The position numbers and the translations under genes are program-made. A stretch of DNA of 34,182 nucleotides from Thiomargarita sp. GTDB lineage: Bacteria; Pseudomonadota; Gammaproteobacteria; Beggiatoales; Beggiatoaceae. The notes beneath the pieces were generated by a model. The model was given only the letters and a program-made list of their open reading frames with translations, did not search any database and was not told where the DNA came from. Positions 1 through 34,182 of the stretch are shown piece after piece. The stretch covers positions 1-34,182 of the forward strand of contig DYPD01000035.1 in NCBI GenBank assembly GCA_020720115.1, in the 5' to 3' direction. Numbering within the stretch: position 1 is the first letter of the stretch; every line of letters begins with the position of its first letter.

Positions 1-36
1 AGTTATATTCTCGAACTCCGCATTTTTACTGGATTT

Positions 37-249
37 ATGTCGCAACAAGTCTATTCATACGATCAGCTTCCAAACCTCTCCGCTGAAGAGATAAATACAG
101 AGATTCAACAAACAGATTTTATTGAGAAATTTGCAAACAGCCCCGCTTCTGCCGCAACACTCATGTTCTGGTATCAACAAGGCTGCGATCATGACACCGA
201 TGGTTATGAATGGATGCAAGCCGCCGCCGAAGCAGAATCAATTGATTGA
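37..249 (+). CDS. Small hypothetical protein, possibly the tail of a longer gene
   Basis: I do not recognise this 70-residue acidic protein. It ends 11 bases before cas6 on the same strand, so it probably shares a transcript with the cas genes. The start is uncertain: the ATG at 37 has no convincing ribosome binding site, and the frame stays open to the left edge of the window. The ORF could therefore be the C-terminal end of a longer gene. The sequence contains a FWYQQGCDHDTDGYEWM stretch rich in aromatic and acidic residues. No signal peptide, membrane segment or known motif is visible. Confidence 0.5.
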   Translation: MSQQVYSYDQLPNLSAEEINTEIQQTDFIEKFANSPASAATLMFWYQQGCDHDTDGYEWMQAAAEAESID

Positions 250-260
250 AGGAATAACCT

Positions 261-1016
261 ATGACGAATGAGATAAAAATAGACATCAGCGTACCGCGTG
301 ATTACCGCCACGCGGTAATAAAAGACCGCGACCAAGTGGCGAATACACTGATTGCTGCGATGAGAAAGCATGGCTGGCAGCCGCCGATTCGACAAGCTCA
401 GCGACCGGATTTGCAACCGGCGCGTTGGGGCTTTGGAGTCATCGCCAAGCGGCTTAACGCCAAATCGGACAACCCCAAACAATGGCTGCACCGAGTCGAG
501 CGGGTGATTGTCGGCAGCAGCGATCCGGCGACAGTAGACGCGCTACGCCAAATCACGCCGGCGGATTTGCTAGAACCCAACCAAGCCGACGGCGCGGGTT
601 TGGATTTACGCATGGCGAATATTGACGCCGCACCGGATTGGCAGGACACGGAAGCGGTTAATTTATATTGCGTTTCACCGCTGCGCGTCTCCAATCCGGC
701 AAACCGCAAATTGTCTTTATTGCAAACCGGCGAGGCATTCAACCAAGCACTCAACCAAACCATGCAAAGCCGCTTTAAGCGACCCTTTGACTTACGCCTC
801 GTTCCCGACAGCCTTTACGTCCGCGCCCAAGGCGGTGACATCGCCGCAGGCATGGCGATTAAAACCAGCGACAAAACCAGCAAACCCGTGATCGTGCGCG
901 GCATGGTTTTACCCTTTTTACTCACAGGACCCGCCGAGGACATCCGCGACGCTTGGTACAACGGGCTCGGACGCAGCACGGCGCGGGGGTTTGGTTGTGT
1001 GGAGATTGCACAATGA
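261..1016 (+). CDS. cas6: Cas6-type CRISPR RNA-processing endoribonuclease
   Basis: Predicted pre-crRNA endoribonuclease of the RAMP superfamily, 251 aa, close to the usual Cas6 length. The C-terminus carries the RAMP glycine-rich loop (GLGRSTARGFGCVEI), and the middle has a Cas6-like YCVSPLRVSNP strand. I cannot assign the catalytic histidine with confidence. The ATG at 261 follows AAGGA by a normal spacing. The stop overlaps the cas10d start (ATGA at 1013-1016), so the two are translationally coupled. As the only cas6 in the window, it probably processes crRNAs for both the I-D and the III-B complexes; that is an inference. One copy of the GAGCTTGTCGA-type repeat lies in frame near the N-terminus (peptide IRQAQRP, around 385-405). 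Confidence 0.8.
   Translation: MTNEIKIDISVPRDYRHAVIKDRDQVANTLIAAMRKHGWQPPIRQAQRPDLQPARWGFGVIAKRLNAKSDNPKQWLHRVERVIVGSSDPATVDALRQITPADLLEPNQADGAGLDLRMANIDAAPDWQDTEAVNLYCVSPLRVSNPANRKLSLLQTGEAFNQALNQTMQSRFKRPFDLRLVPDSLYVRAQGGDIAAGMAIKTSDKTSKPVIVRGMVLPFLLTGPAEDIRDAWYNGLGRSTARGFGCVEIAQ
385..405 (-). repeat. GAGCTTGTCGA-family repeat inside cas6
   Basis: Core TTCGACAAGCTCAGC reads through cas6 as IRQAQ. The arms here are short and imperfect, so this may be an old, decayed copy of the palindromic family seen elsewhere in the locus. Confidence 0.5.
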
Positions 1017-3889
1017 ACATGATGAATATGAATTGGAATAAGTATTTAAGCGAAGACGACTTGTTTGTGCGCGCTTTTGCACCGCTACATAGGCAATTAA
1101 ACGCCCAAGCGGAAGCTGCCGGACAACATGGCTTTATTCCCTGGGTCATGCGGGCAGGCAAGGGAGGTAGTGCGCAGTATATTGATTACTATGATGTTTC
1201 TTTATATCGCCATTGTATGGATGTGGCTGTGGTGGCATTTATGCTGTTTGTCCATGCTTGGCAAAACGGCACCATTCCACACCCTGATGATCAACGCGAA
1301 TTGCTTGCACCCACCGACGATGCGACGGCGGAGAAAATATTGCGCCTGTTATTTGCGGTGGCATTTCTGCATGATGCAGATAAATATGAAGGCTCAGGGA
1401 TTTCTAGCAGTCCCTGTTTAGAACAAGTAACCCAGCTTCATAGCGATTTAGCCGTAGAAACTTGGGCGGGGATTGATGCTAAAACCAGTTTGGCACTGAT
1501 TTCAGTGGTAGAAAAAATGCGCGGTATCGGACAAAGCATGAGAGCAGGTGCGAAACCAACGCCAGCGCAAGAATATATCGCAGAATTAGTGGGATGGGGG
1601 GATGCAATTGTCTCCGAAGGTAGTCGTGCTGGTATAAGTGGCGTCATTGAAGCCTATAACACGCGCTTGCCGAGCTTGAGCCGCTATTACAACCTGCCTA
1701 CAACACCTTTGCGTCTACTCACCTTTCGCTATCATCCGGCGGTTCTACATCAGTTGCAACATGTATTTCTCACTCAATTCTACGATCATAATATATTTCC
1801 ATTGGTATGTTTATTAGACGGGCACGTTTTTCAAGTCAGCGTGCTGGATGGTTTTGATTTAGAATCGGTGTTTGTAGAACTGACTTATGGCATAAGTGCG
1901 AATGATCCTGATATGAAGCGTATTCACAATACAGGTGAAATTATTTTGTATAACGTGCGTTCTCCTGCTGAACTACAGAAAGCAGTGGCGCGTTCTATAC
2001 AACGCAATGACAGCGATAAACTCCTCAGTGTGAAAGCAAAAGATTACACGGAAATAATACCCGTATTAAATCAGTTAGCACGAGAAATGGATTTGCCGTT
2101 GGCAGAAAAAGGCAGCGGACAATTTCTCTTAACTATGCAAAAAGGCACACATGATAACCAGTTTTATCGGTACGCAGTCACGCTTGCAACGGCTTTGCGT
2201 GGCATTGATGAGAAAAGCACCTTGTCTGAAAAACAGTTCAATGAACGCACAGAACGTTTATTGAATGAGCATCCCAAACTCAAAGATTCGCTGCGTTCTT
2301 TCAATCTGGCATCATTGCAAAAAGACAGCCGTCAAACGCTGATTGCTTTATTTGCGGCATTCAATTTAGAAGATGACAACCAGTTACAAGAAGTAATTGA
2401 CACGATTTATGGTAAATTTCCCGCAAGCAGTGAAGACGAAGGCGCACAGGCAATTATTGCACACCTAAAAGCACAATGCGGTTTAGGCAAAATTGCTGAC
2501 CAGCACCCGCTCTACGCGCCACATCCTAAACATCCCAAAGCAGGGACTTGTGTGTTATGCAATGCGCCTGCTGACAGAGAAATCAGCCAGAAGTTGAAAA
2601 CCCAAGTCAATACATCGGCGTTTTATAACGGTATGGGACACAGCAAAAGTATTTGGTCGCAAGATGCGGTGAATTATTTGTGTCCTGCCTGCATTAAACA
2701 ACAGGAATTGATGCTTAAAGCATTCCCCAAGCTGCGTACTGAACCTATTTTAGTGGCGACCCCGTTTCGCGCTTTAATTAAAGGCAGTTTTACTGAAGGT
2801 GAAGAAAGTGCGTTACGTTCTTATCAAATTTACAGCACAGACACCAAGAAAGGTAAAACTTGGCGAGATTTTTTACCCTGGAATGTTGATCATAGTGGAT
2901 ATTATCCATTTGATTTAGAAGAAATCCCTAGTGGCTTTGAGGAAACATTAAAAGCCATGCAACGCTGGGCAAAGTTTTCCTTAATTAGCGGCAATCCTGT
3001 TCATGTGTTTGTCGCGGCACAACGTGAGGTTAAATCCAGCTTTGTGTTTGAGCAAATGCCACCATTGTTGGAAACTTTATTAAATGATTTGAGCGTAAGC
3101 ACAGCAGATATTGATGCCTTAGCCGCGCAATTGCGCGAACAAAAAGGTGAAAAAATCGCGCAGCAAATCACCAGCGAATTATATGCGTTGCAAAAGCATG
3201 AAGACCGCAGCATCCGGCGCAGTAAACTCCCTTTATTGGTAGAACGGTTGTCGCGGTTTCAAATGATGCTGACGTTTAATAATGGCATGGATGCCTTGCA
3301 AGCCATGCGTGAATACGGATGGTGGGCGGTTGCATGGCTGCATCAGAGAAACTTAAATCCTAACAGTCCTAAACAAGATCGCAGCAGTTTAGATTGGCTC
3401 GTTCAATTTGCTATAAAACCGGAGCATTATCCTATGACAGAAGAAACCTCCAAGTTAAAACAACTGGCTGACTTGGCAGCCCAAATCCAACGCTATCCTG
3501 GTTATGACGCATCCAATAGCGACAAACGTTTTTGTTTAAGCATTGCCATAGAGCAATTAGAAAATCGCTCTAATTGCGGTTTGCAAGATGAAACAACCTT
3601 GGTTGCGGCAATTGCGGGAAATTTGAACGATAGCCTAAAACGGCGCGGTTTAGAAACCGGTAAAGGCAGTGCATTTCCTAAACGCTGTGAAGCATTTGCC
3701 CACGCGGTTTATGACTTTGTGCAAATCTTGCCGCCTAATTGCTTAATTGATCCTCGTTTTCAACGTTTTGCATCGGCGGCATACGCGCATTTGTTTATGC
3801 AGGCAAGCCTTTCAAAAACCAAAGAAAACAAAGAAAAGTACACTGATAACACTGATAGCGATACCCCACAGCACATGTTTAATTTATAG
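1013..3889 (+). CDS. cas10d: Type I-D large subunit Cas10d (Csc3) with HD nuclease
   Basis: Large subunit of a type I-D Cascade, 958 aa from the ATG at 1013, which overlaps the cas6 stop; an upstream in-frame start at 953 lies inside cas6 and is less likely. The N-terminal HD nuclease is visible as His67 (YRHCMDV) and the His120-Asp121 pair (FLHDADKYEG). In type I-D this HD domain supplies the nuclease that type I systems usually carry in Cas3, which fits the separate HD-less Cas3' here. A four-cysteine zinc-binding region follows (CVLC near 513, CPAC near 556). I see no GGDD cyclase motif, as expected for Cas10d and unlike Cmr2. The next genes are csc2 and csc1 in the same direction. Confidence 0.92.
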   Translation: MNMMNMNWNKYLSEDDLFVRAFAPLHRQLNAQAEAAGQHGFIPWVMRAGKGGSAQYIDYYDVSLYRHCMDVAVVAFMLFVHAWQNGTIPHPDDQRELLAPTDDATAEKILRLLFAVAFLHDADKYEGSGISSSPCLEQVTQLHSDLAVETWAGIDAKTSLALISVVEKMRGIGQSMRAGAKPTPAQEYIAELVGWGDAIVSEGSRAGISGVIEAYNTRLPSLSRYYNLPTTPLRLLTFRYHPAVLHQLQHVFLTQFYDHNIFPLVCLLDGHVFQVSVLDGFDLESVFVELTYGISANDPDMKRIHNTGEIILYNVRSPAELQKAVARSIQRNDSDKLLSVKAKDYTEIIPVLNQLAREMDLPLAEKGSGQFLLTMQKGTHDNQFYRYAVTLATALRGIDEKSTLSEKQFNERTERLLNEHPKLKDSLRSFNLASLQKDSRQTLIALFAAFNLEDDNQLQEVIDTIYGKFPASSEDEGAQAIIAHLKAQCGLGKIADQHPLYAPHPKHPKAGTCVLCNAPADREISQKLKTQVNTSAFYNGMGHSKSIWSQDAVNYLCPACIKQQELMLKAFPKLRTEPILVATPFRALIKGSFTEGEESALRSYQIYSTDTKKGKTWRDFLPWNVDHSGYYPFDLEEIPSGFEETLKAMQRWAKFSLISGNPVHVFVAAQREVKSSFVFEQMPPLLETLLNDLSVSTADIDALAAQLREQKGEKIAQQITSELYALQKHEDRSIRRSKLPLLVERLSRFQMMLTFNNGMDALQAMREYGWWAVAWLHQRNLNPNSPKQDRSSLDWLVQFAIKPEHYPMTEETSKLKQLADLAAQIQRYPGYDASNSDKRFCLSIAIEQLENRSNCGLQDETTLVAAIAGNLNDSLKRRGLETGKGSAFPKRCEAFAHAVYDFVQILPPNCLIDPRFQRFASAAYAHLFMQASLSKTKENKEKYTDNTDSDTPQHMFNL

Positions 3890-3900
3890 GAGAAACAACA

Positions 3901-4962
3901 ATGGAAAACCTCTTTTACCAATTACCCACTGAGATTCAATTTACCTACAAATACGGCAAAGAAGACTTTGAGATTCCCAGATTGCCAGAAGCCCAGTGTA
4001 TTGTGATTCCACTGGTGCGTGAAGTGATTGCGCCAATTTTGATCCGCAATAATGATACGGAAACCATTACTGATATTTTAGCCGCAGGACAGCGTCGGGT
4101 ACGCATGATTGCTTCTAAAACCAAAGGGGTTGAACGGCGGCGCGGCGATCAGATTTTACGCGCCCTTAATATGGGTGGAAAAATGGCAGCAAATAAAGGT
4201 TATATTCGCAAAGATCAGCGTATAGGTGAAGTATTTGATTTAAATACCTATGTCTTTGGCTATTCTGCCAACGCCGATATTGGTGGTAAAGCAACCATTT
4301 GTTCCGTGCATTCGGCGGTTTTATACAGTGATGCGTTATCGGTTCAAGCAGTTAGTAAAGTGGCAGATGAAGTCTTTAGACAAGGCGGTATTTCTGAGGA
4401 GTTTGTAACATTCGATGCCCAGGATAAAAGCACATCGTCGAAAATTTTTACCACTCGTGCCGTATTACCGCCTGCGTTGTTTGTGCAAACGCTAGTCATG
4501 ACAGGGAACCGAATGACCCGTGAAGCATTAGATCATCTGCTGCTATCCATCGGCATGGCGGGTGCGTATGGCGGTGCAACTGCAACAACGGGTACAAACC
4601 TAAAAACCCATTGGTGCGGGGTGTATTGGGGAAAACTAGAACGCCCAATCAATGCGCCAGAAGAAATTTTACGCAAAATTGGCGACACAACCGATGCTAA
4701 AACCATCGTCTCAGAAATTGCAATGCTGATGCAGAACAAAGAAGGTTACCCAGAAAAAATACCTGCAAATGATTTGCAAATCTATGTGGACAACCTTGTG
4801 CAAGCATTTGAAGAAAACAGTACTGAGTTAAATACTCGCTATGCACAGGCAAAAACACAAATGAGTCATTTGTTCGATGCATGGTTCATGAAGCCAGAAA
4901 CTGAAAAAGGCAAGAAAGGCAAGAAAACCAAACTAGAACAAGAGACGGAAGAAGTGGAGTAA
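3901..4962 (+). CDS. csc2: Type I-D backbone subunit Csc2 (Cas7d)
   Basis: Cas7-family RNA-binding backbone of the type I-D complex, 353 aa, the normal size for Csc2. The region LNTYVFGYSANADIGGKATI and the following strand-rich middle match my recollection of the Csc2 family. The C-terminus is lysine/glutamate-rich (KGKKGKKTKLEQE), probably a disordered tail. The ATG at 3901 follows an AGGAGA ribosome site, 11 bases after the cas10d stop. Six bases separate its stop from the csc1 start. Several copies should line the crRNA spacer, with Cas10d and Csc1 at the other positions of the complex. Confidence 0.92.
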   Translation: MENLFYQLPTEIQFTYKYGKEDFEIPRLPEAQCIVIPLVREVIAPILIRNNDTETITDILAAGQRRVRMIASKTKGVERRRGDQILRALNMGGKMAANKGYIRKDQRIGEVFDLNTYVFGYSANADIGGKATICSVHSAVLYSDALSVQAVSKVADEVFRQGGISEEFVTFDAQDKSTSSKIFTTRAVLPPALFVQTLVMTGNRMTREALDHLLLSIGMAGAYGGATATTGTNLKTHWCGVYWGKLERPINAPEEILRKIGDTTDAKTIVSEIAMLMQNKEGYPEKIPANDLQIYVDNLVQAFEENSTELNTRYAQAKTQMSHLFDAWFMKPETEKGKKGKKTKLEQETEEVE

Positions 4963-4968
4963 AGTACC

Positions 4969-5601
4969 ATGATTGGCATTGAAGCACGGGTTTTAACGCC
5001 GTTTTATTATCACGGTTTGCATGTAGATGGTGGTAGCGCGACTTATGCAGAGGTGATTACCGATACCACGCTGTTATTCGCCTTAGCCGCTACCTTCAGT
5101 CCGCATTATCGGGTGTTGCGTGCCAAAGGCGATACGGCGTATCGGGAAGACTTGAAGACCTTGCCCTGGCGTGCCTCGTTGTTGACAGGAGTGCATACTC
5201 AAGCCTTGCCGCCAGTACGCCATGTTGCCGATGTGGTGCGCGAAGGCGGCTATACTGAGCGCTTTCGGCGTAGCACGGGATCGGGCAATTACAAAACAAC
5301 TTTTTTAGTGCATGAAGTTGCCGCCGGATCACGTTATCAAGGGCTTTTAACCGGTCTCAATCCTTTCCGACAACTCGGCGTTGAAAGCCTGATCGTGCGC
5401 ATTGGCGTGGGGCGTTTGGGAATGTTAGAACTTACCGCAAACAAAACAGTCGAGGTTGTGCGCTTGAATGCGGCAACAGCCCGATTATTTGAAAGAAACG
5501 AAGAACAAGTGAAAGAAGAATACCGGGTTTTAGATACGATTCGGGTGAGTGTGCCGTTTAGCTTGCAGGATGCCGAGCGGGAATTGGCGGCATGGTGCTA
5601 A
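4969..5601 (+). CDS. csc1: Type I-D subunit Csc1 (Cas5d)
   Basis: Cas5-group RAMP subunit of type I-D, 210 aa, expected to cap the crRNA 5' handle. The N-terminus (MIGIEARVLTPFYYHGLHVDGG) and its position directly after csc2 support the call. The glycine-rich stretches GSGNYKTTF and VRIGVGRLGM are consistent with a RAMP fold. The start sits six bases after the csc2 stop with only a weak purine-rich site upstream, so coupling to csc2 translation is likely. A 236-bp gap without an obvious + strand gene follows before cas3', unusual in an otherwise packed operon. Confidence 0.85.
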   Translation: MIGIEARVLTPFYYHGLHVDGGSATYAEVITDTTLLFALAATFSPHYRVLRAKGDTAYREDLKTLPWRASLLTGVHTQALPPVRHVADVVREGGYTERFRRSTGSGNYKTTFLVHEVAAGSRYQGLLTGLNPFRQLGVESLIVRIGVGRLGMLELTANKTVEVVRLNAATARLFERNEEQVKEEYRVLDTIRVSVPFSLQDAERELAAWC

Positions 5602-5837
5602 ATTATCGGATAAAGTGAAATATGGCGATTTCCTGCACCGCTAATAGTTCTAGTCCGTGATGAACCCTGGTGGCTAACGGCGTGTTCTCCCCCCCGTTGC
5701 GCAATGGGCAGTTTTCCAAATCTATTTCCTCGTCCTTACAGGCGGCAAGAACATCGCTGCTCGTCGGGACGAAAGCGTATTTCCCTCTGGCAGTTTGACG
5801 TGTTTCTATTCTACCAACCGTTTCTAAGGAAAATTCC
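5602..5837. other. Gap between csc1 and cas3' with an antisense ORF
   Basis: This 236-bp stretch interrupts a tightly packed cas operon. The + strand frames carry early stops. The - strand has a 78-codon ORF (5839 to 5603) that spans the gap and begins over the cas3' start codon, but I see no ribosome site for it and do not recognise the product. The stretch could be a decayed gene, a small regulatory RNA locus, or an unknown small protein. Confidence 0.4.
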
Positions 5838-7736
5838 ATGTTTACTATTTTAGCCCACGGCGTTCAAAACGTGCAGGATTCTTTATCTTATGCCCAAAAC
5901 CAGTTGTTGAACAGCCCAGACAGCAAAGCACCGATTCGGATTTGCGGTGCGCCTACTGGCGCGGGAAAAACACACGCTTTTTTTGAAGCAGTACGCAGAG
6001 GAGAGTTAGTATTTTTTGTGGTGCCTACACAAGCATTGGCAAAAGATATTTTGCACAAAGGTGGAGAATTGAATTTGCCCGTTGAAGTCTGGGATTTCAA
6101 TCAAACGAAAGCCTGTTTAGATAAAGGGCAAGCTCCCTGGGTAGAACGTGACTTGCAATTCAAAGCATTAAAACGCACAGGGGGAATGATTGTCGCTACT
6201 GTTGAAGCATTGGCTAAATTGGTCATTGGCATTACGCCTAAAGCCCAATACGCCACACTCGATATACGCCAATTGTTGCAGCAAATTGATCATTTGATTT
6301 TTGATGAAGCCCATACATTGAATGAACGCGCCTATGGTTTGGTACATTTAATGATGGTGTTCGTTGCCGGTTTGCATCAACAAAATCTAGATGCTGGATG
6401 GCTCAAACTGTCTTTATTGTCTGCTACCCATAGCAATTTGTTTGCTAAATTCATTGAATCAAACCTTTTGCCGTATGGAACAGTGCATTGTTTTGATGAA
6501 CAGATTACAGACAAAGAATATGACCGTGCAATTCACGGTGATGTGCAAGTGGAATTTCATGATCAATCTTTATTAGAAACTATTCAAACACTAATGCCAA
6601 ATCTGTTAGCACAGCTTGAAGCAGAAATGGCAGTGTTGCTGATTTATGATTCATTGGCACAGTTTGCCAAAGATGAAGCTGCATTAGCACAGCTTTTTAT
6701 TGAAAAACTGGGGTTAATGCGTAACCAAGTAATTTTAATTAACGGGCAAGATAAACAAGGAGTAATTTCTTGGGGATGTAGTGGATTTGATGGTGGTACA
6801 TTGCCCTTGCCGCGCCACAAAATCATTATTGGTACATCCGCGGTAGAAATGGGGGTTAATTTCAAAGTGAATCACGCCATCATTGAACACGGTTTGGATG
6901 CTGCCGCATTATTGCAACGTATTGGGCGCGTGGCGCGTGGTGCAAAAAACGGCATGGCGCATGTGTGCCGTTCTAGCGTAAAAAACAATGAAGGTGGCAA
7001 ATTACGCGCAAAGTTACAAGAATTAACAGAATCTAGTGTTGTATTGGGCATTGAAGCGGTGCGTGATCATTTCCGTGATCGTAATGGTCATTTGAAAACA
7101 TTAAATCTGGCAATGGCGCAATGGTTAGGTGGGGCATATTGGTCAATGTTGAGCCGTGTCAATCCTTATTTAATTAAAGATGCCGCATTACCCGCATTGA
7201 AAGAATTGATTGATAATACGCAAAACCCAGCGGGTTTTTTGAACTATTTGCACGTTATTACCAATACCAAAGATTGGAAAAATCGGTGTTATTTTAAGGC
7301 TTGGCTGACTGCAATTGACAAAACGCTACAAGATGTACGCGGATTCACCCCAAATCTTAGTGTCAGTTTCAACGGTTTTACTGGAGAATATAGCGAAGAT
7401 TGGATATTGTCACGCCTAGATATGAATCAAGCACGTTATGATGAAGAGAAAAATGTGTGGTTTTTTTCTGGTAGCCGCGATCAATATTTGTATAAACACG
7501 CGCAACCTATTTCATTTACGGTACTGAGTCCTTGTTGTGCGGCTAAAACCTTTACAACACGAAATTTAGATGATGCGCAGAACCAATACTTGGATTGGTT
7601 AGAAAATCTACGCGGTAAATACGGACGCGATCCAGGATTTGAAGAAGCACTGAAATTTATCCAAATCACTCGTCTTATATTACGAGAAGAAAAAATAAGT
7701 AATGCAGAAAGCCAACAAATCAGTGTGACAATGTAA
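5838..7736 (+). CDS. cas3': Type I-D helicase Cas3' (no HD domain)
   Basis: Superfamily 2 DNA helicase that would unwind target DNA recruited by the I-D Cascade, 632 aa. Visible motifs in order: Walker A/motif I (GAPTGAGKT, near residue 37), DEAH box (IFDEAHTLN, near 155), motif III (SATHS, near 195), and motifs V-VI (GTSAVEMGVNF and QRIGRVARG, in the 330s to 360s). There is no HD nuclease domain, which fits type I-D, where HD sits in Cas10d. The ATG at 5838 follows AAGGA by about eight bases. The gene is separated from csc1 by a 236-bp gap and from cmr1 by 61 bases. Confidence 0.92.
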   Translation: MFTILAHGVQNVQDSLSYAQNQLLNSPDSKAPIRICGAPTGAGKTHAFFEAVRRGELVFFVVPTQALAKDILHKGGELNLPVEVWDFNQTKACLDKGQAPWVERDLQFKALKRTGGMIVATVEALAKLVIGITPKAQYATLDIRQLLQQIDHLIFDEAHTLNERAYGLVHLMMVFVAGLHQQNLDAGWLKLSLLSATHSNLFAKFIESNLLPYGTVHCFDEQITDKEYDRAIHGDVQVEFHDQSLLETIQTLMPNLLAQLEAEMAVLLIYDSLAQFAKDEAALAQLFIEKLGLMRNQVILINGQDKQGVISWGCSGFDGGTLPLPRHKIIIGTSAVEMGVNFKVNHAIIEHGLDAAALLQRIGRVARGAKNGMAHVCRSSVKNNEGGKLRAKLQELTESSVVLGIEAVRDHFRDRNGHLKTLNLAMAQWLGGAYWSMLSRVNPYLIKDAALPALKELIDNTQNPAGFLNYLHVITNTKDWKNRCYFKAWLTAIDKTLQDVRGFTPNLSVSFNGFTGEYSEDWILSRLDMNQARYDEEKNVWFFSGSRDQYLYKHAQPISFTVLSPCCAAKTFTTRNLDDAQNQYLDWLENLRGKYGRDPGFEEALKFIQITRLILREEKISNAESQQISVTM

Positions 7737-7797
7737 AGAGGCAGATTTAGCATACACTCAATATTTTAACATTCAACCATAATAGAGAACTTTCATC

Positions 7798-8832
7798 ATG
7801 GACACTTTAATCGCCACTTACCGCATCGTCACCCCGATGTTTATTGGTGATGGCAATCAACAAGCTACCGCCATCCGTCCGCCTTCGGTTAAAGGCGCAT
7901 TACGCTTTTGGTGGCGGGCATTGCAGTGGGGAAAAATTCGACCGCAATGGAGTTGTGACGAATTGGCGTTGCAGGAATTGCACGAAACAGAAGCCTGTTT
8001 GTTCGGTTGTGCGGCAAAAGAAGAACATGGGCAACAAGCTGGAGGACAAGGTAAGTTTTTATTGCGGGTTATACAGCAAGCTAACAGAAAAGAAAAAGAA
8101 TTAGAAGCAAAATGGCCTGAAAAAAATACAGGCAGTGCCTTTTTAGGATTTGGAATCCTAGAATCAGGAAAAGAAGTGGATGGTGATTTTAGACCGCACC
8201 GTGAAGGTATAAAAGAAATAAAAGATAACAAATTCACCTTGCGTTTGGATTTTAAGCTAAACACCTCACAAGAAGACATTGATTCTATTGAACAAGTTTT
8301 ATATGTTTTTGGATTGTTGGGTGGACTCGGCAGTCGGGCACGGCGTGGGTTTGGTTCAGTCGCATTAACTGAGTTTCAACGAAACAAAGAGGCTGTTAAA
8401 AACTTGCCCTATACAAAACAGCAATATCAACAGGTTATTGATGAGTTGCTTGCACAATACCAGAAAGTTATTGAATACCCACCTTATACAGCATTTAGTA
8501 AACAAACTTTGTTGAAGTTTGTAAAAACAGATCAAGCGATAGATGCGCGACAGATTCATAATAAAATGGGTTTGGATTATAAAAACTTTCGGCTGGGATT
8601 CAAAAAGTCAGATAAATCTAAAAAGCGTGCTTTTGGTTTGCCATTGGCGAGTTATGATGAAAATAATCGTCGCTCTAGTCCTTTGTTCTTTCATATGCAT
8701 CCGTTAGCAGATAATACTTTTGTTGGTATTGCTTTGTATTTGCCTGCGGTTTTTCATTATGAGAAAGATGAGTACAAAGATACTCAGACATTTTTAGAAC
8801 CTGTTAAACAATTTATGGAGAGTCTGAAATGA
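7798..8832 (+). CDS. cmr1: Type III-B Cmr1 (Cas7-family) subunit
   Basis: RAMP subunit at the crRNA 3' end of the Cmr complex, 344 aa. The family hallmark is plain at the N-terminus: ITPMF-like VTPMFIGDG followed by IRPPSVKGALRFWWRAL. The glycine-rich loop LGGLGSRARRGFGSV follows near residue 180. The gene begins the cmr block 61 bases after cas3', and its stop overlaps the cmr2 start (ATGA at 8829). No strong promoter is obvious in the 61-base gap, so I cannot say whether cmr expression is separate from the I-D genes. Confidence 0.94.
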   Translation: MDTLIATYRIVTPMFIGDGNQQATAIRPPSVKGALRFWWRALQWGKIRPQWSCDELALQELHETEACLFGCAAKEEHGQQAGGQGKFLLRVIQQANRKEKELEAKWPEKNTGSAFLGFGILESGKEVDGDFRPHREGIKEIKDNKFTLRLDFKLNTSQEDIDSIEQVLYVFGLLGGLGSRARRGFGSVALTEFQRNKEAVKNLPYTKQQYQQVIDELLAQYQKVIEYPPYTAFSKQTLLKFVKTDQAIDARQIHNKMGLDYKNFRLGFKKSDKSKKRAFGLPLASYDENNRRSSPLFFHMHPLADNTFVGIALYLPAVFHYEKDEYKDTQTFLEPVKQFMESLK

Positions 8833-10910
8833 AACACTTCCACTTCACCCTAGGACCCGTTCAGGGTTTTGTTGCGCAGGCGCGGCGGATTCAGGATTTT
8901 TGGGCGGGGTCTTTTTTGTTGTCTTGGTTGTCGGCGGTGGCGATGCGTAGCGTAGAAGCGCAAGGTGGGGAAATCGAGTTTCCGGCTTATGATGAAAACT
9001 ATATGGCGTGGATAGGCGCTGCATCGCTCACTTCGACAAGCTCGGTGAGCGGCGTAGCGCCACGTCAGGGCGGTGTGCCGAATCGCTTTATGGCGTGTAT
9101 TCCTGCTCACAAAGTCAATGATTTTTCCGGCGAAAAAGTCAGAAAAGCGGTTTTTGATGCCTGGAAAGCTCTGGCCAATGAAGTTTGGAATGCGGATTTA
9201 GCGCATTTGGAAAAGTCGGAAAACACAGAAACTAAAAAAATCTGGCATCGCCAGATAGAACACTTCTGGGAAATCTCTTGGGTGTTGACGGATAAAGATG
9301 ATGATACCGCGATGGATCGGCGTAAGAACTGGCGCAATTACGCTTTGCCAGTGGAAGAAGGTTTGCCATGTTCTTTGATGGAGGGTTGGGTGGAGCTTTC
9401 GGGTAAGAAACAGCCTGGTGCGGCGATACGCAACTTTTGGCAGCCTTTGCGGGAAAAATTGGGGCGTGACCTGAATGAGCGCGAGCAGTTATGCGCGATT
9501 GCGTTTGTGAAACGGCGGTTTGTGAAGGTGTTTCATGACGTTAAAGTGAACATGGGCGGCTGGACGTGTCATGGCTGGGATTTGCGCAATCAGCGCATTG
9601 CTTCAACCAATGATATGGCGGCAGTGCATTGGTTGGAGCAAGTGTTGAAGCATGGCGATGATAAATTGTTAGAAGAAATCGCCAGTCAAGCAGGTCAGTT
9701 GAAAACGCCCAAGATTGAATACAAGAATAAAAATGGAGAAGTTCAAATTAGCGAAGGAAAATACATTGAACGGCATGGTGAAAAACGTATTCATCCAATT
9801 TGTTGCATTGAACAGGCGTATGAATGCAATGCTAATACAACAAAAGGTCAGGTTGCGCATTTGAATGGCGTGGTGTTTTTTGAACATGCTTTGCGCAACA
9901 GTAAGTTATATGAGCCAAATAGCATTGTTGGGATGTTGCAGGCATTAAAAGCTGTTCGGGAGGCAGGCAAGCAGCCTCTGCGCCCGTTGCCGTCCACTGA
10001 GCTTGTCGAAGTGAACGGCAACGGGCGCAAAGACGGCGCAAAGGTGATAGATAAACCGCAATTGCCTACAACGCCGCCCTCGCCTTACTACGCCATCTTG
10101 CTGATGGACGGCGACAATATGGGACAGGCGTTGCGAGACGGCAATCCAAAAACAATTTCCCAAGCATTGTTGAAATTCAATAAAGCAACAGATGACTTGG
10201 TGTATACGCACAATGGCTTTTTGATTTACGCGGGCGGGGATGATGTGCTGGCGTTGTTGCCGGTGGAGGATGCGCTGAATTGCGCGTATCAACTGCATGA
10301 AGCCTACGCAGGCATTATGTGTGCTGCCGCACCAGCGACCACTCTTTCCGGCGCGATTCAATTCGCCCATGTCAAAACCCCGCTGACGTTGCTGCTGCAA
10401 GACGCGCATAAGTTGTTGGATAAAGTAGCCAAGAAAGAACACGGGCGCGATAGTTTGGCAGTACGGGTGTGGAATCACGGCGGACAGGGTTTGGAATGGG
10501 CGATGCCTTGGTCTTGTGCGGTGGAGGGAGACAAGATGATTTTGCAAACATTGCTTGAGGATTTGCAAAAAAAAGACCAGGAAGGCGGGCAATTCAGCAG
10601 CGGTTTTTTCTACAAAATACGCGAATTTTTCCAACAAAACAAAGAATTGACTGTAGATGTGCTGCAAGCCTTGCTGGTCAGCGCCTATCTGGCTTCCAGC
10701 AAAAGCGGTGATAAAGACTTGAATACCGCCAAGCAGCAAGTCGAGAGGTTATTCAGTCAGTGTAAACGGCTGAAACGTAATGCAACAAGCGGGGAATGTG
10801 ACGCAATGGAGCTTGCAATCAATCCCGATGGCGCGTTGTTGTTGCGTTTTTTAGCTCAACACAGTGTGAGTATGGATAAGAAAAAGGAGATAATAGATGG
10901 TGAATTATAA
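8829..10910 (+). CDS. cmr2: Type III-B Cmr2 (Cas10) with intact cyclase motif
   Basis: Signature subunit of the Cmr complex, 693 aa. It starts directly with the first palm element (LGPVQGFVAQARRIQDFWAGS), so the N-terminal HD nuclease domain found in many Cas10 proteins is missing. The second palm carries LLMDGDNMGQAL and the GGDD cyclase motif at residues 469-472 (YAGGDDVLALL). The protein should therefore be able to make cyclic oligoadenylates on target RNA binding, but not cut DNA through an HD site. Two hairpin repeats are read in frame (9016-9060 and 9981-10027), giving the inserts LTSTSSVSG and LPSTELVEVNGNG; the second lies shortly before the cyclase palm. The gene overlaps cmr1 and cmr3. 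Confidence 0.95.
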   Translation: MKHFHFTLGPVQGFVAQARRIQDFWAGSFLLSWLSAVAMRSVEAQGGEIEFPAYDENYMAWIGAASLTSTSSVSGVAPRQGGVPNRFMACIPAHKVNDFSGEKVRKAVFDAWKALANEVWNADLAHLEKSENTETKKIWHRQIEHFWEISWVLTDKDDDTAMDRRKNWRNYALPVEEGLPCSLMEGWVELSGKKQPGAAIRNFWQPLREKLGRDLNEREQLCAIAFVKRRFVKVFHDVKVNMGGWTCHGWDLRNQRIASTNDMAAVHWLEQVLKHGDDKLLEEIASQAGQLKTPKIEYKNKNGEVQISEGKYIERHGEKRIHPICCIEQAYECNANTTKGQVAHLNGVVFFEHALRNSKLYEPNSIVGMLQALKAVREAGKQPLRPLPSTELVEVNGNGRKDGAKVIDKPQLPTTPPSPYYAILLMDGDNMGQALRDGNPKTISQALLKFNKATDDLVYTHNGFLIYAGGDDVLALLPVEDALNCAYQLHEAYAGIMCAAAPATTLSGAIQFAHVKTPLTLLLQDAHKLLDKVAKKEHGRDSLAVRVWNHGGQGLEWAMPWSCAVEGDKMILQTLLEDLQKKDQEGGQFSSGFFYKIREFFQQNKELTVDVLQALLVSAYLASSKSGDKDLNTAKQQVERLFSQCKRLKRNATSGECDAMELAINPDGALLLRFLAQHSVSMDKKKEIIDGEL
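9016..9060 (-). repeat. Palindromic repeat inside cmr2 (copy 1)
   Basis: Core CTTCGACAAGCTC is flanked by arms GCGCTGCATCGCTCAC and GTGAGCGGCGTAGCGC, which pair with about three mismatches in 16. It is translated in frame as LTSTSSVSG in the N-terminal part of Cmr2. Confidence 0.7.
9981..10027 (+). repeat. Palindromic repeat inside cmr2 (copy 2)
   Basis: A 47-bp hairpin. Left arm CGCCCGTTGCCGTCCACT and right arm AGTGAACGGCAACGGGCG pair with one mismatch around the loop GAGCTTGTCGA. It is translated in frame as part of LRPLPSTELVEVNGNGR, a spacer just ahead of the catalytic palm of Cmr2. Confidence 0.8.
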
Positions 10911-12177
10911 GAAGCAGAACAAAAGAAAACAAAAGCAATCAGCCAAGCAAGTGCAAGCAAAATCATCTTCTATACAAACACCGTCTGCGGCATTGCCTCC
11001 AATGAAAAATACCGATCAATCTCAATGGATTTTTGAGCCAATAGACAGTTTGTTTTTTCGAGAAACGCGTCCGTTTAATCAAGTCGCCGGTGCGGAATTG
11101 GGTAGCGTGTTTCCACCGCCAGCGCGGACTATCGCCGGGGCGGTGCGGGGGATTATCGGTGAGCGCGTCGGCGTGGATTGGGAGAAGTATCGCAAGGGTG
11201 ATGTTCCAGACTTGTCAAAGAAAATAGGCGATCCGCGTTATGGCGGTGAAGCGGAGTTCGGCAAGCTGCAATTAACCGGTCCTTATTTGCTTAAAGACGG
11301 TCAACGTCTGTATCCCGTACCGCAACATCTGTTGCAAGATGAGGAAGAAAAGAATTACTGGCTGAAACCAGGTGAACCGCTGGTGTGTGATTTGGGAAAT
11401 ATAAAACTACCCGTTGTCGAACCGGAGCCAGGTAAAGAGAAGAAAGTCAAACCGTTGCTCAATGCTTGGGTTGATGCGAAAAATTTGCGCAAAATCCTCA
11501 ATGGAGAAACCCCAACGAAAATCTATCGTGCTGCTGAGTTATTCGCCCGCGAAACCCGCATCGGCATTGGTTTGGATAAAGAACGGGTGCGGCGCACCAC
11601 TGAGGAAGGTTTGTTGTATCAGACTTCGCATGTCCGTTTGTGTGAGGGCGTGGTGCTGGGCGTGGGTGTCGGTGGGATTAGCGAGGATTTGCAGTTGGGC
11701 GACGGCGAAACCCGTCATATCCGCTTCGGCGGCGAGGGGCGCATGGCGGCGATTAGTCTGGGAAGCACCGCAAGTCTTCTGCAAATGCCGGTGATCGAAG
11801 ACCAAAAAATTGTGTTGGTGCTGCTCACGCCCTTGTTAGTGCCAAAAGATGGGAATTTTTTCATGCCGTTTGCAGGCGCAACAGCGGTCAAACACGATGG
11901 CGCGGACGCTTGGTGGGAAGTGGAACTGTACGGCGTTAAATTGAAAATCATCAGTGCCGCTTTGGGCAAGCCACAACGCGAAGGCGGCTGGAATCTGGCG
12001 CAAAACAAGCCACGCGCTTTGCGCAGTCTGGTGCCGGCGGGGAGTGTGTGGTTTTGTGAGGTCATAGAGGGCGACCCAAGCATTTTGCACGACAAGAAAA
12101 TCGGCGAGGAAACGGCACTGGGGCGCGGGGAATTGGCAGTGGGCAAATGGAAAACAACCAAACCTGGCAGGTTTTGA
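10897..12177 (+). CDS. cmr3: Type III-B Cmr3 (Cas5-family) subunit
   Basis: RAMP subunit that holds the crRNA 5' handle next to Cmr2, 426 aa. The family signature WIFEPIDSLFFRETRPF is followed by GSVFPPPARTIAGAVRG, both typical of Cmr3. The chosen ATG overlaps the end of cmr2 by 14 bases and follows a strong AAGGAG site. It gives a lysine/glutamine-rich N-terminal extension of about 35 residues before the usual family start; an internal ATG at 11002 would remove it. A basic disordered tail is plausible but unproven. Confidence 0.93.
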   Translation: MVNYKKQNKRKQKQSAKQVQAKSSSIQTPSAALPPMKNTDQSQWIFEPIDSLFFRETRPFNQVAGAELGSVFPPPARTIAGAVRGIIGERVGVDWEKYRKGDVPDLSKKIGDPRYGGEAEFGKLQLTGPYLLKDGQRLYPVPQHLLQDEEEKNYWLKPGEPLVCDLGNIKLPVVEPEPGKEKKVKPLLNAWVDAKNLRKILNGETPTKIYRAAELFARETRIGIGLDKERVRRTTEEGLLYQTSHVRLCEGVVLGVGVGGISEDLQLGDGETRHIRFGGEGRMAAISLGSTASLLQMPVIEDQKIVLVLLTPLLVPKDGNFFMPFAGATAVKHDGADAWWEVELYGVKLKIISAALGKPQREGGWNLAQNKPRALRSLVPAGSVWFCEVIEGDPSILHDKKIGEETALGRGELAVGKWKTTKPGRF

Positions 12178-12194
12178 TAACACGAGGAATCATC

Positions 12195-13094
12195 ATGGCA
12201 AACGAAACAGCAAACAAAATTTTAGGCTTATACGCAGAAACTTCGATTCACGCGGGCAGCGGCTCAAACCTCGGCGTGATTGACTTACCCATACAGCGCG
12301 AGGCGCATACCAATTGGCCGTGTGTGTATGGCTCGGCGCTGAAGGGGCCGTTGCGCACTTTGGTGAAAGATAAAAAAGATGAAGATAAAGAAGATAAGGA
12401 GTGGTGCAACACAGTATTCGGCCCGGAGCCCAGTAGTGACGATACTGGCAACTCTCACGCCGGCGCGTTGAGCGTGGGCGATGCCCGTTTGTTGTTATTG
12501 CCAGTACGCTCTTTGACCACGCATTTTAAGTGGGTGACGTGTCCGGCGATTTTAGAACGGATGAAAGCGGATTATCGGCGCTTGGGCTTAGAGAATGAGC
12601 CATCGTTTTCCGTACCCGAACCCAAAGATAAAAAAAACGCAGTGCTGAATGGAGAAACAACGAGCAAGCTGTATTTGGAAGAACTGCAATTTGCTCTGCA
12701 ACCGGAGAATTTGGACGGTGTTATTGATGCTATTGCGCCTTTGATTAGGGATTCATCCGCCAAAGACAATTTGCAAAAGCAATTGGTGATTGTCCACAAC
12801 GATATTTTCAATCACCTCAGCCAATATGCCACGCCGGTTACGCCGCATATTTCGATTGATAATGAAACTAAAACAACTAAAGGCCGTGCGCTGTGGTATG
12901 AAGAAAGTCTGCCGCCGGATACCCTGCTTTACAGCGCATTGATTATGCAGAAGTCGCGCAAGGGTGGCGAAACGGCTAAAGATTTAATGGAGGGTTTAAG
13001 TGATTTATTGAAAGATAAATACCTGCAAATCGGCGGCAATGAAACCACTGGCATGGGTTGGTGTCGGATGGCGTTGGTGGGAGCATCACAATGA
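12195..13094 (+). CDS. cmr4: Type III-B Cmr4 (Cas7), target RNA-cutting backbone
   Basis: Backbone RAMP subunit of the Cmr complex, 299 aa. The N-terminal GLYAETSIHAGSGSNLGVID and following LPIQRE are classic for Cmr4. Asp30 corresponds to the catalytic aspartate used for periodic cleavage of target RNA, so RNase activity should be kept. The ATG at 12195 follows GAGG and lies 17 bases past the cmr3 stop; an earlier in-frame start at 12147 inside cmr3 is less likely. The stop overlaps the start of the next gene (ATGA at 13091), which is not a standard cmr gene. Confidence 0.94.
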   Translation: MANETANKILGLYAETSIHAGSGSNLGVIDLPIQREAHTNWPCVYGSALKGPLRTLVKDKKDEDKEDKEWCNTVFGPEPSSDDTGNSHAGALSVGDARLLLLPVRSLTTHFKWVTCPAILERMKADYRRLGLENEPSFSVPEPKDKKNAVLNGETTSKLYLEELQFALQPENLDGVIDAIAPLIRDSSAKDNLQKQLVIVHNDIFNHLSQYATPVTPHISIDNETKTTKGRALWYEESLPPDTLLYSALIMQKSRKGGETAKDLMEGLSDLLKDKYLQIGGNETTGMGWCRMALVGASQ

Positions 13095-13714
13095 AACTCT
13101 TTAATCTGCCAGACGATGCCACCTACACTTTTGCGGATTATTTCAGGCTAAATCCCTATATCGGTGATTTATCAAATTTTTTTGGGTATGAGTTTCAGCG
13201 GCTTGATTATCCTTTGCCTGCGAGCAACGCTCTCTTACCGCGCTTAGAGGATTTAATCTACCGACTAGAACAGAACATGCAACATACCGCCATGAACAAT
13301 GAAACGGCACGGCGAGAATTTCTAATTGCGCCCGTGATTAGTGAAGTGATCATGCTCACCCATAGTCGTGTGCGAGTTGAATACCCGTTAAATGTCAATG
13401 AAAAACTAAAAGGTGTATTGGACTATTGGCTACAAGGTAAGTGCGGCTGTTTGGTAGTTGAAGCCAAGAATGGCGATTTAGAGCAAGGCTTTGTGCAATT
13501 AACCGCAGAATTAGTTGCACTTGATCAATGGATAGATGATCCCATGCCGATTTTGTACGGGGCGGTTTCAGTGGGATATGTGTGGCAATTCGGTATTTTG
13601 AAACGGCAAAGCAAACAAGTGATTCAAGATTTGAAGCTGTTCCGCGTACCCGCCGATACCAAAGACCTAATGCAAGTATTGATTGGCATTTTACAAGATG
13701 AGGAGAACGCATAA
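13091..13714 (+). CDS. PD-(D/E)XK nuclease-like protein inserted in the cmr operon
   Basis: A 207-aa protein not part of the canonical Cmr complex. It overlaps cmr4 (ATGA at 13091) and cmr5 (TAATG at 13712-13716), so it is translated with the effector subunits. The core looks like a PD-(D/E)XK nuclease: Asp111 (KGVLDYWL), Glu124-x-Lys126 (LVVEAKNGD), then Gln136 (GFVQLTAEL). Upstream helices carry a conserved-looking ETARREFLIAPVISEV stretch that could place an acidic residue in the active site. It has no CARF domain, so it is unlikely to sense cyclic oligoadenylate by itself. It may be an accessory nuclease or a stowaway gene; I do not know the family name. Confidence 0.75.
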   Translation: MKLFNLPDDATYTFADYFRLNPYIGDLSNFFGYEFQRLDYPLPASNALLPRLEDLIYRLEQNMQHTAMNNETARREFLIAPVISEVIMLTHSRVRVEYPLNVNEKLKGVLDYWLQGKCGCLVVEAKNGDLEQGFVQLTAELVALDQWIDDPMPILYGAVSVGYVWQFGILKRQSKQVIQDLKLFRVPADTKDLMQVLIGILQDEENA

Positions 13715-14088
13715 TGCAAACCATGCAACAACAACGGGCGGCATTTGCTTTGGATCGTGTCAAAGCAGATTTTGAAAAAATGAAAGAACCAAAAAACAAG
13801 TCTGAGTACAAAAGCCAAGCCTCTGCATTGCCTTTTATGATTCACGCCAATGGATTAGGACAAACTGCGGCGTTTTATTACAGCAAAGGAGAAGGCGCAC
13901 ATCGTCAGTTGTATAAGCTGCTTTCTGAGTGGCTGACAAAAGAATCAGGTGTTTTTAACAATCAAACTGATTTATTGAAAGCCATCACAGAAACTGAGAT
14001 GGAAACCTATTTACTTGCCCAAGCTGAAGCCATAAAACTGATGGAATGGGTGAAGAAATTTGCAACGGCATATGCGGGAGAGAAATGA
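13714..14088 (+). CDS. cmr5: Type III-B small subunit Cmr5 (Cas11)
   Basis: Small helical subunit of the Cmr complex, 124 aa, the normal length. The pattern QQRAAFALDRV, then SQASALPFMIHANGLGQTAAFY, is the Cmr5 signature. The start codon overlaps the stop of the nuclease gene, with GAGGAG upstream, and the stop overlaps the start of cmr6 (ATGATG at 14085). It packs beside the Cmr4 filament and contacts crRNA and target. Confidence 0.93.
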   Translation: MQTMQQQRAAFALDRVKADFEKMKEPKNKSEYKSQASALPFMIHANGLGQTAAFYYSKGEGAHRQLYKLLSEWLTKESGVFNNQTDLLKAITETEMETYLLAQAEAIKLMEWVKKFATAYAGEK

Positions 14089-15215
14089 TGGCAGCTATAC
14101 AACAAGAAAACGCACAAGGCGGTTTGCCTTTATATAAACAAGCTCACAAAAATGAACCCAAACGGCATTCAGATTCTAATCTTGGATTATGGTATGAGCG
14201 TTTTTTTAATCAATACGCCTACGATATAGAAAAGAAAGAGCCTTGGAAGGTTGCTGCCACCGCCAAATCTGCTTGGATTAATGCTGTGATTCCAAACAAA
14301 TGCGGCGACGATGATTTACTGAAACAACATCGAAATCGTCTCATGCGCTTAATAGAAAGCTGCAGTGGTGGATATGAAGTATTTAAAACAGACTGGCATT
14401 TCGTCACTGGTTTAGGCTTAAATCATCCTGTCGAAAATGGTTTTAGCTGGCATCCGACTTTAGGTGTTCCCTATTTATCGGGTAGTGCGGCGAAGGGGTT
14501 ATTGAAAGCTTGGATGGAACAGTGGGGCGGGTTGGATGAAAAGCCTGAGTGGTTTGGTGTGCAGGATAAAGTCGGTGACTTAATCTTTTTCGATGCACTA
14601 CCAACAGAACCTGTTGAATTAACCCTAGATGTAATGACTCCGCACATGGACAAATGGTATGAGCTAGGCGGAGAAATCAAATCGGTGGAAAATGAACCGG
14701 AAAAAGTTCCAGCGGATTGGCATAATCCTGTGCCAGTGCCGTTCTTGGCGGTGAAAAAAGGTAGTTTTTTGTTTGCTTTGGCTTCGCGTACAAAAGATGA
14801 AAAAAATGTAACAGAAGCGTTTGAGGAATTGGAAAAAGCATTAGAGATACTCGGCGCGGGAGCAAAGACGGCGGCGGGGTATGGGCGGTTTGATTATGAT
14901 GTAGAAAAAACAAAAGCACTTAAACAAGATCAAGAAGAGCAAAAAGAAGCTCAACTTCCAGAGGAGGAGAAAGCCTTAAAAAAACTTCGAAACTTTCTTA
15001 AAAAATTTAATGCTGGTGAAAATACGCGCTTAAAAAGCACACTCACTACGCAACTGAGTGAAACATTCAAGCAAGCAGTAACGTGGAATCAAGACTATCG
15101 AAATAAATTCGCTGATTTTGCAGAAACAGCTTATCAAAAAGTCGGGTGGGGTGATCCTAAGAAAAAGCAAGAAAAGAAAGCTAAAATTGCCCAGTTGCGG
15201 GAAAGCAAACATTGA
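14085..15215 (+). CDS. cmr6: Type III-B Cmr6 (Cas7-family) subunit
   Basis: RAMP subunit at the 3' side of the Cmr filament, 376 aa from the ATG at 14085; the next codon is also ATG, so the start could be 14088. Cmr6 hallmarks are GLGLNHPVENGFSWHPTLGV and PYLSGSAAKGLLKAW, followed by the glycine-rich LGAGAKTAAGYGRFDYD near residue 265-280. A charged Glu/Lys-rich C-terminal extension of about 90 residues follows (KALKQDQEEQKEAQLPEEEK), probably partly coiled coil and longer than minimal Cmr6 proteins. The gene ends the conserved cmr block. Confidence 0.93.
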   Translation: MMAAIQQENAQGGLPLYKQAHKNEPKRHSDSNLGLWYERFFNQYAYDIEKKEPWKVAATAKSAWINAVIPNKCGDDDLLKQHRNRLMRLIESCSGGYEVFKTDWHFVTGLGLNHPVENGFSWHPTLGVPYLSGSAAKGLLKAWMEQWGGLDEKPEWFGVQDKVGDLIFFDALPTEPVELTLDVMTPHMDKWYELGGEIKSVENEPEKVPADWHNPVPVPFLAVKKGSFLFALASRTKDEKNVTEAFEELEKALEILGAGAKTAAGYGRFDYDVEKTKALKQDQEEQKEAQLPEEEKALKKLRNFLKKFNAGENTRLKSTLTTQLSETFKQAVTWNQDYRNKFADFAETAYQKVGWGDPKKKQEKKAKIAQLRESKH

Positions 15216-15234
15216 GGACATTCTGCACCAGCCA

Positions 15235-15272
15235 GAGCCGTTCATTGAGCTTGTCGAAATAAACGACCGCTC
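15235..15272 (+). repeat. Palindromic repeat between cmr6 and the Uma2-family gene
   Basis: Loop GAGCTTGTCGA with imperfect arms GAGCCGTTCATT and AATAAACGACCGCTC. It lies in the 90-base gap after cmr6 and before the ribosome site of the next gene. Confidence 0.6.
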
Positions 15273-15305
15273 ATCTGCCACAAGCTCACATAAAGGAAAC
15301 AAGCA

Positions 15306-15866
15306 ATGGCACAAGCCGCACGACGTTTAGCCACTTACGAAGATTTATTTGATTTGCCTGAAACAATGATTGGGCAGATTATTAATGGACAATTAATTGC
15401 CATGCCGCGCCCCGCACCTAAACACGCGAGTGCTTCGTCTAATTTAGGTTATGAAGTGGGCAACCCTTTTCATCGCGGACGCGGTGGTCCTGGCGGTTGG
15501 CGCATTCTCGATGAACCAGAGATTCATTTGCGGGGCGATATTTTAGTGCCTGATTTAGCGGGCTGGCGGCGTGAGCGGATGCCGCAGTTGCCTAATACGG
15601 CGTATTTTGAACTCGCGCCCGATTGGATTTGTGAGGTGCTGTCGCCGTCTACAGGGCGGCTGGATCGCGCTGATAAAATGCCGCTTTATGCGACTTGGGG
15701 GGTGGCGCATTTGTGGCTGGTTGATCCTGAAACCCAAGTGTTGGAAAGCTATGAGTTAATAGAAAACGGACATTGGTTATTATTGAAAGTGTATCAACAA
15801 GAAGAACAAGTAAACGCGCCGCCGTTTGCAGCGGTTGGTTTTAGTTTGGCTAATTTGTGGGAGTAG
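15306..15866 (+). CDS. Uma2 family (DUF820) restriction-endonuclease-fold protein
   Basis: A 186-aa member of the Uma2/DUF820 family, which has a PD-(D/E)XK fold. Visible family motifs are GDILVPDLAGWRRERMPQ, PDWICEVLSPSTGRLDRADK and ATWGVAHLWLVDPETQ. The Asp of LVPDLAGW and the Glu of ICEVLSPST are the usual candidate catalytic residues. The ATG at 15306 follows AAGGA. Members of this family are abundant in cyanobacteria and large-genome bacteria and often lie alone, with unclear roles. Here it sits between cmr6 and a ring nuclease, 11 bases ahead of the latter, so it is probably co-transcribed. A role in CRISPR immunity is only suggested by position. Confidence 0.88.
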   Translation: MAQAARRLATYEDLFDLPETMIGQIINGQLIAMPRPAPKHASASSNLGYEVGNPFHRGRGGPGGWRILDEPEIHLRGDILVPDLAGWRRERMPQLPNTAYFELAPDWICEVLSPSTGRLDRADKMPLYATWGVAHLWLVDPETQVLESYELIENGHWLLLKVYQQEEQVNAPPFAAVGFSLANLWE

Positions 15867-15877
15867 GAGTCAGGGTT

Positions 15878-16198
15878 ATGTTGTATCTTTTGAACTCGCC
15901 GGTGTTGACCAGTTATGGTGATTATTCATTTAGTGGCGCAATTGCTGTTGAACAAGCCAGAGCATTGATTGTCAATAATGAATTTGTATCTGCAATTGGG
16001 CATCAAAGCACGGCAGATGTATTGTCGGTTTTATTGGAAGTTGAAGTACCTGTGAATCGGGTGCGGATTGAAATGCAGGCAGGCGATAAAGCTTTGGTGT
16101 TTCGTTTGTTGGCAAGAATGGAAGAGGGACGGGTTTTTAGTCGAGAGGAGATTGAAAACCTGCCGTTTGAGTTTGGGGTTTTGGAGAGAATTAACTAA
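15878..16198 (+). CDS. crn2: DUF1874 ring nuclease (Crn2 / AcrIII-1 fold)
   Basis: A 106-aa DUF1874 protein. The family pattern is clear: MLYLLNSPVLTSYGDYSFSG, FVSAIGHQSTADVLS and NRVRIEMQAGDKALVFRL. Known members degrade cyclic tetra-adenylate: viral AcrIII-1 as an anti-CRISPR and host Crn2 as an off-switch. His42, in the SAIGH motif, matches the catalytic histidine of that family. Encoded between a Cmr operon and a CARF nuclease gene, it is most likely a host ring nuclease that resets type III signalling, although capture of a viral AcrIII-1 cannot be excluded. The ATG at 15878 follows AGGAG. An earlier in-frame start at 15857 overlaps the previous gene. Confidence 0.88.
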   Translation: MLYLLNSPVLTSYGDYSFSGAIAVEQARALIVNNEFVSAIGHQSTADVLSVLLEVEVPVNRVRIEMQAGDKALVFRLLARMEEGRVFSREEIENLPFEFGVLERIN

Positions 16199-16211
16199 AA
16201 AGGTAACGAAT

Positions 16212-17394
16212 ATGGAACATCAAAAATCAGTTCATATCTGTTTAATCTCTGGTCATCTTATTCCCAATTTGATTCCTTTACTGGAAGAATATCCAGAAAT
16301 TGTTCAATTAGTCGTTACAGATGGGATGAAAGATCAATCACGGCGTTTTAAGGAGATACTTGGAAAAGAGAATTTTCCGGTTGTCGAGTTAATTCATGGA
16401 TGTCCAGATACAGAATTAAAGAGCATTTTGGAAAAATGCCTTGGAAATTGCAACGCAATTAGAGGAAAAATATCACGACTATCGTATCGTGCTAAATGCG
16501 ACCGGTGGTACAAAATTGATGGCTCTTGGTTTTGTAGAGATGTTTCGGGAGGTATTAAACGCGGAAATTATTTATACCGATACGGAACATAACCGCATCG
16601 AGTTCTTAGGTACACCTCCAAGATCAGCAAGAGCAATGAAAGACGTGTTGACGGTGCAGCTATATCTGGCTATGTATGGTTTTACTGTTCGTTCTTGCGC
16701 ATCAGATGATAGAAATTGGCAGGTGCGCGTTGATAAACGTAAGGCTCTGAGCAAGTGGCTTGCTGAGCAGGCTTCCGATTTGGGTGATTTTTTAGGGGCG
16801 TTCAATGGGTTGGCGGTCAAAGCTTTAAACAATACGGGTGATGCTCTGAATGAGTCCACGCAATGTTTTAATGAACCGCCTCGTGGTAAATGGCGCAAGG
16901 CAATGCAGGAAATTGCTAAGGCTGGCTATGGGTTAATTGATTGGGATGGCACCCAACAAATTACTTTTATTGACGCAGATGCTGCACGTTATTTGGGCGG
17001 TATCTGGTTAGAGGAGTATACCTGGCATATTGTGTGTGATGCCAAGCCTTATGATAGCCGCTGTTCAGTCGAAGGAACTTGGGAAGGCGGTGATAAAAGT
17101 CGCAAACCCAAAAATGAATTTGATCTCTTGGCGACATATCGAAATCGCCTGCTGGTGATTGAATGTAAAACACTTAAGTTTGGTCGGGACGAAGGTAAGG
17201 ATCAGGATATTCTTTATAAACTGGATGCGCTTGGAAGCAAGGCAAAAGGTTTGTTTGGTTCTACTTGGCTAGTTTCTGCTCGAACATTGACTAATGAGGT
17301 GCGCTCTCGTGCAAAAAGTCAAAAAATAGAAGTGATTGAAAGTCAGGACTTGTCTAATTTACGTCAAAAAATTTTAGCGTGGATGAATAGTTGA
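16212..17394 (+). pseudogene. Card1/Can2-like CARF nuclease, split by a frameshift
   Basis: Two frames together encode one CARF plus PD-(D/E)XK protein of about 390 aa, close to the size of Card1/Can2, which are activated by cyclic tetra-adenylate and cut nucleic acids. The first frame begins at the ATG at 16212 after AAGGT and gives the first CARF strand (SVHICLISGHLIPNLI). The second frame picks up near 16420-16441 and carries the CARF motif LNATGGTKLMALGF, then the nuclease core NEFDLLATYRNRLLVIECKT (Glu/Asp, then Glu-x-Lys). Removing one A from the five-A run at 16432-16436 joins the frames smoothly as SILENALEIATQL. This may be a true mutation, a sequencing error in a homopolymer, or slippage. 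As written, no full-length effector is made. Confidence 0.85.
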
Positions 17395-17462
17395 TGTTCG
17401 ATCAGGTAAACGATGCGGGCTAACAGTATTTCAATTTAGGAATGATAGGCTTTGAAATTCAA

Positions 17463-17521
17463 GTTCATTCAGCGTTGTCGTTCCCTTCGACAAGCTCAGG
17501 GAACGACAACGCTGACTGAAC
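17463..17521 (-). repeat. Palindromic repeat, intergenic
   Basis: A 59-bp hairpin with 23-base arms (one mismatch) around the core TTCGACAAGCTCA. The arms begin GTTCATTCAGCG and end CGCTGACTGAAC. It lies 68 bases after the CARF nuclease stop. Confidence 0.85.
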
Positions 17522-17583
17522 TTGCTAGAGAGTAGAATGGGTAGAGCGAAGTAAAGCCCATTATTTCGATGTTTGATGAACGT

Positions 17584-17618
17584 GTAGGATGCGCTGAGGT
17601 ACGAAGCGCATCAATCGC
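17584..17618 (+). repeat. GTAGGATGCG-type short repeat
   Basis: GTAGGATGCGCTGAGGTACG is followed by AAGCGCATCAATC, so GATGCGCT and AGCGCATC pair. A diverged copy with the same start and CACATCAATCAC end lies at 33394-33428. This is a second short interspersed repeat type, distinct from the GAGCTTGTCGA family. Confidence 0.6.
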
Positions 17619-17631
17619 AGCTGCCGAGTGA

Positions 17632-17696
17632 CCGTCTGTAGCCTTCCCCTCGTTCACTGAGCCTGTCGAAGTGAACGAGGGGAAGGCTACAGACGG
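17632..17696 (+). repeat. Perfect 65-bp palindromic repeat, intergenic
   Basis: Two perfectly complementary 27-base arms (beginning CCGTCTGTAGCC, ending GGCTACAGACGG) surround the loop GAGCCTGTCGA. It ends 28 bases before the GIY-YIG-cas4 start codon, so its hairpin in mRNA could affect expression of the adaptation genes. Confidence 0.9.
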
Positions 17697-17724
17697 ATTT
17701 GTCAATTATCAGGAAATGCAAAGT

Positions 17725-18804
17725 ATGCCCTACGTTTACATCCTCAAATGCGCCGATGCTACTTACTACACGGGCAGCACTTGGCATTTGGAGCAACGGG
17801 TGTGGGAGCATAATGAGGGTGGTGGGGCGAATTTTACGAAGAAGCGGTTGCCGGTGGAGTTGGTGTATGTTGAGGAATTTGAGCGGGTTGAGGAGGCGTT
17901 TTTGCGCGAGAAGCAGATTCAAGGTTGGTGTCGGCGGAAGAAGGAGGCGTTGATGAATCAGGATTGGGAGAAGTTGCAGGCTTATTCGCGGACTTCAGCA
18001 TCAGCATTGCCGCGCCCTTCGACAAGCTCAGGGAGCGACAATGCTGATGCTGAAACACACTTAAAAACAGCCACAGGTGATGCTTTTCCGTTCCCTGAGC
18101 TTGTCGAAGAGCACGAAGGGCGTGCGGAAGCTGTACCCGATGTTTCTAAGAAAAAGGAAAGTGTTATCGAAACTTCCAAAAATGAAGCTGTAACTGAGTC
18201 TTGTCCATTCCCTTCGACAGGCTCAGGGAACGGGCAAGACTCAGTTGCAGCACAAAGTCTGCAACAAGCCCTGCAACAAGCCGATGATTACAATCTGCAC
18301 GGTCTGTTGTTTCAGCATATTGAGTTGTGCGAGACGCGCTCTTGGTTGCATTATCATCGCATTGATTGTGCGCATTTGAATCGGCATATGCAGGCGGGGT
18401 TGTTGGTGCATGAAACGCATTATGGCGGGGAGGCGGCGCAGGCGTTGGCGGGGTTTGGGATTAAGCCGGATATGTTGGATTTTGCTAAGCGTGAGGTGAG
18501 CGAGGTGAAGAAAAGCAAATCTAACGAAGCTGCGTCCGTTGGGCAGTTGCGGTTTTATTTGGCGGTGTTGGAGCGGGCGACGGGGCAGGTTTGGACGGGG
18601 GTGTTGCGTTATCCGCAGTCGCGGCGCACCAAGCGCGTTGCCTTTGATGAGGCGCAGCGTGCTGCTTTTGTGCAGGCGGTGCAGCGCATTGTGCAGGTGA
18701 TTGGGCAGTTAAAGCCGCCTGCGAAGGTGCAGAAGCCGCTGTGTGCGGACTGTTCTTATCGCATGGTGTGTTGGCAGGAAAGTACGGAGGATGGGGATTT
18801 TTGA
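17725..18804 (+). CDS. cas4: GIY-YIG nuclease fused to Cas4
   Basis: A 359-aa two-domain protein. Residues 1-90 are a GIY-YIG domain of the small UvrC-like type: VYIL (4-7), YYTG (14-17), Arg25, His29 and Glu62 (LREKQIQGW). Residues 185-359 are Cas4: Cys202 (ELCETRSW), nuclease motif Glu260-x-Lys262 (VSEVKKS), then Cys340, Cys343 and Cys349 (CADCSYRMVC), the four iron-sulfur ligands. The linker of about 95 residues is largely translated palindromic repeats (17994-18054, 18082-18131, 18193-18245). No internal ATG could start Cas4 alone. The ATG at 17725 follows AGGAA; a start at 17671 is less likely because it lies inside a hairpin. The stop overlaps cas1 (TGATG). Cas4 trims prespacers and checks the PAM; the GIY-YIG role is unknown. 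Confidence 0.87.
   Translation: MPYVYILKCADATYYTGSTWHLEQRVWEHNEGGGANFTKKRLPVELVYVEEFERVEEAFLREKQIQGWCRRKKEALMNQDWEKLQAYSRTSASALPRPSTSSGSDNADAETHLKTATGDAFPFPELVEEHEGRAEAVPDVSKKKESVIETSKNEAVTESCPFPSTGSGNGQDSVAAQSLQQALQQADDYNLHGLLFQHIELCETRSWLHYHRIDCAHLNRHMQAGLLVHETHYGGEAAQALAGFGIKPDMLDFAKREVSEVKKSKSNEAASVGQLRFYLAVLERATGQVWTGVLRYPQSRRTKRVAFDEAQRAAFVQAVQRIVQVIGQLKPPAKVQKPLCADCSYRMVCWQESTEDGDF
17994..18054 (-). repeat. Palindromic repeat in the GIY-YIG-Cas4 linker (1)
   Basis: Outer arms TTCAGCATCAGCATTG (17994-18009) and CAATGCTGATGCTGAA (18039-18054) are perfect complements around the core CCCTTCGACAAGCTCAGGG. It is translated in frame (ASALPRPSTSSGSDNADAE). Confidence 0.85.
18082..18131 (+). 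repeat. Palindromic repeat in the GIY-YIG-Cas4 linker (2)
   Basis: Core TTCCCTGAGCTTGTCGAAGA with a degenerate outer pair (GCTTTTCCG against GCGGAAGC). It is translated in frame as FPFPELVEEHEGRAEA. Confidence 0.65.
18193..18245 (-). repeat. Palindromic repeat in the GIY-YIG-Cas4 linker (3)
   Basis: Arms ACTGAGTCTTGTCCATTCCC and GGGAACGGGCAAGACTCAGT pair with two mismatches around TTCGACAGGCTCA. It is translated in frame (TESCPFPSTGSGNGQDSV) and ends about 35 bases before the Cas4 domain. Confidence 0.85.
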
Positions 18805-19781
18805 TGGATACTTTATATTTGGTCGCAGGTGCAAAAATCAGTCGCCGCGATAATACCATTGAAATCAAGCCACAAGAGGGTAAGGCGCGGCGTTTTCCGG
18901 TGGAAACCCTCAAGCACATCATCGTGCTGGGCGAGGCGCAATTTAACAGCGCCTTGCTGGGCTTTTTAGGCAAACAAGGTGTGCGCCTGTCGTTTCACGA
19001 TTACTATGGCTATTTTTCTGGCTCGTTGGAAGCGGCGAATCCGATTAGCTCTGGCGCGGTGCATTTGGGGCAAGCACAATTGATTTTAGACGAAAAACTG
19101 CGCCTGTCCTTGGGCAAAAGCATTATGAACGCCGGATTACAAAATCTTATCAATAACTTACGCTACTATCAATATCGCGGCAAAAGTGCGCTGGCGGATA
19201 GCGTTGCCGACATGGCGCAACACCAAACCAATTTAGCCCGTGCGCAAAGCATCGAACAAATGATGGGTTGTGAAGGACTGGCGCGACAAGCCTATTACGC
19301 CGCCTGGCAACACATCAGCCCCGCCCTAGCCATCACAAAACGCAGCCGCCGACCGCCCGCTGATCGGATTAATGCGTTGATTTCCTTTTGCAACGGCGTG
19401 GTGTATAGCATTTGTAAGCACGAATTGAGTAAAACCCATTTGGATGTGACCTTGAGTTTTGTTCATGCGCCGACGCAGGCTCGCGCTTCGTTGGCGTTGG
19501 ATATTGCCGAAATTTTTAAGCCAGTGGTCGCAGATAAAGTGATTTTTACCTTAATTAACAAGCAGATGCTTGATGACGGCGAGTTTGAAGAGAACGACGG
19601 CGTGTGTTTGTTGAGCGAAAAAGGTAAGCGGGTGGTGGTGGATGCGTTGCGGGAGAAGTTGGATTTGGAGCAAATCGGTGAGTTGCGCGGTTATCGCGCA
19701 CTGATGTTGCGCGAAGCTTTTAAATTACAAGCACATGTGTTGGGTTTGAGCGAGTATGAACCTTATGTGCATCGGGTATGA
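18804..19781 (+). CDS. cas1: CRISPR adaptation integrase Cas1
   Basis: Spacer integrase, 325 aa. The metal ligands are visible: Glu157 (MGCEGLARQAYY), His221 (LSFVHAPTQARASLALD), then Asp233/Glu236 (LALDIAEIFKP). The N-terminal beta domain begins DTLYLVAGAKISRRDNTI, typical of Cas1. The ATG at 18804 overlaps the cas4 stop; the earlier in-frame start at 18741 lies inside cas4 and would add an unlikely leader. Gene order cas4-cas1-cas2 matches type I-D adaptation modules. No second cas1 or reverse-transcriptase fusion is present, so this module probably feeds both effector systems. Confidence 0.96.
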   Translation: MDTLYLVAGAKISRRDNTIEIKPQEGKARRFPVETLKHIIVLGEAQFNSALLGFLGKQGVRLSFHDYYGYFSGSLEAANPISSGAVHLGQAQLILDEKLRLSLGKSIMNAGLQNLINNLRYYQYRGKSALADSVADMAQHQTNLARAQSIEQMMGCEGLARQAYYAAWQHISPALAITKRSRRPPADRINALISFCNGVVYSICKHELSKTHLDVTLSFVHAPTQARASLALDIAEIFKPVVADKVIFTLINKQMLDDGEFEENDGVCLLSEKGKRVVVDALREKLDLEQIGELRGYRALMLREAFKLQAHVLGLSEYEPYVHRV

Positions 19782-19785
19782 ACTA

Positions 19786-19842
19786 AAGCCTAGAAAATTT
19801 CGTTCACTGAGCTTGTCGAAGTGAACGAAATTTTCTAGGCTT
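19786..19842 (+). repeat. Perfect 57-bp palindrome between cas1 and cas2
   Basis: Perfect 23-base arms (AAGCCTAGAAAATTTCGTT then CACT, and the complement) surround the loop GAGCTTGTCGA. It fills most of the 76-base gap, starting four bases after the cas1 stop and ending three bases before the cas2 ribosome site. A hairpin this strong could stop RNA decay or limit read-through into cas2. Confidence 0.92.
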
Positions 19843-19857
19843 CCTGAGGAGTTGCCA

Positions 19858-20136
19858 ATGTATGTAGTGGTTTTTTATGATGTTCCCGCCAAACGCACGC
19901 GCTTATTTCACAAGAAACTTGGTTGTTATTTGAACTGGATGCAAAACAGTGTGTTTGCGGGTGATTTGACCGCCGCTCAATATAAGAAACTGCGGCGTGA
20001 ATTAGAAGAACTGATGGAAGAAGAAGATCATCTTGCTTTTGTCAGTACCGAGAATCGCCACAATATTGAAGTTGAAACTGTCTCAGGCGGCACTTCTGAG
20101 TTTGATGATTCACATCAAGGAAGTGGGGTGTTGTAG
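19858..20136 (+). CDS. cas2: CRISPR adaptation protein Cas2
   Basis: Small ferredoxin-fold partner of Cas1, 92 aa. The N-terminal MYVVVFYDVPAKRTRLFHKKL carries the conserved Asp8 of the first strand, and WMQNSVFAGDLTAAQYKKL matches the second conserved segment. The C-terminus beyond residue 75 is Ser/Gly/Asp-rich. The ATG at 19858 follows GAGGA; a TTG start six bases earlier is less likely. No CRISPR repeat follows in the 234 bases before the next gene. That stretch shows only the AT-rich leader of the LysR gene. Confidence 0.95.
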   Translation: MYVVVFYDVPAKRTRLFHKKLGCYLNWMQNSVFAGDLTAAQYKKLRRELEELMEEEDHLAFVSTENRHNIEVETVSGGTSEFDDSHQGSGVL

Positions 20137-20370
20137 TTTGTTGTGGCTTTGTTGGATGTAAAATAGCGACTCATTGTAGACTTTTTGTGATGTTCGATAA
20201 GAAATAGCGAAAATCGTCACTTATGTTCATCATGTAGCCCGTCTTGTCAAGGTATTTTTAAGGCGATTGCCCTGAAACCGGTGGGCGATTTTAAGCCTGC
20301 AACAGATTTTTGTGATACCATTAAAAATATTTTTTCACTCAAAATTGACTTTTTTGCGGAGGACACTGTA

Positions 20371-21276
20371 ATGGCAGACCGCCGTTTACAGGTATTTCAC
20401 ACAGTGGCACGCCTGCTCAGTTTTACCAAAGCCGCTGATGCTTTGCACATGACCCAACCAGCGGTAACTTTCCAGGTGCGTCAGTTGGAAGAATATTTCA
20501 ATACCCGTTTATTTGATCGCACCCACAACCGTATCAGTTTGACGGAAGTCGGCGAATGCGTGTTTGAACATGCAGAAAAGATTTTTGAACAATATTCCGA
20601 ATTAGAAAATGCTGTCAAAGCCATGACTGGCGATGTCAGCGGCATCTTGGTATTGGGCGCCAGCACCACCATTGCAGAATACATGTTGCCCGCCTTACTC
20701 GGTGATTTCAAAGATAAATATCCAGATGTCAGAATTCGTTTACAGGTTTCCAATACTGACGGCATTGTCGCAATGGTAGAAGACAACGTGATTGATTTAG
20801 GGGTAGTAGAAGCCCCCGTCAGCAACAAAAGCCTAGTCGTTGAACTGTGCAAGAAAGATCAACTGGTCGCAGTAGTACCCCCCGATCATCCCTTTGCGCA
20901 CAAACCCAGCATTACCCCGAAAGAACTATTCAGCGAGCCTTATATCTGTCGAGAAGAGGGTTCAGGCACCCGTGAAGTCATTAGCGATTATTTAGAACAA
21001 CAAGCAGTGGCTATGTGCGATCTCAATGTCGTTATGGAACTCGGCAGCCCAGAATCCATTAAAGGCGCAGTAGAAGCCGGCATGGGTGTCACTATTCTTT
21101 CTAAAGCAACGCTGCATAAAGAGCTGGAATTAGGCACCTTAACCACCATTACCCTAGACCCGCCATTAGAACGTCCATTTTCTTTTGTGCATCAAAAACA
21201 AAAATTCCGCGTGCGAGCAATGGATGAATTATTAAGTTTTGCCCGCCAGTATTGCAGCGATCATCCACTGTTATGA
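20371..21276 (+). CDS. LysR-family transcriptional regulator
   Basis: A 301-aa LysR-type regulator. Residues 1-60 are the winged helix-turn-helix (LQVFHTVARLLSFTKAADAL, HMTQPAVTFQVRQLEEYFN, LFDRTHNRISLTEVG), followed by a substrate-binding fold (GASTTIAEYMLP, DGIVAMVEDNVIDLGVVEAP). The overall pattern resembles CysB/CbbR-like regulators of autotrophs, but the ligand and target are unknown. The ATG at 20371 follows GGAGGA with good spacing; a longer start at 20281 is unlikely. The stop overlaps the next gene's ATG. The gene appears to be core chromosome flanking the CRISPR locus, not part of it. Confidence 0.9.
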   Translation: MADRRLQVFHTVARLLSFTKAADALHMTQPAVTFQVRQLEEYFNTRLFDRTHNRISLTEVGECVFEHAEKIFEQYSELENAVKAMTGDVSGILVLGASTTIAEYMLPALLGDFKDKYPDVRIRLQVSNTDGIVAMVEDNVIDLGVVEAPVSNKSLVVELCKKDQLVAVVPPDHPFAHKPSITPKELFSEPYICREEGSGTREVISDYLEQQAVAMCDLNVVMELGSPESIKGAVEAGMGVTILSKATLHKELELGTLTTITLDPPLERPFSFVHQKQKFRVRAMDELLSFARQYCSDHPLL

Positions 21277-21686
21277 ATAGCCACAACAAATCGCCGGATA
21301 AACGCCTGTGCGCTCTGTTTACGAATTTAAGCGAAGCAGACCGCCAGACGCTCTTGGCATTTGCCGAATTTCTCTATGCCCGCCAGCAAGCCTCCAGTTT
21401 GCCTGAACTTGCACCGCCACAGCCAATACCTCATGCACGTCCAGCGCAAGAAAGCGTTGTCGCGGCCATCAAACGTCTCGCCGCTACCTACCCCATGCTG
21501 GATAAAAGCAAAATGCTGCATGAAACTGCCGGATTAATGACCCAGCATTTGATGCAAGGACGGGCGGCATCTGAAATCATAGACGAATTAGAAAGCGTTT
21601 TTTTGCGCTATTACACTCAGTTGCAAGACAGTTTTGCTACAAATACAACAGAATATTTCACCGAAAATAAGACCCACCCGTTCTAA
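21273..21686 (+). CDS. Conserved-looking hypothetical protein
   Basis: A 137-aa protein of unknown function, translationally coupled to the LysR gene (ATGA overlap at 21273). It is predicted mostly helical: SEADRQTLLAFAEFLYARQ near the N-terminus, a proline-rich linker, then ESVVAAIKRLAATYPMLDKSKMLHETAGLMTQHLM. No signal peptide, membrane segment or catalytic motif is visible. Coupling suggests it works with, or is controlled like, the regulator. Confidence 0.75.
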   Translation: MNSHNKSPDKRLCALFTNLSEADRQTLLAFAEFLYARQQASSLPELAPPQPIPHARPAQESVVAAIKRLAATYPMLDKSKMLHETAGLMTQHLMQGRAASEIIDELESVFLRYYTQLQDSFATNTTEYFTENKTHPF

Positions 21687-21755
21687 ATAAATCTGTTACT
21701 TCATTTACAACTCGCGCTTACTTTGCTTTAACCTTGTTTTCGGATTCATTCAGTT

Positions 21756-22838
21756 ATGCTGCATATCATAGGACTCTGGTTTAGACGTTATTTTTCTCAC
21801 CCACAAGCGGTCTTGTTGGTGATTTTACTATTGTTAGGTTTCACTATTATTCTAACACTGGGTTCAATGCTGGCGCCGGTGTTTGCCGCCATGATTATCG
21901 CCTTTCTATTGGAAGGTTCAACTGCTGCATTAGAAGAACACTTCCATGCAGCCCGCTTGCTTGCCGTTGCTGTTGTATTTAGCGGTTTTATGGCAATGTT
22001 ATTGTTTATATTCTTGATTCTATTTCCACTCTTATCGCTCCAAATCAGTCAATTCTTTCAAGAAATGCCCAAATGGTTAGTGCGCGGACAAGAACTCCTT
22101 ATGCAGCTACCACAACGCTATCCAGATTTTTTCTCTGTTGAACAGGTCAACAGTATTATCAGTGCCGTTCGTCAGGGCATGAATGATATGGCGCAAGCGA
22201 TTTTGTCTTATTCTTTAACTTCAATTACCATGTTGATTACCTTTTTGGTCTACTTAATTCTAGTACCGGTTATGGTATTTTTCTTTTTAAAAGACAAGAA
22301 TCTCATTCTCGATTGGGGAAAAAGTTTCTTACCGCGTGAACATACCATAGCACAGCGCGTTTGGGTTGAAATGAACAATCAAATGGGCAACTATGTGCGC
22401 GGCAAAGTCTATGAAATCATTATCATTGGTGCAGCGACCTACGTCGCTTTTGTGTTAATGGGTTTGAATTATGCCTCTTTGTTGGCAGCTTTGGTTGGCT
22501 TATCTGTCGTAGTGCCCTATATAGGCGCAGCAGTGGTCACTGTTCCGGTAATTCTAGTCGCTTATTTTCAATTTGGATGGACATCAGAGTTCTTTTGGTT
22601 GACTACCGTATATTTCATTTTGCAAGCCTTAGATGGCAATATTCTAGCGCCTTTGCTGTTTTCTGAAGCAGTCAACTTACATCCGGTTGCCATTATTATG
22701 GCGGTGTTGGTATTTGGCGGTTTGTGGGGTTTTTGGGGCGTGTTTTTTGCCATTCCCCTTGCGACCCTGGTCAAAGCAGTGTTGGCTGCTTGGCCCCGCA
22801 GTCCGGTGGAAGAAGAACAAGCTATTTCTCCAGCCTAA
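21756..22838 (+). CDS. AI-2E family (PerM-like) membrane transporter
   Basis: A 360-aa polytopic inner-membrane protein. It has two hydrophobic stretches at the N-terminus (VLLVILLLLGFTIILTLG and LAVAVVFSGFMAMLLFIFLI), an amphipathic middle, then several C-terminal segments. Family motifs include YLILVPVMVFFFLKDK, VRGKVYEIIIIGAATYVAF and GNILAPLLFSEAVNLHPVAI, all typical of the AI-2E/PerM family. The substrate cannot be told from sequence; members include exporters and Na+/H+ antiporters. No strong ribosome site is visible before the ATG at 21756. Confidence 0.92.
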   Translation: MLHIIGLWFRRYFSHPQAVLLVILLLLGFTIILTLGSMLAPVFAAMIIAFLLEGSTAALEEHFHAARLLAVAVVFSGFMAMLLFIFLILFPLLSLQISQFFQEMPKWLVRGQELLMQLPQRYPDFFSVEQVNSIISAVRQGMNDMAQAILSYSLTSITMLITFLVYLILVPVMVFFFLKDKNLILDWGKSFLPREHTIAQRVWVEMNNQMGNYVRGKVYEIIIIGAATYVAFVLMGLNYASLLAALVGLSVVVPYIGAAVVTVPVILVAYFQFGWTSEFFWLTTVYFILQALDGNILAPLLFSEAVNLHPVAIIMAVLVFGGLWGFWGVFFAIPLATLVKAVLAAWPRSPVEEEQAISPA

Positions 22839-22893
22839 CAAAATACACCGATTGAATACGCCCTTTTAACCCACCTTGAAATAGTCAAAAAGC

Positions 22894-23730
22894 ATGGATG
22901 ATCCACACAACGAGAATATTGAATTACAGTTGTTACTACAAGCAATTCATCTGAAATATGGTTATGATTTCCGCGATTATGCTAAAGCGTCAATTAAACG
23001 CCGCGTGTTGCATCGCTTAAAAAGCAGTCAATTACCTAATATTTCTGCTTTGCAACACAGTATTTTGAATGATGTGCGTTGTTTTGAACAATTGTTGTTG
23101 GATTTATCTATTAATGTAACTGAAATGTTTCGTGATCCAAGTTTTTACCAGGCTTTGCGCGAAACTGTTATTCCTTTATTACGAGAATTTCCCTTCTTAA
23201 AAATTTGGCACGCCGGTTGTGCCACTGGAGAAGAAGTCTACTCAATGGCAATTCTCTTAAAAGAAGAAGGCTTGTATAGTCGTGCGCAATTGTACGCCAC
23301 AGATATGAATGAAGTGGTTTTAAAACAAGCTAAAGATGGCATTTTTCCCATTAGCCGTTTGAAACAATACACGGAGAATTATCAAAAATCCGGCGGGCGC
23401 GAGGCATTTTCTGATTATTATTCTGCCCATTATGAACATGCGGTGATGGATAAATCTTTAAAAGAAAATATTTTATTTTCCGATCATAATTTAGCCACTG
23501 ATGGCGTGTTTGGTGAAATGCACCTGATTATGTGTCGTAATGTGTTAATTTATTTTAACCGTGAATTACAAAATCGGGCGCTGGGTTTATTTGCTGACAG
23601 TTTATGTGAAGGGGGAGTTTTATGCTTAGGTTCAAAAGAAAGTATTCGCTTTTCGGACTATTCTCGTCAATTTGAAGACATTGCCCGCGAAGAAAAAATT
23701 TACTTAAAGAAACCAGCTTGTTATTCGTAA
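22894..23730 (+). CDS. cheR: CheR-type protein-glutamate methyltransferase
   Basis: A 278-aa SAM-dependent methyltransferase that would methylate receptor glutamates. An N-terminal CheR helical domain (YGYDFRDYAKASIKRRVLHRL) is followed by the catalytic domain, with the SAM motif WHAGCATGEEVYSMAILLKE, ATDMNEVVLKQAK, and MCRNVLIYFNRELQ. It is followed after two bases by a stand-alone CheB catalytic domain. No receptor, CheA or CheW is visible, so the pair may serve an alternative pathway or receptors encoded elsewhere. Confidence 0.93.
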   Translation: MDDPHNENIELQLLLQAIHLKYGYDFRDYAKASIKRRVLHRLKSSQLPNISALQHSILNDVRCFEQLLLDLSINVTEMFRDPSFYQALRETVIPLLREFPFLKIWHAGCATGEEVYSMAILLKEEGLYSRAQLYATDMNEVVLKQAKDGIFPISRLKQYTENYQKSGGREAFSDYYSAHYEHAVMDKSLKENILFSDHNLATDGVFGEMHLIMCRNVLIYFNRELQNRALGLFADSLCEGGVLCLGSKESIRFSDYSRQFEDIAREEKIYLKKPACYS

Positions 23731-23732
23731 TC

Positions 23733-24362
23733 ATGTCATTGCCCTGTAAAGAATTTCAAGCCCTGGTTATCGGCTCTTCTGCGGGTGGTGTGTATGCCCT
23801 TAGTGCGGTGCTTTCCACTTTGCCAGCAGATTTTTCGTTGCCAATTTTAATTGTGCAGCACATGCACCCGCATTCCAAAAGTCAACTTGCCAGTATTTTG
23901 CAGAAAAAAGCTCAACTGAGTATTCGTGAAGCAGAAGAAAAAGAACGTATCCAGCCCGGCGTTGTTTATTTAGCACCGCCGAATTATCATTTGCTGGTTG
24001 AATTAGATCGCCATTTGGCACTTTCAATTGATGAGCGAGTCAATTATTCTCGTCCGGCAATAGATTTGTTATTTGAATCTGCGGTGGATGCGTATCGGGA
24101 TAAACTCATTGGCTTGATTCTCACAGGCGCAAACTCTGATGGCGCGGCGGGTTTGCGCCGTATCAAGCAAGCAGGTGGCTATGCGCTGGTGCAAGACCCG
24201 CAGAGCGCGGAAGCCGACGCCATGCCGCTGGCGGCGTGCAGTGCAACATCGGTAGATAAGGTGTTGCCACTGCATGAAATAGGTCCGCATCTGCTGCAAC
24301 TGGTCAATCATTACCCGCGTTGCCTCAATGCGCGGCGTAGCGAGCTAAAACATTCGTCATAG
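23733..24362 (+). CDS. cheB: CheB methylesterase domain protein without receiver
   Basis: A 209-aa protein that is only the CheB catalytic domain; the usual N-terminal response-regulator domain is missing. The catalytic triad is readable: Ser15/16 (VIGSSAGGV), His43 (VQHMHPHS) and Asp137 (LTGANSDGAAG). It would remove methyl groups or amides from receptor glutamates. The ATG at 23733 is two bases after the cheR stop, so the pair is one unit. Without a receiver, activity is not controlled by phosphorylation of this chain. A start at 23718 overlapping cheR is possible. Confidence 0.92.
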   Translation: MSLPCKEFQALVIGSSAGGVYALSAVLSTLPADFSLPILIVQHMHPHSKSQLASILQKKAQLSIREAEEKERIQPGVVYLAPPNYHLLVELDRHLALSIDERVNYSRPAIDLLFESAVDAYRDKLIGLILTGANSDGAAGLRRIKQAGGYALVQDPQSAEADAMPLAACSATSVDKVLPLHEIGPHLLQLVNHYPRCLNARRSELKHSS

Positions 24363-24372
24363 AAGGTTTCCC

Positions 24373-25689
24373 ATGATGCAATTTCCATTACAAACACTCA
24401 GTTTTTTACTCTTGTTTTGCTTGTCTGCGATGGCGCAGGCGATACCTGTGCTACAAGTCGAAGTTGCTAACCAAGATGGGGCGCAAACTGGACGCCAGTT
24501 GGCAAAGATCATTGCGCAACAATTTCCTGATTTTGCACAGGATTATGACCGTTTTTTGGCAGATACCCTAGCGCCTTACGAGTGGGCGCAATGGGTTCAA
24601 CGCGCCCAGCAGGTGCGTGATGCAGTGCCGCAAAGCGTGCGTGACGAAGTGGATGCGCTGGCGCAACGCCTGGCTCAAGTTAATCAGGATCAGCTTGGCG
24701 ATGGGCATTTGTCGGCGCAAGAGTTATGGGTCGTGCAAGTGTTGTTAGAAGCGGAAAATTTGAGCCAAGGCGTGGGTTTGGGCGTGCTCAATCCCGCCAG
24801 TTCAGTGCGGGGACCTATGGTTGGGCGCACGCTCAACGGTTTACAGAATCCGGCTTTGCTGCGCCTGCGGGCGATTACCCTCTATCGCGGCAGCAATAAG
24901 ACCTTGGTAAACATAGGCTTTGCTGGTTTTGTCGGGATTTTGACTGGGTACAACAGCGATGGCTTGTTTGTCGCCTATTTGCCTTCACCGCAGCCGTCTG
25001 CCCGTCCTGACGCGCAGGCGCACATGGCGGTCACTCTGTATTTGCGCACTTTGCTGGAAGAAAATGATCGCATCACGCAAACGCTGCCAGGGTTGGTTTA
25101 TCAGCAGTTTCTCACCAGCCACAATTTGCTGCTAGCGGACAATCGCACGGTGCAGGTGTTAGAACAAAGCCTGCCCAGTACCAGCTATTTGCGCTCTGCT
25201 GATAGCCCGTTGCGCACCGAAATGCAGTGGTCAAATCCTTGGCAAATTGCGGCGGTGGATTGCTTCGTATTACGCGCCTCGCCAGCGAATTGTAACAACA
25301 GCGGCGATCTAGTGCGCTGGCATCGTTTGCAAACTTTAGCCCGCTTTACTCCCGAAGAACCCGCCACTATCACAGATATGCAGAGCATTTTGCTGGATCA
25401 GAGCCAAGCGCCTTACCAATCCATTTTTGCCGCTGAGACCCTGTATGCCAGTGTTTTTCTACCACTAGAGCGCCGCCTGTTCTTGTATACCCAAAGCAGC
25501 ATCACCCGTGACGGTTTGCCGGTATTTGAAGAAATCGAAATTCCCATGCCGCACCGCTATACCTTAGATACCGTGCCTTTTTATCAAAAGGTTTTGATTT
25601 TGGTGATTTTTTCCGCGCTGTTGGGGATTGTATTTATGGCGCTCAGGCAGCCGCTTCCCTGGGTAAAACCCACGCAAAAAGTCTTGTAA
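24373..25689 (+). CDS. Secreted, C-terminally anchored NTN-hydrolase-like protein
   Basis: A 438-aa protein with a clear signal peptide (LSFLLLFCLSAMAQA) and one C-terminal membrane segment (VLILVIFSALLGIVFMAL), so the bulk should be periplasmic. The middle (SSVRGPMVGRTLNG, then IGFAGFVGILTGYNSDGLFVAY) resembles the acyl-CoA:6-APA acyltransferase/C45 NTN-hydrolase pattern of nucleophile, GRNLD, then GFxGxLTGxNxxGL. If the alignment is right, the nucleophile cysteine is replaced by Ala/Ser and GRNLD by GRTLNG, so it may be inactive or use serine. The family call is tentative. It lies 10 bases after cheB and may be co-transcribed. Confidence 0.55.
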   Translation: MMQFPLQTLSFLLLFCLSAMAQAIPVLQVEVANQDGAQTGRQLAKIIAQQFPDFAQDYDRFLADTLAPYEWAQWVQRAQQVRDAVPQSVRDEVDALAQRLAQVNQDQLGDGHLSAQELWVVQVLLEAENLSQGVGLGVLNPASSVRGPMVGRTLNGLQNPALLRLRAITLYRGSNKTLVNIGFAGFVGILTGYNSDGLFVAYLPSPQPSARPDAQAHMAVTLYLRTLLEENDRITQTLPGLVYQQFLTSHNLLLADNRTVQVLEQSLPSTSYLRSADSPLRTEMQWSNPWQIAAVDCFVLRASPANCNNSGDLVRWHRLQTLARFTPEEPATITDMQSILLDQSQAPYQSIFAAETLYASVFLPLERRLFLYTQSSITRDGLPVFEEIEIPMPHRYTLDTVPFYQKVLILVIFSALLGIVFMALRQPLPWVKPTQKVL

Positions 25690-25741
25690 ACCCAGTCAAA
25701 GTAGGTTCAATTGCGCTGGAGATGTATCGGCATCTTTTCTG

Positions 25742-25839
25742 CAAGGAGAGGGGGAAATAACATCAGCCGTTGGCGGCGCTCTGCTTGGCTAAATGGCAGT
25801 GCCCCTTGGTTTCTCTTAATTTTCGCTGCCCGCTTCTAA
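25742..25839 (+). other. Strong ribosome site and 25-codon frame before the membrane ATPase
   Basis: AAGGAGAGGGGG at 25743-25754 is a strong ribosome-binding match, but no ATG follows at normal spacing. Reading from the ATC at 25762 gives 25 codons ending in the hydrophobic APWFLLIFAARF and a TAA at 25837, in the same frame as the ATPase gene, which can restart only at TTG 25846. This may be a leader peptide or a broken 5' end of the ATPase gene. Confidence 0.35.
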
Positions 25840-25845
25840 ACGCCC

Positions 25846-28569
25846 TTGAACACACTTTACCATCTCATCTTTCATCCGACTTTATGGAGTCAGGCTTTTC
25901 AGCAACACTGCCCTAGGCTCTCGCCTGCTTTTGCGTTGTTTAATCTACAGCGCAGCGATTTTCAACAGCCTTATCTTATTCGTTTTCTGTGGTTTAATTA
26001 TCTACTCGCACCGCTACTCAGTGCCTGTTTGGTGGGGGCTGTGTTGGCTGCCAGTGGGTGGAGTTGGAGCTATATCCAACTGGGCGTGATTTGCGCACTG
26101 TTTTGGCATTTAACCAGCGCCTTGTTGCTGGGGTTATGTGTCTCAGTCGCCGCAGGTATAGTGGTTGGTGCGCTCGGCGGCATTGCAACGGGCTTGAGTT
26201 TAGGCGGTTTGCACACGGGTTTGTTGCCCGTTATTGCCATTAACTTAGGCGCGTTGGGTGGTGCAAGCAGCCTTTTGCTGCTGTTGGCGAGTGAAAAACG
26301 TCGTTACAGTTTAAGCAAGGAAACCGGCAGCATTATCATAGGTGCATTAGTCAGTTTGGGGATTTTGTGGCTTGGCTACACACTCGCTAATCTGCTCTTG
26401 CCGGGTTTAACTGAGTTGGCAGATTTAGATAACCAGGATGTGCGCTTGATTGGCATCATCGCCCTGTTAGGCTTAACCATTGGCTGGTTAAGCGGCGGCT
26501 GGCGTTGGGGACTGTTGTTGGGGGCGACCTTTGCCGCTGTGGTGTGGGGCTTTTTTATGCGCGACAGCCTGGCTGACACTCATTTGCCACAAACCTTCAG
26601 TTACGCCTTGGGCGATGCGCTGTTAAGCACTTCTTTAGGCTTGTTACTCAATGGCTTGTTTGCGCTGCCTTATTTGCTGGCGCGACGGCTGGCGGATGTG
26701 CGGGCGGGTGTTGCCGCTGGCAGCCTGGTGCTCATCTGCGCTTATCTGTTTATCGCCTGGGGAATGCGCACCAGCACTGCGCTTCTGTGTTTGGGTCCTT
26801 TGTTGTTGCTACTGGGTTTAAGCCATAGCCAATGGCGCCCGCTGTTGTTTTATCCCTTTGCCGAAGCTTGGAATCTATTGCTCTATCAAGCGGAAGTGCG
26901 GCATTTTGCCAACTTCAAAAATTCATCTAATGCGGCGCGATCCAAACCTTACCTCTGTTGGCATACCGCTTTTTGGGATGAACAGCAGCGTTTACCGCTC
27001 TATAGCTTAGAAAAGCATCTGGTTTGGCTCTATGAGCAATGCCCAGAACTTGCCCGCGAGAAGTTAGAGCAACTCGGCGGTACGCTGCAAGCTTGGGCAG
27101 TGCCAGCCGTGTATCAAGAAATTGATACGCGGCGTATGGAAAAAGTCCAGGATATAGAGGACATTAGCCAGGTTTATCGCTATCTCTACAGTCCCCATAC
27201 AGGCACGCCTAGCAGCGCCTTGTTGCAGCAGTTCAAAAGCATCAGCCAAGATGTTGAAGCGGCGCTGGCGCAAAGCAGCCACTACGCCCAACGCATGATG
27301 CTCAACGAACTGGAAACCCACTTTAATCAACTGCTGCTAGACCTTAATCGCTACCACAGTTCATTAGCGCAGCGTTTCCACCCGCTGGCAATGCTGTGGC
27401 GCAATCAAATCGTGCAAGCCGCGCACAGTATGGAAAACCTGGCAAACGATTTACAAGAAATCCACAATCCCTATGTGGTCGGTATTCCGCTGACTGCCAA
27501 GCAAAATATTTTTGTCGGGCGCCGCGATGTCATCGCCCGTATCGAAAAACTCTTGCTTGATCAACGCTGTCCGCCGATTTTGCTGTACGGGCAAAGGCGC
27601 ACCGGCAAAACCTCAGTGCTCAATAACCTCAGCCGCTTGTTGTCTAGCCGCTTCTTGTTTGCCTATGTGGATTTTCAAAGCCCGCGCCTGCTGACTGGCG
27701 ATATGGCTGGCTTACTGTATGGTTTAGCGCACGCCCTGAGCCGTGCTGCTGATTTGCGCCCGGAACGCCAATGGCCACGCTTAGAACGCGCCGAACTGGC
27801 AGAACATCCGCTGGAACGCTTTGATACCTGGCTCGATCAAGTCGAACAGGCGTTAGACGGGCACACGCTACTGATTGCCCTGGATGAATTTGTCACCTTG
27901 GAAGAAGCGCGGCAGCGCGGACACATCAGCGGCGCCACCGTGTTTAATTTACTCAGCACTTTTCGTCACATTATCCAGCACCGTCAGCGTTTTCGCTTGC
28001 TGCTGGCGGGTTCGCATAGTTTGGATGAACTCAACCAATGGGCAAGTTATCTGATCAATGTGCAAATAGTGCATTTGCAGTATTTATCGCGCAACGAAGC
28101 CCTGCGTTTGATTGAAAAACCGGTGGAAGACTTTTTCCTGCGCTACACGCAAGAGGCTGCCCAGCGGGTGCTCAGCGTCACCCGCGCTCATCCGGCGCTG
28201 GTGCAATTGCTGTGCAGCGAAATCATCGAACTCAAAAACCTACAACCCATTGAAAAACGCCGTCTGGCAGAGCTTGAGGATGTGGAACACGCAATTCCAC
28301 AAGCCCTGATGACCGGCGCGTTTTTCTTCAACGACATTGCCTACAACCAAATTGACCCTGACGCCCTCGCGCTGTTGCGCTTCATTGCGCAGCAAGGCGA
28401 AGGCGCTTGCGTTAGCCACAGCGCACTACAGACGCAATGCGCACAAGTGACTGATAAACTTAAACAATTACAGCGGCGCGAACTGATTGAAAACTGCCCA
28501 GAACTGGCAGAAAACGCCTACCGAATGCAGGTAGAACTGATTCGCCAGAGCATCCTCAGCGCCGGTTAA
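25846..28569 (+). CDS. Polytopic membrane protein with C-terminal P-loop ATPase
   Basis: A 907-aa protein. Residues 45-330 hold many hydrophobic segments rich in Gly/Ala/Leu. Residues 350-550 are a soluble helical region. From about 560 there is an archaeal-type AAA/STAND ATPase: FVGRRDVIARIE, Walker A GQRRTGKTS (about 582-590), Walker B LLIALDEF (about 675-682), sensor-like LLLAGSHSLDELN, then a winged-helix-like C-terminus. This layout recalls membrane-tethered NTPases found in multiple copies in filamentous sulfur bacteria; the function is unknown. The first possible start after the upstream stop is TTG at 25846; the first in-frame ATG lies far inside the membrane domain. The start is therefore uncertain. 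Confidence 0.75.
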   Translation: MNTLYHLIFHPTLWSQAFQQHCPRLSPAFALFNLQRSDFQQPYLIRFLWFNYLLAPLLSACLVGAVLAASGWSWSYIQLGVICALFWHLTSALLLGLCVSVAAGIVVGALGGIATGLSLGGLHTGLLPVIAINLGALGGASSLLLLLASEKRRYSLSKETGSIIIGALVSLGILWLGYTLANLLLPGLTELADLDNQDVRLIGIIALLGLTIGWLSGGWRWGLLLGATFAAVVWGFFMRDSLADTHLPQTFSYALGDALLSTSLGLLLNGLFALPYLLARRLADVRAGVAAGSLVLICAYLFIAWGMRTSTALLCLGPLLLLLGLSHSQWRPLLFYPFAEAWNLLLYQAEVRHFANFKNSSNAARSKPYLCWHTAFWDEQQRLPLYSLEKHLVWLYEQCPELAREKLEQLGGTLQAWAVPAVYQEIDTRRMEKVQDIEDISQVYRYLYSPHTGTPSSALLQQFKSISQDVEAALAQSSHYAQRMMLNELETHFNQLLLDLNRYHSSLAQRFHPLAMLWRNQIVQAAHSMENLANDLQEIHNPYVVGIPLTAKQNIFVGRRDVIARIEKLLLDQRCPPILLYGQRRTGKTSVLNNLSRLLSSRFLFAYVDFQSPRLLTGDMAGLLYGLAHALSRAADLRPERQWPRLERAELAEHPLERFDTWLDQVEQALDGHTLLIALDEFVTLEEARQRGHISGATVFNLLSTFRHIIQHRQRFRLLLAGSHSLDELNQWASYLINVQIVHLQYLSRNEALRLIEKPVEDFFLRYTQEAAQRVLSVTRAHPALVQLLCSEIIELKNLQPIEKRRLAELEDVEHAIPQALMTGAFFFNDIAYNQIDPDALALLRFIAQQGEGACVSHSALQTQCAQVTDKLKQLQRRELIENCPELAENAYRMQVELIRQSILSAG

Positions 28570-28589
28570 ACTCTAATTAGTTCAAGTGT

Positions 28590-28922
28590 TTACACGCATC
28601 CGGTCGGTTTTGGCAAGCCCGCATAACGCGAACCCTGCTTTGCCGGACCATAAGGAAACAGCCCATACAAATACTTGCTGTCGCTTTTATCGCCGCCCAG
28701 CTCCTTTTTCGCCAACTTAGTCAGCGCACGCATCGCCGGAGCAGTGCCGTTTTCCTGATAAAAACCGCGAATCATATTAATCACTTCCCAGTGCGTCTCG
28801 CCCAAATCCAAGCCATCTTTCTTGGCTAACTCAGACGCCAGCTCCTCACTCCAATCGCCCAGGTTAATCAAGTAACCCTGCTCGTCTGTTTCAATGATTT
28901 TGCCCTGAATATCAATCTGCAT
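28590..28922 (-). CDS. tusE: TusE/DsrC-family sulfur relay protein
   Basis: A 110-aa DsrC/TusE-family protein that passes sulfur as a C-terminal persulfide. The family pattern is complete: MQIDIQGKIIETDEQGYL, WSEELASELAKKDG, MIRGFYQENGTAPAMRAL and SKYLYGLFPYGPAKQ. The C-terminus GSRYAGLPKPTGCV keeps the penultimate cysteine but lacks the second cysteine that true DsrC has about ten residues earlier; Gly-Ser stands there. This makes it TusE-like, suited to tRNA thiolation relay or regulation, not to the DsrC trisulfide cycle. The start at 28922 follows GGAGAG; the longer frame to 28967 lacks support. It has its own sigma-70 promoter and faces purH divergently. Confidence 0.88.
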   Translation of the reverse strand: MQIDIQGKIIETDEQGYLINLGDWSEELASELAKKDGLDLGETHWEVINMIRGFYQENGTAPAMRALTKLAKKELGGDKSDSKYLYGLFPYGPAKQGSRYAGLPKPTGCV

Positions 28923-28962
28923 ACCGTCTCTCCTTATTCCTGAGTAAAAAACTATGGAATGC

Positions 28963-28991
28963 AGCATAAGGGCAATAACCTACTCTGTCAA
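28963..28991 (-). promoter_or_regulatory. Sigma-70 promoter of the tusE-like gene
   Basis: Reading the - strand, a perfect -35 TTGACA (28991-28986) is followed by exactly 17 bases and a -10 TATGCT (28968-28963). Transcription would begin about 35 bases before the start codon at 28922. Confidence 0.65.
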
Positions 28992-29109
28992 TAGGGTATT
29001 TGCAAAGACTCGGCTATCTTGACTGGAGAAACCGCTAGGAAAAATCCCGTTTGTGGCGGGTTATGGGTATAATTCTGCTTTCAAAATCACAACCTTACCA
29101 GGAGCAACC

Positions 29110-30666
29110 ATGCCAAGTATCCAACGCGCCCTCATCAGCGTTTCTGACAAAAGCGGAATTGTCGAATTTGCCCACGCCTTAAGCGCAAAAGGCGTAGAAA
29201 TCCTATCCACCGGCGGCACTGCCAAATTGCTTGCCGACAACCAAGTACCCGTCACCGAAGTCTCTGATTATACAGGCTTTCCTGAAATGATGGACGGACG
29301 AGTGAAAACCCTACACCCGAAAATTCACGGCGGCTTGCTAGGACGACGCGGCACGGATGACGCGGTGATGGCACAACACGGCATCCAACCCATTGATTTA
29401 GTGGTGGTTAATCTGTATCCCTTCGAGCAAACTATCGCCAAACCCGACTGCGACCTGCCCACTGCGATAGAAAACATTGACATCGGCGGTCCCACCATGC
29501 TGCGCTCGGCGGCGAAAAACCATAAAGACGTGACGGTGGTGGTGGATGCCCGCGACTATGCAACGGTGCTGGAAGAAATGGCGCAAAACGACGGCGCAGT
29601 CAGCGACGCAACCCGTTTTCAACTCGCGCTCAAAGTGTTTGAACACACCGCCCGCTACGACGGCGCGATTGCCAATTATCTCGGTAAACAGCTAGAAGGT
29701 GACGCAGATTTTCCGCGCGCTCTCAGCCTGCAATACCGCAAAGCCCAAGCGATGCGCTACGGTGAAAATCCACATCAAAAAGCCGCGTTTTACGTCGAAC
29801 ACCAACCGCTTGAAGTCAGCGTGGCAAACGCTGTGCAGTTGCAAGGCAAAGAACTGTCTTACAATAACGTCGCCGACACCGATGCCGCACTCGAATGCGT
29901 GAAATCCTTTGAGCAAACCGCTTGCGTTATCGTTAAACACGCCAATCCCTGCGGCGTTGCGGTGGCTGACAGCCTCTTGCAAGCCTATGATCGCGCTTTC
30001 AAAACCGATCCGACCTCGGCATTCGGCGGGATCATCGCTTTCAATCGCGCACTTGATGCACAAACCGCCCAAGCCATCATTGAACGCCAATTTGTTGAAG
30101 TCATAATCGCGCCCGACGTGCTGGAAGACGCAAAACCGATTCTCGCCAGCAAAGCCAATGTGCGCGTGTTGGCGTGCGGATATTGGCAAGCAGCGGTGCC
30201 GGCACTGGATTTCAAGCGTGTCAACGGCGGTTTGTTAGTGCAAGAGCGTGACTTAGGACGCATCACCGAGCAAGAGGTCAAAATCGTCACCCAACGCGCC
30301 CCCACCGCGCAAGAAATGCAAGATTTGATGTTTGCTTGGAAAGTCGCCAAATTCGTTAAATCCAACGCGATTGTGTACTGCAAAGACGGCATGACCATCG
30401 GCGTAGGCGCGGGACAAATGAGCCGTGTCTATAGCGCGAAAATCGCCGGTATTAAAGCCGCTGACGAAAACCTTGAAGTGCGCGGCTCGGTAATGGCATC
30501 CGATGCGTTTTTCCCCTTCCGCGACGGACTTGATGCCGCCGCCGCTGCTGGCGTTACGGCGGTGATTGAACCGGGCGGTTCAGTGCGTGACGACGAAGTG
30601 ATTGCGGCTGCCAACGAACATCAGATTGCGATGGTGTTTACTGGAATGCGGCATTTTCGGCACTAA
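29110..30666 (+). CDS. purH: Bifunctional purine enzyme PurH
   Basis: AICAR transformylase/IMP cyclohydrolase, 518 aa, catalysing the last two steps of IMP synthesis in the cytoplasm. The N-terminal cyclohydrolase (MGS-like) domain shows [45 protein letters not shown] and [16 protein letters not shown]. The C-terminal transformylase carries [27 protein letters not shown] and [21 protein letters not shown]. The ATG at 29110 follows AGGAG; an earlier in-frame start at 29053 would add a non-conserved leader. A TATAAT at 29068-29073 could be its -10 box, though I see no good -35. It is a single-copy housekeeping gene. Confidence 0.97.
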
Positions 30667-30719
30667 GAAAAACCCTGGTGTTAAGGGGCACTTAAGGCGC
30701 TGTGCTTTTTCTGCGCCCT

Positions 30720-30735
30720 TGTACGAAAGCCTACA
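30720..30735 (+). promoter_or_regulatory. NifA upstream activator site 1
   Basis: TGT-N10-ACA (TGTACGAAAGCCTACA), an exact match to the NifA enhancer consensus, about 78 bases upstream of the -24 element. Confidence 0.75.
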
Positions 30736-30746
30736 ATCCCTGCTAT

Positions 30747-30762
30747 TGTTGCCTTTAGCACA
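30747..30762 (+). promoter_or_regulatory. NifA upstream activator site 2
   Basis: A second exact TGT-N10-ACA (TGTTGCCTTTAGCACA), 27 bases downstream of the first, about 52 bases upstream of the -24 element. Confidence 0.75.
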
Positions 30763-30805
30763 GCTTAATCTGCATATAACCCTGTGTTTTTATTGAGTTA
30801 TTATC

Positions 30806-30820
30806 TGGAACACAAGTTGC
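30806..30820 (+). promoter_or_regulatory. Sigma-54 (-24/-12) promoter of nifE
   Basis: TGGAACACAAGTTGC keeps the invariant GG and GC at the correct spacing and matches TGGCAC-N5-TTGC with one change. Transcription would start near 30832, about 30 bases before the nifE ATG. Confidence 0.78.
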
Positions 30821-30862
30821 CGTAGCAAACCTAACTCAATAGCTCTATAAGGATTTAACCGC

Positions 30863-32242
30863 ATGAAAGCAAAAGACATTGCTCAATTATTGGATGAACC
30901 CGCCTGTGCGCATAACAAGAAAGAAAAATCCGGCTGCGCGAAAACTAAACCAGGCGCAACGGCGGGCGGTTGTGCTTTTGACGGGGCGCAAATTGCGTTG
31001 CTGCCGATAGCTGATGTGGCGCATTTAGTCCATGGTCCTATCGCTTGCGCGGGGAGTTCTTGGGATAACCGAGGCACGCGCTCGTCAGGACCGACTTTGT
31101 ATCGTTTAGGCATGACGACGGATTTGACGGAACAAGATGTGATCATGGGACGCGGGGAAAAACGCTTGTTTCACGCGATTAAACAAGCGGTTACGGATTA
31201 TCAACCCGCAGCAGTGTTTGTCTATAACACCTGTGTGCCAGCCTTGATTGGGGATGATGTGGAGGCGGTGTGTAAAGCCGCGCAGGAACGCTGGCAAGTG
31301 CCGGTGGTGCCAGTGGATGCGGCGGGTTTTTATGGCACAAAAAACCTTGGCAATCGCATTGCGGGCGAGGCAATGCTGAAATATGTGGTGGGCACACGCG
31401 AACCTGATCCGCTGCCCGCACAGGCGCGTCAAGACATCAAAATCCATGATGTGAATCTGGTGGGCGAGTACAACATCGCGGGCGAATTTTGGCATGTGCT
31501 GCCGCTGCTGGATGAATTGGGCATTCGCGTGCTCTGTACTTTATCTGGCGATGCGCGTTTTCGTGAAGTGCAGACCATGCACCGTGCTGAAGCCACCATG
31601 ATGGTGTGTTCTAAAGCCATGTTAAATGTGGCGCGAAAACTGGAAGAACGCTACCAAATCCCTTGGTTTGAAGGCAGTTTCTACGGTATTACTGACACTT
31701 CGCAAGCATTGCGAGATTTTGCGCGGGTGTTGCAAGATGCAGATTTAGCCGAGCGCACCGAAGCCCTAATCAAGCGCGAAGAGCAGCGCATTCGCGCTCA
31801 GCTCAAGCCCTGGGGCGAACGGCTAAAAGGCAAGCGGGTGTTGCTTTACACCGGCGGCGTTAAATCTTGGTCAGTGATTTCTGCATTGCAGGATTTGGGC
31901 ATGGAAGTAGTCGCCACCGGTACGCGCAAATCTACTGAAGAAGACAAGGCGCGTATCCGCGAATTGATGGGCGAGAATGTCAAGATGCTAGACGAAGGCA
32001 ATCCCAAATTATTGCTGGGCGTCTACCATGAGTACAAAGCCGACATCTTAATTGCTGGTGGGCGCAATATGTACACCGCGCTCAAAGCTAAAATTCCCTT
32101 TTTAGACATTAACCAAGAACGCGAATTTGGCTACGAAGGTTACACCGGCATGTTGGAATTGGTACGGCAATTGGCATTGACCATCGAAAGCCCCATCTGG
32201 TCACAAGTACGCACACCCGCACCTTGGCGTCATTGCCATTAA
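30863..32242 (+). CDS. nifE: Nitrogenase FeMo-cofactor scaffold subunit NifE
   Basis: A 459-aa NifE, alpha subunit of the NifEN scaffold on which the NifB-cofactor matures to FeMo-cofactor. Cysteines sit where the family has cluster ligands: Cys37 (GGCAFDGAQ), Cys62 ([14 protein letters not shown]), Cys124 ([12 protein letters not shown]) and Cys249. Other NifE landmarks are [27 protein letters not shown] and [22 protein letters not shown] precedes the ATG. Two NifA sites and a sigma-54 promoter lie directly upstream. The normal partner gene nifN is not downstream; an unrelated gene on the other strand follows, so nifN must lie elsewhere or be lost. Confidence 0.95.
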
Positions 32243-32412
32243 CCCACGATTTGCTCCGAACGAACCCGACGCGAAGCTCGCACCGTTTGGCGAGACCGAA
32301 CCCTGCATCTCCGCGCTAGACAGCTTTTGCCGCTGTGTCTGCGCGTCGGGCGTTTACAAATCAGAATGCCCACCGACATATCTACATTTTCGACCCTTAC
32401 GCGCTACGCTCT

Positions 32413-32967
32413 TTAGTAAATCCGCGCCACAAAATCCGCCGGATTTTCCAAATAGGCACTATCCCCGGTTGCCTTGATAACAAACAAGCCTTTGTTTTGT
32501 GCCATCTTTTCCGCGCCCGCCTCGGCATTCAAATAAGCCATCGCGCCATAGACGATATTACCCGCATATTCCCGCATCCAGGTTTTGATGTGCGGCAATT
32601 TATCAATAAAACGCTTGACATCATCCGGGCGCAAAGTGGTTTTAACTTCCACAATAATCACCGCCTCGCCGTTTTTAGCAACAATATCCACCTCCCAAGA
32701 ACGCCCTTGATGATTGCCTTTAGCGCGGGTATAGGTATGTTGAACCGGAATGCCACGCTGATTAAAAATCTTGATCAGCGCACCTTCCACCAGAGACTCC
32801 ACCAACTTACCCCATTGGCTGGTAAATAATTTTTCCAGCTTGTTGAGCTTGATGTCGGTTTCTTGGAATTTACGGTCGGTTTCCTGGAATTTACGGTCGG
32901 TTTCTTTAAATAAACGCCACACCTCTTCAAGTGTCGGCGCGGGTTCTGAATGGCTGAGGGTACTCAT
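32413..32967 (-). CDS. DUF3782-like PD-(D/E)XK nuclease-fold protein
   Basis: A 184-aa protein. Residues 10-55 form a heptad coiled coil containing repeated KFQETDR units. The C-terminal part looks like a restriction-endonuclease fold: SWEVDIVAKNGEAVIIVEVKTTLRP supplies the Asp, then Glu-x-Lys motif. This arrangement matches the DUF3782 family, common in filamentous cyanobacteria and sulfur bacteria, with no established function. The start at 32967 follows GGAG; the extension to 33027 is not needed. The + strand ORF opposite it is a shadow. It is convergent with nifE; the 170 bases between them hold no gene I can support. Confidence 0.82.
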   Translation of the reverse strand: MSTLSHSEPAPTLEEVWRLFKETDRKFQETDRKFQETDIKLNKLEKLFTSQWGKLVESLVEGALIKIFNQRGIPVQHTYTRAKGNHQGRSWEVDIVAKNGEAVIIVEVKTTLRPDDVKRFIDKLPHIKTWMREYAGNIVYGAMAYLNAEAGAEKMAQNKGLFVIKATGDSAYLENPADFVARIY

Positions 32968-33010
32968 GGCAAATCTCCACAATTGATATACCAACCAGTA
33001 TAGCACCGGC

Positions 33011-33052
33011 ACAAAAAAACCTGCCAAGTCTTTATGTAGATTTGGCAGGTTT
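33011..33052 (-). terminator. Intrinsic terminator on the - strand
   Basis: Read on the - strand, AAACCTGCCAA and TTGGCAGGTTT form an 11-bp stem with a 14-base loop, followed by a run of seven T. It would end transcripts coming from the TIR-domain gene before the DUF3782-like gene. Confidence 0.75.
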
Positions 33053-33487
33053 GGTGTAGTAAAACAGCAAGCGTCTTGGTTTTATTGGTTGCTTGGCTTA
33101 AATACAGAAAGCGACAGTTCTTTTGTTCTTTCAACAACCCATCGTTTTTTTATAGGTTTAAATTCTTTTTGAGTAGCCCGCGTAGGTCGCATAAGCGATA
33201 GCGTCACTTGTGCTGAGCTTGCGATGCACTGAGCTTGTCGAAGTATGCGACATTCGGAAACTCCGAAATGGCGGATGGCGGCGCACACTTCGACAGGCTC
33301 AGTGCAAGAAAAGACGCGCCATATCCGCCTTACGGGTTGTATCAGGGTATGGATTTGCACAAGCAATTTTGAAGAATTGTTTGAAGAAGCAAGGTAGGAT
33401 GCGGTGAGAAACAAACCACATCAATCACAATATCCCAAACGATGCAATTCCTAACCTCATCGTATCCGACTTTGTTTACGCCAGGCT
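33053..33487. other. Repeat-rich intergenic region with a possible transposase scrap
   Basis: No intact gene is visible in this 435-bp stretch. It holds two GAGCTTGTCGA/GAGCCTGTCGA repeat cores in opposite orientation (33226-33244 and 33285-33305), a GTAGGATGCG-type unit (33394-33428), and a short - strand frame near 33082-33170 containing KKRWVVERT, like the C-terminal end of IS5-family transposases. A 110-codon - strand frame across it is mostly translated repeat and is not supported as a gene. Confidence 0.55.
33201..33310. repeat. Pair of inverted GAGCTTGTCGA-family repeats
   Basis: GCACTGAGCTTGTCGAAGT (33226-33244) and ACTTCGACAGGCTCAGTGC (33287-33305) face each other about 42 bases apart. 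A degenerate TGCTGAGCTTGCGA lies just before the first. These are the only copies I see to the right of cas2. Confidence 0.75.
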
Positions 33488-34182
33488 TTAGCTTTTGAAC
33501 TTTGCCCTTACCATTTTGTCAATTTCATCGGCAAGATTCTTGTAATAACGCTCTCTGATTCCATCAGCAATATCAGTGTCTTCTGCTATTTTATCAAATG
33601 GCATTATTTTGGTTTTTTCAGCAGGCTTGTTGAAACCATAATCTCCATGATAAGGCTTAAAGAACTGTAGTGTTGAAACCTCCTCAAAATGGGTGAAACT
33701 AAAGTCTCTAACCAGCACCGGCATAATGCGATAACCTTCCTGCTTTTTTCTTTGGAAAAAAACCGGCAGTTCCTTTGCGTTAATGAAACGCGAAGCCGCA
33801 AAACTAGCACTGACGAGGAGCAACGCCGCTTGGGTAGTTTGGAGTGAATGATCTATTGCCGCCTGCCACTCATCGCCAAGTATGATGTCTTTATCCGTCC
33901 AAAACTTATAGGTAAAGTCGGCTCTTTGGGTTAAATGTCTGGTTAAACCCTCTACCAGTAATTCACGCAATTCCCGATCTGGACTGGCATAAGAAACAAA
34001 TATATTAATCTCTGACATAAATCTATCCTTGTGATTTTTCTGAATAAAGGATTTAAAATCTTCCACATTCACCCAAACACCGTTGATAGTTTGAATTTGC
34101 CGATTTTGTTTCGGGGCATTTTCTACATGGGTTTTACGCACAAACGCTTCGCCATTCAATGACCATAATTCATCTACGTTAT
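33488..34182 (-). CDS. TIR-domain protein, open at the window edge
   Basis: The TIR domain is clear: INIFVSYASPDRELRELL, FTYKFWTDKDIILGDEWQ, ALLLVSASFAASRFINAKEL, then YRIMPVLVRDFSF. The Glu of NAKEL is at the position of the catalytic glutamate in TIR NAD+-cleaving enzymes. An ATG at 34018, just before the TIR domain, has a good AAGGAT site and would give a 176-aa protein. However, the same frame continues without a stop to the window end with protein-like content (NGVWVNVEDFKSFIQKN), so an N-terminal domain encoded outside the window is likely. Solitary TIR proteins often act in antiphage defence or signalling. A - strand terminator follows. Confidence 0.8.
   Translation of the reverse strand, partial: NVDELWSLNGEAFVRKTHVENAPKQNRQIQTINGVWVNVEDFKSFIQKNHKDRFMSEINIFVSYASPDRELRELLVEGLTRHLTQRADFTYKFWTDKDIILGDEWQAAIDHSLQTTQAALLLVSASFAASRFINAKELPVFFQRKKQEGYRIMPVLVRDFSFTHFEEVSTLQFFKPYHGDYGFNKPAEKTKIMPFDKIAEDTDIADGIRERYYKNLADEIDKMVRAKFKS

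Follow-up and report, generated by a model that had tools for sequence, protein, structure and literature searches.

The window, by which we mean the whole stretch of DNA analysed here, is a complete contig of 34182 bases from a draft genome of Thiomargarita sp., and close to its right end it carries a single nifE gene. The open reading frame at positions 30863-32242 of the plus strand encodes 459 amino acids and scores 719 bits against TIGR01283 in a profile search, where the cut-off is 505.1. The top solved chains for this protein are NifE (9ian and others), with residues 1-455 of 459 aligned, and none of the 246 columns invariant in 12 other Beggiatoaceae NifE sequences is changed in it (the NifE of genome G013, which is incomplete, was left out of this comparison). 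The gene is intact, with its full length and a conserved core.

Neither neighbor of nifE belongs with it. Upstream, at 29053-30666 on the plus strand, lies a purH-like (AICARFT/IMPCHase) gene recognized by Pfam PF01808 and PF02142, which is unrelated to nif and has no relative in the other nif loci compared. The next gene-like reading frame past nifE is convergent (32413-33027, minus strand); it is not nifN, and it matches only weakly to Hjc, DUF4143 and DUF234, families that are nuclease-like or of unknown function. A first-pass annotation of this DNA had described a lone nifE, without an adjacent nifN and followed by an unrelated gene on the opposite strand, and that description is borne out: the reading frame is nifE, the gene after it is as stated, and the genome's other Oxidored_nitro genes, nifN included, reside on other contigs. 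Further downstream of nifE, inverted CTTCGACAGGCTCAGTG-like motifs can be seen by eye at 33170-33330, and a TIR-domain protein is encoded at 33488-34159, at the contig end.

The nifE promoter

Two NifA-type upstream sites, both exact matches to TGT-N10-ACA, precede nifE: TGTACGAAAGCCTACA at 30720-30735 and TGTTGCCTTTAGCACA at 30747-30762. They are followed at 30806-30821, on the plus strand, by a sigma-54 -24/-12 element of the form GG-N10-GC, TGGAACACAAGTTGCC, which agrees with the consensus at 9 of 11 positions. The start site predicted from this element falls near -32 of the nifE ATG, and the two NifA-type sites then lie roughly 85 and 110 bp before the start, the usual distance for NifA. 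Single TGT-N10-ACA sites are common, with 763 in the 3.86 Mb genome. The doubled arrangement was assessed in 600 simulated first-order Markov windows, scored for pairs of sites that precede a GG-N10-GC element (score of at least 8) by 30-110 bp; the mean was 0.003 per 34-kb strand, against one observed on the plus strand and none on the minus strand.

The same arrangement recurs among the relatives. In G001 the nifE gene has the two-site layout: its sites lie at -144 (the position that matches our first site) and -117, followed by the element at -57. Nine of the 13 relatives, including G001, have a counterpart of the second site between -99 and -123 relative to the called nifE start. With Thiomargarita sp. 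counted, a TGT-N10-ACA site lies within 500 bp before nifE in 10 of 14 Beggiatoaceae nifE genes, and so does a GG-N10-GC element; G035 has the element and no site, G022 a site and no element. Neither is found within 500 bp before nifE in G020, G039 and G040, and in these three genomes nifE sits inside a nif cluster. The predicted promoter arrangement is conserved in relatives in the manner of a footprint, and the first-pass claim of two exact sites and a -24/-12 element directly before nifE stands on their presence here, their rarity in simulation and this conservation.

A dispersed set of nif genes and its ancestry

The nif genes of the Thiomargarita sp. genome (G000) form six units on six contigs: nifHD, with nifD behind nifH, on C106; nifK on C139; nifE on C66, the window; nifN-nifX on C104; nifB on C15; and nifL-nifA on C145. 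The four Oxidored_nitro genes, nifD, nifK, nifE and nifN, therefore occupy four separate contigs. The nifHD pair is truly apart from nifK, since opposite-strand genes come after nifD and an ABC ATPase gene comes before nifK. In the profile search nifK, nifE and nifN are open and above their cut-offs, and NifX, at 108.8, falls below its cut-off of 112. All of the genes that the first-pass annotation had proposed to locate (nifN, nifH, nifD, nifK and nifB) were found, none of them on the nifE contig, and its remark that the regulon seems split in this genome was correct, if understated, given six units in which even nifHD is parted from nifK.

Five of the units (nifH, nifK, nifN, nifE and nifB) each have an upstream activator site (UAS) together with a -24/-12-like element, although those of nifH and nifK finish in TTGA and TTGT, not TTGC. 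The nifN gene on C104 has a UAS and a -24/-12 element of its own, and its upstream gene differs from that of nifE. The nifK element, TGGCACGCATATTGT, is much like the nifH element, TGGCACACATATTGA, as if copied (L013:12160-12343 and L015:5557-5700). No UAS occurs for nifL-nifA, either within 450 bp of nifA or in the 700 bp that precede the nifL frame, where one -24/-12-like match lies at -602. In G001, nifN has neither a UAS nor a -24/-12-like element. Several sigma-54 activator-type proteins are encoded in the Thiomargarita sp. genome. From its control sites, the lone nifE is most likely one unit of a dispersed regulon tied to NifA and sigma-54.

The available text of PMC11172852 recognizes 25 genera in Beggiatoaceae, and describes two Albibeggiatoa genomes with nif genes and a third without any. 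Our comparison covered 25 genera of the family, and in 11 of the 14 genomes that bear nif genes nifE is separated from nifN; the two are adjacent in G003, G039 and G040. The clearest example is G005, a single 4.27-Mb contig on which nifE and nifN are found at 339959 and 800656, about 459 kb from each other. Two genomes counted as separated, G013 and G020, have nifE at a contig end; in the former the gene preceding nifN is not nifE, and in the latter the contig with nifN has no Oxidored_nitro match ahead of that gene. In G017, G020 and G035, nifN was assigned from an Oxidored_nitro match with a NifX-like match beside it. Among the ten genomes with nifE outside a nif cluster, direct nifE neighbors are common only to G004 and G005, which belong to the same genus. 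One small gene follows nifE in G001 and G035, with relatives near nif genes in G003 and G005; it has no Pfam match and a weak HAD-type match.

Eight of the relatives (G001, G004, G005, G015, G017, G022, G034 and G035) resemble Thiomargarita sp. both in having nifE away from nifN and in carrying a NifA-type site, a -24/-12 element or both before nifE, and G001 also shares the separation of nifHD from nifK. Six of these, G001, G004, G005, G015, G022 and G034, differ from Thiomargarita sp. in having no stop within the listed matches to nifHDKEN and to full-length nifA; G017, whose nif genes are likewise separated, has a TGA inside nifA. Beyond the family, the expectation that nifN normally adjoins nifE is widely borne out: of 80 named NifE loci, one of which (L017) belongs to Beggiatoaceae, nifN lies no more than 600 bp downstream in 67, there is too little sequence in two, and it is lacking at that distance in 11, in seven of which it occurs further off on the same locus. 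The nifEN operons of Proteobacteria such as Azotobacter, Stutzerimonas and Methylomonas have the NifE protein in common with Thiomargarita sp., with 81-85% identity among such named loci. Control of such operons by NifA and sigma-54 is a further likeness to what the upstream sites predict for the Thiomargarita sp. gene, whereas the Thiomargarita sp. nifN occupies a different contig and has a promoter of its own. In the titles and abstract openings that we searched, there was no report of separated nifE and nifN in Beggiatoa, or of a miniature inverted-repeat element (MITE) in nifB.

The history of nifK, nifN and nifD does not follow that of RpoB. The RpoB tree joins Thiomargarita sp. with G003 (100/100), a pairing that NifK (AU p 7e-6), NifN (0.002) and NifD (0.04) do not share; in the NifD, NifK and NifN trees, built by a quick method from 11, 11 and 10 rows, the nearest row to Thiomargarita sp. 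is G001. The NifE tree is poorly resolved around the Thiomargarita sp. row. G003, of the same genus, keeps nifHDK together and nifEN together. The conflict with RpoB and this different layout indicate exchange or replacement of nif sets within Beggiatoaceae. RpoB was not found in the G001 assembly, so the species position of that genome rests on genus labels. Within one genus, then, G003 and Thiomargarita sp. possess nif sets of different ancestry and layout. The possibility that the nifHD contig is a contaminant was considered and rejected, as NifD, NifK and NifN of Thiomargarita sp. all fall next to G001.

Damage to the nif genes and the MITE

Several of the other nif genes are not in the state in which we find nifE. 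An in-frame TGA interrupts nifH where nine of ten relatives' loci have Leu or Met (the tenth, G039, could not be read), and another interrupts nifD where all ten have Ala or Gly; both rest on one assembly. The nifL gene is frameshifted: its matching segments switch from one frame to another within residues 436-441 on the G001 frame, and its pieces cover positions 6-374 and 386-494 of TIGR02938. The nifA gene is 75% identical to the G001 NifA frame over its first 126 positions and then runs into a MITE, so that it ends after about 124 codons; past the MITE, on C145, a different gene begins that is not nifA. No NifA match above the family cut-off was found in the assembly. Such a match is present in 12 of the 13 other nif-bearing genomes (two of them with an internal TGA), and G035 has a 495-bit partial match. 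NifA-family matches above the cut-off also occur in nine Beggiatoaceae genomes without nif structural genes above theirs, and the family is therefore not confined to nif.

The nifB gene lies in two frames around an identical MITE. Its halves cover residues 12-324 and 323-492 of the G001 NifB, and the cut falls between the radical-SAM and NifX-like domains; the front piece scores 523.7 by itself, against a cut-off of 343.65. According to the available text of PMC5715403, Klebsiella oxytoca NifB without its NifX-like domain is functional and gives higher nitrogenase activity. That engineered NifB-deltaC shares the radical-SAM part without the NifX-like domain, and the difference here is that the cut is natural and was made by a MITE. 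Given the activity of NifB-deltaC and the score of the front piece, the insertion need not be null, and by this analogy the NifB front piece of Thiomargarita sp. may still work. Overall, of the Mo-nitrogenase set HDKENB, K, E and N are open, H and D carry a TGA and B is split, so that not all six are open.

No raised loss of constraint is seen in NifH or NifD, with changes at 2 of 204 invariant columns in the former and 2 of 308 in the latter. In view of this lack of excess, the damage would be recent. Elsewhere in the genome, stops inside matches number 0 of 40 for ABC_tran (among the matches listed), 0 of 21 for radical-SAM, 1 of 11 for the NifA family and 0 of 1 for rpoB, a rough contrast in which most entries are domains and not whole genes, and in which two of the 73 matches come from the nifA and nifB pieces themselves. 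Three relatives show stops or frame breaks in nif genes as well, G013 (nifN and nifA), G017 (nifA) and G040 (nifK), and part of the damage in Thiomargarita sp. may accordingly be ordinary assembly noise.

The element in nifA and nifB is 93 bp long and non-coding, with inverted ends TATAGT(A/C)GGATTACT and TATA at both edges in all 28 copies examined (29 loci were inspected, of which L173 and L174 are one copy). At least 40 copies, 99-100% identical, are present in the genome (for example L123:3059-3151 and L124:6283-6375), a lower bound in that 40 of 89 first-look candidates were scored. With its inverted repeats, TA target duplication and many near-identical copies, it is an IS630-like MITE. 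No full-length match was found in the 13 relatives, where one partial match, at 84%, occurs in G017, and Rfam returned no family in L123:1500-3800. The transposase search gave one broken DDE_3 (IS630-type) remnant, about 90 bp after the MITE on C48 (L187) and the sole DDE_3 match among those listed for this genome.

At one inner position the MITE reads G in 25 of the 28 copies and A in three, and the three A-form copies are those in nifA, in nifB and on C124, where the element lies inside an apparently single kinase gene, between its PAS_2 part and its GAF/HisKA part. A G-form copy cuts an ammonium-transporter/histidine-kinase fusion gene on C79 (L182:1501-1593), with one flank matching positions 1-210 of the Amt profile and the other 207-397. 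When the element is removed, an open frame of at least 150 codons crosses the emptied site in 8 of 28 cases, of which that at nifA is a chimera with the next gene. In nifB and in the transporter-kinase gene both flanks belong to the interrupted gene itself, indicating that insertions of the MITE into genes are real. In the available text of PMC4853749, MITEs interrupt metabolic genes of Ca. Thiomargarita nelsonii, one of them in hupL; those elements, in a giant sulfur bacterium, are likewise TATA-ended and numerous, but they are a different element, and here it is nifA, nifB and an ammonium-transporter/kinase gene that have been struck.

A nif regulon probably in decay

Overall, we favor, as rather more probable than the alternatives taken together, the explanation that these genes made up a dispersed, NifA/sigma-54-tied regulon that has recently begun to decay, and that nifE survives in it silent or nearly so. 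The window would hold one transcription unit of that regulon. The scattered nifHD, nifK, nifE, nifN-nifX and nifB units, all with control sites in place, would have been induced together in trans by NifA, and NifE, to judge from its family, would build the FeMo-cofactor scaffold by pairing with a NifN encoded on another contig. Recent decay would then account for the nonsense codons in nifH and nifD and for the frameshift in nifL, and a burst of MITE movement for the loss of nifA beyond some 124 codons and the division of nifB between its domains, while nifE, nifK and nifN retain intact coding sequences and promoters. The nifE promoter is intact and its activator probably gone, and the gene itself most likely survives with little or no expression, outside any working nitrogenase pathway. 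The first-pass annotation had implied live NifA/sigma-54 control, and this is not supported in a genome that yields no NifA above the cut-off, a nifA cut at a MITE, and stops in nifH and nifD. More tentatively, we might be observing a six-unit regulon, with NifA/sigma-54 sites as the sole tie among five of its units, as it is dismantled in real time, in which a single MITE burst hit genes for nitrogen control and assembly (nifA, nifB and the ammonium-transporter/histidine-kinase fusion), leaving a naturally NifX-less NifB and orphan but intact nifE, nifK and nifN.

At the same time, the genome is a draft of 185 contigs with an estimated contamination of 4.36%, and it is possible, if on balance unlikely, that the dispersed regulon works, that the stops, the frameshift and the cut in nifA are assembly or consensus errors, and that an intact NifA missing from the assembly induces nifE. 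Contigs C139 and C100 begin 53 bp before a MITE, which suggests that these elements may disturb assembly, and since the gene past the MITE at nifA is a different one, a genuine nifA could have been truncated where two identical 93-bp copies were wrongly joined, and its remainder may lie in missing sequence. The intact promoters and NifE, NifK and NifN sequences suit a working regulon as well, as do the similar nif breaks in G013, G017 and G040, and the remaining nif sequence shows no visible relaxation of constraint, which counts against decay. Errors would nonetheless have to explain three kinds of damage in four nif genes, and a clean MITE insertion in nifB besides, against one stop in the 73 matches listed; the insertions in nifB and in the transporter-kinase gene, flanked on both sides by their own genes, are real.

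Two narrower alternatives fare worse. The first-pass annotation had named a contig join error at 32243 as grounds for refutation. In that case nifE would truly stand beside nifN and have been misjoined near that point. The window contig does stop 1.9 kb past the end of nifE, in a fragmented genome. However, nifN has a UAS, a -24/-12 element and an upstream gene of its own, and with nifE and nifN apart in 11 of 14 genomes, one of them in a single contig, such an error is very unlikely. That the in-frame TGA is read through or recoded, leaving nifH and nifD functional, seems hardly credible: TGA is the only stop involved and both genes belong to one operon in which the rest of NifH and NifD is well conserved, but the residues replaced differ (Leu or Met in one, Ala or Gly in the other), and TGA terminates 9 of the 23 long reading frames in the window, as would an ordinary stop.

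Should recent decay of a dispersed regulon prove correct, there is a practical warning, in that counts of nif genes based on homology would score this Thiomargarita sp. genome as that of a nitrogen fixer. More generally, the organism would provide an example of a nif regulon held together by shared control sites with hardly any clustering of its genes, and one in which loss has been caught at a stage where the regulator and the catalytic genes have been struck while the assembly genes and the promoters are still intact.
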